Positions 1 to 64,000 of a stretch of 64,000 nt of DNA are shown here, in pieces (the stretch's first letter is position 1; each line of letters starts with the position of its first letter). Position numbers and translations under genes: made by a program. This stretch comes from Terriglobus saanensis SP1PR4 (GTDB lineage Bacteria; Acidobacteriota; Terriglobia; Terriglobales; Acidobacteriaceae), in assembly GCF_000179915.2 (NCBI RefSeq), contig NC_014963.1:3658001-3722000 (forward strand), read 5' to 3'. The notes beneath the pieces are model-generated. The model searched no databases. It was given only the letters and a program-made list of their open reading frames with translations, and was not told the origin of the DNA.

Positions 1-162
1 AAGGGTGAAGAGGGAGATGCAACTCAGCTCAGTCCAACCGAGCTGAGTCAGTGCGCCGCCGTTCTGTGTCGTGAGATTAGTCAGGTTGTTTGTGAACTGG
101 TAGAGCCAGTCCATGCCCGACGATGCGGACGGCAGTGCTTGTGCGAGAACGGCGATGCTCAT
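1..162 (-). CDS. trbL: TrbL/VirB6-like conjugal transfer membrane protein (N-terminal part only)
   Basis: This is the first 54 codons of a gene that runs off the left edge of the window. The start is ATG at 162 on the minus strand with a strong SD (GGGAGG) just upstream. The translation opens MSIAVLAQALPSASSGMDWL and continues with an Asn/Thr-rich stretch, as many TrbL/VirB6 proteins do before their membrane helices. VirB6 is the polytopic inner-membrane component of the type IV secretion channel. The call rests mainly on position: it follows trbJ and a TrbK-sized small protein, the usual trbJ-trbK-trbL order. No membrane segments are visible in the part present, so the family assignment is inferred. 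Confidence 0.6.
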   Translation of the reverse strand, partial: MSIAVLAQALPSASSGMDWLYQFTNNLTNLTTQNGGALTQLGWTELSCISLFTL

Positions 163-180
163 GATGGTCCTCCCGAGAGA

Positions 181-429
181 TTAGGGAATATAGCTTTTCC
201 AGGTCTTGCCTTCGTTGCCAGCAGCCGAATTGTGCCGTTTCTTGTTTTCTTCAACCTTCTTGCGGAAGGCCTCGTCTTCCTGCCTGCGGCGCTCAGTATC
301 ACGCTGTTGTTGTTCGAGGAGTGCCGCAGCCTTGGCGGCCTCATGGTGTTGATAGATCGCGGCGCTGGCGATAGCGGCCAGCACCGCAAGGATGGCAATC
401 AACAACTTCGTGTTGAGGATCTTCAGCAT
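181..429 (-). CDS. small membrane-anchored coiled-coil protein in the trb operon (TrbK position)
   Basis: An 82-residue protein with an N-terminal hydrophobic helix at about residues 8-25, followed by a highly charged Glu/Gln/Arg/Lys helix likely to form a coiled coil. It lies 9 bp after trbJ and before trbL, the place where RP4-type systems encode the entry-exclusion lipoprotein TrbK, but no lipobox Cys is present, so it is not a typical TrbK. The start has a GGAGAG SD. Its last residues (NEGKTWKSYIP) closely match the end of TrbJ next door (SEGNTWQTYLP), which suggests a shared partner or a duplicated tail. Function unknown. Confidence 0.6.
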   Translation of the reverse strand: MLKILNTKLLIAILAVLAAIASAAIYQHHEAAKAAALLEQQQRDTERRRQEDEAFRKKVEENKKRHNSAAGNEGKTWKSYIP

Positions 430-438
430 GGCTCTCCG

Positions 439-1224
439 CTAAGGCAAATACGTCTGCCAGGTGTTGCCTTCGCTCGCGGCGCTCATGTCGTGCGCTGCGT
501 GCTGCGTCTGAACGAAGACGGCGGTGTTGAGGTCAGTAGCAGCGGCGTTCCGCTGCTGCATGTTGGCGACAGCCATCTGCGACGCGACGCACGCTTGCAA
601 TACGCCCTGTGACTGCATCTCGGAGATCTTCTGGGCTTCCGCCGCGTTGAGCAGATTCAGTTGCTGTACTTCGCTATTGGTCGAGCTACCGCCATCGAGC
701 TGGTTGGCTGTGAGGCTGCTGTTCGCAGTTGCGTTCTGAGTCCGTGCGGCACGATACTGCCCTACGGCGGTAATGCAGTCCGGCGACACCGAATCGGACA
801 TCTCGATCATGGCAAGCTGCGAAAGCTGCGGGCTCCCCGGAGCCTGGCTACCGATGTAGGTCGGCAGGTCAGAACTGACCGGGACAGTCGCAGCCGTCCA
901 TCCAGCCGTCGAAGCCGACGGCGAGTTGCTGTTAAGCGCCGTCGTCATGCCGTTGGTCTCACCGAACATATTCTTGACGTTGGCATTTTTGAGGGCAGTC
1001 AGTGTGGTTTGCCACTGCTGCTTGATGGAGAAATGCTCGATATTGTTTTTGAGCATCGTGTATTGCGTCTGAAGCGTGGTGAGTTGCGATACCAGACTGG
1101 CATAGCTGGTCGGGTCGAAGACGATATCGCCGATCCCGAAGATCGCAAAACTCGGCGTGGCGGTCAGCAGTAACAGACCGCCTCCGAGAAGCCACTTGCG
1201 ACGGTTCTTGAGTGAAAGCTGCAT
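439..1224 (-). CDS. trbJ: TrbJ/VirB5-like conjugal transfer protein
   Basis: A 261-residue exported protein with a signal peptide (RRKWLLGGGLLLLTATPSFA) and a mature part beginning IFGIGDIVFDPTSYASLV, characteristic of TrbJ. The Gln/Leu/Thr-rich segment that follows (QLTTLQTQYTMLKNNIEHF) is the helical region typical of TrbJ/VirB5. VirB5-class proteins act in the periplasm or at the pilus tip and contact recipient cells. The start is ATG with a GGAGG SD 6 nt away. It is cotranscribed with trbI upstream and a small membrane protein downstream. The C-terminal tail resembles the tail of that small protein. Confidence 0.85.
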   Translation of the reverse strand: MQLSLKNRRKWLLGGGLLLLTATPSFAIFGIGDIVFDPTSYASLVSQLTTLQTQYTMLKNNIEHFSIKQQWQTTLTALKNANVKNMFGETNGMTTALNSNSPSASTAGWTAATVPVSSDLPTYIGSQAPGSPQLSQLAMIEMSDSVSPDCITAVGQYRAARTQNATANSSLTANQLDGGSSTNSEVQQLNLLNAAEAQKISEMQSQGVLQACVASQMAVANMQQRNAAATDLNTAVFVQTQHAAHDMSAASEGNTWQTYLP

Positions 1225-1248
1225 AAAAACCTCCGATTCAGAGAAGGG

Positions 1249-1455
1249 TTAGAAGCAACGGGGATACGTCGGATCGAGCCGGTCCAGAGAGAAGTCATGG
1301 AACCCGCTGATGAGGTGGCCGACGAACTCTAGGACGGCACCGCCACCACGCACAAGCAAGGAAAAACCTCCGTTCGCACCGGCGACTGAGAGTGCGAGGA
1401 TCAGCAAAGCCGTGAGGAGAAAATGCTTGCGCGGACTGGCGATGGATGGATGCAC
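1249..1455 (-). CDS. small exported protein between trbI and trbJ
   Basis: A 68-residue protein starting at a GTG codon with GGAGG 4 nt upstream. Residues 10-30 form a signal-peptide-like stretch (HFLLTALLILALSVAGANGG). The remainder is short, with an amphipathic segment and a C-terminal Cys (PTYPRCF). It lies 14 bp after trbI and 24 bp before trbJ, in the same direction, so it is very probably cotranscribed with the secretion genes. I do not recognise the family; a small periplasmic accessory or exclusion protein is possible. Confidence 0.5.
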   Translation of the reverse strand: MHPSIASPRKHFLLTALLILALSVAGANGGFSLLVRGGGAVLEFVGHLISGFHDFSLDRLDPTYPRCF

Positions 1456-1469
1456 AATGCCTCCTTTCG

Positions 1470-2741
1470 TTACAGGGTGGGATCAACGCGATGTTCTGCG
1501 TAAGACGGGACGAGGATGTCGCGCCCGATATAGACGCGGGCGCGGGAACCCTCTTTTAGGGTGATGATCGGAAGCCGATTGAGGAAGTGATTGAGCACCT
1601 GTTCGCCTTCCGCTGCGGTCTGTTCCGAAATGCCATTGCGAATCTGCGTGGAAGGATTAAGCACCGTGCCGCTGTTACCGATCTGCGCCAGGCCACCGAG
1701 TCCGCCGATGGCGGCAGCAGCGCCGAACGCCGTCAGGTATCCGTGGTCCACCTTCGTCGCAAGGCCAGCGGTGCCGATCTGGTCCAGACCAAGATATTTA
1801 TCGAAGTCGAGCGAGAACCCATCGGGGCAGACGGCCCGATGGAAGGTAACGAACATCTTCCGCTGCTGGGCATTGCCCACGCTCTGCACGGTGCCGATAA
1901 GGCGCGTGCCTTGCGGCATTAGGAGTTGTTGATGGTCGTGAGAGTAATAATCCGTTGTGAGCATGACGAGGATAGGGCCGGAGAGTCCGCCGTCGATATG
2001 GTTCGTGACGACGCCCTCCAATACCGTGCCCTCAAAGATCCGATAGAGCTGCCCCTGGTACTGGTCGAAGGTGTAGGAGGACATCGCATCAGACTTGGCC
2101 GTCGAAGCGGACGCGGCATCCTTAGCCGATTGCCTACCGGATGTATCTTCAGCAGATCCCTTTTCGGGGCCGTCTGCTTTGGTGGACAGAACTGCGGTCG
2201 GCCCGGTCGATCCCGCATGTGAGAAATCAATCGCTAGCGTATCGCTGTTGAGTGCATCCTGCTGCTGCTTTTCGATGGCGAGTCTCTTCTGCTTCGCTTC
2301 GGCCTGGGCTTCTGAGACATTGGAAGTACGCTGCGGAGCATTGCTGCTTCCTCCGTAGATGGCCTCCCGCTGCGCGGGAGTCATCGATGCAGCAGTTGTG
2401 CTTTCAGGGCCGGGCACGCTCTGTTCCTGCTGAAGCTGCTGCATTGCTGCTGCGAGTGCCTGTTGTCTTTGCCGTTCCTCGGCATCATGCCTTGCCTGCA
2501 TCTGCTGCTGCGTCTGAAAACTCGACACCTGCTGGGCATTGGGCGTCGTCGGGCTCATGGTCAACGAGCTCGCCGGGGCATTCTTCTTGGTTCCACTCAA
2601 CAGACTGGAGAGATTGGCGATGCCGATCAAGCCGACGATCACCACCAGCGCAATGATGACGGGCATACTCTTCCGGAGCGGCGGCTTTGCCTCCGGCTGT
2701 TCGGGGACTGTGGCGGAGATGTTCTCATTTGGCTCTGGCAT
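1470..2741 (-). CDS. trbI: TrbI/VirB10-like conjugal transfer protein
   Basis: A 423-residue protein with the VirB10 layout: a short cytoplasmic N-terminus, one transmembrane helix (about residues 27-46), a long Gln/Ala/Ser-rich periplasmic linker and a C-terminal TrbI domain. The domain shows the hallmark pattern of a gene-product-stabilising beta-barrel (LYRIFEGTVLEGVV, PQGTRLIGTV, then RARVYIGRDILVPSY at the end). VirB10 spans both membranes and couples energy sensing to the outer-membrane channel. The start is 2 bp after the trbG stop with a GGGGAGG SD, indicating translational coupling. Confidence 0.93.
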   Translation of the reverse strand: MPEPNENISATVPEQPEAKPPLRKSMPVIIALVVIVGLIGIANLSSLLSGTKKNAPASSLTMSPTTPNAQQVSSFQTQQQMQARHDAEERQRQQALAAAMQQLQQEQSVPGPESTTAASMTPAQREAIYGGSSNAPQRTSNVSEAQAEAKQKRLAIEKQQQDALNSDTLAIDFSHAGSTGPTAVLSTKADGPEKGSAEDTSGRQSAKDAASASTAKSDAMSSYTFDQYQGQLYRIFEGTVLEGVVTNHIDGGLSGPILVMLTTDYYSHDHQQLLMPQGTRLIGTVQSVGNAQQRKMFVTFHRAVCPDGFSLDFDKYLGLDQIGTAGLATKVDHGYLTAFGAAAAIGGLGGLAQIGNSGTVLNPSTQIRNGISEQTAAEGEQVLNHFLNRLPIITLKEGSRARVYIGRDILVPSYAEHRVDPTL

Positions 2742-2743
2742 GG

Positions 2744-3577
2744 TTACCTCCCCTCTGTGCTGCGATGGAAGTCCACCCGCTGTTTGCCGATGGCGAGATA
2801 GCCTGAATCCACTTCCTTCGGCACGGTGTAGAGGCCATTCGAGAAATCGAAATTGATGAGCGACGGTTGTTTGTCTTTCACCTCGTATAGCGCGGGCGTT
2901 TCCTGAAACTGGCCGCGCAAATAGGTGAACTTGTCATCGCGCCATATCTGCTGCAGTCCAAGTTCTTTGCCTTTCTTCTCGTCCCATAGGTAATCGAAGT
3001 GGAGTGAGCCGGGATACTGGCTCCGGTAGGTCTCTTCCTTCGCCTGCTGCGACTTCAGCGTGGCTGCCTGGGCGGCCTGCGCGGCGGCGGCCTCTTGCTT
3101 TGCTTTGTCGAGTTCGGAAGCCGGCACGAACACAGGCAACTGCGCCAGACGGTCTTTTGCAGCCTTATCGCCGGGTTCGATCAGCACCTTGGAGTCGTAG
3201 TGCGCATCGGCATCATCCGAGATTTCACGCAACTGGAGCGTGTACTCGTTGCCGTGGTCGGAGACGATGTGGATGTCCGTCGATCCGTTCGCCGTCTTCG
3301 GCTTCACGCTGATGAAGCGCGAAGCCACATGACCGCCGTCGAAAACCCAATCGACCGTATCTCCAGCGAAGACGTTAGCGACTTTCTCCTCGGCGGGCAG
3401 GACGATCAGCGTGGACTGCAATAGACCCGCACGGATCACAGGCGGAGTCTGCGACTCCGAGACAGTCACCGTGCGCGGCACGCTGGGCTGAAGAGGATGC
3501 GCTGGCCCGGTCGCGTGCAAAGATACCGAGGCCAAAGTTAGATTGAGTGCGACGGCGATGGGAACGAGTGGCTTCAT
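2744..3577 (-). CDS. trbG: TrbG/VirB9-like conjugal transfer outer-membrane protein
   Basis: A 277-residue exported protein with an N-terminal signal peptide (about residues 1-22). The C-terminal domain has the VirB9/TrbG pattern: FDYLWDEKKGKELGLQQIWR, DDKFTYLRG, then YTVPKEVDSGYLAIGKQRV near the end. VirB9 forms the outer-membrane core ring of the secretion channel together with VirB7 and VirB10. The Ala/Gln/Lys-rich linker in the middle is likely helical. The gene follows virB4 by 20 bp and is coupled to trbI. TrbF/VirB8, usually found between trbE and trbG, is absent here. Confidence 0.92.
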   Translation of the reverse strand: MKPLVPIAVALNLTLASVSLHATGPAHPLQPSVPRTVTVSESQTPPVIRAGLLQSTLIVLPAEEKVANVFAGDTVDWVFDGGHVASRFISVKPKTANGSTDIHIVSDHGNEYTLQLREISDDADAHYDSKVLIEPGDKAAKDRLAQLPVFVPASELDKAKQEAAAAQAAQAATLKSQQAKEETYRSQYPGSLHFDYLWDEKKGKELGLQQIWRDDKFTYLRGQFQETPALYEVKDKQPSLINFDFSNGLYTVPKEVDSGYLAIGKQRVDFHRSTEGR

Positions 3578-3597
3578 GGTTCCTGTCCTTTCTGCGG

Positions 3598-5967
3598 TTA
3601 CTCGGTATCACCCTGGGCAAAACGATCTATGCCCTCGGTGAGTCCGTACTTGGCAATGAGCTTGGAGCGACGAACCCGGTCTTTCGGCTTGGTGGAGAAG
3701 GCTGCATAGCTACGGTTGTCCAGATTCAGCCGCACAACTTTGGTCAGGCCGTCGCGGCGGATGTACAGCGCTTCCCGGTCCTGCAAGCTCTCGAAGAGAG
3801 CGAGCTGCTGCTCGTTCATCTTGAACAGCTCGACGTACCGCTTTCGATTGAACGTGGCATCGCGCAGGAACAGGAACGAGGTGCAGGAATTCACGATGCT
3901 GTCAGCGTTCGCCCCGAGATCTTCGGCGGACTGGCCGATCATGGTTACTCCGCCAAGGTTCTTGCGGACGGTCTTGATCGAAGCCAAAGCAGCGTCCAAG
4001 AGCTGCTTGTTCTTCATCGAAGAGAAGACCTCCTCGATAAGGATGTGCTTGGGGACACCCAGATTGGCCGGGTTGTAGAGCACATCGTTGATGCGTCGCA
4101 GCAGCCACACCATTAGAGGCTCAATCAGGTCGGCATACTGAGCGTTGTTCACACCCTGGAAGTCGAAGCACTGCACACGAGACAACGAGAGGCTGTCCTC
4201 CACATTGTCGAAGATCGCGCTATAGACTCCTCGGCCAACCCACTTCGACAGATATCGGTCGAGCTTCTTGGGCAGGTAAAGATTGGAAAGGCGGCGGTTC
4301 GCGGGATCGAGCAGGTACATATCCTGAACCGCCTTGTGGATCACGTCATCATCTTCTGGCTCCAGCTCCGCGCCGCCGTTGGTGAGCAGCAGCTTGATGA
4401 AGCTATAGAGGAACTGGATGTTGCTCTCCGTTGGTTCGAGCGTGAACGGGTTCGCGCGCGGGCCGTCTTTGCCAATGCGGTCTACGCGGCCACCGTATAG
4501 TTCGACGACGCTTTCATAGCTGCCGCCGATGTCGAAGATATAGGTAAATCCGCCGTATTTCTGCTCATGCGCGATGGTGGCATTCCCGGTCATGGACTTA
4601 CCGCTGGCCGTAGGCCCGAGGATGAGCTGCACCCGCACGCCATCCACATAGGCATCCTGAAAGAAAGGTGTTCCCGTCCGAGTCTCGAAGACGTTCAGAT
4701 ACTCCGCATCAAGGTCATCGGAATAGGGGTGACCGAGGTTCGGGGCGAAGATAGAGGACAGCCGCGCGTGGTGGTCTTCCGCCATCCACATCGGAAAGAC
4801 ATTGAACTTCCCATTGCCGGGGAACATCGCGTAGAACGCGGAGAGGTTTCCCAACGTCTCTTCCATGATCTGTGCGCGTGCTTCTACGAAGACGCGATGC
4901 ACAGCGGGAGATAGCGAGTGCAACTCAGCGACGTTACGTGCGGCGACAAGCAAGCGGAGGGAGTATTCGCCCTGGGATTTCTTATCGAGCTCGCGAATCA
5001 CGTCGCCGAGGTCATCGACGGCATTATTGGCGGCTTTCGCGCCAGCTCCGGTATCAAGCGATGCCGTATCCTTGCCCGCCATGACGCGGGAGAGCACACC
5101 AACTTTGAAGAACGAGATGAACTTCTCTTGCTGGTCGATCTCATGCCGTGCCGTCGCCGTTGACTTAGGCCGCCACGTCGAGCACAGGATGCTGTCACAG
5201 TCGAGCTTGAGCAGGTCCGCGAAGAGACAGGGACGCGATGCCTCCGGCGTCGTCTTCAGCGAATACATCTGCACGTATCGCCTGCCGATGCGCAGATGAT
5301 CGCTCTCCCACGACACGGGGTTCTGCACGATCTGACGGTCCACGCCGGTGTCGCTGCGGAGTTGTCCCCATTCCGCCCAGTCCTGAAGGTTGAACAGATA
5401 GCTGAAGAACTGAAACGCAGCCTGCTTGTCCAACAGGCTAAGCCCTATGGTGCTGCCGAGATTTCCGGCAAGCAAGGTGGCTGTCTTCTCAAGCTCTGCC
5501 AGCATCCGCGACGTTGCGACGGCGTTCTCCGGCGGCCTGCGGTCGAAGGCTTCGACCTTGGATGGTTCCAACGTAAGGCACCAACGCAAGTCAATTCGGC
5601 GGAAGGCCGCGGTCTGCTGCAGAAACTCAAGTCGGTCACGTACAAACCCGTGCGTAACCGGATTGCTGTAACTCTGCTGACGGGGTAGATCGTACCCAGA
5701 GCGAACGCGCGCGTACTGGTAGAGACAGCCGCCTTCCGGCAGCCCACGCAGTGCGCCTTCGATCATGCGAAGTTGCGACTCAAGCTCTTGGTCGGTCAGG
5801 CCCTCTTCGTCCACACCGGAGAGCGCAAAGAGGCATCCATAGCCGCCGCCCTTCAGCGCAAAGATGTGGTCGCTGACAAAGCGCGCAATCGGGACGATGC
5901 TGCACGCCGCGCCCGCCTTGGCGAACCACGGAACGTATTTTGCTTGCTCAGTGCTTGCGCGGGTCAT
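3598..5967 (-). CDS. trbE: TrbE/VirB4-like type IV secretion ATPase
   Basis: A 789-residue ATPase that powers pilus assembly and substrate transfer at the inner membrane. The N-terminal CagE/TrbE domain covers roughly the first 400 residues. The C-terminal RecA-like domain carries a Walker A motif (GPTASGKSMTG, near residue 455) and a Walker B-like strand (HILIEEVFSSM, near residue 644) with Glu where many family members have Asp. A further conserved segment (MIGQSAEDLG) follows. The length is normal for the family. The gene overlaps the end of trbD by 20 bp, which suggests coupled translation. Confidence 0.95.
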   Translation of the reverse strand: MTRASTEQAKYVPWFAKAGAACSIVPIARFVSDHIFALKGGGYGCLFALSGVDEEGLTDQELESQLRMIEGALRGLPEGGCLYQYARVRSGYDLPRQQSYSNPVTHGFVRDRLEFLQQTAAFRRIDLRWCLTLEPSKVEAFDRRPPENAVATSRMLAELEKTATLLAGNLGSTIGLSLLDKQAAFQFFSYLFNLQDWAEWGQLRSDTGVDRQIVQNPVSWESDHLRIGRRYVQMYSLKTTPEASRPCLFADLLKLDCDSILCSTWRPKSTATARHEIDQQEKFISFFKVGVLSRVMAGKDTASLDTGAGAKAANNAVDDLGDVIRELDKKSQGEYSLRLLVAARNVAELHSLSPAVHRVFVEARAQIMEETLGNLSAFYAMFPGNGKFNVFPMWMAEDHHARLSSIFAPNLGHPYSDDLDAEYLNVFETRTGTPFFQDAYVDGVRVQLILGPTASGKSMTGNATIAHEQKYGGFTYIFDIGGSYESVVELYGGRVDRIGKDGPRANPFTLEPTESNIQFLYSFIKLLLTNGGAELEPEDDDVIHKAVQDMYLLDPANRRLSNLYLPKKLDRYLSKWVGRGVYSAIFDNVEDSLSLSRVQCFDFQGVNNAQYADLIEPLMVWLLRRINDVLYNPANLGVPKHILIEEVFSSMKNKQLLDAALASIKTVRKNLGGVTMIGQSAEDLGANADSIVNSCTSFLFLRDATFNRKRYVELFKMNEQQLALFESLQDREALYIRRDGLTKVVRLNLDNRSYAAFSTKPKDRVRRSKLIAKYGLTEGIDRFAQGDTE

Positions 5968-6211
5968 AGTAGCTCCGCTGGTTGAGGCTCAGGCCCCAGA
6001 GCTGAAACATCTTTGGGTGTTTACGGATGATGAGCCACGCGCCAAAGGCCAGCGTTGGGAACGCCATCATCGCCAGAAGTCGGAACCCAACGAGGAAAAC
6101 CGCAACGCAGACGAATACGATCGCCATCCATGCCGTAAGATCGAGACCAAGCTTGGCTCTCGGTCGATTCAGCGCTTGATTGATTGCCTGCGGTTCTCCT
6201 CGCCGAGTCAT
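5948..6211 (-). CDS. trbD: TrbD/VirB3-like conjugal transfer protein
   Basis: An 87-residue protein starting at ATG 6211 (MTRRGEPQAINQALNRPRAK) with AGGAGG 10 nt upstream. A longer reading frame exists but overlaps trbC and lacks a ribosome site. Two adjacent hydrophobic helices (about residues 30-67) are followed by a basic tail ending in LNQRSYYDPRKH, the VirB3 architecture. VirB3 is a small inner-membrane subunit that works with VirB4, and here the gene lies between virB2 and virB4 as expected, overlapping virB4 by 20 bp. Confidence 0.9.
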   Translation of the reverse strand: MTRRGEPQAINQALNRPRAKLGLDLTAWMAIVFVCVAVFLVGFRLLAMMAFPTLAFGAWLIIRKHPKMFQLWGLSLNQRSYYDPRKH

Positions 6212-6225
6212 ATCCGATGTACCTC

Positions 6226-6567
6226 CTACATCGACTGCCCGGTCAGCGAGCCGATCCAACCGGCTCCCCAGCCGAGAACTCCAGCGCCAAACAGCGCACC
6301 GAAGAGTCCTGGAATGGCATCTTGAAATCGCCCACTCATCATGCGAATGCCCGCAAAAATGAGCCCGCCCAGACAGATAACGGCACCAGCGTACATGGCA
6401 AAAGTTTTGAAGGTTGTCATGAGCGTTGTTGCGCCAGAGAAGTCCATCGTTCCCTGGGCGTGGGCAACTCCGGCACAAGCGAGGGTGAAGAGCGCAGGCA
6501 GAAGCGTGCGCCCAACTTGGAGGAAACCCCGCGTAAGCGAGCTACGACGATACGAATTCAGTGACAT
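6226..6567 (-). CDS. trbC: TrbC/VirB2-like pilin precursor
   Basis: A 113-residue pilin precursor. I chose ATG 6567 (MSLNSYRRSSLTRG) because AGGAGA lies 8 nt upstream; the open frame extends further but without a plausible ribosome site. A long signal sequence ends in GVAHAQG, followed by two hydrophobic helices separated by a short polar loop, ending in SLTGQSM. This matches TrbC/VirB2, which is cleaved and polymerised into the conjugative pilus. It is the first gene of the transfer operon in this window. Its SD lies in a region able to fold with upstream RNA. Confidence 0.88.
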   Translation of the reverse strand: MSLNSYRRSSLTRGFLQVGRTLLPALFTLACAGVAHAQGTMDFSGATTLMTTFKTFAMYAGAVICLGGLIFAGIRMMSGRFQDAIPGLFGALFGAGVLGWGAGWIGSLTGQSM

Positions 6568-6571
6568 AGGT

Positions 6572-6627
6572 AATCTCCTGATGGCGGTTCTGCTTCGCCA
6601 TGTCACGAAAGGTAAGGTCAGGAGATT
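6572..6627 (-). promoter_or_regulatory. nested inverted repeats that can mask the trbC ribosome site
   Basis: AATCTCCTGA at 6572-6581 is the exact reverse complement of TCAGGAGATT at 6618-6627. Nested inside, ATGGCG (6581-6586) pairs with CGCCAT (6596-6601). On the minus-strand transcript the trbC SD (AGGAGATTA) is one arm of the outer stem, so the fold would hide the ribosome site of the first pilin gene. Translational control of the transfer operon is inferred, not shown. Confidence 0.5.
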
Positions 6628-6681
6628 CGCGAAGTCCAAGACGTAATTTCTATAGTGCTCAAAGTTCGATTTATAGATCGC

Positions 6682-7641
6682 TCATCGACGGATGAGTTCT
6701 AGTTGATGAGGACTGCGGAGCGCCGCCGGTTGCGGCTGTTTACGCGTGCTCCCGAGATCGTGTTCATCCAGGTATTTCTCGATGAACATCAAAGCCATGT
6801 GGCTCGGGTTCTTCGTCGTAACGAACGCAGTGTCAGCCGTCCAGTTTAGGCCCGTTAAGGGCCTCGTAATCAGACCTGCGTCGAGAGGCCAGAGCTGGTC
6901 GATCAATGCGAGTCCGTAGCCCTGCTTCACCATCAGTTGAATGTCTGCCGGTGTCGCCGCAAAGCTGGCAAGATGCAGGGGCACGCCCAACTCAGAAAAC
7001 ATCTCCAAAAGCCGAGCATGCGCTGCGGGATGCAATTCTGGATCACGGAACACCTTGAGGCGTGGCGCAGCTTCGCGAATATCTACTAGGGCTTGATTGC
7101 TGAGGGGATCGTCTGCGCACATGCAGATGACGAGTGGTGAGCGTGCGACCTGACGGGCACGCCACACATCTTTGTCGATAGGCATTGGAAGGAGCGCACA
7201 ATCGAGCGCGCCGCTTTCGAGTCGCTCCAAAATATGCTTTGTATTCCCGCTGAATAAATGGATCTCACATTCTGGAAACATCCCCTGATATGCAACACGA
7301 AAGTTGTCGAGAAGGAATCCATTCACAAAAGATGAGAAGCCCAGATGAAGCGGTGGAACCGTTCCGTCATGGATGGCTCTGGCCATGCGGAATGTTTCTT
7401 TCCTTCCGGCAAGGACGATCCTGGCCCACACAAGTATGAACTCTCCCGCAGGCGTGGGATAGACTCCATCGCGTCCTTTACGAACAAGAAGCGGATATCC
7501 AATGTCATCCTCAAGAGCTTTGATTTGGTGGCTGACGGCAGGTTGGGAGCGCAGTACATGCTCGGCTGCTCTGCTGAAGTTCTTGCGCTCGGCAATCGCA
7601 ACCAGATATTCCAGATGGCGAAACTCGACAATGTCTGACAT
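6682..7641 (-). CDS. LysR-family transcriptional regulator at the head of the transfer operon
   Basis: A 319-residue LysR regulator. The N-terminal winged helix-turn-helix is clear (FRHLEYLVAIAERKNFSRAA, then SQPAVSHQIKALEDDIGYPL) and the rest has the two-lobed periplasmic-binding-like effector domain. It lies on the minus strand 114 bp upstream of trbC and reads in the same direction, while the excisionase-like gene is divergent from it. That position suggests it controls transfer and/or excision of the element, but the effector is unknown. The intergenic region on its 5' side contains a palindromic operator-like site at 7787-7806. Confidence 0.93.
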   Translation of the reverse strand: MSDIVEFRHLEYLVAIAERKNFSRAAEHVLRSQPAVSHQIKALEDDIGYPLLVRKGRDGVYPTPAGEFILVWARIVLAGRKETFRMARAIHDGTVPPLHLGFSSFVNGFLLDNFRVAYQGMFPECEIHLFSGNTKHILERLESGALDCALLPMPIDKDVWRARQVARSPLVICMCADDPLSNQALVDIREAAPRLKVFRDPELHPAAHARLLEMFSELGVPLHLASFAATPADIQLMVKQGYGLALIDQLWPLDAGLITRPLTGLNWTADTAFVTTKNPSHMALMFIEKYLDEHDLGSTRKQPQPAALRSPHQLELIRR

Positions 7642-7728
7642 AGCCCAGGTACTCCGCTGGCAGTGACGTCAAGACTCCACATCTTCCTCGGGGGACGAGA
7701 GTCGATGTTGCACCTCTAATCGTTCAAC

Positions 7729-7806
7729 TAGGAACCAGATACGTCAATTAGTTTCGTTTTGGTTACTGGAAACTCATTGAGGTTGCTAGGAACCACTAGG
7801 TTCCTA
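7729..7806. promoter_or_regulatory. TAGGAACC palindrome and extra half-site in the LysR/excisionase divergent region
   Basis: TAGGAACC (7787-7794), a 4-nt spacer and GGTTCCTA (7799-7806) form a perfect 8-bp inverted repeat. A further identical half-site TAGGAACC lies at 7729-7736. The sites sit between the divergently transcribed LysR gene and the excisionase-like gene, the normal place for a shared operator. The bound protein is not known; the LysR product is the obvious candidate. The rest of the 7642-7913 gap shows nothing else I can support. Confidence 0.45.
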
Positions 7807-7913
7807 CCTCTACGCGCCTGGTATGCATGGAACTTTGATTGGTATTGATGAGAAGTATTGGACTCCAGTGCCGCCTCGCCGCACTCTCGATGTGACGCAC
7901 ATGCGAGGTGTCG

Positions 7914-8201
7914 ATGGAAAACCGTGATCTTCATTTGGCCAACTCTGTCTCAGACTCAACCGCGCCGCCGCGAAAGCCTCCTACCCGATGGATTCCAGTC
8001 GAACCACTCCTCACAGCAGAGGATGTGGCACGGCGATTGAACGTCAGCACCGATTGGGTATGGGATCACTCCTCCCGCAAAAAACCTCTTCTTCCCGTCA
8101 TCCGGATGGGCGATGGAGCGTTGCGATACCGCGCCAGCGGTATTGAGCTATTCATCACCGAACACGAGCAAATCGGCAAACTGCGCAGGCGCACAGGCTG
8201 A
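7914..8201 (+). CDS. excisionase-like helix-turn-helix protein
   Basis: A small protein of 95 residues from ATG 7914; a GTG six bases earlier is an alternative start, but GAGG at 7905-7908 favours the ATG. The core LLTAEDVARRLNVSTDWVWD is a MerR/excisionase-type helix-turn-helix, followed by a wing (LPVIRMGDGALRYRASGIEL). It lies 54 bp before the integrase gene in the same direction. Excisionases (Xis/recombination directionality factors) bind DNA near the attachment site and tip the integrase toward excision, so this is the likely partner of the integrase. It could instead be a plain regulator. Confidence 0.7.
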   Translation: MENRDLHLANSVSDSTAPPRKPPTRWIPVEPLLTAEDVARRLNVSTDWVWDHSSRKKPLLPVIRMGDGALRYRASGIELFITEHEQIGKLRRRTG

Positions 8202-8255
8202 GCACTCTCGGTAAAATAAGAGTGCCCACTGTCTCCCCGCGGAAACAGAGGAATC

Positions 8256-9554
8256 ATGGGTAAATCGCACCAAACAGGCTGGGTCTCACTGCGCGGAAAG
8301 CAGTGGTTTGGTTACTTCCGCCAGATGGTCCTTGATCCTGATACAGGCGAGGAGCGAGTCAAGAAAGTCTGCGTCAAGCTCGCCCTCAAAACCAAAATGA
8401 CAAAGCTCCAGGCGCGGGAAGCGTTACGAGCCGAAGTCACCAAACGTACTGGTCAGAACCTCGGAGGCCGGGTCCTCAAGGACAGTTCCGTCACCTTCGC
8501 ATGGTTTGTGCTCAATCGCTACTTTCCGCTTCGAAAGGGAGATTGGCGACCTGAAACGGCGAAAGAGAAGATGTCGCAGATTCAGCTCGACCTCGTAAAT
8601 CGATTCGGAGCGTATCCGCTCGACTCGTTCGACAAGTTCATGATGCAGACGCACCTGAACAGTCTTGCGGAGCGGTACTCGCAGGATCGTGTGAAGCAAG
8701 CGAGGTCGTACCTGAAGTCCATCTTCGATGAAGCCATCGAGCAGGAGTACCTGACAAAAGATCCAAGCCGGAAGCTTCGGATTCCGAAGAACCTCCGGCC
8801 CAAGGACAAGCAGGTACTGAACTGGGAGCAGCTTTGGCTGATCCTGGCCAATGCAGGCAGGCGAGATCGTCTGCTCCTCATGCTCGATATGACGGAGGCG
8901 CTTCGCCCGAGTGAGTTGTTTGCGCTCAGGTGGAGATCCTTCGATGACCAGAACACGCTAACCCTGACCGAGACTGTCTATCGCAGAACGCTCCGACCGT
9001 TCGGGAAGACACCAGGCAGCCTCACCAAAGTTCACCTACCGGATGGTCTGGCAGATGAGCTGTTGCGCTGGAAGATGGAGTGCAAGAAGGCCTCCTGCAA
9101 GAACGGGAATTGCACGAAGCCGGAACATCGCAAGGCGTCTCCGGAGGAATTCATCTTCCAGAATGCCGACGGTGGATTCATGGATGCGGACAACTACCGC
9201 TTCCGTGTTCTGAAGCCGCTGGCGGAGTCGCTGGGCATTCCGAAACTCAACTTTCAGGTCATGCGCCGGACGATGGCGACGCAGGCGCAGAAGATGGGAT
9301 CGGTGAAAGACATCCAGGCGCATCTGCGGCATTCGAGGCCCGACACGACGGCTCACGAGTACATGCAGGAGCTTCCGGAGAGTGTGCAGGAGATGGTCGG
9401 ATCGGTGTACGCAATGCTGATGAAGGGAGGAGAAAATCAGTCTACTGACGAAATGCCACAAAAAGCCGCAAATGCTTCGACCGTCATACCGCCTAAGTTG
9501 TTGAAAGGATTGGTGGGCACAGCAGGATTCGAACCTACGACTTCCACCGTGTGA
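8256..9554 (+). CDS. tyrosine recombinase (integrase) of the ICE
   Basis: A 432-residue site-specific recombinase that would integrate and excise the element. It has an N-terminal arm-binding region, a SAM-like core-binding domain (about residues 80-180) and a C-terminal catalytic domain. The first catalytic Arg is in ALRPSELFALRW, the second box is FQVMRRTMAT, the third is LRHSRPDTT and the nucleophile Tyr is in AHEYMQ. In the second box the usual His of HxxR is Gln (QVMR). The last residues (GTAGFEPTTSTV) are encoded by the antisense of the adjacent tRNA-Val gene, where the stop codon also lies, a typical arrangement for an integrase that targets a tRNA 3' end. Confidence 0.93.
   Translation: MGKSHQTGWVSLRGKQWFGYFRQMVLDPDTGEERVKKVCVKLALKTKMTKLQAREALRAEVTKRTGQNLGGRVLKDSSVTFAWFVLNRYFPLRKGDWRPETAKEKMSQIQLDLVNRFGAYPLDSFDKFMMQTHLNSLAERYSQDRVKQARSYLKSIFDEAIEQEYLTKDPSRKLRIPKNLRPKDKQVLNWEQLWLILANAGRRDRLLLMLDMTEALRPSELFALRWRSFDDQNTLTLTETVYRRTLRPFGKTPGSLTKVHLPDGLADELLRWKMECKKASCKNGNCTKPEHRKASPEEFIFQNADGGFMDADNYRFRVLKPLAESLGIPKLNFQVMRRTMATQAQKMGSVKDIQAHLRHSRPDTTAHEYMQELPESVQEMVGSVYAMLMKGGENQSTDEMPQKAANASTVIPPKLLKGLVGTAGFEPTTSTV
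9511..9554. other. probable ICE attachment site (att) in the tRNA-Val 3' half
   Basis: The integrase reading frame continues into the tRNA and stops within its anticodon stem. Tyrosine integrases of this layout recombine in the 3' part of the tRNA gene, so the crossover should lie in this interval. The matching direct repeat would be at the far end of the element, to the left of this window, and cannot be seen here. Exact core limits are unknown. Confidence 0.6.
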
Positions 9555-9585
9555 AGGTGGCACTCTACCGCTGAGTTATGCGCCC
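9511..9585 (-). tRNA. tRNA-Val (CAC anticodon)
   Basis: A cloverleaf is readable on the minus strand. Acceptor GGGCGCA (9585-9579) pairs with TGTGCCC, the D arm begins ACTC, the anticodon stem CCACC/GGTGG encloses loop TTCACAC with anticodon CAC, and the T arm is GTAGG-TTCGAAT-CCTGC. The discriminator is A and the CCA end is encoded (9511-9513). Codon read: GUG (Val). The 3' half overlaps the end of the integrase gene and faces the ICE, so it is probably the attachment site and is regenerated on integration. Confidence 0.95.
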
Positions 9586-9705
9586 GGACGATGACCGTCT
9601 CCGGCAGGTATTCTCGAAGGGCTACCCTGCTTTCAGCATACCATCGCCTCACTGCATCCGGCGGCGGAGGAAGCCTGTAGGCCATAAACTGCGTCCTACC
9701 CGAAG

Positions 9706-9711
9706 TACAAT
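9706..9711 (+). promoter_or_regulatory. -10 box (TACAAT) for the sigma factor gene, near-leaderless
   Basis: TACAAT ends 10 nt before the GTG start at 9721 and no SD is visible. If used, transcription would begin at or within a few bases of the start codon. Confidence 0.4.
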
Positions 9712-9720
9712 CGAACGCCA

Positions 9721-10515
9721 GTGCCTAAGAAACCCCTCCAACCCGGCCAAGAGACCGCGCCGCTTCCCGGCAAGGAAGGGGAAGAGGCCGTTCCGAACGC
9801 GGAATTAGCCGAAGAGGGTGAAATTTCGCAACAAAATGAGGACGACGGTGTTCCAGAGGATATGGCATCGCTGGCGCTCAATCCGGGCATTCTGGGACAC
9901 GAGGAACTGGAAGCGAAAGCCGTCCCTGCGCACAATCCCATCGCGGAAACTGACGACGCGGCCATGATGCTCCGTCTCGCCGCGGGTGAGATGGAATGCT
10001 TCGATTTTCTGATCAATAAATACCGCCGCCAGATCGTCCATTTTATGTATCGCATGGTTCACAACCAGGCCGTTGCGGAAGAGATGGCGCAGGAGGTCTT
10101 TCTTCGGGTCTATCGGTCACGTGAAACGTATCGCGCTGAGGCTCGTTTCAGTACATGGCTTTACCGTATTGCCACCAATCTGGCCGTCAACCATGCGCGC
10201 GACACGAAGAACGAGCGCACGGCCCAGACGATTCACCTGGATGAGCCGGATTCCGAGACAGGCACGACACCCGATGTGGCCGACCAGCATATTTCGGCTG
10301 AAACCAATATGCTACGGCAGGAACGTATGAAGGCGATCCGCCAGCACGTTATGGCCCTTCCGGAGCGCCAGCGCATGGCGGTCTTAATGCACAAGTACGA
10401 AGAGATGGATTACAAACAAATTGGCGAAGTATTGAAACTAAGCGAATCTGCCACAAAGTCCCTCCTTTTCCGCGCCTACCAGACTCTGCGCGAGACGTTG
10501 AAAGACTTTGTCTAG
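9721..10515 (+). CDS. ECF-type RNA polymerase sigma factor (RpoE-like)
   Basis: A 264-residue sigma-70 family protein with an unusually long acidic N-terminal extension of about 80 residues before region 2. Region 2 reads FDFLINKYRRQIVHFMYRMV, then AEEMAQEVFLRVYR, then FSTWLYRIATNLAVNHARD. Region 4 is ALPERQRMAVLMHKYEEMDY followed by IGEVLKLSESATKSLLFRAY. It directs core polymerase to stress-type promoters. The GTG start at 9721 lacks an SD and has TACAAT 10 nt upstream; an internal ATG at residue 48 is an alternative. A zinc-binding anti-sigma gene follows, giving the usual pair. Confidence 0.93.
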   Translation: MPKKPLQPGQETAPLPGKEGEEAVPNAELAEEGEISQQNEDDGVPEDMASLALNPGILGHEELEAKAVPAHNPIAETDDAAMMLRLAAGEMECFDFLINKYRRQIVHFMYRMVHNQAVAEEMAQEVFLRVYRSRETYRAEARFSTWLYRIATNLAVNHARDTKNERTAQTIHLDEPDSETGTTPDVADQHISAETNMLRQERMKAIRQHVMALPERQRMAVLMHKYEEMDYKQIGEVLKLSESATKSLLFRAYQTLRETLKDFV

Positions 10516-10610
10516 AACTTCGGGTTTAAGTAGTTAGTAGAACGTAATTTTGAAAACTTTTGGATCATTGCTGCCGTCGCACTACGGGGAAACAGGTGCA
10601 GGAGCTGAAC

Positions 10611-11120
10611 ATGGACTGCAAGAAGTACGAAACCGAAATCCTGGATCTGATCGACGCCCCCTCGGGGCCGAACGGAGCCCCCTTGGCCGATCACGCAGCG
10701 GCACGTCATATCGCCGGTTGCCCGGAGTGTCTCACCGAGTTGAACGGAATGCGTGCCACCTTCGCTGCCATGAGCGACTGGACCGCACCTGAAATTTCGC
10801 CGTGGTTCGATGGAAAGCTGGCAGCACGTCTGCGCGAAGCCCAACAGGCACAGCCGGAGGGATTCTTCGCCCGGCTGCGCTCCCGTTTTCTCTTCACCTC
10901 CAATCTGCAGCTTCGCCCGATCATGGCAGGCGCCATGGCAATAATGCTTGCGGTCGGAGGTGGCGGGTACGCCAGCTTTGTCCATCTGCATCCATCCGTG
11001 CAGGCTTCAGCCACGGTTCAGGACCTTCAGCTGCTCGATACCGATGCAACCGCCCTGCAGCAGATCGACCAGCTTGTCGATGACAATTCCACGGATGACG
11101 GCAACGACTCCGCCAGCTAA
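10611..11120 (+). CDS. zinc-binding anti-sigma factor, membrane-anchored
   Basis: A 169-residue protein starting at ATG 10611 with AGGAG 9 nt upstream. The N-terminal part has the HxxxCxxC zinc anti-sigma signature (RHIAGCPECLTEL), which binds region 2/4 of the cognate ECF sigma factor. A single membrane helix (IMAGAMAIMLAVGGGGYASF) follows, then a short acidic periplasmic tail ending in DDNSTDDGNDSAS. It lies 95 bp after the sigma gene, so it is likely its regulator; release would follow signal-dependent proteolysis. Membrane proteases of this pathway (an RseP homologue) are encoded further along the window, but a link is only a guess. Confidence 0.9.
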   Translation: MDCKKYETEILDLIDAPSGPNGAPLADHAAARHIAGCPECLTELNGMRATFAAMSDWTAPEISPWFDGKLAARLREAQQAQPEGFFARLRSRFLFTSNLQLRPIMAGAMAIMLAVGGGGYASFVHLHPSVQASATVQDLQLLDTDATALQQIDQLVDDNSTDDGNDSAS

Positions 11121-11154
11121 CCGAGCCATGCTTCAAAAAGGAAAATCTAACGGA

Positions 11155-11823
11155 ATGAGCAGAGTTTTGCTTATTCTCGGGAAAGAAATCATGACCAGGC
11201 TGCAGACAATGCGTACGCCTCCCCCCTACCAGAAGAATTCTGGCAAGAGGCGCGCGCTTGTCTTCTTCCTGGCGATGGGGCTTTCTTCTTCCTTCCTGCT
11301 CGCCCAGAATCGGCCGCCGCAACCGCATGTTCAGGGGACTCCGCCCTCGCGACAGGTACCCCGCTCCGCCATAGGTCCGAGGCCGCAGCAACAGCATTTC
11401 ACCGAATGGATGCAGCAGCGCAGCCAACTCAACCCCCAACAGCAACAGCAGGCCCTGCGGGCAGAACCCGGTTTCCGTCAGCTTCCTCTTGAGACACAAC
11501 AGCGCTTGATGAACCGGCTGCAAACTCTGAATCAGATGCCTCCAGAGCAGCGGCAGCGCATGATCGACCGCAATGAGCAGATGGAACGCCTTTCGCCGCA
11601 GCAACGCCAGCAGGTACGGGGTGCCTTGCAGCAGCTCGGTGGACTTCCTCTCGACCGTCGTCGCGCCGTAGCCAGATCTTTTCGTGAATTGAAGGGGTTG
11701 CCGCCCGAGCAGCGCGGCGCAGTGCTGAACTCACCGGCTTACCGCTCGCAGTTCAACGAGGAGGAGCGCAGCACGCTCTCCAACCTGATGCAGGCTGAGC
11801 CGTATATTCCCGTGCAACGATAG
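11155..11823 (+). CDS. DUF3106-type exported Gln/Arg-rich repeat protein
   Basis: An exported protein of about 222 residues. The most likely starts are ATG 11155 or 11191; an earlier ATG at 11128 is also in frame. A basic n-region and hydrophobic stretch (RRALVFFLAMGLSSSFLLAQ) act as signal peptide. The mature part is made of short repeats of the type LPxEQRxxMxxR (for example FRQLPLETQQRLMNRL, QMPPEQRQRMIDR, GLPPEQRGAVLN), the DUF3106 pattern. It follows the sigma/anti-sigma pair by 34 bp and is probably in the same operon. DUF3106 proteins resemble the periplasmic CpxP/Spy helical repeats, but a chaperone role here is speculative. Confidence 0.8.
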   Translation: MSRVLLILGKEIMTRLQTMRTPPPYQKNSGKRRALVFFLAMGLSSSFLLAQNRPPQPHVQGTPPSRQVPRSAIGPRPQQQHFTEWMQQRSQLNPQQQQQALRAEPGFRQLPLETQQRLMNRLQTLNQMPPEQRQRMIDRNEQMERLSPQQRQQVRGALQQLGGLPLDRRRAVARSFRELKGLPPEQRGAVLNSPAYRSQFNEEERSTLSNLMQAEPYIPVQR

Positions 11824-11836
11824 GTTTTAGGTCAGC

Positions 11837-12640
11837 CTAATCGCGTACTGAGCTGTGCATATGAACCGGCGGAGTTACCATCTTCGACGTGTCCTTCATC
11901 GCGGCGATATCGCGATCGTAGCGACCCGCAACGGAGTTCGACCGGATGATGGCCATCTCCTCCAACATCTTCGCGCCGTCCTTGAGATAACTCATCTTGC
12001 TGCGCTCATCATGTCCCCAGGTAACCGGAACTTCCTTAACTCCGTAGCCCAGCTTGCGCGCGATGAACAGGATCTCCGGATCGAAGCCCCAGCGCTCGAT
12101 CCTCTGCAGTCTGAAGATCACCTGCGCCGCAGACCGACGAAACGCTTTGAAGCCACATTGGGTGTCAGCGAAGGGTAGACCCATCACCATGCGGGTAAGT
12201 GCATTGAAGCAGCGGCCAAAAAAGCGACGGTAGAGCGGCTGATGCCGCGTCTGGCGGTCGCGATCTAGCCAGCGCGATCCAATCGCAACGTCCGCTCCCT
12301 GATCGATTGCTGCAAACAGGCGCGCAGCCTCTTCGATCGGTGCAGAAAGGTCCGCGTCGGTAAACATGACGATATCGCCCGTAGCTTGCAGAAGGCCATT
12401 GCGTACGGAGTACCCTTTGCCCTTGTTTCCCGGGTTCCGTAGAAGGCTCAGACAGTTCGAACGCTCCATCCAACGATGCACGATGGCGACAGTGTCATCG
12501 GTTGATCCGTCGTCGACCACGGTCACTTCGGCGTCCCAGCCACTCGTCTCGACGCACTCCAGAACGCGCTCAAGCGTCCGCTCGATGCGAGCGCTTTCGT
12601 TGAAGGCCGGAATAATAATGCTGATATGCGGATGTGACAT
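11837..12640 (-). CDS. family 2 glycosyltransferase, polyprenyl-phosphate glucosyl/mannosyl type
   Basis: A 267-residue GT-A glycosyltransferase. It opens with HISIIIPAFNESARI and VTVVDDGSTDDTVAIV, carries the metal-binding acidic motif in MFTDADLSAPIEEA, and has the downstream segments ADTQCGFKAFRR and EVPVTWGHDERSKMSYLKDG typical of dolichyl/undecaprenyl-phosphate glucosyl- or mannosyltransferases. Such enzymes move a sugar from a nucleotide donor to a lipid phosphate on the inner membrane face. No transmembrane segments are present. It is convergent with the DUF3106 gene (13 bp between stops) and divergent from sppA. Sugar specificity cannot be told from sequence. Confidence 0.88.
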   Translation of the reverse strand: MSHPHISIIIPAFNESARIERTLERVLECVETSGWDAEVTVVDDGSTDDTVAIVHRWMERSNCLSLLRNPGNKGKGYSVRNGLLQATGDIVMFTDADLSAPIEEAARLFAAIDQGADVAIGSRWLDRDRQTRHQPLYRRFFGRCFNALTRMVMGLPFADTQCGFKAFRRSAAQVIFRLQRIERWGFDPEILFIARKLGYGVKEVPVTWGHDERSKMSYLKDGAKMLEEMAIIRSNSVAGRYDRDIAAMKDTSKMVTPPVHMHSSVRD

Positions 12641-13459
12641 GAGATCGACCTGAACGTCCCCTTTTCCTGAAGCACCACCACGCCAAGCTACTTCTGGAGG
12701 GGATAAGTTCAGTCAAAGACCATAATCATACGTCATCCATTGGACGACAGCCAAAAGGAATTAGACGCATTCGATTATTCCCTGAAAATCGGGTGTAAAC
12801 TCCACCTAACATGCCGGAAGAAACCGTTCCCCCACCGCCTCCCATCCCCTCCACCGCATTCGCCTATGCCCCCGCGCCTCCACCCCGCAGGCGTTCGGCG
12901 GGCTTCTGGCTCCTGATCATCGGCGGGTCGCTGCTGATGCTCGCCCTGCTGATCGCGGGCACGGTATGGAGCACGATGCAATCGCTCAAGGCGGACGATT
13001 CTGAAGAAAACGGAATTGCGACCTCCTCGAAGAAAATCGGTGTCATCGAGGTTACAGGCGTCATCCTGACCGCGGACACCCTTTCGCAGCAAATGCGTAA
13101 GATGGCGGCGGACAGCGATGTAAAGGCGATCATCCTCCACATCAACTCGCCCGGCGGCGGCGCAGCGGCATCACAGGAACTCTTCAACGAAGTCGTACGC
13201 ATTCGCAAGGAAAGCCACAAGAAAATCATCGCCTCCATTGAAAGCGTAGGCGCCTCCGGCGCGTATTACATCGCCTCGGGATGCGACAGGATCTATGCCA
13301 ACGACGCCTCCGTCGTCGGTTCTATCGGAGTCATTATGGAGTGGACCAACTATGGCGAGCTTCTTCGCTGGGCCAAGCTGAAGAACGTGACCCTTAAAGC
13401 CGGAGAACTCAAGGACGCAGGCGACCCGACCCGTGACCTCACGCCCAAAGAACAGTCAG

Positions 13460-13472
13460 TATGGAGTGACCG
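13460..13472 (+). repeat. left subterminal inverted repeat of the IS110-family element
   Basis: TATGGAGTGACCG, matched exactly in inverted orientation at 15012-15024. Confidence 0.85.
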
Positions 13473-13553
13473 GCGCCGATGCGCCGACCGTGGGTTAAGC
13501 TGTGAGCGTCGAAGGGCGCGCAGTTCAGAGCCACAAGCGGAAGGAAGCCGGTC

Positions 13554-14681
13554 ATGAAGGAGAAGGTACGATTTCTAGGTTTGGATGTCCATGCTGAGAC
13601 GATCGCCGTGGCGGTCGCGGAGCCGGAAGGTGAGGTTCGGAGCCTGGGAACGATTCCCAACCGTGCTGAGTCTATCCGCAGGTTGATCAAGAAGCTTGGT
13701 CCGGCCGCCAAGTTGAGAGCCTGTTATGAAGCCGGGCCGACGGGCTACGTCGTGTACTGGCAGCTCGCGGAACTGGGCGTCGAGTGCGAGGTTGTGGCAC
13801 CTACGCTGGTACCAGTCAAGGCTGGCGATCGAGTGAAGACGGACCGGCGGGATGCTGAGAAGCTGGCACGGTGCTATCGGTCCGGGGATCTGACGGCGGT
13901 GTGGGTTCCGGATGAGGGGTCGGAAGCGTTACGCGATTTGGTGCGAGCCCGCGAGGCAGCCAAGCAGGATCAGACCCGAGCGCGGCATCGCTTGAGCAAG
14001 TTCCTTCTGCGCTCCGGTCAGCGTCCACCGACCGGAGTCAGGCCGTGGACACGACCCTATCTAATCTGGGTCGCGCAGCTGCGTTTCACCCAGATCGCGC
14101 AAGAGTCTACGCGCCAGGATTATCTGCACGAGGTCGAGCACATGCGGGAGCGGGTCGCACGACTGGAGCAAGCCATCATGGAAGCGGTGAAGCTGGCATC
14201 TCCGGCGCTGCAACAAGTCATCAACGATCTACAGGCACTGCGCGGTATTGCAGATATCTCGGCGGTCACCATTGCGAGCGAGTTGGGCCAGGTATCTCGC
14301 TTTGAGAGCGCTCGCCAGCTGATGGGTTACTGCGGCGTTGTACCGAGCGAGGATTCCAGCGGCAAGCGAACCAGACGCGGAGGCATCACGAAGACCGGCA
14401 ACGCGCACCTCCGACGCATCGTTGTCGAAGCCGCATGGAGCTATCGTCGTCCACCAGGTATCTGGTACGGTCTGCGCAGACGACAGGAGACCATTTCACA
14501 AGAGACCAAGGAGATTGCGTGGAAGGCGCAACACCGGTTGCATAAGCGATATATGAAGCTGGGCGCGGCCGGCAAGGATCAGAGGAAGATCGTCACAGCT
14601 GTAGCTCGAGAGCTGCTGGGCTTTATCTGGGCTATTGGAACCAGAGCAGAGACTGTCTCCAGGCAGCAAGTTGCAGCCTGA
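13554..14681 (+). CDS. IS110-family DEDD transposase
   Basis: A 375-residue transposase. The N-terminal RuvC-like DEDD domain has D11 (FLGLDVHAE), E59 (CYEAGPTGY), D97 and D100 (KTDRRDAEKLA). The C-terminal transposase_20 domain has the helix-hairpin-helix-like segment ALRGIADISAVTIASELG, then FESARQLMGYCGVVPSEDSS and RRGGITKTGNAHLRRIVVEA with the conserved serine region. The ATG start has AAGGAAG upstream. These enzymes move DNA through RNA-guided recombination using a bridge/seek RNA encoded in the element. The reading frame is intact, so the copy may be active and the insertion recent. Confidence 0.96.
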   Translation: MKEKVRFLGLDVHAETIAVAVAEPEGEVRSLGTIPNRAESIRRLIKKLGPAAKLRACYEAGPTGYVVYWQLAELGVECEVVAPTLVPVKAGDRVKTDRRDAEKLARCYRSGDLTAVWVPDEGSEALRDLVRAREAAKQDQTRARHRLSKFLLRSGQRPPTGVRPWTRPYLIWVAQLRFTQIAQESTRQDYLHEVEHMRERVARLEQAIMEAVKLASPALQQVINDLQALRGIADISAVTIASELGQVSRFESARQLMGYCGVVPSEDSSGKRTRRGGITKTGNAHLRRIVVEAAWSYRRPPGIWYGLRRRQETISQETKEIAWKAQHRLHKRYMKLGAAGKDQRKIVTAVARELLGFIWAIGTRAETVSRQQVAA

Positions 14682-15028
14682 CAATAACGCAAAAGAAAAA
14701 CCTCCTAAGAAGGAAAAAGACAAGAACACTTTCAATGAACGCTGACATCCATCTCGAACACAGAGCCAGCAGCAGCCAGGGCAAGCACGAAGGAGAACCC
14801 TCGCTCGGCCTATGCGACAGGCTCAACCGGACTCGCGATAACAGTCAGAGGCAGCTCCCGACGGATCATGATTATGCGGTTTCGACCCGCGAATATCAGA
14901 CTGATCAATCGTCGCTCAAAACTGCCCCGACTGCTGCTCGCTCTGTCTTCGGGAAAGGACGAAAGCAACGACAACGACAAAAACAAACCCACAGATTTGG
15001 CGGTGTTGACACGGTCACTCCATATCAG
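14682..15028 (+). ncRNA. 3' non-coding end of the IS, candidate guide (seek/bridge) RNA region
   Basis: The 347 bp between the transposase stop and the right end of the element have no convincing gene (the open frame through it is fortuitous and joins sppA sequence). In IS1111-group elements the guide RNA is encoded downstream of the transposase, and this end is much longer than the 98-bp left non-coding end. Two 7-nt matches to the target flanks occur here (AAGAACA at 14722-14728 and GGCCTAT at 14807-14813), but this is close to what chance allows. RNA limits are not defined. Confidence 0.4.
15012..15024 (-). repeat. right subterminal inverted repeat of the IS110-family element
   Basis: Reverse complement of TATGGAGTGACCG at 13460-13472; it ends 4 nt before the reconstructed right end. 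Confidence 0.85.
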
Positions 15029-15504
15029 GCCTATTTTCAAACCCTTGTCGACAATATGCACGGGCAGTTTATCCATGACGTTGCCACAGGCCGCGGTACT
15101 TCGGACGACAAGATCCTTCCGCTGGCGACCGGTCAGGTCTGGACCGGACAGCAGGCCATTGGCCTCCACCTGATCGACAAGCAGGGCGGTTTCCGCGTAG
15201 CCCTGATGGACACCGCACGCGATGCTGGCATCTCCGGTGAACCCGGCATTCAACGTCCGGTAAAGATTAAACACGGCCTTCTCTCGAACTTAATCAGTGG
15301 AGACGCGGACAATCTTTTCCCTAACCCTTCCAAGCTTCTCGACCAGGCTCCCGGCTTCTACTACATGTGGAAGTAACCAATCATTTTGTATAAGCCGGCC
15401 CCGGATTGGAACGTTCTTATGCGACACGAAAAACAGGGCGACCCACTTCAAGGGCCGTCCGTCTAAAATAAGTCTGTACGACGCGGCGCGAAAGGACATA
15501 TTCC

Positions 15505-15828
15505 ATGACCAAGGCTGATCTGGTAGACAAGGTGACGGATCTCGGCGACCTCACACGGCGTGACGGCGAAATCATCGTGGAAACCCTCTTCGAAGGTGTC
15601 GTCAGCGCGCTCAAGGCCGACGATAAGGTAGAGATTCGCGGCTTCGGCAGCTTCCGAACGAGGCAGCGCAACTCCCGCATCGGCCGTAATCCCAAAACCG
15701 GCGAGAGGGTCGACGTCCCCGCAAAGCGTGTCCCTTTCTTCAAGCCATCCAAGGAACTCCGCGACCTCGTCAACACGACGAAAGCCGCGACAGACGCGAT
15801 CGATCCTCATCATCCGCCCGCAATGTAG
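15505..15828 (+). CDS. HU/IHF-family histone-like DNA-binding protein
   Basis: A 107-residue nucleoid protein. The N-terminal helices (MTKADLVDKVTDLGDLTRRD) lead to the beta-arm and signature VEIRGFGSFRTRQRNSRIGR, with NPKTGERVDVPAKRVPFFKP completing the DNA-binding arms. The last 15 or so residues (TTKAATDAIDPHHPPAM) extend beyond the usual 90-residue HU. It bends and compacts DNA as a dimer. The start has AAAGGA about 9 nt upstream. It follows the disrupted sppA gene by 128 bp and has its own upstream region, so it should still be expressed. Confidence 0.95.
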   Translation: MTKADLVDKVTDLGDLTRRDGEIIVETLFEGVVSALKADDKVEIRGFGSFRTRQRNSRIGRNPKTGERVDVPAKRVPFFKPSKELRDLVNTTKAATDAIDPHHPPAM

Positions 15829-15857
15829 GCTGGCTGATCCGCCGTAACCTTCAAGGG

Positions 15858-16322
15858 TTATTTGGTGGCGGTACCATCCATCAGGGCTTTAAATGCCAGT
15901 TGGTACTGTTCCGGCAACGTCGCTTTCGTCATCGCCTTATCCACCACAATATGTGTGGTTTCGCCCTCGCAAAGAAGAGTTTCATCTTCGACGCGCACGA
16001 TGCGATAGGCAAACTTGATCAGCGATCCACGCAAGGCTGAAATCCGGGTCCGCACAGCAATTTCGTCATCGTAGCGGGCGGGCGACTTATACCGCGCGGT
16101 CGCTTCCACCACCGCGATCATGAAGCCCTCTGCTTCGAATTGCTTGTAGCTCAGCCCGAGGGAGCGCAGAATCTCCACGCGTCCCAATTCAAACCAGACC
16201 AGGTAATTTGCGTGATAAACCACGCCCATCTGATCTGTCTCCGCATAGCGCACACGCACACGGGCTTCCGCGTGCACTTCCACCGACTTTGCAGGGCTTA
16301 CGGAACGGGTCTCTTCTGTCAT
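15858..16322 (-). CDS. YbgC/FadM-type acyl-CoA thioesterase (4HBT hotdog fold)
   Basis: A 154-residue thioesterase. The 4-hydroxybenzoyl-CoA thioesterase signature is visible as VRYAETDQMGVVYHANYLVW, with the catalytic Asp in that block, followed by FELGRVEILRSLGLSY and the hotdog strands (TRISALRGSLIKFAYRIVR). It hydrolyses short- or medium-chain acyl-CoA; YbgC homologues can work with the Tol-Pal system, but no tol genes are nearby. The gene is convergent with the HU gene and divergent from the nicotinamidase gene. Confidence 0.9.
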   Translation of the reverse strand: MTEETRSVSPAKSVEVHAEARVRVRYAETDQMGVVYHANYLVWFELGRVEILRSLGLSYKQFEAEGFMIAVVEATARYKSPARYDDEIAVRTRISALRGSLIKFAYRIVRVEDETLLCEGETTHIVVDKAMTKATLPEQYQLAFKALMDGTATK

Positions 16323-16391
16323 CTCTTCAGTCTATGGTGCAGTTCGAGATCCTCGCGGTTCATTCTCCACCAGATGCTACCCTGAACGCCC

Positions 16392-17030
16392 ATGGCAGAC
16401 TTTACGATCCAATCGACAGACGTCCTTCTCGTCATCGATCTCCAGACAGACTTCACCCCCGGCGGTGCACTCGCCGTCCCCGGCGGAGACGAAATTATCC
16501 CCGCGATCAATGCCCTTTCACAAAAGTTCCAACATGTCATCGCCACCCGCGACTGGCATCCTCTCGGCCACATCTCCTTTGCCTCTACGCACGGCAAGCA
16601 GCCGTTTACGGATACTGTGGAAGCCGCCTATGGCACCCAATCTCTCTGGCCCGACCACTGCGTCCAGATGACTCTGGGAGCCGAACTGCACCGCGACCTG
16701 CATCTTGCCAACCTCGATCTCATCCTGAACAAAGGCACCCGCCCGCAGATCGACTCTTACTCCGCCTTCCTGGAAAACGATCACACCACCCCGACCGGTC
16801 TGGCGGGATATCTGCGCGAACGCGGTTTTCATCGTCTTTTTCTCTGCGGCCTGGCATCGGATTACTGCGTTGGCCACTCCGCTCTTGACGGCGTCCACAT
16901 GGGTTTCGAGTGCATCGTTCTGGAAGACCTCACCCGCGGCATCTCCCAATCCACCATCGCAACCATGGAAGAAAAATGGCTAGCCGCTGGCGTCAGAGCC
17001 CTCCCCTCCGGCAGCTTGAAAGACCAATAA
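16392..17030 (+). CDS. pncA: nicotinamidase/pyrazinamidase
   Basis: A 212-residue cysteine hydrolase of the isochorismatase fold that converts nicotinamide to nicotinate in NAD salvage. The catalytic triad can be placed at D16 (VIDLQTDF), K114 (LNKGTRP) and C159 (LASDYCVGHSALD). The metal site includes D54 and H56 (TRDWHPLGH), and the family signature WPDHCVQ is present. The length is normal. There is no SD; TACCCT ends 9 nt before the ATG, so the message may be nearly leaderless. Confidence 0.95.
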   Translation: MADFTIQSTDVLLVIDLQTDFTPGGALAVPGGDEIIPAINALSQKFQHVIATRDWHPLGHISFASTHGKQPFTDTVEAAYGTQSLWPDHCVQMTLGAELHRDLHLANLDLILNKGTRPQIDSYSAFLENDHTTPTGLAGYLRERGFHRLFLCGLASDYCVGHSALDGVHMGFECIVLEDLTRGISQSTIATMEEKWLAAGVRALPSGSLKDQ

Positions 17031-17086
17031 GCACTCAGCGCCCACACCCCAATCAAAAAACTCAAGACTAAAACTCGTTACTCTCT

Positions 17087-17141
17087 AGATTCCCCTCCGG
17101 TTATTTTCGGCAGTGTTGCCGATAACTACCCAGATTCCCCT
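17087..17141. promoter_or_regulatory. direct repeats and hairpin upstream of the XRE regulator gene
   Basis: AGATTCCCCT occurs at 17087-17096 and again at 17132-17141, with a hairpin TCGGCA-GTGT-TGCCGA (17107-17122) between them. The second repeat abuts a possible -35 (TTGACT at 17141-17146). The arrangement looks like an operator or terminator/promoter region; autoregulation by the XRE protein is a guess. The rest of the 17031-17243 gap shows nothing clear. Confidence 0.3.
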
Positions 17142-17243
17142 TGACTCATAAGGAATCTGTTGTCATTCTAGGCACGTCGCCTGTTTCTTATCGGACATAC
17201 GACACAGGAGCCTTGCTCTGGCATCCTGTCCGCACTACACAAT

Positions 17244-17780
17244 ATGGCAACCATGATGGCGCCCGTCGAACAGCGGGAAGTACTTCGTTGCGATCATTGC
17301 GCTTTGGTCCAGTTTCGTCGGATCGATAGCCTTTGCCGCCGCTGCCACAAATCACTTGACGTTGAAGAGCCGGCACCCGTGCCCGTCACCCTCGCTGTCG
17401 TCCCCACAGCCCTACCCCGCGAAGACTCTGGTCTCCAGGTAGCGTCCGCAGTCCGCGATCTGCGGCTCGTGCGCAATCTCTCCCAGCGTCAGCTCGCCGG
17501 CCGCATGGGCGTGCCACGCACCTATATCTCCAAGATTGAAAATGGAAAGGCCATGCCGACGATCGGTTCCCTCGAACGTCTCGCACGCGCTCTCCAGGTG
17601 GACATCTCCGACCTCCTCCGCGATGCCAAAAGCCGGCATCAGGGTGAGACGGCTGTGCTCACCGCCGATCCGTTTCTAGCTGAAATTGCACAGTTTGTCG
17701 GCCAGTTGGACCCGGTTCAGCGCTCCATCTTCCTGAACCAGGTGCGTGAGCTGGCCGCTGGCCGCCGACGCATGGCGTAA
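17244..17780 (+). CDS. XRE-family regulator with N-terminal zinc-ribbon
   Basis: A 178-residue protein. Near the N-terminus a CxxC...CxxC pair (RCDHCALVQFRRIDSLCRRC) forms a probable zinc ribbon. A linker rich in Pro/Val follows, then a Cro/C1-type helix-turn-helix (VRNLSQRQLAGRMGVPRTYI, SKIENGKAMPTIGSLERLAR). The C-terminal tail has no recognised domain. Starts at 17244, 17253 and 17256 are all possible; no SD is evident. It is likely a DNA-binding regulator. Its target is unknown; uppS lies just downstream across a strong palindrome. Confidence 0.85.
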   Translation: MATMMAPVEQREVLRCDHCALVQFRRIDSLCRRCHKSLDVEEPAPVPVTLAVVPTALPREDSGLQVASAVRDLRLVRNLSQRQLAGRMGVPRTYISKIENGKAMPTIGSLERLARALQVDISDLLRDAKSRHQGETAVLTADPFLAEIAQFVGQLDPVQRSIFLNQVRELAAGRRRMA

Positions 17781-17810
17781 GGAAGCGAACCGCACGACCT
17801 CCCTCCTCCG

Positions 17811-17855
17811 CACTTCGTCCCTGCAGTGTGCAATTGCGCCTGCAGGGACGAAGTG
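17811..17855. repeat. 16-bp perfect inverted repeat between the XRE gene and uppS
   Basis: CACTTCGTCCCTGCAG (17811-17826) is the exact reverse complement of 17840-17855, separated by 13 nt that can itself pair around AATT. Almost the whole 45-bp interval is one palindrome. There is no T-run after it, so a simple intrinsic terminator is not well supported; a cruciform, operator or RNA hairpin in the uppS leader are options. Confidence 0.8.
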
Positions 17856-17880
17856 ATACGGTCGTTTCTGCGAGGTCGTT

Positions 17881-18750
17881 TTGCCGCTTACACAGCCTCT
17901 CCGCGTCCACGAGCTGTCCTCTGAAGAGGCCGCGCTCTACCGCACGTTGGATCCCACACGCATTCCCGAGCACGTCGCCATCATCATGGATGGCAATGGC
18001 CGCTGGGCCGGTAAACGCGCCATGAAGCGTTTCCGTGGCCACCAGCAAGGCGCAGAGTCCGTCCACTTCGTGGTCGAGACCGCCTCCCGCATCAATCTTC
18101 CATACCTCACGCTCTATGCTTTTTCGCTGGAAAATAACCTGCGTCGCCCAAAGTCCGAAGTCAGCTTCCTCATGAAGCTCCTTCGTTCCTACCTCGTCGG
18201 CAACGTCAAGCGCATGCAGGACAACAATGTCCGCATGGCCTATATCGGTCGTATCCATGAGCTTCCGGAAGAAGTCCAGGAAACCATGCAATGGGCCGAA
18301 GCCGAAACAGCCAAGAACACCGGTACGACCCTGACTCTGGCCCTCAACTACGGCTCCCGCTGCGAGATCGTGGATGCCGCCCGCCTCACTATGCAGAACA
18401 CCCTGGCAGAGGCTAAGCGCCGCGGCATCTCCGTCGAAGATCTTCTCGCTGTGGACGAACATGCCGGCATCACGGAAGACTCTCTCTCCGCCGCCATGTA
18501 TACGCACGCCCTGCCCGATCCGGATCTGCTCATCCGCACCTCGGGTGAGATGCGCATCTCCAACTTCCTTCTCTGGCAGATCGCCTACGCGGAACTTCAC
18601 GTCACCGACCTTCTGTGGCCGGATTTCCGAGGCCTGCATCTCCTCGAAAGTATCGCTGAATTCCAGCGCCGCGACCGTCGCTACGGTGGCATCGGCCAGG
18701 TCGAGACCGACGAAGAACTACCTGACCCGGCTCCGGTTCTTCACGGCTAG
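17881..18750 (+). CDS. uppS: undecaprenyl diphosphate synthase (cis-prenyltransferase)
   Basis: A 289-residue cis-prenyltransferase that extends farnesyl diphosphate with isopentenyl diphosphate to the C55 lipid carrier for peptidoglycan and O-antigen synthesis. The signature HVAIIMDGNGRWA contains the catalytic Asp. Further conserved blocks are GHQQGAES, LTLYAFSLENNLRRP, LALNYGSRCEIV, DPDLLIRTSGEMRISNFLLW and YAELHVTDLLWPDF. The open frame begins with TTG at 17881; no better start is visible upstream, and the extra N-terminal 35 residues are longer than in E. coli UppS. It heads the uppS-cdsA-dxr-rseP cluster. Confidence 0.96.
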   Translation: MPLTQPLRVHELSSEEAALYRTLDPTRIPEHVAIIMDGNGRWAGKRAMKRFRGHQQGAESVHFVVETASRINLPYLTLYAFSLENNLRRPKSEVSFLMKLLRSYLVGNVKRMQDNNVRMAYIGRIHELPEEVQETMQWAEAETAKNTGTTLTLALNYGSRCEIVDAARLTMQNTLAEAKRRGISVEDLLAVDEHAGITEDSLSAAMYTHALPDPDLLIRTSGEMRISNFLLWQIAYAELHVTDLLWPDFRGLHLLESIAEFQRRDRRYGGIGQVETDEELPDPAPVLHG

Positions 18751-18785
18751 AAGTCCTAACAGCCTGGCGCGCAGTCTTGAAGCTG

Positions 18786-18791
18786 TATCCT
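18786..18791 (+). promoter_or_regulatory. -10-like box (TATCCT) before cdsA
   Basis: TATCCT ends 10 nt before the cdsA ATG and there is no SD, consistent with a leaderless internal promoter. Confidence 0.3.
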
Positions 18792-18800
18792 TGCCAGAGC

Positions 18801-19643
18801 ATGAAGCGCATTCTTACCGCCATCGTTCTGATCGCCCTCGTCTTCGGTCTCATCTTCTGGAGTAATCCCCAGGCCCTCATCGCCTTCTGCGGGATCGTGG
18901 CCTGCCTGGCCGCCTACGAGTTCGCCGCCCTCACCAAGGCCGGTGGCGCACCGATCCCCGCTTGGTGGATGATCCCCGCCGTCATCATCTTCTTCGTAGT
19001 AACCGACTACCGACCGATGGAGGCCCCGCTCCCGGTACTAAGCTTTCTCGGTCTCTCTCTGCTCACCGTCTCCGCCTTTCGTGGACAACTGGAGCGCGCC
19101 CTTCCCACCGCCGCTTCAGGATTTTTTGCGCTCATTTACATCGCTTACCCGCTTTCGCTCCTCCCCCTCTTCGCGCAAAAAGAGAACGGCGTCGCGCTTC
19201 TCATCTTCCTTATGCTCGCTGTCTGGACAGGAGATATCGCCGCCCTCTACATCGGCAAAGCCTTCGGCCGACACAAGCTGGCACCCTCGCTCAGCCCAAA
19301 CAAAACCTGGGAAGGCGCCTTCGCCTCCATCGCCGGGTCGGTGCTCATTACGGCCATTCTGATCGTGGTCTCGAACACGCTGACCAGCCGCGGCAACACC
19401 CTCCTCCACATCAGCGAACCCGTCTGGCAGACCCTCCTGCTCGCCGCCCTGGTCAACATCGCCGCCCAGGTGGGAGATCTTCTCGAATCCGCCATCAAGC
19501 GCGGTGTGGGCGTAAAGGACTCCGGCGCAATGCTTCCCGGCCACGGAGGCATCCTCGACCGTATCGATGCCCTCCTTACCGCCGCACCGGTGCTCTGGTA
19601 TCTCCTGCTGCTGAAAGAGGCCTTCGGCCTCGGTCCCTTTTAG
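18801..19643 (+). CDS. cdsA: phosphatidate cytidylyltransferase
   Basis: A 280-residue inner-membrane enzyme that makes CDP-diacylglycerol from phosphatidate and CTP, the branch point of phospholipid synthesis. About eight hydrophobic helices cover the chain. The C-terminal signature is complete: SAIKRGVGVKDSGAMLPGHG followed by GILDRIDALL. Another conserved block, SPNKTWEGAFASI, lies before it. I take ATG 18801 (MKRILTAIVLIAL), where the first helix starts, over an in-frame upstream codon. It follows uppS by 50 bp. Confidence 0.95.
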   Translation: MKRILTAIVLIALVFGLIFWSNPQALIAFCGIVACLAAYEFAALTKAGGAPIPAWWMIPAVIIFFVVTDYRPMEAPLPVLSFLGLSLLTVSAFRGQLERALPTAASGFFALIYIAYPLSLLPLFAQKENGVALLIFLMLAVWTGDIAALYIGKAFGRHKLAPSLSPNKTWEGAFASIAGSVLITAILIVVSNTLTSRGNTLLHISEPVWQTLLLAALVNIAAQVGDLLESAIKRGVGVKDSGAMLPGHGGILDRIDALLTAAPVLWYLLLLKEAFGLGPF

Positions 19644-19661
19644 GCGATAATTATTGCAGCC

Positions 19662-19940
19662 ATGAGCACAAAGAATGTCGTAGACGCATTCCGCGAAGCC
19701 ATTCAGGACATCCTTGTCCCGGAGATTCGCTCGATGAAGGTCTCCATCGATTCTCTTCGGACTGAAATGCAGCTTCGCGACGAAAATCAGGCGCGGGCCG
19801 TACAGGGTATCGCTTCAGAGATGAAGCTACGAGATGAGAAGCAGACGACGGCGATTCATTCGTTGTCGGAGAAGCTGGACTTTGCCATCGACATCCGCGA
19901 GCGACTCGCTTCTCTCGAAGCACGCATGCCGCGACAGTAG
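19662..19940 (+). CDS. small coiled-coil protein between cdsA and dxr
   Basis: A 92-residue protein of unknown family. It has no signal or membrane segment. Most of it is predicted helical with heptad-like Leu/Ile spacing and two similar segments (TEMQLRDENQARAVQGIASE and SEMKLRDEKQTTAIHSLSEK), pointing to an internal duplication of a coiled-coil unit. The start has no SD; GATAAT lies 11 nt before the ATG. Its position inside the conserved uppS-cdsA-dxr-rseP order suggests coexpression, but no function can be assigned. Confidence 0.6.
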   Translation: MSTKNVVDAFREAIQDILVPEIRSMKVSIDSLRTEMQLRDENQARAVQGIASEMKLRDEKQTTAIHSLSEKLDFAIDIRERLASLEARMPRQ

Positions 19941-19991
19941 TCTGCCCTTCCTATCAAAACCCTTGACCGACGATCTGCGAAAATAAACTAC

Positions 19992-21149
19992 GTGAAGAAC
20001 ATCGCAATTCTCGGATCCACCGGTTCCATCGGCACCTCCACCCTCGATATCTGCGCCCGCTACCCGGAGCTCTACCGTCCCGTCGCACTCGCCGCCGGAC
20101 GCAACGTTGAAGTCGCCCTCCAGCAGTGCCGGCAATGGCGTCCGAAATACATCTCGATGGCCGACGAAGAAACGGCCGCGACGCTTAAGGCGCTACTCGT
20201 GGACAACACCGACACCGAAGTCCTCCACGGTACCGCAGGCTCCGTGGCAGTTGCCACCCTCAGCGAAGTCGACTTCGTCGTCTCCGCCATCGTGGGCGTT
20301 GCGGGCCTCGAAGCCACCTACGAAGCCGTGCTCGCGGGCAAGACCATCGGTCTCGCCAACAAAGAAGCGCTCGTCGCCGCAGGCGAACTCATCATCGCCG
20401 CGGCCAAAAAGAACAACGTGGCGCTGCTCCCCATCGACTCCGAACACAACGCCATCCACCAGTGCATGCGTGGCGGCACCTCGGCAGAGGTTAAGCAGAT
20501 ATGGCTTACCGCCAGCGGCGGTCCATTTCGGAACACGCCGCTCGATGAGTTCGCGAAGATCACGCCCGCGCAGGCCCTCAAACATCCGACCTGGGTCATG
20601 GGCCAGCGCATCACCGTCGATTCGGCCACCATGCTCAACAAGGGCCTCGAAATCATCGAAGCCTGCCGCCTCTTCAACTTGCCCCCCGGCAAAGTCCGCG
20701 TGACCATCCACCCCCAGTCCACGGTTCACTCCCTCGTGGAGTACATCGATGGCAGTATCCTGGCGCAGATCTCGGTCACGGATATGCGCCTGCCGATCCT
20801 CTACGCGCTCGCCTACCCCGACCGGATCGCCTCCGACCTCACCTTCGACCTCTCCACGCTCTCGCAGCTCGACTTTCAACAGCCCAACCTCGACCGCTTC
20901 CCCTGCCTCCGTCTCTCCTATGAAGCAGCCGAAAAGAGCCAGGCCCACTGCATCGCGCTCAACGCCTCGGATGAGATCGCCGTTGCCGCCTTCCTTGCCG
21001 GAAACCTGCCATTTCTCGGTATCCCGCGTACAATCGAAGAGGTTCTGGCTCGGACAACCGCATCTTCGCCAGCCACGATCGCAGACGTTCTCGCTCTCGA
21101 TCAACAGGCCCGCGCACTTGCTCGCGAAATCATCGCAGCCGAGTCATAA
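19992..21149 (+). CDS. dxr: 1-deoxy-D-xylulose 5-phosphate reductoisomerase
   Basis: A 385-residue NADPH-dependent enzyme that converts DXP to 2-C-methyl-D-erythritol 4-phosphate, the committed step of the MEP isoprenoid pathway. The N-terminal nucleotide-binding motif is IAILGSTGSIGTSTLD. The metal- and substrate-binding segments LLPIDSEHNAIHQC and LTASGGPFRN are intact, as are TVDSATMLNKGLEIIEA and IHPQSTVHSLVEY. The start is GTG at 19992. It provides precursors for the UppS reaction encoded upstream in the same cluster. Confidence 0.97.
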   Translation: MKNIAILGSTGSIGTSTLDICARYPELYRPVALAAGRNVEVALQQCRQWRPKYISMADEETAATLKALLVDNTDTEVLHGTAGSVAVATLSEVDFVVSAIVGVAGLEATYEAVLAGKTIGLANKEALVAAGELIIAAAKKNNVALLPIDSEHNAIHQCMRGGTSAEVKQIWLTASGGPFRNTPLDEFAKITPAQALKHPTWVMGQRITVDSATMLNKGLEIIEACRLFNLPPGKVRVTIHPQSTVHSLVEYIDGSILAQISVTDMRLPILYALAYPDRIASDLTFDLSTLSQLDFQQPNLDRFPCLRLSYEAAEKSQAHCIALNASDEIAVAAFLAGNLPFLGIPRTIEEVLARTTASSPATIADVLALDQQARALAREIIAAES

Positions 21150-21179
21150 GTAAGAGAAACAATAGAGGAAACACCGATT

Positions 21180-22568
21180 TTGAGCCTTTTTTCGCATCTT
21201 CCTGGCCTGATCAACTTCGTTCTTATCCTTGGCGTAATGGTTCTGGTGCATGAGTTTGGCCATTTCCTCGTTGCGAAACTTTGCGGCGTCCGGGTAGAAG
21301 CCTTTGCCTTCGGCTTTGGTAAGCGTCTCTTTGGCTACCGTGGAAAGAGCGGCACAGACTACCGCATCAACCTCTTCCCCTTCGGCGGTTACGTCAAAAT
21401 GACGGGCGAAATCGAGGTAGATGGCATCGCCCACACGGACGACACCGCACCTCGCGATGACGCGGGAAACTTCAACGTCAAGCCGCGCTGGCAGCGCATT
21501 CTCATCGCCCTCGCGGGCCCCGTCTTCAACTTCATCCTCGCCTTCTTCATCCTCTTCGCCGTCAACCTCTTCCACCACGAAGTAGCGGAAGGTCTGCAGG
21601 GCGCGGCTGTAATCGACTACGTAGCCAAAGGCTCCGCCGCCGACGCAGCCGGACTTCAGTTGGGTGACACCATCACCCGTTTTGATAAGGTCGAAAATCC
21701 CGCCTGGCTCGACATTTTCAACCGCTCCATGCTGCATCTGAACCAACCCGTTGCGATCTCCTATCTGCACAACGGCCAGTCTGTGGACAAGCAGATCATC
21801 ATCACCTCCAACGGCAAGCTGGACGACTACGACCCCATCGCCACAGGCTGGATTCCCCGTGCGCAGAACACGCCGCTCATCGTCGCCTCCGTTCTTCCGG
21901 ACAGTGCGATGTCTGAAGCAGGCGCGCAGGCTGGCGACAGAATCGCCACCATCGACGGTCTTCCTTTGCGTTCCACCGAAGCCACCAGCGCATACATGAC
22001 CGACCAGAAGGGTCAGCCCATCACGCTGGGCATCCTACGCAACAACGCGTCCCTGACGCTGAAGGCGACCCCACGTCTCACCGAAGTCCCAAAACGGGGC
22101 AAGGTCTACCGCCTCGGGTTCAGCGTCAACCCACCGCCAGCCCGCGTCGAGCGCATGTCGTTTGCAGGCGCCGTAAAGCAATCCTGGGATGACAACAAGA
22201 AGACCTCCCTGCTGATCGTGGATATGCTCCACGGCATGTTCACACGGGAAGTCTCTGTCCGCAACGTCTCCGGCCCCGTCGGCATCTTCCAGCAGATCGA
22301 CACCGCCTCCAGCATCAGCAAGTGGTACGTCCTCATGCTGGCCGCCGGAATCAGCGTGAACCTCGGCATCTTCAACCTGCTGCCCTTCCCGATCCTCGAT
22401 GGAGGCATGATCCTCTTCCTCCTCGTCGAAAGCGTGATGCGCCGCGACCTGAACCCGGCATGGAAGGAACGCATCTACCAGGCCGCGTTCTTCGTCATCC
22501 TTCTCGTCTTCGGTCTCATCATCTTCAACGACGTCTCGAAGTTCGCGATCTTCCACCACACGAGATAA
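21180..22568 (+). CDS. rseP: RseP-type site-2 intramembrane metalloprotease
   Basis: A 462-residue membrane protease. The zinc motif HEFGH is in the first helix (VMVLVHEFGHFLVAKLCGVR). Two PDZ domains follow, around residues 125-205 and 225-300 (AKGSAADAAGLQLGDTITRF, PDSAMSEAGAQAGDRIATID). The C-terminal catalytic Asp motif is FNLLPFPILDGG. RseP homologues cut membrane anti-sigma factors and remnant signal peptides. The start is TTG at 21180 with AGAGG upstream. With sppA disrupted nearby, this protease could take on part of the remnant signal-peptide clearance, though that is speculation. Confidence 0.95.
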   Translation: MSLFSHLPGLINFVLILGVMVLVHEFGHFLVAKLCGVRVEAFAFGFGKRLFGYRGKSGTDYRINLFPFGGYVKMTGEIEVDGIAHTDDTAPRDDAGNFNVKPRWQRILIALAGPVFNFILAFFILFAVNLFHHEVAEGLQGAAVIDYVAKGSAADAAGLQLGDTITRFDKVENPAWLDIFNRSMLHLNQPVAISYLHNGQSVDKQIIITSNGKLDDYDPIATGWIPRAQNTPLIVASVLPDSAMSEAGAQAGDRIATIDGLPLRSTEATSAYMTDQKGQPITLGILRNNASLTLKATPRLTEVPKRGKVYRLGFSVNPPPARVERMSFAGAVKQSWDDNKKTSLLIVDMLHGMFTREVSVRNVSGPVGIFQQIDTASSISKWYVLMLAAGISVNLGIFNLLPFPILDGGMILFLLVESVMRRDLNPAWKERIYQAAFFVILLVFGLIIFNDVSKFAIFHHTR

Positions 22569-22637
22569 GAATCTCGCATCGTGAAATCTGCAGCGAAATC
22601 GAAAATCCTCTTCTCGGCACCGCAAAGCGAATGTTCA

Positions 22638-22682
22638 ACAAAAAGACCTCGTCCCGCTTGAGCAGGACGAGGTTCTTTTTGT
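22638..22682. terminator. bidirectional intrinsic terminator
   Basis: A stem of about 17 bp with one bulge (core GACCTCGTCC...GGACGAGG) is flanked by A5 on the left and T5 on the right, so it can terminate both rseP from the left and the SelA-like gene from the right. Confidence 0.85.
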
Positions 22683-22694
22683 TCGTGTTCCAAA

Positions 22695-24080
22695 CTACGC
22701 CTTAGGCGCAGCCTTGAAGATCTCCACCAGGCGATCAGCGATGAACTTGTCCTCGCCGTCTTTGATCTGCCAAACGGCAAACCCAAAAGTGGTGGGATCC
22801 GGAGCGGGACGGTTCCGTCGCGGACGTGGTGCTTCGCCCTCAGGATGCTGCGGAGCGTCCGGATTGCGTCCCCGCATGCCTGCCGCGCCTGCACCAAAGC
22901 TTCCAATGCCAAGCTTCGGTGTGTCTGCAAGCTGCTGCATGACTTCCTGCGCGGTGATCTTCAGCTTGGTCTGGTCGATCTGCCAGCTGTAATGGGGTGT
23001 TACGTTGCCGAGCGCCTGGGGATCGAACTTACGTGGAAGCGCCGTCACACCAAACTTCTTCACGGCGTCCGTAATCACCTGAGCACGCGCGTCGTACATC
23101 CGAAGCACGGCGTCGTAATCTTGGTTAACGAAGAGCTCCAACGCCTTCAGCAGGCCGAAGATCGTCTCCTTGCCCACCTTGCAGCAACGGCCGATACGAT
23201 CTTCCTGCGGACTCATGTTCAGCAGAGACCAGCGGATCAACTCTTCCTTGCCGATCAGAATGCCGGAGGCCTGCGGTCCGCAGATGTCCTTGCCGCCCGA
23301 GAACGTCACCATGTCGAAGCCGACTGCGGGATACTCCCACAGACGCTCCTTGGGCGGAACGTCCGCCGACGCATCGTTGAAGGTGTAGATGTTGTGCGCC
23401 TTCGCGATCGCAACGGTCTCCGGTCCGCTGACCTTGCCCATGTTGGACTGGATGTTGGTGAAGTGAATGGCCAGCGTCTTCGGATTGATTGCGGCGATCA
23501 TTTCCTCGCGCGTCTCCACCTCAATCAGCTTTGCGCCGGTCTGGCGGATCTGGTGATCGAAGTTGTAGCGATGGCTCTTCTGGATGATGACCTCTGTGCG
23601 CGGGAAGCCGGTCGTGTCCGGAACCTGCTTCATGCGGGGTTCGAGATCTTCGGTCATCATGGCGGCGTAACCCACGACCATGGCCGCAGCCGCTCCACCC
23701 GTAACCAGGCCGGTGTAGCCTTCGGGAGACTTACAAAGCTTCGCAATGAACTTGCCCGCTGCAATCTCCAGTTCGTCGATCAGGACAAAGTGCTCGTTGC
23801 CTCTGCGGATCAGCTCCATCACTTCGGGCTTCATCACCGATCCACCGATGACAGTCACCGTTCCAACAATATTGACCAGCGGCTTCACCCCAAGCTCGGC
23901 GTAGATGTCGCCCGTCGAACCGAGACCGGAGGTAATCGGCACAATGGGGCTGCCGTCTACACCGTGCGCGGATGCCTTGGACTTCGCAGCATGCAACTTG
24001 GGATTGGCAAACAGACTGCCCGTAGCAGCACCAAGGGTGGAGAGAAAAGATCGACGATTCCAACCGGACTTCAGATTCAT
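22695..24080 (-). CDS. Tat-exported SelA-like PLP-dependent enzyme
   Basis: A 461-residue protein of the SelA/D-glucosaminate-6-phosphate ammonia-lyase-like fold-type I PLP family. The start is ATG 24080 (MNLKSGWNRRSFLSTLGAAT) with AGGAAG upstream. A twin-arginine signal (NRRSFL) sends the folded, cofactor-loaded protein to the periplasm. The PLP lysine is K264 (TFSGGKDICGPQ) and the cofactor-ring Asp is in TFNDASADVPP. A Gly/Pro/Arg-rich insert lies near residues 395-425. Members catalyse beta-elimination or cleavage of amino acids or amino sugars; the substrate here is unknown. The gene follows the RidA-like gene by 31 bp in one operon. Confidence 0.85.
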   Translation of the reverse strand: MNLKSGWNRRSFLSTLGAATGSLFANPKLHAAKSKASAHGVDGSPIVPITSGLGSTGDIYAELGVKPLVNIVGTVTVIGGSVMKPEVMELIRRGNEHFVLIDELEIAAGKFIAKLCKSPEGYTGLVTGGAAAAMVVGYAAMMTEDLEPRMKQVPDTTGFPRTEVIIQKSHRYNFDHQIRQTGAKLIEVETREEMIAAINPKTLAIHFTNIQSNMGKVSGPETVAIAKAHNIYTFNDASADVPPKERLWEYPAVGFDMVTFSGGKDICGPQASGILIGKEELIRWSLLNMSPQEDRIGRCCKVGKETIFGLLKALELFVNQDYDAVLRMYDARAQVITDAVKKFGVTALPRKFDPQALGNVTPHYSWQIDQTKLKITAQEVMQQLADTPKLGIGSFGAGAAGMRGRNPDAPQHPEGEAPRPRRNRPAPDPTTFGFAVWQIKDGEDKFIADRLVEIFKAAPKA

Positions 24081-24111
24081 GCGTAACTTCCTTTCAGATC
24101 TCTTTTTTAAA

Positions 24112-24690
24112 CTATTCACCAGCAGGGGGTGCGGGTGGATTGACCACTATGGCGCTTCCAACAATCTCAATCAGCGAATCGCCAGGAATCCACTCCAACG
24201 CCATGCAGGCGCGTGAAGGAGCCTTGCCCGGGCTGAAGTACGTTCCATAGATCTTGTTCAACGCGTCGTACTGCGCTTTATGCGCTGCAAATCGCGCACT
24301 GCCGGTCGGCATGGGAATCGTGTCCGCGTGGGGGAGGCAGAGAAAAACTTCCAGATGAATGATGCTGTCCATCGTGCATCCCGCGCGTTCGACGGACTTC
24401 TTCAACGCATCCATCGTCCGCGTGACGTGCTTCTCAAATGGATCCGTGACCAGCACATGATCTTCGCGGGGATAGCCATCATTCGAGCCGGTTCCGGAGA
24501 AGTAATAGATGCCGTTGTGGATATGGTTTCCGCCACCACGACGCGGGCGATCTCCACCCGGTCCGCCCGCCGGTGCTGCGCCAGGAGCAGGAACGGGTGC
24601 AGCCTGCTGCGCGAAGAGTTTGGTACCGGTTACGACAGCCGCCATCGCAGCGATCTTGCCAAAGAAGCTACGTCGACTATTCATCTCCAT
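24112..24690 (-). CDS. Tat-exported RidA/YjgF-family protein
   Basis: A 192-residue protein with a twin-arginine signal (SRRSFFGKIAAMAAVVTG), a Pro/Gly/Ala-rich linker and a RidA domain. The conserved Arg of the active site lies in APSRACMALEWIPGD, followed by LIEIVGSAIV. RidA proteins hydrolyse reactive enamine/imine intermediates released by PLP enzymes. RidA is normally cytoplasmic, so export is unusual. The start is ATG 24690 with GGAG 6 nt upstream. It precedes the SelA-like PLP gene in the same operon, matching the chemistry of an elimination enzyme with its imine-clearing partner. Confidence 0.88.
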   Translation of the reverse strand: MEMNSRRSFFGKIAAMAAVVTGTKLFAQQAAPVPAPGAAPAGGPGGDRPRRGGGNHIHNGIYYFSGTGSNDGYPREDHVLVTDPFEKHVTRTMDALKKSVERAGCTMDSIIHLEVFLCLPHADTIPMPTGSARFAAHKAQYDALNKIYGTYFSPGKAPSRACMALEWIPGDSLIEIVGSAIVVNPPAPPAGE

Positions 24691-24831
24691 AATTCTCCTT
24701 CATTACTTTTTCAGGATTTACTTCTTGATCAGCGACGCAGGCCGCACTTAGAAAGTTGCGGCCGGGGAGAGGGGGTTACGCAAAATCGTACAGCCTGGGA
24801 GAGGCTTCTGTAGAGCCTGTGAGTTAGAAAC

Positions 24832-24919
24832 TTAACTTTCAAGCCAACGGACCGCGATGTCATGGGCCACTTGACCAAGATCGAAGTAGGTCAAATGTCG
24901 CTGCTCATTGAAGGGGAAA
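24832..24919 (-). pseudogene. possible 3' remnant of a lost gene
   Basis: Downstream of the DHH gene the minus strand reads FPFNEQRHLTYFDLGQVAHD and then IAVRWLES before a stop at 24832. It is protein-like in composition but has no start of its own, since the open frame merges into the DHH gene in another frame. It may be the tail of a deleted gene. Family not recognised. The rest of the 24691-24919 gap holds no gene I can support. Confidence 0.25.
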
Positions 24920-25915
24920 TTAGCGCCCCTGTAACTCCGCCAGCACCTCTGCCGCCGCCACGCGCGCTTTGGCCAGACCATCCGCGTCTGGCGGAAAGCT
25001 GATCGCTCCCACACGGGCGTGTCCGCCGCCGCCATAGCGCTCGCAGATCGCAGCGATGTTGATCAGAGTGTTCTCCGGCACCGTGAACCAGGGGTTTGTT
25101 CCCACGGAGATCTTCGTTCGAAAGCTCGCCTTCGTCAGACCGACCGTGTACAGCGCCTCGGGATGGAGGTAGTAGGGGATGAACTTGTTGTAGCCGTCGA
25201 TGGGTTCGTCAGCCAGGTCGAAGGAGATCACGCCGTCTTCCACGAGCCCTCGGTTGCGAATCATGCCGATCGCCCGCTTGTGCTCCGCCATCAGCGGCTC
25301 AAACTCTTGGGCGATAAAGTCCTGCTCCAGCAGCTCCGCAAAACTCATCTCCGTCAGCATGGGAATCAGACGCGGGATGAGCGTCTTGTCTTTCGCCGCT
25401 TCGATGATCATGCCCAACCGCATCGCAGGCGCGTCCATCTCCACAGCTGACCGTGCGCTCTCGTACTTGGCTCCGTCGATGAGGTTCGCCCAGTAGATCA
25501 GGTCCTTCAGACCGGAGGTGTCGAACCCGAACTTCTTCGAAGCAACGTGCGCGATAAATCCGGCGCAGGAGATGTAGTTGGGATCGAAGAACTGACGCAT
25601 CGCATGCGGTCCGTCCGTTTGCTGTGCATCGAATTGCGCGCGGTCTTCTGGAGTCAGAAACGCACTTTGATGATGGTCGAACCACCAGGTCAGCTTCGGC
25701 GAATTCCAGTATTTGAAATCGACAATCGCATTCTGATTTCCCTTGTCGACCTCAAGGAAGTCCGCAGGGTCGAACTGCGCCCCGGCCTTATGCATCAGGC
25801 CCTTGTAGCTGTACTCGTCCACACCTCCAATGCACTCACGGTGGAAGCGTGTGAAGAGGGACGCAGAACATGCGCCATCGAAGCAGTTGTTGTGAAACAG
25901 AACGCGCAGATGCAA
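24920..25915 (-). CDS. DHH/DHHA1-family phosphoesterase
   Basis: A 331-residue protein of the DHH superfamily. The N-terminal metal-binding region begins VLFHNNCFDGACSASLF and the DHH motif is in WWFDHHQSAFL. The C-terminal DHHA1 domain has the glycine-rich nucleotide-binding motif RYGGGGHARVGAISFP. Members include nano-RNases and cyclic-dinucleotide phosphodiesterases; no DHH/DHHA1 subgroup can be fixed by eye. The first motif differs from the usual HxDxDG pattern. It is cytoplasmic and lies 42 bp after the antiporter gene on the same strand. Confidence 0.85.
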   Translation of the reverse strand: MHLRVLFHNNCFDGACSASLFTRFHRECIGGVDEYSYKGLMHKAGAQFDPADFLEVDKGNQNAIVDFKYWNSPKLTWWFDHHQSAFLTPEDRAQFDAQQTDGPHAMRQFFDPNYISCAGFIAHVASKKFGFDTSGLKDLIYWANLIDGAKYESARSAVEMDAPAMRLGMIIEAAKDKTLIPRLIPMLTEMSFAELLEQDFIAQEFEPLMAEHKRAIGMIRNRGLVEDGVISFDLADEPIDGYNKFIPYYLHPEALYTVGLTKASFRTKISVGTNPWFTVPENTLINIAAICERYGGGGHARVGAISFPPDADGLAKARVAAAEVLAELQGR

Positions 25916-25957
25916 GACAGACTCCTAACGCTCAAGCATAAGCCTACGGACCGATCT

Positions 25958-27577
25958 TCAGCCAGCGTTTGTACTCGCGCTGATCGACCCGAGCCTGCTG
26001 TCCGCGAGATCGAGTTCCCTCTCCAGCATGCGCAGGGTGTCATCGGAGATGCGATCCTGGTCGCGCAGCTGAATCAGGGCCTGCCGCTCCACTTGCAGGG
26101 TCATCCTGGCCGCCTCGCGCATCGGTGGCGGATCGCTCACGACCGAAGGATCGCCGCACTCGGTCAGCCCCTCCAGGCGATGTTCGTACTGATGCAACAG
26201 GTCCTCATAGGCATGCCGTATCTGCTCGCTCTTCCCTTCGCGCGGCTGCTCCAGATAGGCAATCGCAGCCTCCAGAACGATGCGACGGGCATCGCCCTCC
26301 TCGCAATCCACGCCCTGATCACTCAAACCCAGCGCCTTGATGAGCGGAGGCAGCGTAAGGCCCTGCACCACCAACGTCACCAGGATGACGACAAACGTAA
26401 GGAATACGATAAGGTTCCGTGCGGCAAAGGGCTGCCCATTCCCCAGGACATAGGGCAGCGAACTGGCAGCGGCCAGGGCCACCACACCACGCATCCCGGT
26501 CCAACCCACCACAAAGACCTGCGCCGCAGGAGCCTTCGTATCCCCGGTGTGCAGAATTCTCGGGATAAGGGTCCTCGCTACCCATGCCCCAGGGAAGACC
26601 CAGATCATGCGCGCCGTGATCAGGATCGCAGAGAACGCCACACCGTATCCAATGAGCGCCAGATGGCTGTAGCCGCGAATGCCCGCAAGAACATAGGGAA
26701 GCTGCAGGCCGATCAGAAGGAAGACCAGACCATTCAGTAGAAATGTCAGTGCACTCCAAACCGAAACGACCTGCAATCGCGTGTCGGGGGAGAAGTATTC
26801 CGTGCTTTTGCGCGCCATGTAGAGACCGCAGGCGACGACGGCGATCACGCCCGAAGCCTTGACCGACTCCCCGGCAAGATACGCGCCGTACGGCACGATC
26901 ACAGAGATCGCAATCTCCACGGGACCATCATCCACCCAGCGTTCGAACCACGACACCACCACCGCAATCAACAGCCCGACAAGCACGCCGCCGCCCAGCA
27001 GCCAGAGCAGCCGCAGAAGCCCTTGGGTCACAGTCGGCGGCTGTCCGCGCAACAGCATGTCGATGCCGAACTCCAGCGCCAGCAGGCCAGTCGCATCGTT
27101 GACGAGGCTTTCGCCCTCCAGCACATCCACGATCCGTCGTGGCAGGCCAAGCCGCCGCGCGATGGAGGTCGCCGCCACGGCGTCCGTGGGCGAGACGATC
27201 GCCCCCAGAAGAAACCCAGCCTTCCAGTCCAGCTCCGGAATAAAGCGGTCCGCCGTTTCAGCTACCACCCAGACGGTAAACGCAACCAATCCAATGGCCA
27301 GCATGGAAATCGAAGCAATGTTCTGGCGAAACTCTCGCAAGGAGGTCTGCCATGCCGCGGCAAACAGGAGCGGTGGGAGAAAGACGAGAAACACGACATC
27401 GGGAGCCAGGGGGAAACGCGGCACTCCGGGAATAAAGCTCACCACCAGGCCCGCGATCACCAGGACAATCGGATACGAGACGTTCAACCTGCGCGCAAAG
27501 CCGGCGATGATCACCATCATGGCCAGAAGCCCTAGCAGCAGGCCCTGCACCGACTCCACCTGAAACCCCTCCGCCAT
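25958..27577 (-). CDS. CPA1-family Na+/H+ antiporter
   Basis: A 539-residue membrane antiporter with about twelve hydrophobic helices followed by a cytoplasmic C-terminal tail of about 130 residues rich in Glu/Arg. The transport core shows VSPTDAVAATSIARRLGLP and the ND motif in GESLVNDATGLLALEFG, both typical of NhaP/NHE-type exchangers. It would exchange Na+ or K+ for H+ across the inner membrane and contribute to pH homeostasis. The length is normal. It is divergent from the penicillin-acylase gene. Confidence 0.92.
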   Translation of the reverse strand: MAEGFQVESVQGLLLGLLAMMVIIAGFARRLNVSYPIVLVIAGLVVSFIPGVPRFPLAPDVVFLVFLPPLLFAAAWQTSLREFRQNIASISMLAIGLVAFTVWVVAETADRFIPELDWKAGFLLGAIVSPTDAVAATSIARRLGLPRRIVDVLEGESLVNDATGLLALEFGIDMLLRGQPPTVTQGLLRLLWLLGGGVLVGLLIAVVVSWFERWVDDGPVEIAISVIVPYGAYLAGESVKASGVIAVVACGLYMARKSTEYFSPDTRLQVVSVWSALTFLLNGLVFLLIGLQLPYVLAGIRGYSHLALIGYGVAFSAILITARMIWVFPGAWVARTLIPRILHTGDTKAPAAQVFVVGWTGMRGVVALAAASSLPYVLGNGQPFAARNLIVFLTFVVILVTLVVQGLTLPPLIKALGLSDQGVDCEEGDARRIVLEAAIAYLEQPREGKSEQIRHAYEDLLHQYEHRLEGLTECGDPSVVSDPPPMREAARMTLQVERQALIQLRDQDRISDDTLRMLERELDLADSRLGSISASTNAG

Positions 27578-27750
27578 CGTAATCGCCTCCCCATTACCCC
27601 AGGTCTATCTCTTGAAGAATCTGTGTCTATAGGTCTATGTACACTGTTGCACAGTCCAAAGCCAAGCCGTCGCGCTCGTGCAAACCAGCCTGTCCGAAGT
27701 ACTGGTAAAAAACAATTTTCGCCCTGCCAGTACGCTAGACTTGCTCAGCA

Positions 27751-30261
27751 ATGAGTACCTCAAGACCATCCCCATCCGTTCCCTCCTGGCAGCCGCCTGC
27801 GCGTCCGTTCTCGCGCACGGCATCATGGCTGCGTCGCCTCGTTTTTGTCCTCCTGGGTTTTGTTCTTTTGGTCGCTGCCTGCGTCCTGGGCGCGCGCCTG
27901 TGGTTCTCCCATGCACTGCGCGCCTCGCTTCCGGTGGTCGAAGGTTCGCTGCCGGTCGGCGGCCTCAGCGCCTCCGTGCGCGTGGAGCGGAATGAGCACG
28001 GCATCCCGCACATCACGGCGTCCACGATGGACGACCTCATCTTTGCGCAGGGCTTTACCACCGCGCAGGACCGCCTCTGGCAGATGGACGTTCTGCGCCG
28101 CCACGGAGCAGGCGAACTCGCGGCGATCTTCGGCAGCGCCCTCATCCCGCACGACCGTCTGCAGCGCTACCTGCAGATCCGTGCTGCAGCCGATCGCGCC
28201 GTCGCCAACCTCGACCCCGCTGAACACCACTGGCTGGACACTTACGCGCGGGGCGTCAACGCGCTCATCGACTCCCAAACAGGGCAGCTTCCCGCAGAGT
28301 TCCGTGTCCTCGGCTACAAACCAGCCCCGTGGACAGCGCGAGACTCCCTGCTCATCGCCCTCGTCATGGCGCAGGACCTCAGCACAAAGTTTCCCGACAA
28401 GCTGAACCGCGAAGCCGTCATGGCCAGACTTTCGCCGGAGCTACAGGCCGATCTCTACCCCGTGGGCTCGTGGCGAGACCATCCCCCCTCCGAGGGGAAG
28501 CCTGACCTTACCGTTCCCAAGGAGTTCATCGAGATCCCCCTCGACGCCTCGCAGGCCTCGCTCCGCAGCCCGGAACACACGCGCGAGTTGGCGGAAGTGG
28601 AATCCATCCTCGCGCCCTTCGTCTCGCGCTACCGTTGCGAAGACTGCACCGCCGGTTCCAATAACTGGGTCGTCGCCGGTGCGCACACCGCCTCCGGTCA
28701 TCCTTTGCTCGCGGATGACATGCACCTCGCCCTCGGCATCCCCGGTATCTGGTACGAGGCCGATCTAGAAGCCCCCAACTTCCATGCCACCGGTGTTTCT
28801 CTTCCTGGCGTCCCTTTCATCATCGTCGGCCACAACCAGCACATCGCCTGGGGCTTCACCAACAGCGGCGCGGACGTGCAGGACCTCTACGTCGAAACCG
28901 TGGACCACGACCGCTACAAGACGCCGGACGGTACATGGCTTCCACTGGAGCACGCGCACGAACTCATCCAGGTCGCCCACGGCCGGAACGTCGATCTCGA
29001 CATCACGCTCACACGGCACGGCAATGTCTCGACACCGATCCTCTCCCCGCTTTATCCCAAAGAGACGCGCCAGATCGCTCTGCGTTGGAACGTCTACGAT
29101 CCCGCTGTAATTCGTTCTCCCTTTGCGCTCGTGAACTCCGCGCAGAACTGGACTGAGTTCCTCGACGCCTTTCGCAACTTCGGCGCGCCGTCTCAGAGCG
29201 TCGTCTATGCGGACGACCAGGGCCACATCGGATACCACCTTCTCGGCAAGATCCCTCTGCGCGGCGAAGCCACACACGCCAGCGGTCTCACGCCCGTTCC
29301 CGTCACCTCCGGCACCTACGAATGGAGCGGATATATCCCCTTCGACATGCTTCCCCAGGTCTTCGATCCTCCGGGAGGCATCCTCGCCACCGCCAACTCG
29401 CGCATCACGGATGAAAACTATCCCTTCGCCATCTCTCTGGACTGGGGCATACCTTACCGCAACGAACGCATCTGGAAGGTTCTCGCCTCGAAACAGGACC
29501 TGACCCTCGACGACATGTCCGCGTTGCAGAACGACACCTTCTCTGCACTCGACCAGACCATCGCCCACCGTCTTGCCTACGCGATCGATCACGCAAAGGC
29601 ACCCTCCAAGCGACTTCGTCAGGCGGCCGATCTTCTGCGCTCCTGGGACGGCAACGTCACCATCGAATCTCCCGCACCCGCCATCGTAGCCGCTACAAAA
29701 GATGCTCTCTGGCCCATGCTCCTGGAACCTCATCTCGGGGACGCCGCCAAGCTCTACACCTGGGGAGAGAAGAGCTTCGTTCTGGAAGAACTCATCGCAC
29801 GAACACCCGCACAGTGGCTCCCCGCAGACAAGTCCGACTGGAACGAGCTTCTTACCTCCGCACTCGACAAGGGCCTGAATCAGGCCAGCGCTCCCTCGAA
29901 CCTGGAGAAGTGGCATTGGGGCGATCAGAACCGTCTCGCAGAAAATCATCCCATCTTCGGCAAGGCGGTATGGATGCGGCCCATCGTCGGACGCAACACG
30001 GGAGCACCGTCACTCCCGCTCGCAGGAGACATCTCCGCAGTGCGTTCCGTCAGCCCCGACCATGGTCCCTCGCAGCGCTTCACGGTCGACCCCTACGATC
30101 CGGAACATGCCACGATGGTGATTCCCTACGGCCAGTCCGGCAACCTCGCAAGCCCCTGGTACATGGACCAATTTCCCTCCTGGTACAGCGGCCGGCCGTT
30201 GCCGCTACCCTTCAACTTCAATGGCGCGGGTTCCCACCTGCTCACACTCACTCCCAAATGA
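27751..30261 (+). CDS. penicillin acylase-family Ntn hydrolase
   Basis: An 836-residue precursor with a membrane helix (about residues 28-48) acting as signal anchor. The alpha subunit is followed by a spacer and the beta subunit begins at S303 (TAGSNNWVVAG), the autocatalytically exposed N-terminal nucleophile. Other conserved segments are GFTTAQDRLWQMD, HPLLADDMHLAL, IPGIWYEADL and GFTNSGADVQDLYVE. Family members cleave amides such as penicillins, acyl-homoserine lactones or cyclic lipopeptides; the substrate here is unknown. TAGACT ends 10 nt before the ATG and there is no SD. Its stop overlaps the start of the next gene. Confidence 0.93.
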   Translation: MSTSRPSPSVPSWQPPARPFSRTASWLRRLVFVLLGFVLLVAACVLGARLWFSHALRASLPVVEGSLPVGGLSASVRVERNEHGIPHITASTMDDLIFAQGFTTAQDRLWQMDVLRRHGAGELAAIFGSALIPHDRLQRYLQIRAAADRAVANLDPAEHHWLDTYARGVNALIDSQTGQLPAEFRVLGYKPAPWTARDSLLIALVMAQDLSTKFPDKLNREAVMARLSPELQADLYPVGSWRDHPPSEGKPDLTVPKEFIEIPLDASQASLRSPEHTRELAEVESILAPFVSRYRCEDCTAGSNNWVVAGAHTASGHPLLADDMHLALGIPGIWYEADLEAPNFHATGVSLPGVPFIIVGHNQHIAWGFTNSGADVQDLYVETVDHDRYKTPDGTWLPLEHAHELIQVAHGRNVDLDITLTRHGNVSTPILSPLYPKETRQIALRWNVYDPAVIRSPFALVNSAQNWTEFLDAFRNFGAPSQSVVYADDQGHIGYHLLGKIPLRGEATHASGLTPVPVTSGTYEWSGYIPFDMLPQVFDPPGGILATANSRITDENYPFAISLDWGIPYRNERIWKVLASKQDLTLDDMSALQNDTFSALDQTIAHRLAYAIDHAKAPSKRLRQAADLLRSWDGNVTIESPAPAIVAATKDALWPMLLEPHLGDAAKLYTWGEKSFVLEELIARTPAQWLPADKSDWNELLTSALDKGLNQASAPSNLEKWHWGDQNRLAENHPIFGKAVWMRPIVGRNTGAPSLPLAGDISAVRSVSPDHGPSQRFTVDPYDPEHATMVIPYGQSGNLASPWYMDQFPSWYSGRPLPLPFNFNGAGSHLLTLTPK

Positions 30262-31967
30262 AGCGCCTCTCCGCCATGATGGGTGAGAACGGGCACCGCC
30301 TTCTTCTGCCGCTCGCGGCGTTGCTGGCGGTGCTCCCACTCATCCTCGGCGGGACCTCCTGCGGTCACGACTTTCCTTTCCACGTCGGCAACTGGATGGA
30401 GGCGCAGCACCAGTGGAGCCAGGGCGTTCTGCTGCCGCGATGGGACTTCGCCGCCGCATGGAACGCGGGCGAGCCACGCTTCCTCTTCTACCCGCCGCTC
30501 ACGTGGATGCTCGGCGCGGCGCTCGGCACGATCCTTCCATGGAGCGCCGTTCCCATCGTCTTTACCTGGATTGCTTTGACCCTCAGCGGTCTCACGCTCT
30601 ATCGCCTCGCCCGCGCGCACACAACCTCCAACGCCGCCCTCATCGCCGCCTGCGTCTATCTGGCGAATCCGTACATGCTTTTCGTCGCATATGAGCGCAC
30701 GGCATTCGCCGAGCTCCTCGCCGCCGCATGGATGCCGCTACTCCTCTTTGAAGCACTGCGCCCTCGCATCCGAATCGCTCCCCTCGGCATCGCGGTTGCG
30801 CTGCTCTGGCTGACCAATGCTCCCGCTGCCGTCGTCGGCTGCTACACGCTGGCGTTGATCGTCTTCCTGCGCCTCTTCTTCGAAAGAAAAGCTGGCATTC
30901 GGCCTCTGTGGTCACTCGCACTGAGAAGCAGCGCTGGCACGGCCCTGGGGCTCGCCCTCGCGGCCTTCTACATTCTTCCCGCAGCGTACGAACGCCGTTA
31001 CGTACAGATCCAGATGGCTGTCCTCGAAGGCATGCAGCCCTGGAACAACTTCCTCTTCGCCCACTCCGGCGAAGACTCGCACATTGCCGTACTTCGGCAA
31101 GCTTCTTTCGCCGCCTTGGCTATCTTCGCCGTCGCTCTGCTCTCTGCGGCATGGCTGTTGAGTACCTCTTTCTTTGCAAGCAGGAATGGGCTCAAGCGCA
31201 ACGCCCGTCCATCGCACCAAAACGTGATGCTCCTCACCATCGTCACCGTAATCGTTCTCTTCCTGCTCACCCCGCCATCCGCTCCGATCTGGCGGCACGC
31301 CCCACAACTTCTCTTTCTGCAATTTCCCTGGCGCTTCACCGCCGTGGAAGAAGCCATCGCCGCTTTTCTCTTTGCCCTGGCTCTTTCGCATCTCGGGAAA
31401 AATAAACTCGCCTCTGTAGCAGCCCTTGCACTCTCCGTCATCCTCGCCTTCACCGGAGATCATCTCTACCACCAGCCTTTCCATGACGACGACACCGTCG
31501 CGGACATTCGCTCCACTCTTCAGAACCACCAAGGCATCGACCCCACGGACGAGTACACCCCCACCGACGCGGACAACGATTCACTGGCGCATGGTAATCC
31601 AGCGTTCTGGACGAACGACAACCCCGACGCTCCGCCTTCTCCGGGCCTTCCCCGCGTTACGACGATCTCCTCGGGCGATCCCTATCTCACCTTCTATCAG
31701 GTCAAGGCGGGTCCGAAGTTTCTCATCTTGAATCTCCGCCTCTTCCATGGATGGCACCTCCTCCGCGACGGCACGGAGATCTCATTGACTCGGCCAAGGA
31801 CGGACGGACTAGCCGCCATTCCTCTCTTACCGGGCCATGACAACTCCATTGAGATCGTCTATCGCAGATCCTCCGATCAATCTTTGGGCATCGCGATTTC
31901 TATCGCCGCACTCCTGATCACAGTTCCTTTCGTTCGCCGCGAACGGGGAAGGGCATATACTTTTTAG
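30258..31967 (+). CDS. polytopic membrane protein, GT-C/PTPS-related type
   Basis: A 569-residue membrane protein starting at ATG 30258, which overlaps the acylase stop as ATGA, so the two are translationally coupled. About eleven hydrophobic helices cover residues 10-420. An Asp-containing loop follows helix 1 (CGHDFPFHVGNWMEAQHQWS), as in GT-C glycosyltransferases and the 6-pyruvoyl-tetrahydropterin-synthase-related membrane family. The C-terminal 150 residues form a beta-rich periplasmic domain (FLILNLRLFHGWHLLRDGTE) and a final helix. It may transfer sugars from lipid carriers, but the function is inferred only from the fold. Confidence 0.75.
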   Translation: MKRLSAMMGENGHRLLLPLAALLAVLPLILGGTSCGHDFPFHVGNWMEAQHQWSQGVLLPRWDFAAAWNAGEPRFLFYPPLTWMLGAALGTILPWSAVPIVFTWIALTLSGLTLYRLARAHTTSNAALIAACVYLANPYMLFVAYERTAFAELLAAAWMPLLLFEALRPRIRIAPLGIAVALLWLTNAPAAVVGCYTLALIVFLRLFFERKAGIRPLWSLALRSSAGTALGLALAAFYILPAAYERRYVQIQMAVLEGMQPWNNFLFAHSGEDSHIAVLRQASFAALAIFAVALLSAAWLLSTSFFASRNGLKRNARPSHQNVMLLTIVTVIVLFLLTPPSAPIWRHAPQLLFLQFPWRFTAVEEAIAAFLFALALSHLGKNKLASVAALALSVILAFTGDHLYHQPFHDDDTVADIRSTLQNHQGIDPTDEYTPTDADNDSLAHGNPAFWTNDNPDAPPSPGLPRVTTISSGDPYLTFYQVKAGPKFLILNLRLFHGWHLLRDGTEISLTRPRTDGLAAIPLLPGHDNSIEIVYRRSSDQSLGIAISIAALLITVPFVRRERGRAYTF

Positions 31968-31978
31968 GCAAGGTGGTT

Positions 31979-32908
31979 ATGATCGAAGTCCTCTCCTCAG
32001 TTATTGAACTTTTGAAAAGCGGCGCTGCGGCAACTGACGCGGCGCTGGAACGTCTTCTGCCTGGTTCGGAGATTGCCCCCCACTCCATCCATCGCTCCAT
32101 GCGTTACAGCGTCTTCGCGGGAGGGAAACGACTTCGTCCCATCCTCTGCATGGAAGCCGGGCGCATGGTTGCGGGCAAGCTTCCTGCCGGCATCGCGGAC
32201 CTCGGCTCCGCGCTCGAGATGCTGCATACCTATTCCTTGATCCACGACGATCTGCCTTCGTTCGATGACGACGATCTCCGCCGCGGCAAGCCCACCTCGC
32301 ATATCGTCTTCGGAGAAGCCATCGCCATCCTCACAGGCGACGCTCTGCAGACCTTCGCCTACGAGACACTGTCGCGACTCTCCTGCCCTGCGGAAGCGAC
32401 CGTTCAAATCATCCGCGAGATCGCGATTGCTACCGGAACGGGAGTAGGTCCCACGGACGGGACAGGTCTCCCCTACGGCATGATCGGCGGCCAGGTCCTC
32501 GACATCGAAGGGGAAGGCACCAAACCCACCGCCGAACAGGTCGACAGAATCCATCGCGCCAAGACCGGCGCGCTTATTACTACTTCCATCGTCACTGGGG
32601 GCATCTTCGCCGGAGCCAGCGCAGAGACGGTCGAACATCTCCGTCTCTTTGGCCAGCGCGCAGGTCTAGCCTTCCAGATCGTGGACGACGTGCTCGACAT
32701 GACGCAGAGCTCCGAAGATCTCGGCAAGACCGCAGGCAAGGACACCGCCAGCGACAAGGTCACATGGCCCGCCGTCTTCGGCATTGAAGCGTCGCTCGCC
32801 CAGGCTGACACGCTTATCGAAGAAGCCTTCGCTGAACTTGAGTCCTATGGCTCCGCCGCGGATTCTTTAAAATCCGTAGCTCGCTACCTCGTAGAACGCA
32901 AGAACTAA
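31979..32908 (+). CDS. trans-prenyl diphosphate synthase (farnesyl/geranylgeranyl)
   Basis: A 309-residue isoprenyl diphosphate synthase. The first aspartate-rich motif is LIHDDLPSFDDDDLRRGKPT and the second is FQIVDDVLDMTQS. The binding motif FAGGKRLRPIL is also present. These enzymes condense isopentenyl diphosphate with allylic diphosphates to make C15-C20 chains, feeding UppS, quinones and carotenoids. I prefer ATG 31979 over GTG 31973. The short length suggests an IspA-like C15/C20 product rather than a long-chain enzyme. Confidence 0.93.
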   Translation: MIEVLSSVIELLKSGAAATDAALERLLPGSEIAPHSIHRSMRYSVFAGGKRLRPILCMEAGRMVAGKLPAGIADLGSALEMLHTYSLIHDDLPSFDDDDLRRGKPTSHIVFGEAIAILTGDALQTFAYETLSRLSCPAEATVQIIREIAIATGTGVGPTDGTGLPYGMIGGQVLDIEGEGTKPTAEQVDRIHRAKTGALITTSIVTGGIFAGASAETVEHLRLFGQRAGLAFQIVDDVLDMTQSSEDLGKTAGKDTASDKVTWPAVFGIEASLAQADTLIEEAFAELESYGSAADSLKSVARYLVERKN

Positions 32909-32927
32909 GCCAGCGTCGTCCTCCAAT

Positions 32928-33314
32928 ATGCCCTTCACCCAAGCCGACCTCCTCCGCGCCCTGCACGACTGCTTTGATCCGCAGCTCAAGTGCAACATCG
33001 TCGACCTCGGTCTGGTCGACAGTCTCTCTTTACAGGAAGATCTCGAAGCTCCGGGACGCAACATCCCCGGCGTCCCTCAGAAATACCGTGCCACCATTAC
33101 ACTCATCCCCACCAACACGGATGAGCTCTGGCAGTCCCAGATGGCTGCGCAAATAGAAAACCGCCTCGCCGGGCTCGAAAATATCAGCACCAGCAAAGCG
33201 GCTTTTATCACAACAAAAATCTGGACTCCAGACCGTATCAGCCCTGCGGGACGCCGCACCCTCGGCCTCGACCGCCCCAAACCCAATCAGCTAGTCGAGA
33301 TCAAACTCCCGTAG
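32928..33314 (+). CDS. MIP18/DUF59-family protein (SufT/PaaD-like)
   Basis: A 128-residue cytoplasmic protein with the DUF59 beginning ALHDCFDPQLKCNIVDLGLV and strands typical of the family (YRATITLIPTNTDELWQSQM). DUF59 proteins help mature iron-sulfur clusters. The usual DPE motif reads DPQ here, and the C-terminal half differs, with WTPDRISPAGRRTLGL near the end. The start has no clear SD. Its last 24 bases overlap the convergent gene on the minus strand. Confidence 0.8.
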   Translation: MPFTQADLLRALHDCFDPQLKCNIVDLGLVDSLSLQEDLEAPGRNIPGVPQKYRATITLIPTNTDELWQSQMAAQIENRLAGLENISTSKAAFITTKIWTPDRISPAGRRTLGLDRPKPNQLVEIKLP

Positions 33315-33614
33315 CGGCTTGCCTGTATCGGGAGTCTCTTTCGCCTTTCGCAGCGCCTCGGCAAACTTCTTGTCGAAGATGTCCGCCTGGTTCTTCTGCG
33401 CGTCCAGCGACTGTTGAAAGATGGAGTCTCGCCGCGAATCCTGCTCGCGCATCGCACTCGCCGCCGTCTGCAGATCCTCGAACATGCGCTTGCGCGGCGC
33501 GGGCGTATGCGCAATCACCGACTGCGTCACAGGGTCGATGCGCAACATGCCCCCACACTCGGGGCAAGACACTTCGAACCCAATCTTGGTCTCTTGTTTC
33601 TTATGCTTACTCAT
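33291..33614 (-). CDS. small zinc-ribbon/coiled-coil protein
   Basis: A 107-residue protein. One CxxC pair is visible near the N-terminus (VSCPECGGMLRIDP), followed by a long charged helix (DSIFQQSLDAQKNQADIFDK, KFAEALRKAKE). It has no signal or membrane segment. The 3' end overlaps the DUF59 gene tail by 24 bp on the opposite strand. It precedes bshC by strand order (bshC is 40 bp upstream of the stop of nothing shared), so an operon with bshC is not supported. Function unknown. Confidence 0.65.
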   Translation of the reverse strand: MSKHKKQETKIGFEVSCPECGGMLRIDPVTQSVIAHTPAPRKRMFEDLQTAASAMREQDSRRDSIFQQSLDAQKNQADIFDKKFAEALRKAKETPDTGKPLREFDLD

Positions 33615-33654
33615 CGCCAGAGTATTTTAGCGCGCCAGCCAGGCCGGTGACTTG

Positions 33655-35265
33655 CTAGAGGTCAATGACCCGGTGACCGGGGCACTCCTGTTCGGCGTTG
33701 TCCACCAGCAGCTGCGCCAGCCCCTCGCCGTAGCGGGCGACAAACCACACCCCACCCAGCAGACGCTCCTGCGGATGCTGATGTGGATAGAGCGAATTCA
33801 CGACCGCGTTGGCATGCTTGCGGAGACTCGCTTCCTTTTGCAACTGGAAGGTTGCCGCCATGCGCCGCAGGCGATTCATCTGGTAACGCATCTTGGAAGC
33901 AGACACCTCAGCGGATCGCCCCAGACTCTCGTCCACCTGCTCCATCCAACCCACCAGCGACGTCAGCTCTTCGTTCAGAGCGTTCCCTGCGGCAGCGATC
34001 TTCTGCTTGCCTTCAATCGGCATCGCCCGTGCGCCCAGTTTCTGCGCCAGCTCTTCCACGGTCTGCATGGCATCGGGCAGGGCCAGTTCGTGCTGCAGCA
34101 TCACGGTGCGAATCGCAGGTTCTACCAGCGTGGCGGAGAGCCGCGGAAGTACAGGCGTCATCACGCCCAGAATGTGTTGATACAAGACTTCGCACTGCGC
34201 GAAATAAGCGATCTCCGCAGGCCCGCCGATATAGGCCGAGGTCGGCAGAAGCACATCCTGAAACACCGGTCGCAGGAGCGCATTCGGGCTCAGCCGCTCT
34301 GGCATTTCTTCCAGAATCTGCAGCAACTGCTCGTTGGAATACGTCTGCAGCCCAGCCTTCCACTGACCATCCACACGACGTAAGGGCAAACGCTGCCCAT
34401 CTTCGGAGACCAGGAACAACAGGCTCGCACCTGCGACGATCAGTACCTGCGAGTGATACCCTTCGCGTGCCAGATCTTCGCTGCGCTGCAACAACGCACT
34501 CTGCAGAACATCTGCATCCACAATCGCCGCGCGCAAAACGTCCGCGCCTAACGCATGAAACTCACGTGCGCTGGCGTCGATCACAATCAAACCCTGCTCA
34601 CGGAACAAGGCCGCCAGCAGCTTGCCAAACGCACTGCCCAAAGTCTCTCCGGGGGCATAACACTCGCGCAGCAGCTCGCACACAGGAGCGAATCCCAGCA
34701 GCTCTTCCACCTGTGCCAGCACCGCTTCAAACTCATCCCCGACTGAGATTCCACCCACAGGCTCCAGCCTGTGTCCGGCGATCTCCGCTCGGAGCGTCTC
34801 AACGCTGGTCTTCGATAGCAGCGTGATCTGATTCACTTCATCCAGATCGTGGTCTTCGGTCGCCATCCAGAACACCGGGACATGCGGTACACCCGCTTCG
34901 GTTGCGACCTGCGCCTTGCGCACCGCCGTCGCAGCCTTCATCAACGTCAGCAGAGGTCCACCCAGAATCCCCACCTGCTGCCCTGTCACGATGGTCCGAG
35001 CGCCTTCACGAAGCCGTTCGATATTCTCCAGCGCGGCCTCACCTGCACCAAAACCGACATTCTGCGCCTTCAGCAGGTTTGCAACGCGCACGCGATCCGC
35101 AGACAGCTTGCGGTCTACGCCCAGCTTCCATCGGCCATCAAAGGGCGTACCGGCATAGTACTTTCGCACCGGGGCATCCGCAGGAGCGGAGCGCAACTCG
35201 ACGTACTCGCGAAAGATACGCGACAGATTGGGTAACACAGTGATCGGGTAGCACTCGGCGGTCAT
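33655..35265 (-). CDS. bshC: bacillithiol biosynthesis cysteine-adding enzyme BshC
   Basis: A 536-residue protein matching BshC, which joins cysteine to glucosaminyl-malate in the last step of bacillithiol synthesis. Hallmarks are VTGQQVGILGGPLLTLMKA, VPVFWMATEDHDLDEVNQI and later ILVVAGASL-like and YIGGPAEIAYFAQ segments, with a coiled-coil C-terminus. The length is normal for the family. BshA and BshB, needed for the earlier steps, are not in this window. Bacillithiol has been reported or predicted in some acidobacteria as well as Firmicutes and Deinococcus. Confidence 0.95.
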   Translation of the reverse strand: MTAECYPITVLPNLSRIFREYVELRSAPADAPVRKYYAGTPFDGRWKLGVDRKLSADRVRVANLLKAQNVGFGAGEAALENIERLREGARTIVTGQQVGILGGPLLTLMKAATAVRKAQVATEAGVPHVPVFWMATEDHDLDEVNQITLLSKTSVETLRAEIAGHRLEPVGGISVGDEFEAVLAQVEELLGFAPVCELLRECYAPGETLGSAFGKLLAALFREQGLIVIDASAREFHALGADVLRAAIVDADVLQSALLQRSEDLAREGYHSQVLIVAGASLLFLVSEDGQRLPLRRVDGQWKAGLQTYSNEQLLQILEEMPERLSPNALLRPVFQDVLLPTSAYIGGPAEIAYFAQCEVLYQHILGVMTPVLPRLSATLVEPAIRTVMLQHELALPDAMQTVEELAQKLGARAMPIEGKQKIAAAGNALNEELTSLVGWMEQVDESLGRSAEVSASKMRYQMNRLRRMAATFQLQKEASLRKHANAVVNSLYPHQHPQERLLGGVWFVARYGEGLAQLLVDNAEQECPGHRVIDL

Positions 35266-35408
35266 GCGGTTCTCTCTGCTGCGATTGGCTGTTCAGGATA
35301 CGTCTCGGGCGTCTCCAAGTCTCTCACGGCAACCCGCATGCTGACCTGCCCCGCGTTTTCAGATGAAGGGTGCTCCCGATTGGATGCACTTTTGATACGG
35401 TTGATCTC

Positions 35409-36032
35409 ATGGCAAAGTCTTCATCTTCTGGAAAAATCTCTCGCACGAAACCCAAAACAGCCTCCAGCCGTAGCTCGCAAAAGGCGAAGCTGCTCTCCTC
35501 AAAGGTCGCTTATAAGGGGAGCTTCTTCTCGGTCTACACCGATCACGTTCTTGAACCCGGCGGCGTCAAAGGCTACCGCGACATCATCCGCCACAACGGC
35601 TCGGTCGTTGTCCTTGCGATTGACGACAGCAAAGATCCCAACGATCCACTCGTGGTGATCGAGCGCCAGTATCGCCACGCCGCCGGACAGTTTCTTCTCG
35701 AACTCCCCGCAGGCAAGATCGACAAAGGCGAAACGCCCCTTGCCGCCGCAAAGCGGGAGATGATTGAAGAAACCGGCTATCGCGCCAAAAAGTGGAAGAA
35801 GCTCGTCCGCTACTATCCAAGCCCCGGCTTTGTCGGCGAATGGATGGAAATTTATCTGGCTACAGGTCTTAGCCTTGGTGTCGCGGAGCCGGAAGAAGAC
35901 GAGCGCATCGAAATTCGCCTCGTCCCTCTTTCGGAAGTCCTCAAAATGATTCTTGAGGGAAAAATTCACGATGGAAAGACGATCGTCGGCACGCTTCTCT
36001 ATAGTGCGCGGAAAAGCTCCGTGTCTGCCTGA
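35409..36032 (+). CDS. Nudix hydrolase, ADP-ribose pyrophosphatase type
   Basis: A 207-residue protein from ATG 35409 (MAKSSSSGKISRTKPKTASS), with a basic Ser/Lys-rich N-terminal extension of about 35 residues. The Nudix box is complete (GKIDKGETPLAAAKREMIEE-TGY). The preceding VVIERQYRHAAGQFLLELPA and following YYPSPGFVGEWMEIYLA are typical of ADP-ribose/ADP-sugar pyrophosphatases, which cleave ADP-ribose to AMP and ribose 5-phosphate. An in-frame upstream codon would add 13 residues but has no support. Confidence 0.92.
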   Translation: MAKSSSSGKISRTKPKTASSRSSQKAKLLSSKVAYKGSFFSVYTDHVLEPGGVKGYRDIIRHNGSVVVLAIDDSKDPNDPLVVIERQYRHAAGQFLLELPAGKIDKGETPLAAAKREMIEETGYRAKKWKKLVRYYPSPGFVGEWMEIYLATGLSLGVAEPEEDERIEIRLVPLSEVLKMILEGKIHDGKTIVGTLLYSARKSSVSA

Positions 36033-36162
36033 TAGCGGTCAATTTAACTTATTTTTATGCCATCGCATCTCTAACAAACCATACGAGGTTACCTCGCGTC
36101 TTAATCAGCTAGATCGGTACGTACGAAAAGTTGCCGACTAGAGGTATGGACGAGGCAAGAGC

Positions 36163-36378
36163 ATGGGGCAATACAAAGGCAGCGTTAAGTGGTTTAACAA
36201 TGCAAAAGGATTTGGTTTTCTCGGTCGGGAAAATGGACCCGATGTTTTTGTTCACTACAGCTCAATTCAGCTGGACGGATATAAGAGCCTGAAGGAAGGC
36301 GACGAAGTGGAATTCGACGTCATCCAGGGCGAAAAGGGCCCACAGGCGGACCAGGTCACACGGATCAAAGAGGCATAG
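36163..36378 (+). CDS. cold-shock domain protein (CspA family)
   Basis: A 71-residue single-domain protein with both RNA-binding motifs: KGFGFL (RNP1) and [10 protein letters not shown] (RNP2). It binds single-stranded RNA and DNA and keeps messages unfolded. The 130-bp upstream region is long and AT-rich for this genome and contains a small hairpin (CGAGG-TTA-CCTCG), as expected for a cold-shock leader, though no specific cold-box is claimed. Confidence 0.96.
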
Positions 36379-36403
36379 CAAGCGGCGAGAGCATCCGTCG
36401 CGC

Positions 36404-36409
36404 TATCCT
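36404..36409 (+). promoter_or_regulatory. -10-like box (TATCCT) before polX
   Basis: TATCCT ends 10 nt before the polX ATG and there is no SD; leaderless initiation is likely if this promoter is used. Confidence 0.35.
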
Positions 36410-36418
36410 GTCCTCCCC

Positions 36419-38161
36419 ATGGACAATGTCACCATTGCACGCCTGCTCGACGAAACCGCGGCCCTTCTTGAGATCGACGCCGCCGATCCTTTTCGCATCC
36501 GCTCCTATCGCCGCGCTGCTGAAGCCGTCGAACAGCAGACGCAGCAGCTTGCCGAGATCGCGCAGGATCCGAAAGCTCTCCTCGCTATCCCCGGCATCGG
36601 CAAAGGTATGGCGGCCAACGTACGCGACCTCGTCGCTACCGGCTCCATGCCGCTTCGCGACGAGCTCCTCACAAAATATCGCCCCACCATGCTCGACCTC
36701 CTCCGCCTCCCTGGCATGGGCCCAAAAACCGTAGCTCTTCTCTGGAGTGCGCTCGAAATCTCCGACATCGACGCCCTGGAAGCAGCGGCCAAAGCAGGCC
36801 ATCTCGCCAAGCTGCCACGCTTCGGACAGAAGCTCATCGACAAGATCGCCAAGGGCATCGAGGATTATCGCAAGAACTCCGGTCGTTTCCGCATCGATGA
36901 CGCCGACGAGACCGCCGCGCGGATCGCCGCGTTGATCTTAGAGTTTCCCGGCATTGACACCGTTACCCCGGCAGGCTCGCTCCGTCGCGGTCGCGAAACC
37001 GTCGGCGACCTTGATCTGCTGGTCACTGGCCCTGCCTGCGAACCCGATATCGTCTCCGCCGCCGTGGAACACGTCGCTGGTCTTCCGCTTATCTCGCAGG
37101 TCATCGCCAAGGGACAGAACAAAGTCAGCTTCCTCATGCGTAACAACCTGCAGGTCGACGTCCGCCTGCTCCCGCGCGCAACCTACGGCGCAGCGCTGCA
37201 ATACTTCACCGGTTCCAAGATGCACAATGTCTCGCTGCGCCAGCGCGCGATCAAGCAGGGCTTCACCTTGAGCGAATACGGGCTCGCACGCCTCGACGAT
37301 AACGCCATCGTCGCCGGTGCAACAGAAGCCGATGTCTACGCCGCGCTCGGCCTTGATTACATTGCTCCTGAACTCCGCGAAAACTGCGGCGAAATCGAAG
37401 CCGCCGCAACGTATACCCTGCCCGCGCTCATCACCCGCGCAGACATTCGTGGCGACGTTCACATGCACACGACCGCCACCGATGGAGCCGACACCATCCT
37501 CGCCATGGCGGAGGCCGCGCTGGCTCGTGGCTATGGCTACATCGCCATCACCGACCACTCCAAGAATCTCGCCATGACCAACGGTCTGGACGATGCGCGT
37601 GCCCTCGAACACGTCCGCCAGATTCGCGCCGTCGATCAAGAGATGAACGGCCGCATCCGCGTCTTCCCCGGCATCGAAGTCGATATTCTTCTCGACGGCT
37701 CGCTCGACCTCGAAGACAGCACACTCGCGGAGATGGACGTGGTCGTCGCGTCGATCCACTCGCATTTTGGTCTCCCCGCAGAGCAGCAAACGGAACGCAT
37801 CCTCCGCGCCCTTGGGAACCCGTATCTCCGCATCCTCGGCCATCCTACGGGGCGCATTCTCCTGCGCCGTGAGCCCTATGCCTTCGACCTCGACAAGGTT
37901 CTCCGCAAGGCTTCCGCACTGGGCGTGGCGGTAGAGCACAACGCTTCGCCTGCACGCGCCGATCTGAACGACCGCAACCTCCGTCTCGCGAAGGAACTCG
38001 GCTGTCGCATCTCCGTCAACACCGACGCACACTCCACCGACGAGCTCGATAAGATGCGCTTCGGCATCACCCAGCTCCGGCGCGCCTGGCTCTCGCCCTC
38101 GGACGTTCTTAACACCCTCGAAGCCGACGCCTTCCTCGCCGCCCTCCGTCCTCGGCCATAA
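36419..38161 (+). CDS. polX: DNA polymerase/3'-5' exonuclease PolX
   Basis: A 580-residue family X polymerase used in base-excision repair and gap filling. Two helix-hairpin-helix segments are visible ([20 protein letters not shown] and [18 protein letters not shown]). The polymerase active-site aspartates are in [13 protein letters not shown] and [10 protein letters not shown]. The C-terminal PHP domain, which gives the exonuclease activity, starts at about residue 345 ([17 protein letters not shown]) and continues through [19 protein letters not shown] and [11 protein letters not shown]. The length is typical of bacterial PolX. Confidence 0.97.
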
Positions 38162-38195
38162 TCATCACCGACCGAGGACAAAACTCCCACCCCAC

Positions 38196-38201
38196 TACAA
38201 T
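38196..38201 (+). promoter_or_regulatory. -10 box (TACAAT) of a probable leaderless gene
   Basis: TACAAT ends 7 nt before the ATG at 38208, placing the expected transcription start at the A of the start codon. No SD is present. Confidence 0.5.
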
Positions 38202-38207
38202 CAACAC

Positions 38208-38783
38208 ATGGCAGACTTCTTCCAGCCCGAGCCCCGTTCCAGCAGCACCAAAACCATCCTCATCTCTGCCCTCGTTCTCGTCGCCCTCTTCGCCGCAGGT
38301 TTCTTCTACTTCTTCCATCACGAAAATCACCCCTTCGCCGAAGCCCGCATCACCAGCGTGCAGACGCTCCCCATCCACACCGTCTTCAAACACCAGATGG
38401 GCGAAGAAATTGAAGACCGCTCAGAAGATGTCATCTATCTCATCGCACAAGTAACCGTGGACAATCGTTTCCGCGCGCCACTCTTCCTCAAAGACCTTTA
38501 CGCCGACCTCACCCCACCGGAAGGCGCGGAGCTACACAGCAGCGCCGCCGAGCCACGCGACATCGCCGTCATTCTCGCTTCCTATCCCAAGCTGAAGATC
38601 CTGCTCGACCAGGCAGGCAAGCCCCTGCGTCGCGAAACCACCATCGCCCCCGGCGCCTCAGCCAGCGGCTACATTCTGCTGCAGTATCCCGTCGACGAAA
38701 AGGCCTGGCAAACTCGCCAGGCCTCCACACTTCACATCGACTTCTATCACAACAGCACCATCACAACGCTGTTCCCCAAATAG
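38208..38783 (+). CDS. single-pass membrane protein, unknown family
   Basis: A 191-residue protein with a short polar N-terminus, one membrane helix (TILISALVLVALFAAGFFYF) and a periplasmic domain of about 150 residues. The domain is predicted beta-rich and includes VIYLIAQVTVDNRFRAPLFL and GASASGYILLQYPVDEKAW, a pattern seen in immunoglobulin-like DUF4352-type extracellular domains, but I cannot assign it. It is probably leaderless. It is convergent with the coiled-coil gene at 38846, across a hairpin. Confidence 0.75.
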   Translation: MADFFQPEPRSSSTKTILISALVLVALFAAGFFYFFHHENHPFAEARITSVQTLPIHTVFKHQMGEEIEDRSEDVIYLIAQVTVDNRFRAPLFLKDLYADLTPPEGAELHSSAAEPRDIAVILASYPKLKILLDQAGKPLRRETTIAPGASASGYILLQYPVDEKAWQTRQASTLHIDFYHNSTITTLFPK

Positions 38784-38788
38784 CCGAA

Positions 38789-38833
38789 TTTGTCATTCTG
38801 AGCAAAGCGGAGGAATCTGCTGTTTCCTCCGCT
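38789..38833. terminator. hairpin in a dispersed-repeat-like sequence between convergent genes
   Basis: AGCGGAGGAA (38806-38815) pairs with TTCCTCCGCT (38824-38833), giving a 10-bp stem between two convergent genes. The preceding TTGTCATTCTGAGCAAAGCG resembles a short sequence often repeated between genes in acidobacteria, and a degenerate part (GGAATCTGTTGTCATTCT) occurs near 17151-17169. Repeat status rests on memory of such elements and needs a genome search. Confidence 0.45.
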
Positions 38834-38845
38834 CACAAGAAAACG

Positions 38846-39652
38846 CTACTGGCCCTTCGGCGTAGACAAATATCCGGACACCGTATTCTTGTCCACGTTG
38901 TTCACCACGATCTCGTAAAGCACAGGATCCTTGCCCGTATAAAACTGCACCGGTTCCATCATGCTCTTGTCCTTCTTCTCGATCGTGCGGTCGTCGGACA
39001 TCACATTCATCGTGTACTTGCCGTGTTTCTGGTCAGCCTTCTTCAACTGCAGCTTGACCGTCGCCAGCACCACGGGCTTGTCGCCTTTGTGCAGCGTGAA
39101 CTCTGCGTAGTTGCGATCGCCGCGATGCTTCAGCACCTCAAGCTCATCGTGATTGCGTGCGATCAAACCGCTCATTACGCCCGCATCGCCCATCGTCCGC
39201 TGAAGCTGGGTCTTCGTCGCTTCCAGATCTGTCTTCGTCGTGGCAACGTCCGTCTTCACGCCACCCACGTCGGTCTTCACGGAAGAGACCTCGGTCGACA
39301 CCTGCCCGATCTTCTCCTGCGTCGCCTGCTGCGTCTGCTCCAGACGCTTCGTGTCGGCCTGCTGCCGCGCCAGGATCGCTTCGCCTCGCAGCTCCAGTTG
39401 CTTCTGGGTCACGCCCAGGCTCTGGCCAAAGGTCTCCGTCGTCGCCCGCAACCGCGCATCTGTCGCATTCAGTTTCTGCTGCAGGGCCGTATTCTGCGCC
39501 TGTGCGGCGGCAAGCTGCTTGTCCGCTTCACTCAGGTGGTTCTGCAAGGTATACGACCAGACCAGACCGCCAATCGCAAGTACCAGAGCACCGATCGTCA
39601 AAGCCAGAAATGCATTCGACGCCGTTCTCTGCCCATTTTCCAAATCGCTCAA
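38846..39652 (-). CDS. membrane-anchored coiled-coil protein, unknown family
   Basis: A 268-residue protein with one N-terminal membrane helix (ALTIGALVLAIGGLVWSYTL) and a long coiled coil from about residue 33 to 160, including repeated heptads of the form VxxVKTDVGGVKTDVATTKT. A C-terminal globular domain follows (EFTLHKGDKPVVLATVKLQL, MNVMSDDRTIEKKD). The repetitive middle can give false similarity to many coiled coils, so no family is named. It is on the minus strand, divergent from the ThiO-like gene. Confidence 0.75.
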   Translation of the reverse strand: MSDLENGQRTASNAFLALTIGALVLAIGGLVWSYTLQNHLSEADKQLAAAQAQNTALQQKLNATDARLRATTETFGQSLGVTQKQLELRGEAILARQQADTKRLEQTQQATQEKIGQVSTEVSSVKTDVGGVKTDVATTKTDLEATKTQLQRTMGDAGVMSGLIARNHDELEVLKHRGDRNYAEFTLHKGDKPVVLATVKLQLKKADQKHGKYTMNVMSDDRTIEKKDKSMMEPVQFYTGKDPVLYEIVVNNVDKNTVSGYLSTPKGQ

Positions 39653-39736
39653 ACCGCCTCCCGCTGATCTTTCGTTGAACCTACACGCAAATCATAAGCG
39701 CAGACGCCGCCCGGATGCCTGCTCCCCCACTCTCTT

Positions 39737-39742
39737 TACAAT
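39737..39742 (+). promoter_or_regulatory. -10 box (TACAAT) of a probable leaderless gene
   Basis: TACAAT ends 7 nt before the ATG at 39749 with no SD, the same geometry as at 38196. Confidence 0.5.
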
Positions 39743-39748
39743 AAGCAA

Positions 39749-40669
39749 ATGCACAAAGCCGATATCGCGATCTCAGGAGCAGGCATCATCGGTCTCTCCC
39801 TCGCGCTCGAACTTCATCGTCGCGGGGCCCCTGTCACCGTCATTGACGCACACAAGCCCGGCATCGCCAGTACCGCCGCCGCGGGAATGCTCGCAGCCAA
39901 TGACCCGGAAAATCCAGCCACCCTCCGTGAGCTCTCCCAGTACAGCCTTTCCCTCTATCCGGACTTTCTCGAACGCACGGAAGAAGCGAGCGGCCTGACC
40001 GTACCGATCCAGACCCATTACACCCAGCAGTACGCCCACGACGGGTCCGCGAGTTTTCTCAAGGAAGACTCCCTCAATCCACGTCATCTCCATGCGGCCC
40101 TGCTCCAGGCGGTGCGAAATAAAAGTATCGCCATTGAAACCGAAGCGAACGATGCGAAGGTCGCAGCCGCGAAGATCACCGTCGACTGCACCGGCGCGTG
40201 GTCACGCCCCCTCATCCAGCCAGCCAAGGGCCAAATGCTCCGGGTCCTTCTCCAGCGCGGCGAGCTTCACCGCGAAGATCTCGGCAACTTCGTCCTCCGC
40301 ACGCCGTTCCTTTATATCGTGCCGCGCCTCGACGGTACGGCCCTCATTGGGGCCACGGTAGAAGACGCGGGTTTCAACACCTCCACGGACGAAGAGGAGC
40401 TTTTGCGCCTCCGCAAACGCGCCGCGGAGATCCTTCCCTCCATCGCGTACGCTCCGCAGGTGGAGGCCTGGGCAGGCCTTCGCCCGCGCTCCGCAGACGG
40501 GCTTCCAGTCCTTGGCGAACTCTTGCCCGACCGCTTTATCGCCACCGGCCACTTCCGGAACGGCATCCTTCTGGCTCCCGCCACGGCGGAGATAATGGCC
40601 GAACTGATCCTCGGCGGAATACCGCCGATAGACCTTCAAGCCTTCTCTCCGGGGCGATTTACGCCGTAG
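39749..40669 (+). CDS. FAD-dependent amino-acid/glycine oxidase (ThiO-like, DAO family)
   Basis: A 306-residue flavoprotein of the D-amino-acid oxidase family. The dinucleotide-binding motif is ISGAGIIGLSLALELHRRG, with the second Gly-rich site VDCTGAWSRPL and the C-terminal motif WAGLRPRSADGLPVLGELL followed by ATGHFRNGILLAPATAE. The last pattern (GHFRNGILLAP) is typical of ThiO, which oxidises glycine to dehydroglycine for thiazole synthesis. It is shorter than most ThiO proteins (about 360 residues). No thiamine genes are adjacent, so the specific role is not certain. Confidence 0.85.
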   Translation: MHKADIAISGAGIIGLSLALELHRRGAPVTVIDAHKPGIASTAAAGMLAANDPENPATLRELSQYSLSLYPDFLERTEEASGLTVPIQTHYTQQYAHDGSASFLKEDSLNPRHLHAALLQAVRNKSIAIETEANDAKVAAAKITVDCTGAWSRPLIQPAKGQMLRVLLQRGELHREDLGNFVLRTPFLYIVPRLDGTALIGATVEDAGFNTSTDEEELLRLRKRAAEILPSIAYAPQVEAWAGLRPRSADGLPVLGELLPDRFIATGHFRNGILLAPATAEIMAELILGGIPPIDLQAFSPGRFTP

Positions 40670-40769
40670 GCCGCACCGATATTCGCGCAGCCGTCGTGAC
40701 AACCGCACAAACGCTGAGCTATAACCGAATGTACTTCCAGCTTTACCGGATTTGGAGAAAGATCACCGA

Positions 40770-41903
40770 ATGTCTACCGCAGTAGCAACCCGAGGTCTCG
40801 AAGGTATCGTCGCAACCACGTCTTCCATCTGCTGGATCGACGGTGATGCCGGCGTTCTTTCCTACCGGGGCATTGATATTCATGAGCTTGCGGCAAAGTC
40901 CACCTTCGAAGAGACCACCTACCTTCTCTGGTTCGGAATGCTTCCCACCGCGACCCAGCTCGCGGAGTTCTCCAAACAACTCGCGGAAGCCCGGCATCTC
41001 GACCCCAAGGTCATCGACTTCCTTCGCAGCCTGCCCACCACGGCAACGCCTATGGAGGTCCTGCGCACCTCGGTCAGCTTTCTTTCGATCTACGACGCGG
41101 ATGACGCCGACAGCTCGCATGACGCGAACGTCCGCAAAGCCACACGCCTGACCTCGCAGGTTGCCATGCTGGTCGCGCTCTTCGACCGAATTCGCAAGGG
41201 TCTTCCTGTCGTCGAGGCAGACAAGACCCTTACCCACGCGGGCAACTTCCTCTGGATGCTCACCGGCACCAAGCCCATCGAAACCGCCGTCCAGGCCTTC
41301 GATACCGCGCTCATTCTCCACGCAGACCACGAACTGAACGCCTCTACCTTCGCAGCGCGCGTCATCGCCGCCACCCTCGCCGACATCCACTCCGCCGTCA
41401 CCGGCGCCATCGGCGCTCTCAAAGGACCGCTCCATGGCGGTGCGAACGAAGCCGTCATGCGGCTTCTCTTCGCCATCGACAAGGCCGGTGCGGATCCCGT
41501 CGAATACGTGGCCGATCTCCTCGCAAAGAAGGTGAAGGTCTCCGGTTTCGGCCATCGCGTCTACAAGACCGAAGATCCCCGCGCCACCCATCTCCGCCGC
41601 ATGTCGGAATCTCTCGGCAAGGCCGCGGGCAATCCGAAGTGGTTCGAGATGTCGCGCAAGATCGAGCTCTACGTCAAGGAACAGAAGAAGCTCAACGCCA
41701 ACGTCGACTTCTACTCCGCCAGCACCTACACCACGCTCGGCATCGACATCGATCTCTTCACCCCGATCTTCGCTGTAAGCCGTATCTCAGGCTGGGCCGC
41801 GCACGTCATCGAACAACACGACGACAACCGCCTGATCCGCCCCCGCGCCGACTACACCGGCCCCGCCTACCCAGCACCCTACATTCCCGTAGAATCCCGC
41901 TAA
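40770..41903 (+). CDS. gltA: citrate synthase
   Basis: A 377-residue citrate synthase that joins oxaloacetate and acetyl-CoA at the entry of the TCA cycle. The start ATG 40770 (MSTAVATRGLEGIVATTSSI) has GGAGAA about 11 nt upstream; an in-frame TTG at 40752 is less likely. Catalytic regions are intact: LILHADHELNASTFAARV, GPLHGGANEAVMRLL, GFGHRVYKTEDPRA and the Asp-containing NANVDFYSASTYTTLGI. The short length fits the dimeric, Gram-positive/archaeal-type enzyme, and 2-methylcitrate synthase activity cannot be excluded. Confidence 0.95.
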   Translation: MSTAVATRGLEGIVATTSSICWIDGDAGVLSYRGIDIHELAAKSTFEETTYLLWFGMLPTATQLAEFSKQLAEARHLDPKVIDFLRSLPTTATPMEVLRTSVSFLSIYDADDADSSHDANVRKATRLTSQVAMLVALFDRIRKGLPVVEADKTLTHAGNFLWMLTGTKPIETAVQAFDTALILHADHELNASTFAARVIAATLADIHSAVTGAIGALKGPLHGGANEAVMRLLFAIDKAGADPVEYVADLLAKKVKVSGFGHRVYKTEDPRATHLRRMSESLGKAAGNPKWFEMSRKIELYVKEQKKLNANVDFYSASTYTTLGIDIDLFTPIFAVSRISGWAAHVIEQHDDNRLIRPRADYTGPAYPAPYIPVESR

Positions 41904-42167
41904 ATCCAACTGTCAGCAAGGCCACATTCTTGGCAGTTCGATCGGGAAAGAATGAGTACTTACATAGCGCGCACAATGGAAGCGTTGCTGGTAAGCGCAG
42001 AGCCACATCGAAATAATGCTTCTGCAAGCTCCTCGGCATCGGCTTCCAGCAGCTGTGGCCACGGCTGCCGAAGTTCCCACACTTTGGCGTGCTTTCGTTC
42101 AAATACCCGTCTGAAATAAATTGCGATCCTGGGTGTTGTTTCTATAAGCCACTCTTATCGGAGACGT
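41904..42167. other. 264-bp gap with a possible minus-strand gene remnant
   Basis: From 42154 to 41960 the minus strand is open for 64 codons and ends ALFRCGSALTSNASIVRAM before TAA. It has protein-like composition but no normal start codon or SD, so it may be the 3' end of a decayed gene. Nothing else is visible apart from presumed promoter sequence for the SDR gene (SD-like GGAGA at 42158-42162). Confidence 0.25.
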
Positions 42168-42914
42168 ATGAATAAATTAGAAGGTAAGATCGCGGTCATC
42201 ACGGGTGGAAATAGCGGGATTGGACTCGCAACGGCGAAGCGCTATGTCGAAGAAGGTGCACACGTCTATATCACCGGACGGCGTCAGAAGCAGCTCGACC
42301 TCGCGATCGAGTCACTCGGGAAAAACGCTACCGCAGTACAAGGTGACGTCACCATCAACGCGGATCTGGATCGCCTGTATGAACAAATACGTCGCGAACA
42401 AGGACGCGTAGACATTGTCTTTGCAAACGCGGGCATCGGGGTTTTCATTCCGTTAGAGGAGGTCTCAGAAAGCTCCTTCGATTTGATGTTCAATGTGAAC
42501 GTACGCGGTCTCTTCTTTACTGTTCAGAAAGCTATTCCCCTGATGCCTGACGGGAGTTCGATCATCCTCTGCGGGGCTTCCACAGCAACGATGGGTTTTG
42601 CAGGATTGAGCGTCTATATCGCCAGCAAGGCGGCACTTCGAGGTTTCGCGAGGTGCTGGTCCGTGGAACTTCAGCATCGAAGAATCCGGACAAATGTCCT
42701 GACGCCCGGACCCACCGAGACGCCACTCTACGGCAAAGGTTTGCGTGAAGACCAGGTTGAACCGTTCAAGACGTTAGCTGCTTTGCAGACGCTGACCGGC
42801 GTGCTCGCCGACCCGGATGAAATTGCAAAAGCTGCAGTATTTCTCGCTTCCTCAGACGGCGCATTCATCATCGGAGCCGATATTCCTGTGGATGGCGGAC
42901 ATGCCCAGGTCTAG
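42168..42914 (+). CDS. short-chain dehydrogenase/reductase (SDR)
   Basis: A 248-residue classical SDR. The cofactor motif is ITGGNSGIGLATAKRYVEEG, NAG is in VFANAGIGVF, and the catalytic Ser-Tyr-Lys are in ILCGASTATMGFAGLSVYIA-SK. PGPTETPLYGKGLREDQVEP follows. It would oxidise or reduce an unknown alcohol/ketone with NAD(P)(H). Base composition is less GC-rich than the citrate synthase gene before it, which hints at acquisition. The end is close to the HD-domain gene downstream. Confidence 0.9.
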   Translation: MNKLEGKIAVITGGNSGIGLATAKRYVEEGAHVYITGRRQKQLDLAIESLGKNATAVQGDVTINADLDRLYEQIRREQGRVDIVFANAGIGVFIPLEEVSESSFDLMFNVNVRGLFFTVQKAIPLMPDGSSIILCGASTATMGFAGLSVYIASKAALRGFARCWSVELQHRRIRTNVLTPGPTETPLYGKGLREDQVEPFKTLAALQTLTGVLADPDEIAKAAVFLASSDGAFIIGADIPVDGGHAQV

Positions 42915-42954
42915 CTGTAGAGGCGGCGAAATCATTCGGCAACCCAAGAGGAAT

Positions 42955-43563
42955 ATGCACACCTTAGTATCCCGTGTTCGAAACCATGTGCTCTGGCATT
43001 TAGAGATTCCTGGGCAATCGGTCGCACATCGCATCGATCATCTCGATCGAGTGCTTGCCAACGCTCGCAGAATCGCAGCGACACAAAGCGGAATCGATGA
43101 GGAGCTCCTTGAATTAGCCACCCTTCTGCACGATGTCAACCAGCCCGTGGGCAAAAAGACGGAACATGTCCGCTTGAGCATGGGTACGGCCATCGAAATT
43201 CTAAGAACCGAAGGGTGTCCTGAAGCGCGGATTGACCGCGTCGTGCAGATCATCTCGGAACATTCGACGGAGAACATGCAAAGCTCTCAGTTCACGTCGC
43301 AGGAAGCAAGAATCCTGTTCGACGCCGATAAGCTTGACGGACTTGGGGCCGTTGGGATCGCGCGCGTTTTCGCACTCTACGGCCAGATGGGTCTTCCTCT
43401 TCAAGAAGCAATCACATGGTATCGAGGGAAGATCGCTGTAGCCTCGGAACACCTGCAGACAGAAGAAGGAATCAGGTTGTGTCGCGCAAGATTCCCTTAT
43501 GTGCAGGATTTCCTCACTCAGCTTGAAGCACAGCTTCGAGGAGAAGATCCTGCACGTTCATAG
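42955..43563 (+). CDS. HD-domain phosphohydrolase
   Basis: A protein of about 202 residues from ATG 42955 (MHTLVSRVRNHVLWHLEIPG) with AGAGGA just upstream. ATG 42901, which overlaps the SDR stop region, is an alternative. HD superfamily metal ligands are visible: AHRIDHLDRVLANARRIA, LATLLHDVNQP, IISEHSTENM and LFDADKLDGLGAVG. HD proteins of this small type hydrolyse nucleotides or other phosphoesters; the substrate is unknown. It probably shares an operon with the SDR gene. Confidence 0.85.
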   Translation: MHTLVSRVRNHVLWHLEIPGQSVAHRIDHLDRVLANARRIAATQSGIDEELLELATLLHDVNQPVGKKTEHVRLSMGTAIEILRTEGCPEARIDRVVQIISEHSTENMQSSQFTSQEARILFDADKLDGLGAVGIARVFALYGQMGLPLQEAITWYRGKIAVASEHLQTEEGIRLCRARFPYVQDFLTQLEAQLRGEDPARS

Positions 43564-43610
43564 TGGTCAGGCAGGATCTACTCCTCCGTGTGTTGTACTT
43601 AACCAAACCA

Positions 43611-43698
43611 TGACATCTCAGTGACATTCTGCTGACAAATCTCCCTCCTCCTCATATCAGACTTCACTAGTCGCAATTAATACAGACTACTTTAGTCG
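43611..43698. promoter_or_regulatory. phased TGACA repeats and TAGTCG repeats upstream of the first TonB receptor gene
   Basis: TGACA occurs at 43611, 43622 and 43633, exactly 11 bp apart. Read on the other strand this is TGTCA-N6-TGTCA, the spacing of a Pho-box-like direct repeat. Two TAGTCG copies lie at 43668-43673 and 43693-43698. The gap 43564-43726 otherwise only holds the presumed promoter. Regulators are not identified. Confidence 0.35.
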
Positions 43699-43726
43699 TA
43701 TATCTGCGATATGAGGATAGAAATTC

Positions 43727-46111
43727 GTGTTTACATCATTCGTAAAAAAGATTGCCTTTCTTTTCCTGTTCGCTCTCTCATGTGGAGCGCATCAGGTTGT
43801 TGCCCAGGAGCCAGCCCTTACGGGCCAGATCATCGATCCTTCCGGAGCGGTCGTAGTCAACGCAAATGTCACGCTGAGCAATAGCCAGACCCAGGGGATA
43901 CTTCGTACCTCTTCCGGCTCAACTGGCGTCTACAGCTTCACTACCGTGCCGCCTGCCACGTACACCGTGACCATTACCGCCACAGGTTTCGGTCTCCGGC
44001 AGATCCCGCTCACCGTCACGAACCAGCCGCGCACGCTCGATATCAAGCTGCAGTTGGAGTCCGCATCCCAGTCCGTTACCGTGCAGGGCGAGGGTGTGGC
44101 CCTCCAACAGACCGCCGCCGTCGGGAAGACCAACACACGGCTGGAGGAGATGCCCCTCAGCATTCAGATCATCGGCCGCGAACTGGCCAACGCACAGGGC
44201 GACCTCTCGCTCAAGGACACCATTCGCAACTCCAGCGGCGTCGTGCAGGGCGGGTCCGACGGCTTTGGCTTCGGTGACCGCTTCCAGATCCGCGGTCTGG
44301 AGGCGCGCATCTACAACGACGGATTCTCCGATGGAGACGAGCGCAACGGTATTCCGCATTCGCTCAACGGCGTCGAGCGCATTGAAGTCCTCGAAGGCCC
44401 TGGCTCCTCGCTCTTCGGCAGCGGACCTCCGGGCGGCACTATCAACATGGTGCACTTCATGCCGTCCCCTGCTCTTCACTACGGTGGAACGTTTCAGGCT
44501 GGTTCGTTCGATCTCTATTCCGGAAGCGCCTTCCTCACCGGAGCCACGCGCATTCACGGCCTCAACTACCGCATCGATGGCCTCGCGCAGCATGAGAACG
44601 GATTCCGCGCCCTTGAAAGCGCCGACTACGAGCTTCGTCCTGTCCTCAGTTGGAACGTTGGGCATCACTTCCTCACCTTCGTCGGCGATGGCCGCAGCCT
44701 GCAGGCCACGCCCGACCCCGCTGGCCTGATCTACCTCGGCGCAACCCCCATCGCCAGCGTCTCGCGCACTGCGAAATACTCGACACCCTTCAGCCTTGGC
44801 GACCAGAGCCTGGCCCGTTCCACGCTCTCCGATGTATGGCCTGTCAGTTCATCGCTCACTGTGACCAATCGTTTCTCGTACATGTATCGCAACCTCTCCA
44901 TCCTGCGGAACGGAGACGGCGGTACCATCACCGGCACCGTCTTCAGCGGACGCCAGCTCCGCAAGCAGCACGATGTCTTGAATGACTTCGACTACGAGGC
45001 AGAGGCCGTCTGGATCTTCCACACCGGAAGAATTCGCCATACGCTGCTCACCGGCTTCGAGGCGCAGCACCAGAGCATCGATGATAACCGCGCGACCGCC
45101 GATCTTCCGAACATTACCGATATCTTCCATCCCGTCGTTCCCGAGACCTCAACCGCTGGCCTCGTCTTCCTGCAGGATGCGAAGCACTCCGGCTTCCACG
45201 ACAATCTCTCTGCCAACTACTTTGGCCTTTACGCTACAGATCAGATCGACGTCACGCAGCGCCTGAAGGTCCGCGTCGGCGGACGTCAGGACTGGTGGGA
45301 CACGACGTTGACGCCAAAGGTCTTCGTGCCGGGCCGTATCTTCACCGGAACCACACTCATCGAGCCGCCCGCGCAATTCAGCCGCGACGATTCTCCGTTC
45401 AGCTGGAACGCGGGCGCAACGTACAGGCTCTTCGGCAACGTCTCGCCCTTCTTTGGAGTTGCGCGCAGCAACCTCGTTAACTTCACCTCCGAGGCCACGC
45501 AGAATGGCGTGCAGGCACCGGAGAACGGTCTGCAGTACGAAGCCGGCCTCAAGCTCTCCGCGTTCAACAATCGCGTCGTCGTCACCGGGGCAGCCTTCGA
45601 CGTCAAGCGCAACAATGTCTTCACCCTTGTCGGCGATGTCCCCGTCTTCAACGATCAGAAGACGAATGGCGGAGAAGCCAACGTGCAGCTCCTCATCACA
45701 CGCCGCTGGAAGATCTCAGCCAACGGCACCGGCCAGCACACGTGGCTGACGGACAATCCTTCCAACACGGCGGCAACGGGCAAACGCCCCGTCGGTGTGC
45801 CGCAACATATCTTCAACCTGTGGACGACTTATGACGTGAAGCTCCCTCGCATTCATGGACTCAATCTTGGTGGTGGATTGACCAATCGAGACCGCATGTT
45901 CGGCGACATCCTCAACACGAAATTCGTCCCCGACTACACCACGCTCGACAGCGTGCTCTCGTACACAGCGCATCGGTGGAATGCTTCGCTGGGCTTCAGA
46001 AATCTTACGGACACGCGTTACTTCGTCGCCGCAAACGGTGCGGGTGGATTCGTCGGCGTGCCGCGATCGTTCTTCGTCACCGTACGCAAGTCGTTTGGTT
46101 CGGATCGATAA
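43727..46111 (+). CDS. TonB-dependent siderophore-type receptor with N-terminal carboxypeptidase-like domain
   Basis: A 794-residue outer-membrane receptor. It starts at GTG 43727 with GAGGA upstream and has a signal peptide ending HQVVAQ. Residues about 30-120 form a carboxypeptidase-regulatory-like beta-sandwich (LTGQIIDPSGAVVVNANVTL, PATYTVTITATGFG). The plug domain follows (RLEEMPLSIQIIGRELANAQ, ERIEVLEGPGSSLFGSGPPG), then the 22-strand barrel ending GVPRSFFVTVRKSFGSDR with the usual hydrophobic last strand. The plug pattern is that of siderophore receptors, but the ligand is unknown. The Tn3-type cassette inserted 5 bp after its stop. Confidence 0.93.
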   Translation: MFTSFVKKIAFLFLFALSCGAHQVVAQEPALTGQIIDPSGAVVVNANVTLSNSQTQGILRTSSGSTGVYSFTTVPPATYTVTITATGFGLRQIPLTVTNQPRTLDIKLQLESASQSVTVQGEGVALQQTAAVGKTNTRLEEMPLSIQIIGRELANAQGDLSLKDTIRNSSGVVQGGSDGFGFGDRFQIRGLEARIYNDGFSDGDERNGIPHSLNGVERIEVLEGPGSSLFGSGPPGGTINMVHFMPSPALHYGGTFQAGSFDLYSGSAFLTGATRIHGLNYRIDGLAQHENGFRALESADYELRPVLSWNVGHHFLTFVGDGRSLQATPDPAGLIYLGATPIASVSRTAKYSTPFSLGDQSLARSTLSDVWPVSSSLTVTNRFSYMYRNLSILRNGDGGTITGTVFSGRQLRKQHDVLNDFDYEAEAVWIFHTGRIRHTLLTGFEAQHQSIDDNRATADLPNITDIFHPVVPETSTAGLVFLQDAKHSGFHDNLSANYFGLYATDQIDVTQRLKVRVGGRQDWWDTTLTPKVFVPGRIFTGTTLIEPPAQFSRDDSPFSWNAGATYRLFGNVSPFFGVARSNLVNFTSEATQNGVQAPENGLQYEAGLKLSAFNNRVVVTGAAFDVKRNNVFTLVGDVPVFNDQKTNGGEANVQLLITRRWKISANGTGQHTWLTDNPSNTAATGKRPVGVPQHIFNLWTTYDVKLPRIHGLNLGGGLTNRDRMFGDILNTKFVPDYTTLDSVLSYTAHRWNASLGFRNLTDTRYFVAANGAGGFVGVPRSFFVTVRKSFGSDR

Positions 46112-46121
46112 ACCGCTTCTA

Positions 46122-46159
46122 AGGGTCACTACACCAAACGTCAAAAATCGTACGCTAAG
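46122..46159 (+). repeat. left 38-bp Tn3-type terminal inverted repeat
   Basis: It runs from AGGGTC to CTAAG; it differs from the right copy by base changes and a compensating single-base gap. Confidence 0.88.
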
Positions 46160-46292
46160 GATCTGTTGCGCAAACCTGTCGCCAATGGAGCAGCAATAGC
46201 AATAGCTTTTTGCAACACGATATGCTGGGATTTAGTTCCAAGCACGTTGGCTTGCATAAACGTTTGTTTCCGCAACACTGCTAATCGCTTCG

Positions 46293-47048
46293 CTACGTCA
46301 GACCCATAGCTCCGTCCGAGACCACAATTTCACCAGTTAGGTAGTCGGAGGCTATCAACATCATGACGATTTGGGCGATATCCGCCGGGCTGGCTGGCCG
46401 CCGCATAGGCGAACGGTCTCGCCAAAGCTGCTGGGCAGCCGTCCAATCCTCTGTCAGAGGCGTGTCCACGAGGCCAGGAGCGACGGCATTCACCCTAATG
46501 TCCGGGGCGAGCGATAGGGCGAGCAGTCGGGTGACATGGTTTAGCGCTGCTTTGGACGCGGCGTAAGGAATTGATGCGCCCTTGGGCCGGACGCCAGCGT
46601 GTGAGCTGATATTGACAACGCACGCCGGTCGACCGCGCCTGACCGCATCTCTCAGAGCTGTTTCGGCCTCCGCCACAAGGCGAAACGGGGCCACCACGTT
46701 GACTTCGTAGAGCTCGTGCCACACGGCGGGCAAAGCCGCCATAAGATCGGTATGGGGAATAACGCTGCTAATTCCGGCATTGTTGACAAGGACATCGAGG
46801 CGGTTCCAGCGAGACACAGCCTCCCTCACGAGCCTGATTCTATCGGCATCGTCAGCCAAATCAGCTTGAATGTAAATAGCCTTTCCAAGTTCAATGGCTA
46901 GCGCGTGCCCCGTTTCAGCTGAACTGCGCGAGTGCAGGACTACGGCATATCCCTCGTTGGACAATCGACGGGCGATCGCAGCACCGATGCCAGAAGTGGA
47001 GCCGGTCACAAGGGCAACAGGCGAGGAACTATTCGCAGTTTGGTTCAA
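46293..47048 (-). CDS. SDR-family oxidoreductase, cargo of the Tn3-type cassette
   Basis: A 251-residue classical SDR starting at TTG 47048 (reads MNQTANSSSPVALVTGSTSG) with GGAG 7 nt upstream. A longer frame runs back through the terminal repeat but has no start signal. Cofactor motif VTGSTSGIGAAIARRL, NNAG in VLVNNAGISS, catalytic region NISSHAGVRPKGASIPYAAS-K, and VAPGLVDTPLTEDW near the end. All SDR hallmarks are intact, so the enzyme is likely active; substrate unknown. It is the only gene inside the cassette and ends 171 bp from the left repeat. Confidence 0.9.
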   Translation of the reverse strand: MNQTANSSSPVALVTGSTSGIGAAIARRLSNEGYAVVLHSRSSAETGHALAIELGKAIYIQADLADDADRIRLVREAVSRWNRLDVLVNNAGISSVIPHTDLMAALPAVWHELYEVNVVAPFRLVAEAETALRDAVRRGRPACVVNISSHAGVRPKGASIPYAASKAALNHVTRLLALSLAPDIRVNAVAPGLVDTPLTEDWTAAQQLWRDRSPMRRPASPADIAQIVMMLIASDYLTGEIVVSDGAMGLT

Positions 47049-47063
47049 AAATATTCTCCATTG

Positions 47064-47101
47064 CTTAGCATACGATTTTGACGTTTGGTGTAATGACCCT
47101 T
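47064..47101 (-). repeat. right 38-bp Tn3-type terminal inverted repeat
   Basis: Reverse complement reads AAGGGTCATT...TGCTAAG; the outer end abuts the TTCTA duplication at 47102-47106. Confidence 0.88.
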
Positions 47102-47202
47102 TTCTACGACAAATCCCGTCTCTGAACCAGAGACGGGACTGCCAACGAGCTCGTTCTGTTCGCGGATGCGTGGGTAGAGGATACCCACGCACTGCCTTCT
47201 TC

Positions 47203-48006
47203 TTATGCAGGCGTCTGCCGACGAACGTACTTCCTGTAGGCGGCAATCCAATCGGTGGCGATCTCCCGCTGCGCTACGGTCAGGTCGACCGTTCGATCGC
47301 AGACCATCTGGTGCAGATGTTTCTCCAGTTCGTCCTTGGCGCGTGCATTCCAAACACCCTCATGCTCAGGCTCGGGCCAAAGGTTTTTGATATCGTTGGT
47401 GCCACCCAGCTGGGGATTCACGAGGTAGTCGATCTGGTAGTTTTTCCCTGCCCGTCCACGGGGAACACCGTACTCCTCCAGCACAGCATTCTGCGTCGAA
47501 GCAGGCACCGTGGGATCCAGATCCTCATCGGTTGAGGAGCAGATCTCGCTAAGAGTGACGGGACGGATCGCCCCCGGCGTCAGAAGGCGGTTCGGTATGC
47601 TTTGGGACTTGGCATCCTGCGATCCAGTCGATTTGTCCCTGGCCAATCTCCGCTCTCCATAGACCGCAACTCCAATCACCATCAGGAGCGTCGCAACCGC
47701 CATGGAAGCAGGAAGCAGACCCCCGGAAAGAGATCGGCGCCACCAGCGAGCAGGTTTTTCCTGAGCGTTCAGTTGCTGTTGCAACCGGGCACGCGCAACC
47801 AGCGACGGAGAGATCTTCTCCAGAAACTTGGAGTTGCAGAGACCGTTCAAATCGCTGAGCGTGCCCTCCATGCTTTCCTGACGCTCATGGCATTCCGAGC
47901 AGCTCGCGAGATGTCGGCGCGCCATCTCCGCTTCCGCCTGCGGAAGTTCAAGGTCAAGGAACCGAAGAAGATCCGCGTCAGAGAGATGCTGCAACCGATC
48001 GGACAT
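47203..48006 (-). CDS. anti-sigma factor with C-terminal degenerate HNH-like domain
   Basis: A 267-residue membrane protein. The N-terminal zinc anti-sigma motif has H32, C36 and C39 (RHLASCSECHE). One membrane helix spans about residues 98-117. The periplasmic C-terminal part (about residues 180-260) has the pattern YQIDYLVNPQLGGTNDIKNL, WPEPE, NARAKDELEKHLHQMVC and AQREIATDW, known from small HNH-fold proteins where the first motif is usually IDHLxxLxLGG. Here Tyr194 replaces the catalytic His, so nuclease activity is unlikely and a binding or sensing role is more plausible. The gene follows the ECF sigma gene by 3 bp and is surely its partner. Confidence 0.85.
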   Translation of the reverse strand: MSDRLQHLSDADLLRFLDLELPQAEAEMARRHLASCSECHERQESMEGTLSDLNGLCNSKFLEKISPSLVARARLQQQLNAQEKPARWWRRSLSGGLLPASMAVATLLMVIGVAVYGERRLARDKSTGSQDAKSQSIPNRLLTPGAIRPVTLSEICSSTDEDLDPTVPASTQNAVLEEYGVPRGRAGKNYQIDYLVNPQLGGTNDIKNLWPEPEHEGVWNARAKDELEKHLHQMVCDRTVDLTVAQREIATDWIAAYRKYVRRQTPA

Positions 48007-48009
48007 GGC

Positions 48010-48579
48010 TTATCTCCTCTCTACTCGTTCCAATCGCGCCAGAGAGCGTGTGAGGGATGCGGAGACGGAACCGAGAGAGATGCCAAGTATCTTCGAAATC
48101 TCGCGGTACCGCAAACCTTCCGCGCGCAGTCGCAGGCAGGACTGGTCTACCTGAGGCAGAGCATCGAGCGCCGACTGCAGCCTTCTGTGTCTTTCGTTGA
48201 AGAGAACCAGTTCTTCCGGATTGAGGCCGAAATCGCTATTCTCGATTTCCGGAAAATCGAAAGGAAGGGCACTGGCGGCATTTTTCTGGCGACGCTTCAA
48301 AGCCAGGTTATGAACAACTCGAAAAAGCCAGCCCTGAAGATTCTGGCGCGGTCGCTCTTGCAACAGGTGCCGGAAGAGCGCGAGAAACGTCTCCTGCACG
48401 ATGTCCTCGCCGTCCTGAAGGGAGATACCGAAACTCAAGGCGTAACCGAGCAGCCGTGTCCGCATGAGATCGAAGAGGTCGAGCACCTCCTCCTGGAGCA
48501 GGACGCTCCGGTCCGTCTTTTCCTTTGCCGAAGAGCGGAGGAGCAGGTGAACCGCCGTATTGGCTGGGGACGAGGACAT
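48010..48579 (-). CDS. ECF sigma factor linked to a TonB receptor
   Basis: A 189-residue ECF sigma factor. Region 2 is seen in LLGYALSFGISLQDGEDIVQ, ETFLALFRHL and LQGWLFRVVHNLALKRR; region 4 in ALPQVDQSCLRLRAEGLRYR and EISKILGISLGSVSASL. It lies 3 bp upstream of the anti-sigma gene on the same strand and is divergent from the TonB receptor at 48745, so it probably controls that receptor in a surface-signalling style circuit. No N-terminal signalling domain was recognised on the receptor, so direct FecA-type signalling is not supported. Confidence 0.93.
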   Translation of the reverse strand: MSSSPANTAVHLLLRSSAKEKTDRSVLLQEEVLDLFDLMRTRLLGYALSFGISLQDGEDIVQETFLALFRHLLQERPRQNLQGWLFRVVHNLALKRRQKNAASALPFDFPEIENSDFGLNPEELVLFNERHRRLQSALDALPQVDQSCLRLRAEGLRYREISKILGISLGSVSASLTRSLARLERVERR

Positions 48580-48624
48580 GAAGACGTAATTCAGTATGCA
48601 ATAGCGATCTTCGAGACATTGTCA

Positions 48625-48655
48625 CGATCTGCTCAAAAAAAATCTGAACAGATCG
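48625..48655. promoter_or_regulatory. 11-bp inverted repeat between the sigma gene and the TonB receptor gene
   Basis: CGATCTGCTCA (48625-48635) and TGAACAGATCG (48645-48655) are inverted copies with one mismatch, separated by 9 nt rich in A. It lies in the 165-bp divergent region and may be an operator for both sides. The A-run could also act as a T-run on the minus strand. Confidence 0.45.
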
Positions 48656-48744
48656 GGGGCCTCCGGAATATATCTCCAGACGCCCAACTCCAGGGAATCC
48701 CGCCATGGGCCATCTGCGCGACATCGTACAAAGGACCACAAAGA

Positions 48745-51531
48745 ATGCACCTGGATCTACGTCTTGCCTTGTTGTCTTTCCTCTTCACCTTGCCAGTGCA
48801 GTACACCGCCGAGTCGCAAAATGTAGTTACTCCCGCGACCGCCCGCACCGGCGAAATTCGCATCCGCGTCCAGGGCCCGGACGGTCGCCCGTTGCAGGCA
48901 AAGGGCACACTTTCAGGACCTGCTGCTGGTTCCAGCCGCAGTGTTGAGATTGCTCCGGATGGTTCTCTCAACGTGCCCGATCTTCCCTTTGGCCGCTATC
49001 AGTTGCAGTTCGTTCAGGCCGGCTTCGATGCGCAGACCATCACCTTCCAGGTGCAGTCGGCGACGCCCATCCGCCGCGAGGTAACACTCGTCCTGAGCGG
49101 TCTGTCTACGACAGTCAACGTCATCGCCTCGACTCCCATCGGCACACTCGACATCCCCGTCTCCGATGTACCTGTGCCAGTGCAGACGCTGACCGCGCAG
49201 ACATTGGAAGACACCAACGCCATCGATCTGACGGACGCGATGAAGCGGCGACTGAACGGCGTCTACGTCAACGAGAACCAGAACAACCCCTTCCAGCCGG
49301 ATGTGAACTATCGCGGTTACACGGCCTCACCGCTGGTCGGATCGCCCGCAGGCCTCTCCGTCTATCTCGATGGCGTTCGCCAGAACCAGCCCTTTGGCGA
49401 TGTGGTAGCGTGGGACCTGATTCCGAAGGTCGCCATCAGCACCGTCGAGTTGATCCCCGGATCGAATCCCGTCTACGGTCTCAACACACTGGGCGGCGCA
49501 ATCGCCGTGCAGACGAAGAGCGGTATCTCAAACAGTGGTTTTTCCATCAGCGGATACGGCGGCAGCTTCGGTCGACGCGCGGTCGACGCCGAGTACGGCG
49601 GCAGTAATAACGCCGGGTTGAACTGGTACGCCGCAGGGACACTCTTCCACGAAGATGGCTGGCGCGTGCAATCGCCTTCGAGCGTGCGACAGTCCTTTGC
49701 CAAGCTTGGCTATAACCACGGAGGAACGGTCCTCTTACTCTCTGGCGGTTATTCGATCAACGACCTCACCGGCAATGGCACACAGGACTTCCGCGCCATC
49801 GCCCGCACCACCGGCCTGAACCACGGCTACGCCAGCGTGTACAGCATTCCAGATAGGACATGGCAGCACTCGCCCTTCCTCACCTTCAATGCCACGCACG
49901 CGCTGAGCAAAAACTTCACCTTCAACGGCAACGCCTACGTGCGGCACGTGCGCACCAACACGACCAACGGCGATATTAACGACGACTCCTTCGACCAGTC
50001 GCTCTATACGTTGAGCAACGCGGACAAAGCTGCTCTGACCGCAGCAGGAATTGCCTTCCCCGCAAGCATTACACCGGTGAACACACCATTCCCTTTTCTA
50101 CGCTGCATCGCGCAGGGGTTGGAACTGGATGAACCCGGTGAAAAATGCACCGGCGTCGACACCGACACCGTGGACCGGCAACATGCCTACGGCCTTTCGG
50201 GCGTGCTCTCATGGCGCACCAGCCACAATCAATTTTCCTTCGGCTCCGCGTGGGACCACGGCTCGCTGACCTTCGTGCAGAGCGCGCAGTATGGTTATCT
50301 GAATCCGGACGGTATCACCGTCACGCGCATTCCGGTCTTCCTCGACGGATCTACCTCGGTAGACGATGCACCGCAGGACAACCGTGTGAACCTGCACGGC
50401 AGCACGAATACACCCAGCTTCTTCCTCAGCGATACTCTCTCCGTGGGGAAGTGGGTCTTCAACGCCGCTGGCCGCTACAACCACACCAACATCAACAATC
50501 TCGACCGCCTGCCGCCGGTCTCCTATCGAGGCACACTTACCGCCATCAACACCTTCCAGCGTTTCAACCCCTCTGCAGGCGTTGTCTACAAGGCATCGAG
50601 CCTTCTGCATGCCTACTTCGACTACAGCGAAAGCAGCCGTGCCCCCACCTCCACTGAACTCGGTTGCGCCGATCCCAACTTCCCCTGCAGCTTGCCCAAC
50701 GCGCTCGTCAGCGATCCACCTCTGAAGCAGGTCGTCAGCCGCACCTATGAAACAGGCGTGCGCGGCAACCAGGACGGCAACATCCGCTGGAACCTCGGCT
50801 TCTTTCATACGAATAACGACGACGACCTGCTCTTCGTCGCATCCCAACAGACCGGCTACGGTTACTTCCAGAACTTCGGCCAGACCCGTCGCCTGGGCGT
50901 GGAGGCTGCCGTGTCAACACATCTGCGGCGTCTCGATGCGGGCGCGGAATACACGTTTCTGAATGCCACCTACCAGAGCTCGCAGATCATTGGCAGCGGA
51001 AGCAACAGCAGCAACACCAACGCGCTCGACGGTGGTCCGGGCGTGACCGATGGAGGCAACATCACCATCTCTCCCGGCAATCGCATACCCCAGGTCCCGC
51101 AGCACATGATGAAGCTCTATACCGACTATCATCCTCTGCGAAAGCTGTCCGTCAATGCAGACTTCAACCTCATCGGTGCCTCGTATGTTCGGGGTAACGA
51201 GAACAACCAGCACCAACCCGATGGCGTGTACTACCTCGGCTCCGGGCAGAGCCCGGGCTACGGTGTCGTCAACCTTGGCACGCGCTACAAGTTCAACGCG
51301 CACTATGAACTCTTCGCGCAGATCAACAACCTATTGAACCGTCATTACTACACCGCCGGACAGCTTGCCTCTACGCCCTACGACGCCAACGGCAACTTCA
51401 CGCCTCGGCCATTTGCATCGATCCAATTGGACGGAGATACCGCATTCCCGATCCGCAACACAACCTTCCTCTCACCCGGAGCACCGGTGACCGTCTTCGG
51501 CGGTATGAAGGTCTCCTTCGGAAAGCAGTAG
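48745..51531 (+). CDS. TonB-dependent receptor with N-terminal carboxypeptidase-like domain
   Basis: A 928-residue outer-membrane receptor. ATG 48745 (MHLDLRLALLSFLFTLPVQY) has AAGGA 9 nt upstream and opens with a signal peptide; the frame is open much further upstream, but that part overlaps the sigma and anti-sigma genes. Residues about 35-120 form a carboxypeptidase-regulatory-like domain (IRVQGPDGRPLQAKGTLSGP). The plug shows DVPVPVQTLTAQTLEDTNAI and NPVYGLNTLGGAIAVQTKSG. The barrel ends GAPVTVFGGMKVSFGKQ. The plug and barrel resemble receptors for metal chelates or vitamins, but the ligand is unknown. The regulatory pair is divergent from it. Confidence 0.94.
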   Translation: MHLDLRLALLSFLFTLPVQYTAESQNVVTPATARTGEIRIRVQGPDGRPLQAKGTLSGPAAGSSRSVEIAPDGSLNVPDLPFGRYQLQFVQAGFDAQTITFQVQSATPIRREVTLVLSGLSTTVNVIASTPIGTLDIPVSDVPVPVQTLTAQTLEDTNAIDLTDAMKRRLNGVYVNENQNNPFQPDVNYRGYTASPLVGSPAGLSVYLDGVRQNQPFGDVVAWDLIPKVAISTVELIPGSNPVYGLNTLGGAIAVQTKSGISNSGFSISGYGGSFGRRAVDAEYGGSNNAGLNWYAAGTLFHEDGWRVQSPSSVRQSFAKLGYNHGGTVLLLSGGYSINDLTGNGTQDFRAIARTTGLNHGYASVYSIPDRTWQHSPFLTFNATHALSKNFTFNGNAYVRHVRTNTTNGDINDDSFDQSLYTLSNADKAALTAAGIAFPASITPVNTPFPFLRCIAQGLELDEPGEKCTGVDTDTVDRQHAYGLSGVLSWRTSHNQFSFGSAWDHGSLTFVQSAQYGYLNPDGITVTRIPVFLDGSTSVDDAPQDNRVNLHGSTNTPSFFLSDTLSVGKWVFNAAGRYNHTNINNLDRLPPVSYRGTLTAINTFQRFNPSAGVVYKASSLLHAYFDYSESSRAPTSTELGCADPNFPCSLPNALVSDPPLKQVVSRTYETGVRGNQDGNIRWNLGFFHTNNDDDLLFVASQQTGYGYFQNFGQTRRLGVEAAVSTHLRRLDAGAEYTFLNATYQSSQIIGSGSNSSNTNALDGGPGVTDGGNITISPGNRIPQVPQHMMKLYTDYHPLRKLSVNADFNLIGASYVRGNENNQHQPDGVYYLGSGQSPGYGVVNLGTRYKFNAHYELFAQINNLLNRHYYTAGQLASTPYDANGNFTPRPFASIQLDGDTAFPIRNTTFLSPGAPVTVFGGMKVSFGKQ

Positions 51532-51537
51532 CTCGTT

Positions 51538-52434
51538 CTACTTTCCCTTGGGCGGATGTTCTGGATTCCAGAGCGGCTGCCCTGCCAGAATGTGATCCAC
51601 CTGCATCCCCGGAAACAGTGTGCGCAACTCCTGCGCACACTGTTCCATCCCCGGTTCTTCTGAAACCTCATGCCCAAGCAGGATGAGCGCCTTCGGACGC
51701 CCTTGCGCCACAGCATCGCGCACATACTCTACTGTCTCCCATTCGCTGGCCTCGCCTGCAATCAGCAGTTCCACCTGCGGCTGATTCAGTGCGAGCACCT
51801 GCCTCGACAATCCCGAGGAGCCCGGCAGCAAAGCCACATGCGAGATCGCAAGACTCGGGTCGCCTTCGACGCGAAGCGTGCGGATGTGTAATTTGAGCTC
51901 GAGCGCGCTGGCGAGCTGGCCCAGCGTCGTCTGCGGAATGGTGACGAAGTACTGGCCGAACGGACCGGCTGGATGCGGATAGTGCTCCCAGCCCAAGGCC
52001 TGATAGACACCCGTCAGAATGTGATCTCCCGCACGGTCGGCATGGATCTCGTCATGCAGGCGGTACACCACAAGATGGTGCTGCTCGATAAACGCGAGCT
52101 TCTCCTTGTACACAGGATCGTTGACGAATGCCGCCGTATCGTCGCGGTGGTTGTAGAAGGTGGGTTCGTGGCTGATGATCAGGTTATCCCCGCGACGAAC
52201 CGCTTCCCGCAGGACGTCCATCGTGTCGAGGAAGGTCGTCGCAATTCCCTTCACCGGCGTAGAGGGATCTCCGGCCTTGAGCGTATCGACTGTGTCCGGG
52301 GGCGGCGACGGCGCATAGCGATGTTGAATGCGTAACCATGTTTCACTCGCGCTCAGGGCTTGTGCGCTTGCCATCCCATGCAGAAGACCCAGACTGAAAA
52401 GAAGCGCGGAAAAATTTCGACAAGAGGTGTTCAT
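51538..52434 (-). CDS. exported NIF3-like protein
   Basis: A protein of 298 residues from ATG 52434 (MNTSCRNFSALLFSLGLLHG, signal peptide ending MASAQA); ATG 52452 is possible. NIF3-family metal-binding motifs are visible: DNLIISHEPTFYNH, LHDEIHADRAGDH, and late LIAGEASEWETVEYVRDAVA and ILLGHEVSEEPGM. NIF3 proteins are usually cytoplasmic and contain a di-metal site of uncertain substrate, so a predicted signal peptide is unusual. It lies 6 bp from the end of the TonB receptor, convergent with it, and 97 bp downstream of the dienelactone hydrolase gene. Confidence 0.85.
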   Translation of the reverse strand: MNTSCRNFSALLFSLGLLHGMASAQALSASETWLRIQHRYAPSPPPDTVDTLKAGDPSTPVKGIATTFLDTMDVLREAVRRGDNLIISHEPTFYNHRDDTAAFVNDPVYKEKLAFIEQHHLVVYRLHDEIHADRAGDHILTGVYQALGWEHYPHPAGPFGQYFVTIPQTTLGQLASALELKLHIRTLRVEGDPSLAISHVALLPGSSGLSRQVLALNQPQVELLIAGEASEWETVEYVRDAVAQGRPKALILLGHEVSEEPGMEQCAQELRTLFPGMQVDHILAGQPLWNPEHPPKGK

Positions 52435-52531
52435 CGCAAAGGGAGGTCGCATGCGCCATCGTAAATGGGAAGATACGTACTTGTCCTGGAGCTGCAACAG
52501 AACAAATCCCCCGCCTGCGCGAACAAATCGA

Positions 52532-53443
52532 TCAACCGCGTACGTATTTATTGAACCAATCGATGGTACGCTGCCAGGCGAGATCGGCCGCGGCCTTGTT
52601 GTAGCGTTCCGGCGTCGCATCGCAGTTGAAGCCATGCACTGCACCCGGATAGATATAGCCTTCATGCGGAATATTTGCCGCCGTCAACGCCTGGTCGTAA
52701 GCAGGCCACGTCGCTGCCGTGCCCTTGTCGAGCTCCCCGTGGTGAACAAGGACCGCTGCTTTGATCTTTGGAACATCGGATGCTGGAGGCGCGCCACCAT
52801 AGAACGGAACCGCAGCCGACAGATCCGCGCCCAGCCGGACTGCCAGCGTATTGGCCATACTGCCGCCATAGCAGAAGCCGATAACACCGATCTTTCCCGT
52901 GCAATCGGGACGCGCCTTCAGCCACTCGGCGGAAGCCACCATATCTTCGGTCATCTTCGCACGATCAATCTTGGCGAACATCTGACCGCCCTTGTAGTCG
53001 TCGCCTGGAAAGCCTCCTAACGAAGTCAGTCCATCCGGCGCAAATGCCATAAAGTTCGCGAGAGCCAAACGCCGCGCGATGTCTTCGATATGTGGGTTCA
53101 GGCCGCGATTCTCATGCACGACAAGAATGCCCGGGAGTTTCGTCGATGTAGCGGACCGCGTGTCGGCACTGACAGGCCGCACCAGATATCCCTTGATACT
53201 TCCGTTGCCCTTCGGCGAAGGTACGGTCTCATACGTGGCCTTGATCCGATCGTCGGTGCGGGAGACCTGCTGCCCCAGGGCATAGTTGGGCATCAAGCCT
53301 TCGACCATGGCGGACGCGGCTACACCGCCAACGGCTAACCGCTGTATGCCGTTCATAAAAGCACGACGGCTCATACCGCCATGGATGAACTGGTTGTAGA
53401 GTTCGATGGCTTCGAGGGGCAGTTTCGGTCTTGCCGGTTCCAT
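52532..53443 (-). CDS. Tat-exported dienelactone hydrolase-family protein
   Basis: A 303-residue alpha/beta hydrolase from ATG 53443 (MEPARPKLPLEAIELYNQFI). A twin-arginine-like signal starts at residue 24 (MSRRAFMNGIQRLAVGGVAA). The catalytic Cys is in IGVIGFCYGGSMAN, the Asp in HHGELDKGT and the His in GAVHGFNCDAT, the dienelactone hydrolase triad. Family members open lactones or hydrolyse esters in aromatic breakdown and other pathways; the substrate is unknown. An upstream in-frame codon at 53521 is less likely. Confidence 0.9.
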   Translation of the reverse strand: MEPARPKLPLEAIELYNQFIHGGMSRRAFMNGIQRLAVGGVAASAMVEGLMPNYALGQQVSRTDDRIKATYETVPSPKGNGSIKGYLVRPVSADTRSATSTKLPGILVVHENRGLNPHIEDIARRLALANFMAFAPDGLTSLGGFPGDDYKGGQMFAKIDRAKMTEDMVASAEWLKARPDCTGKIGVIGFCYGGSMANTLAVRLGADLSAAVPFYGGAPPASDVPKIKAAVLVHHGELDKGTAATWPAYDQALTAANIPHEGYIYPGAVHGFNCDATPERYNKAAADLAWQRTIDWFNKYVRG

Positions 53444-53529
53444 TGGCTGACTCCCGACGGGATCATAGCATCTCCTCTGGCAGACAGATGTCATCCAAAT
53501 CGCGATGCTGCTGAGGCTCATTGATCAGT

Positions 53530-53931
53530 TCACTTGCTGCTCGTCTGCCGCGCCTTCGGCTTGCTCTTGCTCTCGAGATTGAGCGCAACTGCGGCGCGAA
53601 TGAGATCCTTCAAGGCCGCCTCATGGAGCTTGTCGCCTTCGTGGATATCGATGGCGCGCCGGACCTTTCCGTCGAGGCTGGAGTTGAATAGACCGGAAGG
53701 GTCCTTCAACGAAGCTCCCTTGGCAAAGGTCATCTTGACGACTTTCTTGTACGTCTCTCCCGTGCAAACGATGCCGCCATGGGACCAGACGGGAGTTCCC
53801 ATCCACTTCCACTCTTCGACGATCTCAGGATCCGCTGCGTGGATGACTTCGCGCACCTTCGCGAGCATCTTCCCTCGCCAGTCTCCGAGCGCCTTGATCT
53901 TCTCGTCGATGAGTACTGATGCGGATTCCAT
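53530..53931 (-). CDS. DUF1801-family protein
   Basis: A 133-residue cytoplasmic protein from ATG 53931 (MESASVLIDEKIKALGDWRG) with AGGAGGGG 9 nt upstream; an in-frame earlier codon would add 27 residues. The DUF1801 pattern is clear: KVREVIHAADPEIVEEWKWM, GTPVWSHGGIVCTGETYKKV and KVRRAIDIHEGDKLHEAALK. Function of the family is not established. It lies between a LysR gene and the dienelactone hydrolase gene on the same strand. Confidence 0.88.
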   Translation of the reverse strand: MESASVLIDEKIKALGDWRGKMLAKVREVIHAADPEIVEEWKWMGTPVWSHGGIVCTGETYKKVVKMTFAKGASLKDPSGLFNSSLDGKVRRAIDIHEGDKLHEAALKDLIRAAVALNLESKSKPKARQTSSK

Positions 53932-54017
53932 CGGGAGTGTCCCCTCCTGCACGGCTCCAACTCTCGCACCCAATTTATCTGCGTTCCGCGTAACCTGCAA
54001 CCTCTGCAACAAGTTCT

Positions 54018-54941
54018 TTAGCGCGCCTTGCTTGAGACGCGGGAGACGAATTCGTCGAACCGCGAAAGCAGCACCTGCAGCACCGGCGAGGAGTTGTCTT
54101 TCTTATAGCCAAGGCATAAGTCGATCGTCGGCGGCTTGCCCTTGAGTGGACGGCTCGTCACCGAACCGGGAAGCAGATTCTTCGCATACGTGGGCAACAG
54201 AGCGACACCGTGCGTTGATGTAATGAGGGACATCACCCCAGCCAGATTGTCCACCTCATGGCTGGGTTTGATCTTGATCCTGCATTGCTTTAGATACGCG
54301 TCGATTACCCTGCGCAAGGCTGGAGGTCGGCCCAGTCCGCTCAGAGCTTTGCCCGATACGCTCAGGAATGTTTCGCGCACAATCTCACGCGGGTCGATTG
54401 ACTTCAATGCCGTAAGTCGATGATCGCTCGGCATAAAGACCTCCAGGGGCTCCTTCGCAAGGACGCGGAAGTTCAGGTCGGATGTTCCGTCTTCTCGTCG
54501 AAGAAAAGCCGCGTCGATGCTGCCGTTTGAAAGACCCACCGCGAGTTGGGGAGAGACCTGGCTTGAGACGACAACATGGATCTTCGGCAACTCATCGCGC
54601 AGAAGCTGCAGCGCTTCGGGAAGCCACGTGGATTCGTGCCCGGTTAAAAATCCCAACACAAAGTATGGCTTGGCAGGTTCCGCCAACCTGCGCGCTGACT
54701 CCACCGCGATCTCCACCTGCGATAACACCACGCGCGCATGGTCAAGAAAAACTCTCCCCGCCGCTGTGAGTTCTACGCCACGTACGCTGCGTGTAAGAAG
54801 CTGAGCCCCGACCTCCGCCTCCAGATCGTTGATCTGCCGACTCAGAGAGGGTTGGGTCGTGTGCAGTTTTTGGCCTGCAGCGACCGTGAGACTTCCCGCC
54901 TCTGCGACTGCGATGAAATATCTGAGATGCCTAAGTTCCAT
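54018..54941 (-). CDS. LysR-family transcriptional regulator
   Basis: A 307-residue LysR regulator from ATG 54941 (MELRHLRYFIAVAEAGSLTV). The helix-turn-helix is AAGQKLHTTQPSLSRQINDL, followed by a two-lobed effector domain. It is divergent from the SDR gene at 55145 across 203 bp that contain an 8-bp inverted repeat, so the SDR is its likely target. The starting-codon region of the longer frame (codon at 54983) has no added support. Confidence 0.93.
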   Translation of the reverse strand: MELRHLRYFIAVAEAGSLTVAAGQKLHTTQPSLSRQINDLEAEVGAQLLTRSVRGVELTAAGRVFLDHARVVLSQVEIAVESARRLAEPAKPYFVLGFLTGHESTWLPEALQLLRDELPKIHVVVSSQVSPQLAVGLSNGSIDAAFLRREDGTSDLNFRVLAKEPLEVFMPSDHRLTALKSIDPREIVRETFLSVSGKALSGLGRPPALRRVIDAYLKQCRIKIKPSHEVDNLAGVMSLITSTHGVALLPTYAKNLLPGSVTSRPLKGKPPTIDLCLGYKKDNSSPVLQVLLSRFDEFVSRVSSKAR

Positions 54942-54969
54942 GCCTGATAAGCATAACTCCCCAGCCTTC

Positions 54970-55005
54970 AAAGTATTTTTCAAAAGCGGGAAGCGCGAAT
55001 ACTTT
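54970..55005. promoter_or_regulatory. inverted repeat in the LysR/SDR divergent region
   Basis: AAAGTATT (54970-54977) and AATACTTT (54998-55005) are perfect inverted copies with a 20-bp spacer, between the divergent LysR and SDR genes. A LysR operator is plausible; nothing else stands out in 54942-55144. Confidence 0.4.
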
Positions 55006-55144
55006 CTCTTCTGACGAGTGATTTCGTTTCATCACACCTACTGAATATTCATCTGTCCAGCAAAGGCCATGCGCTGGAAGCAGGAATAGGGCCCGCAGTT
55101 GCGGGTTGGAACGATGATCATTCGCGTATTAAAAGGAGATTCTA

Positions 55145-55885
55145 ATGTCGAAGTTAGTCAACAAAGTGGCACTCGTAACCGGCGGTTCCAGGGGTATCGG
55201 CGCAGCGATCGCGAAACGTCTGGCTGCAGATGGAGCGAGTGTCGCCATCACGTACGCGAAGGACGCCACTTCGGCTTCCGCCGTAGTCCAGGCGATTGAA
55301 CTCGCTGGCGGAAAAGCAGTTGCGATCCAGGCCGATGCCGCCAGCATCGAAGCCGTCGAGAGCGCGGTAGAGAAGACTGTTGCGACGTTTGGTCGACTGG
55401 ACGTGCTGGTGAACAACGCTGGCACGGCCATTCCAAAGACGTTCGAGGAGACGTCTCTGGAAGAGATGGATCACATGATCGACCTCAACCTGCGAGGCGT
55501 CTTCATTGCGACGAAGACGGCTCTGAAGCACATGAAGGACGGCGGACGCATCATTATGATCGGTTCGTGTGTGGGCGAGCGCGTCCTGACGCCGGGGCTT
55601 GTGGCTTACTCGGCCACAAAAGGGGCCGTCAAGATGTTTGCGCAAGGCTTGTCCAGAGAGGTCGGGAGCCGAGGCATTACGGTCAACAACGTCCAGCCGG
55701 GACCGATCGACACGGACCTAAATCCCGCTTCAGGCGATTGGGCTGTACCGCAGAAGGCGGCCACGGCGCTTAATCGCTACGGTCGTGTAGAGGAAGTCGC
55801 CGCATTGGTAGCCTTCATCGCCGGTCCGGAGTCCTCCTACATTACCGGAACAAACCTGACCGTGGACGGCGGAACGAACGCATAA
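55145..55885 (+). CDS. SDR-family oxidoreductase (FabG-like)
   Basis: A 246-residue classical SDR with a strong SD (AAAGGAG 7 nt upstream). Cofactor motif VTGGSRGIGAAIAKRLAADG, NNAG in VLVNNAGTAIP, catalytic residues in MIGSCVGERVLTPGLVAYSA-TK, and QPGPIDTDLNP then SYITGTNLTVDGGTNA at the end. It resembles FabG but is not near fatty-acid genes. It is divergent from a LysR gene that probably controls it. Substrate unknown. Confidence 0.92.
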   Translation: MSKLVNKVALVTGGSRGIGAAIAKRLAADGASVAITYAKDATSASAVVQAIELAGGKAVAIQADAASIEAVESAVEKTVATFGRLDVLVNNAGTAIPKTFEETSLEEMDHMIDLNLRGVFIATKTALKHMKDGGRIIMIGSCVGERVLTPGLVAYSATKGAVKMFAQGLSREVGSRGITVNNVQPGPIDTDLNPASGDWAVPQKAATALNRYGRVEEVAALVAFIAGPESSYITGTNLTVDGGTNA

Positions 55886-55917
55886 CCAGCTTCCGCGTCT
55901 GGTTTGCCCCGGCCACC

Positions 55918-55923
55918 TACAAT
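55918..55923 (+). promoter_or_regulatory. -10 box (TACAAT) before the cysteine desulfurase gene
   Basis: TACAAT ends 10 nt before ATG 55933, with no SD; a near-leaderless message is likely. Confidence 0.45.
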
Positions 55924-55932
55924 CAAAGCAGC

Positions 55933-57048
55933 ATGTCTCGCATCTACCTCGACGCCAACGCCACCACGCCCGTCCTCCCCGAGGTCGTGGAGGCCATGCG
56001 TCCCTTCTGGTTCGAGACCTTTGGCAACGCGTCGTCGATCCACCAGAGCGGCCAGCACGCCCGCTCCGCTATCGACGACGCCCGCCAGCACCTCGCTGCC
56101 CTCCTCGGCTGCCGCGCAACTGAAATCATCTTCACCTCCGGCGGCACCGAGAGCGATAACCTCGCCCTCTTCGGCACCCTTCGCGCAGGCGACCACTGCA
56201 TCACCACCGCTATCGAGCACCACGCCGTCCTCCACGCTGCGGAAGAACTGGCCAAGCGCGGCATCGACCTCACCATCGTACCTCCGACTCCTGATGGCCT
56301 CATTACGCCCGAGTCCATCCAAGCAGCGCTCAAGCCCAACACAAAGCTCATCAGCGTCATGCTCGGCAATAACGAAACCGGGATCCTGCAGCCAATCGCC
56401 GCCATCGCAGAGATCGCCCACGCCGCCGGTGCCCTTCTCCATACGGACGCGGTTCAGGCTGTCGGCAAGATCCCCATCGACGTCAAAGCCCTCGGCTGCG
56501 ACCTCCTCTCGCTCAGCGGCCACAAGATGCACGCCCCCCAGGGCATCGGCGCGCTCTACGTCCGCAAAGGCATCCCACTCCAGCCTCTTCACTATGGGGG
56601 AGCGCACGAGCGCGAACGTCGCGCGGGCACGGAAAACGTTCCCGGCATTGTCGCCCTCGGCAAAGCCGCGCAACTCGTCCAGCTAAAGAACGATACCGCC
56701 ACCCTCCGCGACCGCCTCGAAGACGCCCTTCTGAAGATCCCCGGCACCCAGGTCAACGGAACTGCCGAGCGCCTTCCCAACACCACCAACCTTCGTTTCG
56801 ACGGAATCGACGCCGATGCCCTCGTCATCGCCCTCGATCTGCAGGGGATCGCGACCTCCGCTGGCTCCGCCTGCCAGTCCGGAAGCACGGAGCCGTCGCA
56901 TGTGCTACTCGCCATGAGACTTACGCACGATGAAGCAAAAGCCAGCCTGCGGCTCTCCCTAAATTGCCTCAATACCGCTGCTGAAATCGATCAGGCAGCG
57001 ACCATCATCACCTCTACGGTCGCCCGCCTCCGCGCAACGGCGCTCTAA
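55933..57048 (+). CDS. cysteine desulfurase (NifS/IscS family)
   Basis: A 371-residue PLP enzyme that takes sulfur from cysteine as a persulfide. The PLP lysine is K198 (LLSLSGHKMHAPQGI) and the active Cys is C314 (ATSAGSACQSGSTEPSHVLL). Other conserved parts are YLDANATTPVLPEV, IIFTSGGTESDNLAL, SVMLGNNETGILQPI and HTDAVQAVGK. The long loop with Cys314 fits the group I (IscS/NifS) enzymes. mnmA follows by 19 bp, so this desulfurase very likely supplies sulfur for tRNA 2-thiolation. Fe-S cluster roles cannot be excluded. Confidence 0.95.
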   Translation: MSRIYLDANATTPVLPEVVEAMRPFWFETFGNASSIHQSGQHARSAIDDARQHLAALLGCRATEIIFTSGGTESDNLALFGTLRAGDHCITTAIEHHAVLHAAEELAKRGIDLTIVPPTPDGLITPESIQAALKPNTKLISVMLGNNETGILQPIAAIAEIAHAAGALLHTDAVQAVGKIPIDVKALGCDLLSLSGHKMHAPQGIGALYVRKGIPLQPLHYGGAHERERRAGTENVPGIVALGKAAQLVQLKNDTATLRDRLEDALLKIPGTQVNGTAERLPNTTNLRFDGIDADALVIALDLQGIATSAGSACQSGSTEPSHVLLAMRLTHDEAKASLRLSLNCLNTAAEIDQAATIITSTVARLRATAL

Positions 57049-57067
57049 ACCTGCGAAAATAGGGGTA

Positions 57068-58237
57068 ATGCAGTTGGAAGCCCCAAACTCGACCATAGCC
57101 GAAGCGCCTATCGCGGTAGTCCCCATAGCCGTTGCTATGTCCGGAGGAGTCGACTCCTCCGCCGTCGCCGCGCTTCTGCGCTCGCAGGGGCACACGCTCG
57201 TCGGTCTCACCCTGCAGCTCTGGAACCAGCGCCGCCTCGCCGGACACGAAGGCATGCCCGAGCAGGTTCGTGGCCGCTGCTGCTCCATCGACGACGTCTA
57301 CGACGCCCGCCGTGTGGCCGAGCAGCTTGAGATCCCCTATTACGTTGTAAACCAACAGGAGCGCTTCGAAGCCGACGTCGTCAAGCCCTTCGTCGCCGAG
57401 TACCTCGCCGGGCGCACACCGATCCCCTGCACCCTTTGCAACAATCACCTCAAGTTCGACCAGCTTCTCCTCACCGCCCGTCAGATTGGCGCGGAGAAGA
57501 TCGCCACCGGCCACTACGCCCGCAACGAGTTCGACGTGGCCCGAAACCGCTGGATCCTCAAACGACCCACCGACCGCAGTAAGGACCAGACCTACTTTCT
57601 ATTCGGTCTCACACAGCCACAGCTCGCTCGCACGCTCTTTCCGCTCGGCCACATGGAAAAGCCAGCTGTCCGCGCCATGGCCGAAGAGCATGACCTCGCC
57701 GTCGCCCACAAGCCCGACTCGCAGGAGATCTGCTTCATACCCGGTGGCGACTACAAGGCTTTCCTCGCGGCCTACCTCGACGATCAGGACCAGGCCATGC
57801 CCGACACCGCAGGCGAACTCGTCGACACCACGGGAAACACCGTCGGCCACCACACCGGGATCCACAACTTTACCGTCGGCCAGCGCAAGGGCGTGCAGCA
57901 GAACCTCAATGCGCACGCGGCTTCGCCCTTCTACGTCCTGGGCATCGATGCCACCACGCACAACGTTACCGTAGGTTCCGACGATGATCTCTTCGTCCGT
58001 ACGGCAAGGATCGATCGCCTCAACTGGATCTCGATTGCTACTCTCGAAACGCCGCTTCGCGTTGAAGCAAAGATCCGCCACCGCCATGAACCTGCGCCCG
58101 CTACCATCGCGCCCAACGAAGACGGCACCATCACCCTCACATTCGACGAGCCACAGCGTGCCGTCACGCCCGGCCAGTCCGCCGTCTTCTACCAGGACGA
58201 TGAAGTCGTTGGCGGCGGTTGGATCAGCAGCAATTAG
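57068..58237 (+). CDS. mnmA: tRNA-specific 2-thiouridylase MnmA
   Basis: A 389-residue ATP-dependent enzyme that makes 2-thiouridine at position 34 of tRNAs for Lys, Glu and Gln. The PP-loop is VAMSGGVDSSAVAALL (residues 22-37). The two catalytic Cys are in TPIPCTLCNNHLKFD and PDSQEICFIPGGDY, and ATGHYARNEF and SKDQTYFLFGL are typical. The N-terminal 20 residues before the PP-loop are longer than usual. It is cotranscribed with the cysteine desulfurase gene. Confidence 0.96.
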   Translation: MQLEAPNSTIAEAPIAVVPIAVAMSGGVDSSAVAALLRSQGHTLVGLTLQLWNQRRLAGHEGMPEQVRGRCCSIDDVYDARRVAEQLEIPYYVVNQQERFEADVVKPFVAEYLAGRTPIPCTLCNNHLKFDQLLLTARQIGAEKIATGHYARNEFDVARNRWILKRPTDRSKDQTYFLFGLTQPQLARTLFPLGHMEKPAVRAMAEEHDLAVAHKPDSQEICFIPGGDYKAFLAAYLDDQDQAMPDTAGELVDTTGNTVGHHTGIHNFTVGQRKGVQQNLNAHAASPFYVLGIDATTHNVTVGSDDDLFVRTARIDRLNWISIATLETPLRVEAKIRHRHEPAPATIAPNEDGTITLTFDEPQRAVTPGQSAVFYQDDEVVGGGWISSN

Positions 58238-58270
58238 CTTTCGATAGACATCAAGACAAAACAACAAAGC

Positions 58271-58302
58271 AAAAGGCCCATCCGGATCCGGATGGGCCTT
58301 TT
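58271..58302. terminator. bidirectional intrinsic terminator
   Basis: A perfect 32-nt palindrome with arms AAAAGGCCCATCCGGA and its reverse complement. A-run and T-run at the ends serve mnmA from the left and the minus-strand gene from the right. Confidence 0.9.
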
Positions 58303-58320
58303 GGCTGAATTCAAAACTAC

Positions 58321-58953
58321 TTAAGCGTGATAATCCTCGCCCTCACCCATACGTTCTTCGCCTTCGTGAGAGTCGTACCTGCTGCCGTAGCGGGCAACGT
58401 ACGGATTCGCCTTTGGCGTAACCCGCGTTTTCAGCTTGTCCACAGCGGCCTTTACCGCAGCTACAGCACCGACAAACTGCTTCACGGGAGCCATAATGGC
58501 ATGCTGGATGGAATGTGTAATCGTCTGCGCTCCATTCAAAGCATCCGTCGTGATCTGATCCACATGCGCGGCCTGCTTCTGCGTCTTTCGGGTCAGATCG
58601 CTCAAAAGGGCGTCAATTTCAACTGCCTTGGCACGCGCAATCTCGCTGATTTCGACGGCGTTCGAAGTGATCTTGCGTACCTTTGGGCTCGTTTCATCTA
58701 CAACAGCCTGCACGCTGGAGAGCAGCGGCATCGCTTTACCGTGCATCTGCGTGATCAAACCCAGAATCTCTTTACGCGCCTTGGCTCCCGCCAGCGCGAA
58801 GCTGATCAGAATGCCGCATTGAATGACGACGGCCAGCGTGACTGCGCCGGCAAAAATCATCAACACGGTGACTTGGCTCTGGGTCAACCCACCCACCGTC
58901 ATACCGTCGGTCTGCAAGAGCAAAGCAGGCATTATTGTCGTCAAGTGCATCAC
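58321..58953 (-). CDS. membrane protein with helical tail (DUF948-like), unknown family
   Basis: A 210-residue protein with one membrane helix (about residues 29-54, TVLMIFAGAVTLAVVIQCGI) and a long amphipathic helical region (VQAVVDETSPKVRKITSNAV, EIARAKAVEIDALLSDLTRK). The C-terminus is charged and Tyr/Arg/Gly-rich. The layout resembles DUF948/YtxG-like proteins often found beside YtxH proteins, and a YtxH-like gene lies directly upstream. Two adjacent Met codons (58953, 58950) could start it. Function unknown, possibly envelope stress. Confidence 0.75.
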   Translation of the reverse strand: MMHLTTIMPALLLQTDGMTVGGLTQSQVTVLMIFAGAVTLAVVIQCGILISFALAGAKARKEILGLITQMHGKAMPLLSSVQAVVDETSPKVRKITSNAVEISEIARAKAVEIDALLSDLTRKTQKQAAHVDQITTDALNGAQTITHSIQHAIMAPVKQFVGAVAAVKAAVDKLKTRVTPKANPYVARYGSRYDSHEGEERMGEGEDYHA

Positions 58954-58991
58954 AGCGCCTCAGTTCTAAATAGAAAGTTTTGGTCAAGCAA

Positions 58992-59016
58992 GACGGGACC
59001 CTGCTTGGGTCCCGTC
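58992..59016 (-). terminator. 10-bp perfect hairpin between the YtxH-like gene and the next gene
   Basis: GACGGGACCC-TGCTT-GGGTCCCGTC. On the minus strand it follows the YtxH-like gene stop. There is no long T-run, so partial termination or message stabilisation is as likely. Confidence 0.55.
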
Positions 59017-59036
59017 CAGAAGTCTACTTCAACAGA

Positions 59037-59429
59037 TTACGAGTTTTGAATCTGTTGTCCGGCTTCGCTGATCTGATCGCCCGTGTTCTCGGTGGCCTTG
59101 CCAAACGCCTGCTTGCCAGCATCCACAGCAGCCGCAACCTTACCCTGCTGCTCCTGGAGGTAGTCCTTACCCTTGTCTACGTACTCGCTCCACTGGGTAC
59201 GGCCCTTTTCGTAGTACTCGCGGCCTTTTTCGGCATACTGACCAACCTGCTCCTTGCCCTGATCGACATACTGGTTGGCCTTTTCGCGCGCATCACGCGC
59301 ACTCGCTGCCAAGTCCTCGCGGGTCTCTTTCCCGCTCTTCGGTGCATACAGAACACCGGCCAGGGCGCCGATACCCAGCCCTGCAAGAAACCATCCCAAA
59401 CCGCTTACGTTGCTCTCGTTATCTGCCAT
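59037..59429 (-). CDS. YtxH-domain protein
   Basis: A 130-residue protein with the YtxH beginning WFLAGLGIGALAGVLYAPKS-GKETRED: a Gly-rich membrane helix followed by a basic turn. The rest is a repeated, charged helical segment with 11-residue-like repeats (EKGREYYEKGRTQWSEYVDK, GKDYLQEQQGKVAAAVDAGK), resembling LEA-type stress proteins. It probably protects the cell under stress; no direct evidence. It is followed by a hairpin and the DUF948-like gene on the same strand. Confidence 0.85.
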   Translation of the reverse strand: MADNESNVSGLGWFLAGLGIGALAGVLYAPKSGKETREDLAASARDAREKANQYVDQGKEQVGQYAEKGREYYEKGRTQWSEYVDKGKDYLQEQQGKVAAAVDAGKQAFGKATENTGDQISEAGQQIQNS

Positions 59430-59694
59430 TTTTTTGTCCTTATCTTCCCGTCGGGAGTGCGTTTATGTCCAGCTCGTAGCGGCATGCCCGTGACGGCGCA
59501 ATTGCTTCCCTAAACTGGATGCCGAACTTCTGGCGAAGGTTTGCTGACGCTCCAATGATGGCATATTCAACCCGCCAATTTAGAACTCTTTGAAAGAGCG
59601 GGCAACCATGCTCCATTTCGGGCTACTTTAAGTTTTTTTTCCCCACAAAAGACAAATTGGGGAATGAAATCGAAGTTCGCGTGTTTTAGCTCCA
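59430..59694. other. 265-bp intergenic region without a gene
   Basis: It separates the divergent YtxH-like and glycosyltransferase genes. It contains T8 after CTTTAAG (near 59625-59640) and an AT-rich stretch, likely promoter and leader sequence. No RNA gene or repeat was recognised. Confidence 0.5.
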
Positions 59695-60966
59695 ATGAGC
59701 ATGAAAATTGGCTTCGTAAGTATGCCGCACGCAGGACATCTTAACCCGATGACTGCACTCGCACGCAAGCTTCAATCCCGGGGGTACGAGGTAGTATTTC
59801 TCGGCCTTCCGGACGCCGAACCGATGGTGCGCTCCGCGAATCTGGCTTTCGTGCCCTACTGCGAAAAACAGTACCCAGCAGGGTTTATTGCCGCTGCCTA
59901 TGCTCAGGCGGCGGAACTGCAGGGGCTGGATGCCGTGCGCTATAGCGCTGAGCACGTTCATGCGGCCCTGCTCAGGGACTCCTTGGAGTATTTGCCGGAA
60001 AAGCTGAAAGAGGCTGGTATCGAAGGTTTGGTATTGGATACGGTCCACTTTTTCTTTGGTCTGATTCCGATGAGCCTCGGCATGCCCTATGTCCACATCT
60101 GGAATATTCTCCCCACGGATTTATCGGGGACGTCTCCGGCGAGCTTCCTAGGTTGGCGGCACGAGATTTCACCCGAGGCCGCTGCCAGGAATCTCGAAGG
60201 ATTGAGGTCGGTTGGCGCGTTGTTTGCCCCGGTCCTGGCGGTTGCGAAACCCTTTGCTGAAAAGGAGGGATTGCAGGTCGACTGGAGCGCTCCTGGCGCA
60301 ACCCTATCTCCGTCGGCCATTATTACGCAGATTCCCAGGGAGTTTGACTACCCGAACATTCCATGGCCACCCGCGTTTCACTATGCAGGCCCATTTCACG
60401 ACGATCAGGGCCGGGAACCCGTCCCATTTCCATGGGAAAAGTTGACCGGCGCTCCCTTGATCTACGCCTCTCTGGGAACTCTGCTGAACGGACAAAAAGA
60501 GATCTACAACATCATTTTTGAAGTTGCCGCGCGACTCCCCGAGATGCAGTTTGTAGTTCCGGTAGGCGGAAATGTTTCTCTGGAGGATCTCGTAACGGCT
60601 CCTCCCAATATGATCGCCGTACGGAAAGCCCCTCAAATCGATTTGCTGAAGCGTGCCGCGCTTTGTATCACCCATGCGGGTTTGAATACTACGCTTGAGT
60701 GCCTCGGAAAAGGCGTTCCGATGGTAGCCATGCCCATCGGGTTCGATCAACCCGGCATTGCGGCCAGGATTGCGTATCACGGTGCGGGCGAGCTTCTTGA
60801 AAGGAGCGACCTCACGGTTGACGCACTTTTGAAGTTGGTCCAAAAGGTCCTGACGGTTCCCGATTACCGCGAAAAAGCTCTTTACTTCCAAAAGGTAATT
60901 GCAGAAACCCGCGGATTAGACAGGGCTGCCGACATCATGGAACAAGCGTTCCGAAGAACCAACTGA
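59695..60966 (+). CDS. GT1-family (UGT/MGT-type) glycosyltransferase
   Basis: A 423-residue GT-B glycosyltransferase. The N-terminal acceptor domain starts MKIGFVSMPHAGHLNPMTAL (the HxGHxxP-type site with the catalytic His). The C-terminal donor domain has APLIYASLGTLLNGQKEIYN, VRKAPQIDLLKRAALCITHA, GLNTTLECLGKGVPMVAMPI and GFDQPGIAARI, the UGT signature with HAGxNTxxE. The family includes zeaxanthin glucosyltransferase CrtX and macrolide glycosyltransferases; the acceptor here is unknown. No SD is clear. A GXWXG/DUF4334 gene follows by 28 bp, and its own 3' end is duplicated downstream. Confidence 0.92.
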   Translation: MSMKIGFVSMPHAGHLNPMTALARKLQSRGYEVVFLGLPDAEPMVRSANLAFVPYCEKQYPAGFIAAAYAQAAELQGLDAVRYSAEHVHAALLRDSLEYLPEKLKEAGIEGLVLDTVHFFFGLIPMSLGMPYVHIWNILPTDLSGTSPASFLGWRHEISPEAAARNLEGLRSVGALFAPVLAVAKPFAEKEGLQVDWSAPGATLSPSAIITQIPREFDYPNIPWPPAFHYAGPFHDDQGREPVPFPWEKLTGAPLIYASLGTLLNGQKEIYNIIFEVAARLPEMQFVVPVGGNVSLEDLVTAPPNMIAVRKAPQIDLLKRAALCITHAGLNTTLECLGKGVPMVAMPIGFDQPGIAARIAYHGAGELLERSDLTVDALLKLVQKVLTVPDYREKALYFQKVIAETRGLDRAADIMEQAFRRTN

Positions 60967-60994
60967 TCGCGATGGAAAGAAAGGACGATCTGGT

Positions 60995-61552
60995 GTGAAA
61001 GACAATTTAATTGAAGTTTTTGAACGGTATAAGAGCGAGCGTTTCATTCAAGACGACTCGAAGCTGCTTGACCTCTTCGATCAGCTTGATCCCGTCTCGT
61101 GCGACGAAATTTATTCGCGTTGGTCGGGAGGGAGCTTTCAGACGGGACACTGGGTCGGGAACGCCCTCCGCGACATGAAATGGTATGGGAAATGGTTTCG
61201 GTCGAAGCTGGATGCCGCTCCACTCATTTGTTTCGACGAGGACGGAAATTTATTTTCGAACCAGGTCGTGGGTGGAGAGGGAATTCTTTGGATGGCAGAG
61301 TTTCGAGGTAAAGTCTCCGCCACATTGATCTGCGACATTCAGCCCATGTTCGACCACTTCAGAAAAGTGGACGACGACACGCTGATGGGCATTATGGACG
61401 AAAAAAAAATATTGACGGAAATCGAACTCGTTCCGAACGATCGGTACTTCTTTTTCTATTTGCAAAGGGTTGCGAAGTTTCCCGCCAAATTTGTGAACAG
61501 GAACGAAACGAATCTTTGGTCTGCATCTGTGCAAGTCCCCCAGAAGGCTTAG
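60995..61552 (+). CDS. GXWXG/DUF4334 protein, copy 1
   Basis: A 185-residue soluble protein starting at GTG 60995 with AAGGA upstream. The GXWXG domain has DEIYSRWSGGSFQTGHW, and the DUF4334 domain has MAEFRGKVSATLICDIQPMF and VDDDTLMGIMDEKK, ending FFFYLQRV. Such proteins are widespread but of unknown function; a small-ligand binding fold is often suggested. It follows the glycosyltransferase gene and has two more paralogues downstream, so it probably works with that enzyme. Confidence 0.9.
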   Translation: MKDNLIEVFERYKSERFIQDDSKLLDLFDQLDPVSCDEIYSRWSGGSFQTGHWVGNALRDMKWYGKWFRSKLDAAPLICFDEDGNLFSNQVVGGEGILWMAEFRGKVSATLICDIQPMFDHFRKVDDDTLMGIMDEKKILTEIELVPNDRYFFFYLQRVAKFPAKFVNRNETNLWSASVQVPQKA

Positions 61553-61565
61553 CTTCGGGAGAGGA

Positions 61566-61955
61566 CCTCCAAATTTCGTTCACTCTTGAGAATCTCGGGA
61601 TGACTTCCCTGAATCTGATCATCATGCGGAAGGTTGCTCAAACTTGATTTACCGAGGCACGCCGCAAATCGTATTGCCCATGGGGGTTTAAATACAGCGC
61701 TTGAGTGGCTTGGAAGAGAGTGGCCATTCCCGGCCGGATTCGATCAACCCGACACTGTCGCCAGAATTATCACGGCGCAGGTGATTTTCCTGAAAGAGAC
61801 GACCTCACGTCTGAAACTTTTTAGCGCTGATTCAGAAGATCCTGACGGGTCCCAGCTATCGCGAAAAGCCTTTACTTCAAAAGCTAATTGCAGAACTTAC
61901 GGTTAGACATCGCTGCGGATGTGAAGAAACAAGCGTTTCGAGAACAACCAGCGAA
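61566..61955 (+). pseudogene. decayed 3' copy of the glycosyltransferase gene
   Basis: DNA and broken translation match the last third of the upstream glycosyltransferase, for example GLNTALEWLGREWPFPAGFD against GLNTTLECLGKGVPMVAMPI. The DNA match continues through GAAAAGCCTTTACTT to AAGCGTTTCGAGAACAACCA, with several frameshifts. No functional start or full domain remains. It precedes GXWXG copy 2, so the duplicated unit was glycosyltransferase 3' end plus GXWXG gene. Left limit is approximate. Confidence 0.8.
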
Positions 61956-61983
61956 AGTTAGGAATAAGGGGAGCAGTAAGGTT

Positions 61984-62541
61984 TTGGAAAATAAGTTAAT
62001 CGAAGCTTTTGAACAGTATAGGAATCAGAAGTTTATTAAAGACGACTCGAAGTTGCTCGAACTCTTCGACCATCTCGATCCCGTCTCGTGCGACGAAATT
62101 TATTCACGCTGGGCGGGAGAATGCTTCCAAACCGGCCACTGGGCCGTCAAGACTCTCACCGACATGAAGTGGTATGGGAAATGGTTTCAAACCAAGATGA
62201 ATTGCGCTCCGCTCATCTGCTTCAACGAGGAGGGAGATTTATTTTCGAACCAGATTCTGGGCGGGGAGGGCATTCTCTGGACGGCAGAGTTTCGAGGTAA
62301 AGTCTCTGCCACATTGAGCTATGACAGCCAGCCCATGTTCAACCACTTTAGAAGGGTGGACGAGAACACGCTCATGGGCATTATGCAGGAAAAAAGATTG
62401 CTGACGGGGCTCGAAATCGTTCCGGCTACTCACTACCTCTACTTTTGCCTGCGGAGGGTGGCGGAGTTCCCCGCGAAGCTCGTTCCTCACAGCCAGGCAG
62501 ATCTTTGGCCCGCACCTCGACGAGCCCACTATGGGGTTTAA
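61984..62541 (+). CDS. GXWXG/DUF4334 protein, copy 2
   Basis: A 185-residue paralogue of copy 1. The start is inferred as TTG 61984 (reads MENKLIEAFEQYRNQKFIKD), which aligns with the GTG of copy 1 and gives the same length; an open frame continues upstream into the glycosyltransferase remnant. Shared blocks are DDSKLLELFDHLDPVSCDEI, MKWYGKWFQTKM and NTLMGIMQEKRLL. The GXWXG box is altered (SRWAGECFQTGHW). It seems intact and may still be translated. Confidence 0.82.
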   Translation: MENKLIEAFEQYRNQKFIKDDSKLLELFDHLDPVSCDEIYSRWAGECFQTGHWAVKTLTDMKWYGKWFQTKMNCAPLICFNEEGDLFSNQILGGEGILWTAEFRGKVSATLSYDSQPMFNHFRRVDENTLMGIMQEKRLLTGLEIVPATHYLYFCLRRVAEFPAKLVPHSQADLWPAPRRAHYGV

Positions 62542-62677
62542 TGGCTCCGGAAAAACAATCTGCCTTCTAACTTCATTCTTGTTCCAGAGGAGATTGCGAG
62601 AATCACGGCAAACACGGACGTGATGGATAGGCGTTTTCAATAAGCAACGAGCAACGGCCAGGGATAGGGAGAGCAGA

Positions 62678-63280
62678 ATGGATTTAAAAAATGAATTAGC
62701 CCAGGCTTTTGAAAAATACAAAAATCAGGAGTTTATTGAAGACGATTCAAAGTTGCTCGACCTCTTCGACCAGCTTGATCCCATCTCATGTGACGAAATT
62801 TATTCACGCTGGGCGACAGGCCCCTTCAACACGGACCATTGGGCCACGAAGGCCGTCAGCAAGGTGAAGTGGTACGGACAATGGTTTCGCTCAAAGATGG
62901 ATGCAACCCCACTCGTCTGCTTCGATGAGGAAGGAAATTTATTTCCCTATCAGGTCATAGGCGGTGAAGGAACGCTTTGGATGGCAGAGTTTCGAGGCAA
63001 AATCTCCGCCACGATGATGTGTGATCTTCAGCCTGTATTCAACTATTTCAGAAAAGTGGATGACAACACGCTCATGGGCATTATGAGCGAAAAAAAACTA
63101 TTGCCAGAGACCGATGCCGAGCCAACCGATCGGTACTTCTATTTTCATTCACGGAGAATTGCGGAGTTCCCCGTGGATTTTGTAATCAAGAACGAAATGG
63201 ATCTCTGGCCCGCATCTCAGCAGGCCCCCAAACCAGCAAGCCCCCAAGTACGGCAAAGAGCTGAAAGGAAGTCGTGCTGA
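62678..63280 (+). CDS. GXWXG/DUF4334 protein, copy 3
   Basis: A 200-residue paralogue with ATG 62678 and GGGAGAG upstream. It shares EDDSKLLDLFDQLDPISCDE, MAEFRGKISATMMCDLQPVF and NTLMGIMSEKKLL with the others and has an extra 15-residue basic tail (KPASPQVRQRAERKSC). Its GXWXG box has drifted furthest (SRWATGPFNTDHW). A short stretch before it (about 62620-62642) resembles the very end of the glycosyltransferase gene. A terminator follows its stop, closing the cluster. Confidence 0.88.
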   Translation: MDLKNELAQAFEKYKNQEFIEDDSKLLDLFDQLDPISCDEIYSRWATGPFNTDHWATKAVSKVKWYGQWFRSKMDATPLVCFDEEGNLFPYQVIGGEGTLWMAEFRGKISATMMCDLQPVFNYFRKVDDNTLMGIMSEKKLLPETDAEPTDRYFYFHSRRIAEFPVDFVIKNEMDLWPASQQAPKPASPQVRQRAERKSC

Positions 63281-63282
63281 CT

Positions 63283-63307
63283 CTGGTCCATACAATGGAC
63301 CAGTTTT
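63283..63307 (+). terminator. intrinsic terminator after the GXWXG cluster
   Basis: CTGGTCCAT-ACA-ATGGACCAG followed by TTTT: a 9-bp perfect stem with a 3-nt loop and T-run. Confidence 0.85.
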
Positions 63308-63452
63308 GCTAACACTCCTGCCCCGAACCCGCGTCTAATCAAGTGCGAACCCATTCGAAAGTCTTGGGTTCTCAGTTGGCGGAGAAACTGTTGTAATCGA
63401 CTTGACGCTCTTGTGCTGGTCCATGAGCAAAGAGTCTTTGGAGGAGATTGGT

Positions 63453-64000
63453 ATGAACCGTATCAACGCAACCCGGAACATCGGGGCAGTCGCAACCCTG
63501 GCACTGGCCCTCATCGCCACCGGTTGCAAGCCTAAACCTGTCACCGTCGACGATCCTACCCTGATGTCGAACATCCAACAGAAGATCGCCAGCGACGGCG
63601 CCCTTCACAATGAAGCCATCCAGGTCTACGTACAACAGGGCGCGGCTACCCTCAACGGCCAGGTCTCCAGCGAAGCAGCCCGCTCCCTCGCCGCCAATGA
63701 CGCCGCAGCCGTCGCTGGCGTAGCGAAGGTCATCAACAACCTCGTGGTAGGTCCTACACCCACCACAACCGCCACGGTAACGGCTCCGCCTCCCGTTGCG
63801 CCCGAGCCGGTTGCGCCAAAGGTGAAACACGAGAAAGTTGTTCGCGAGCCTGCACCGGTGCAGCGTTACACCCCGCCGCCGCCACCCCAGCCGCTCCCTG
63901 AGCAAGCGCGTGTCGTCGCTGCACCTCCACCACCACCGCCGCCGCCACGTGCTCCTGCGGGTCCGGTTTATCGCACGATTACGCTGGCGTCTGGCAGTAC
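63453..64000 (+). CDS. BON-domain lipoprotein (3' end outside the window)
   Basis: The gene starts at ATG 63453 with GGAGGAG upstream and is open to the right edge (182 codons visible). A lipoprotein signal ends in LIATGC with the lipid-anchored Cys at residue 25 (MNRINATRNIGAVATLALAL first). A BON domain follows (about residues 35-95: SNIQQKIASDGALHNEAIQV, GQVSSEAARSLAANDAAAVA, GVAKVINNLVV). The next part is very Pro-rich (RYTPPPPPQPLPEQARVVAA). BON domains bind membranes or polymers in the envelope. The C-terminal domain lies beyond the window. Confidence 0.88.
   Translation, partial: MNRINATRNIGAVATLALALIATGCKPKPVTVDDPTLMSNIQQKIASDGALHNEAIQVYVQQGAATLNGQVSSEAARSLAANDAAAVAGVAKVINNLVVGPTPTTTATVTAPPPVAPEPVAPKVKHEKVVREPAPVQRYTPPPPPQPLPEQARVVAAPPPPPPPPRAPAGPVYRTITLASGS

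Follow-up and report, generated by a model that had tools for sequence, protein, structure and literature searches.

The 64-kb window analysed here (bases 3658001 to 3722000 of the one-contig 5.1-Mb genome of Terriglobus saanensis SP1PR4) contains a 980-bp element at positions 46122 to 47101 that is flanked by TTCTA duplications and that is, with high confidence, a non-autonomous transposon of the Tn3 family. This mobile insertion cassette keeps the transposon ends and a putative res site but neither of the two enzymes, probably derives from a parent with the order repeat-tnpA-tnpR-res-cargo-repeat and would be moved by a matching TnpA protein in trans. Judged by its sequence, the element shows those hallmarks of a mobile insertion cassette of Tn3 origin that were tested here. 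The initial annotation had classified it in this way, which agrees with the lack of a transposase gene, the single passenger gene, the different insertion sites in two genomes and the presence of an empty site; its description of the anatomy holds, with the exception of the res stretch at 46164 to 46283, which it had overlooked. The features of the element are as follows.

46117 to 46121, no strand: left target-site duplication TTCTA, from the sequence and from a single TTCTT at the empty site of genome G252
46122 to 46159, plus strand: left terminal inverted repeat of Tn3 type, 38 bp, corresponding to the tnpA-side end of the parent
46164 to 46283, plus strand: putative res (cointegrate resolution) site, 120 bp, from an nhmmer match upstream of the tnpR gene of Granulicella sp. 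dw_53
46252 to 46275, plus strand: distal dyad of res (TTGCATAAACGTTTGTTTCCGCAA), presumed site I, picked by eye and from alignments
46293 to 47048, minus strand: gene of an SDR-family oxidoreductase, 251 aa, TTG start, sole cargo, from the reading frame, Pfam and dN/dS
47064 to 47101, minus strand: right terminal inverted repeat, 38 bp including an extra outer base, from the repeat alignment
47102 to 47106, no strand: right target-site duplication TTCTA, from the sequence

Ends of the Tn3 family were defined by terminal inverted repeats of 38 to 40 bp with related sequence and by a 5-bp target-site duplication. Both features were found at the borders of the element, and binding of a TnpA protein to the ends is predicted from their sequence. 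The two 38-bp repeats that had been described around a 980-bp segment were recovered at 46122 to 46159 and 47064 to 47101, and their alignment contains two mismatches, a one-base insertion and a one-base deletion. The outer ends are one base out of register (A-GGGTC on the left, AA-GGGTC on the right), and due to the mismatches and indels the right duplication begins one base further out than the left repeat predicts. The sequence TTCTA, which had been noted exactly at both junctions, is indeed present on both sides, but for an exact duplication the right repeat has to be taken as 38 bp including its extra outer base. The reported insertion 5 bp past a TonB receptor gene was also confirmed, as the respective ORF stops at 46111 and the left duplication starts at 46117. 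Between the element and a minus-strand gene for an anti-sigma-factor-like protein, two hairpin-forming stretches were seen by eye at 47113 to 47190 that are absent from the aligned intergenic region of G252.

Since SDR genes are common and two further SDR-like stretches are located in the window, it was considered whether inverted repeats might surround an ordinary SDR gene by coincidence. When the entire 5.1-Mb genome was searched, the two repeats matched each other with an E value of 2e-7 and a single isolated end of similar sequence was detected besides them, so that chance can be ruled out as the origin of the pair; the duplication, the empty site and the mobile relative described below likewise speak against coincidence, which is extremely improbable.

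The same element was detected on plasmid pACIX902 of Granulicella tundricola MP5ACTX9 with 85.6% identity over 99% of its length. This copy lies among other genes, is bordered by TTACT at both ends and has its 38-bp ends and the 5-bp duplication in register. Accordingly, the situation that had been named as contradicting a mobile cassette, i.e. the same 980 bp devoid of repeats, was not encountered in this copy. Among 72,556 plasmid records, pACIX902 is the only one that covers at least 80% of the window element. In a set of 250 genomes of the same family (own included), which comprises G. tundricola and Acidisarcina polymorpha, 46 genomes matched the element at E 0.001, mostly over short regions representing an end or a part of the SDR gene. 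Genome G101 contains an intact SDR gene with 81% identity and no end detected nearby, and G219 from the same genus carries a decayed SDR copy with 70% identity at a different locus. Both flanks of the insertion were present only in G252 and the own genome among 19 genomes of the genus (own included). In G252, the sequence is continuous with a single TTCTT, compared with TTCTA...TTCTA in the window. The predicted empty site thus contains one 5-base copy, although it reads TTCTT instead of the expected TTCTA and agrees in four of the five bases; the right intergenic DNA of G252 is otherwise diverged and part of the right flank of the window is missing. With different sites and duplications in two genomes and an empty site in a third, the element has moved as a unit.

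Searches outside the family yielded more distant ends. A 24-base end pattern had no matches in viral contigs. When the consensus end was compared with plasmids, the best 40 of 441 matching records included, G. tundricola aside, hits with 86.8% (Alicyclobacillus dauci, Thiodictyon), followed by matches with 84.2% (TnShfr1-like and others), and no close helper was seen among these best 40. A plasmid of Rhizobium sp. L51/94 (L007, 3948 to 4840) carries an SDR pseudogene that is 80% identical to the window cargo and matches positions 160 to 941 of the element, the span from res to the right repeat. The pseudogene is located between two direct copies of another kind of end, resembling Tn3-type ends on many plasmids, with a recombinase gene close by, and Rhizobium was rejected as a carrier of the same element.

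The putative res site begins four bases inside the left repeat, and the stretch from 46164 to 46283 recurs in elements whose genes differ widely. When its copies from the window, L005, L053 and L069 (four in all, dw_53 excluded) were combined into an nhmmer model, this model matched the bases directly upstream of the tnpR gene of Granulicella sp. dw_53 with an E value of 1.7e-16 (L073, 1657 to 1767, with the tnpR start at 1769). With an earlier model, in the making of which dw_53 had been used, no match was obtained at E 1 on the reversed loci. In Tn501, res is described as lying upstream of tnpR, with site III adjoining tnpR and the crossover taking place in site I (PMC7157771). By analogy, the orientation of res in the window would equal the Tn501 order, with the clearest dyad (46252 to 46275) facing the cargo and all subsites being putative; the stretch may act as a resolution site of the window element.

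A transposon of the parent type was found in Granulicella sp. dw_53. Read from the tnpA side, it consists of repeat, tnpA, tnpR, res and cargo, and it encodes a TnpA protein of 990 aa (DDE_Tnp_Tn3, E 3e-157; NCBIfam Tn3 transposase, 1189 bits at a cut-off of 500) and a TnpR protein of 190 aa (Pfam Resolvase, E 1e-47). Positions 2 to 38 of the left repeat of the window are identical to the tnpA-side end of this transposon (37 bases). Its far (left) end is uncertain, given that the bases flanking the transposon on the outside (TTATC versus ATATT) form no matching duplication. The window element has the order repeat, four bases, res, cargo and repeat, and this structure results if tnpA and tnpR, from the repeat to the start of tnpR, are deleted. 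Judged from this comparison, the window element looks like the parent minus tnpA and tnpR. Additionally, an intermediate was identified in Granulicella sp. S156 that has two repeats, TCCTA duplications, part of res (E 9.5e-12), a gene for a PadR regulator, a gene for a 232-aa protein without Pfam match and a tnpA remnant with 88% identity to the dw_53 TnpA over 86 aa.

A Tn3 transposase with a matching repeat, for which a search in the own genome and its relatives had been proposed, is therefore present beside the repeat in dw_53; it was not found in the own genome, where a search with PF01526 gave no match (the same search detected matches in two of 14 control genomes). Likewise, no dw_53-like TnpA was detected in G. 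tundricola (G268) at E 1e-30. Neither of the present hosts thus shows a helper, and the window copy is probably stranded, since no Tn3 transposase was detected in its own genome. The dw_53 TnpA was matched at E 1e-30 in 12 of the 62 genomes of the dw_53 genus, five of which contain stretches with at least 87% identity: a complete one in G350, which is dw_53 itself, and partial ones in G390, G405, G408 and G359. Repeat-res heads are also present in dw_53 and G359.

That no helper transposase was found in the own genome and that a form with an internal deletion and a residual piece of tnpA exists would also be consistent with the insertion of a full Tn3 transposon at this position that subsequently lost tnpA and tnpR in place, the short form never having been mobile as such. 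This course of events is improbable. G. tundricola contains the same short form, with the same junction and the SDR gene, at another site with its own duplication, and a similar junction, whose spacer is three to four bases long wherever it could be measured, is found ahead of other cargos; the same deletion is unlikely to have occurred independently more than once. The mobile insertion cassette would instead have arisen when a parent with the order repeat-tnpA-tnpR-res-cargo-repeat lost tnpA and tnpR and the tnpA-side repeat was joined to the start of res. A matching TnpA protein in the same cell would then bind both repeats and paste the element into a 5-bp target, generating a cointegrate that a matching TnpR protein would resolve at res.

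The complete SDR gene that had been recognised as the only gene of the element, in the absence of transposase and resolvase genes, was confirmed by the ORF list and by Pfam. Its reading frame is intact and specifies an adh_short_C2 domain (E 5e-48). Between the window and the G. tundricola copy, dN is 0.053 and dS is 0.428, which indicates from sequence comparison that purifying selection has kept the gene. The annotated start of the G. tundricola gene is an ATG a little upstream of the shared start; by visual inspection, the window is two bases shorter between this ATG and the shared start, and the ATG corresponding to the G. tundricola start is consequently out of frame in the window. The best 25 of 227 NCBIfam matches were all below the cut-off and the best solved chain, 5iz4, is itself only a putative SDR, and no substrate is claimed. 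No sigma-70-like promoter was found in the element, which is uninformative as shuffled sequences average only 0.6 sites.

An oxidoreductase as sole cargo had been regarded as unusual. It is the sole cargo here, but it is one of several cargos that are located behind the same head. The G. tundricola head gave matches at E 1e-5 in 22 of 398 family genomes (own included), some of them to the end only, and an end with res beside it was detected at 14 loci in 11 genomes (window, L005, L006, L048, L049, L053, L069, L163, L164, L165, L166, L167, L168 and L169). Ten of these 11 genomes belong to the same family; the exception, L069, belongs to a metagenome record labelled Fibrobacteres bacterium. The repeat of L048 is decayed and the locus is an SDR relic, L053 has a group II intron between repeat and res, and res is shortened in L006 and L164; outside the 14 loci, only a small part of res is present in L055 and L056. 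The spacer between repeat and res comprises three to four bases in the 12 loci where it is measurable, which points to a single ancestral repeat-res junction.

A recognisable second end is present in six of the 14 loci (window, L005, L049, L053, L163 and L165). The 5-bp duplications are exact in three of these elements (window, G. tundricola and G359) and inexact in L165, L049 and L053, with four, three and two of five bases agreeing, respectively. The cargo of the six elements comprises an SDR gene twice, RibD_C, ankyrin repeats, GntR with an ABC ATPase, and a 191-aa protein without Pfam match; the GntR/ABC ATPase element includes two more ORFs beyond those covered by the Pfam scan. Where no clear second end was recognised, the head is followed by a gene for an M28 peptidase in L166, for an Rce1-like protein in L167 and for a glyoxalase-like protein in L169; the gene for a GGDEF protein behind the L168 head may belong to the host DNA, and the ORF behind the L069 head, at a contig end, looks like an aldo/keto reductase gene. 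The second ends of L166 and L169 are half-recognisable, none was found for L167 and the best candidate of L168 is at background level; these four loci were not counted as two-ended.

The comparison of elements with different cargo revealed where their similarity ends. The heads of L166 (G262) and L169 (dw_53) are nearly identical and the match stops at the end of site I, followed by the unrelated genes for the M28 peptidase and the glyoxalase-like protein; the similarity of the window element to L053 and to L069 extends to this same point. That the most similar pair with different cargo diverges where res site I ends is suggestive, though not proof, of an exchange of cargo by a resolvase, and exchange at res site I has been proposed for full Tn3 transposons (PMC7157771). 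As a tentative model, one ancestral repeat-res head of the Acidobacteriaceae might serve as a reusable docking platform, at which a helper TnpR would swap halves consisting of cargo and distal repeat at site I, so that one-gene transposons would be assembled and re-assorted in an integron-like manner devoid of an integrase or transposase of their own. There is about an even chance that the cargo was captured by ordinary recombination, one-ended transposition or repeat-to-repeat exchange, the homology ending at site I because nothing else is shared. The common head may simply end where its function ends, second ends are mutated or missing in several elements, and the aligned elements resemble one another in the right half of site I, so that the crossover point cannot be placed. 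The near-identical heads of L166 and L169, diverging at the end of site I into unrelated cargo, and the proposal of site I exchange in other Tn3 transposons stand against capture by these routes. This question concerns the history of the family, and capture of either kind is compatible with the interpretation of the window element as a mobile insertion cassette.

Several observations relate to the repeats of other loci. Group II introns were identified in L053 from position 4502 (G072) and in L058 from position 6401 (G150) by matches to Rfam RF02005 with 178 and 188 bits, respectively. Their starts, which were placed by eye at the GTGCG consensus, lie just inside the Tn3 repeat after TACGTTA or TACGCTA, suggesting that the inner end of the repeat is the target of these introns. 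The lone related end in the own genome (C1:1435316; L004 1501, L066 7317) is followed by DNA with 72% identity over 203 bases to the L058 intron, a stretch that was not reported by Rfam at the gathering score. It is probably a decayed intron in a decayed element, and a second cassette at this position was rejected, since no partner end was found in the 14 kb read around it and the decayed intron follows. In L052, L062, L064, L071, L072 and L163 another end type was observed, in which the repeat ends with GCTAGC and a similar stretch follows, reading GAATTGAGGC... in L072 and L163 with variants in the other four loci; this is perhaps the cargo-side end of the autonomous transposon. Moreover, in L051 (7217 to 7300; G201:C25) a repeat is fused almost directly to a site-I-like dyad and the rest of res is missing.

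The assignment to other classes of Tn3-related elements was also considered. An autonomous Tn3 transposon was rejected, as no TnpA or resolvase gene is located between the repeats, and a TIME or MITE, i.e. a short element of about 50 to 500 bp without cargo gene, was rejected on account of the 980 bp and the intact gene. With the dw_53 transposon, which has a Tn501-type order with res upstream of tnpR and a colinear tnpA, the window element shares the repeats, res and their order relative to the cargo, but it has neither tnpA nor tnpR. TIMEs, as characterised in published descriptions, likewise have Tn3 repeats and 5-bp duplications but no transposase, and some contain res; they are miniature (e.g. 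262 bp), the simplest being gene-free, their genes travel between two TIMEs (TIME-COMP), and the gene of TIME-RES is a resolvase gene. In the window element, by contrast, the gene is directly enclosed by a repeat-res head on one side and a plain repeat on the other. Retained res sites are known for IS101 and have been proposed for TIME244 (PMC13367494).

Previously described short non-autonomous Tn3 derivatives, as presented in the sources cited here, stem from resistance plasmids, mine-site pseudomonads, bacilli and plant pathogens. No paper combining Granulicella and Tn3 was found in the open-licence literature searched, and within this literature the acidobacterial family, its common head and its range of cargo are new. 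The family from soil acidobacteria combines varied cargos with a named helper candidate and a putative resolution site that has been retained, and it allows a direct test of the use of resolvase sites in cargo exchange; furthermore, the repeat together with the res head can serve as a search key for moved genes in acidobacteria. The name mobile insertion cassette dates from MIC231 of Bacillus cereus (PMC6542083), and Tn3-derived MICs, there termed minimal insertion cassettes, have been described on plasmid pXAC64 of Xanthomonas citri (PMC7157771). Like these MICs, the window element consists of transposon ends around passenger DNA, lacks transposition genes and is expected to move in trans; compared with the Xanthomonas MICs as depicted in the figure legend, it differs in its single metabolic gene, its acidobacterial host and the putative res site beside one of its repeats.
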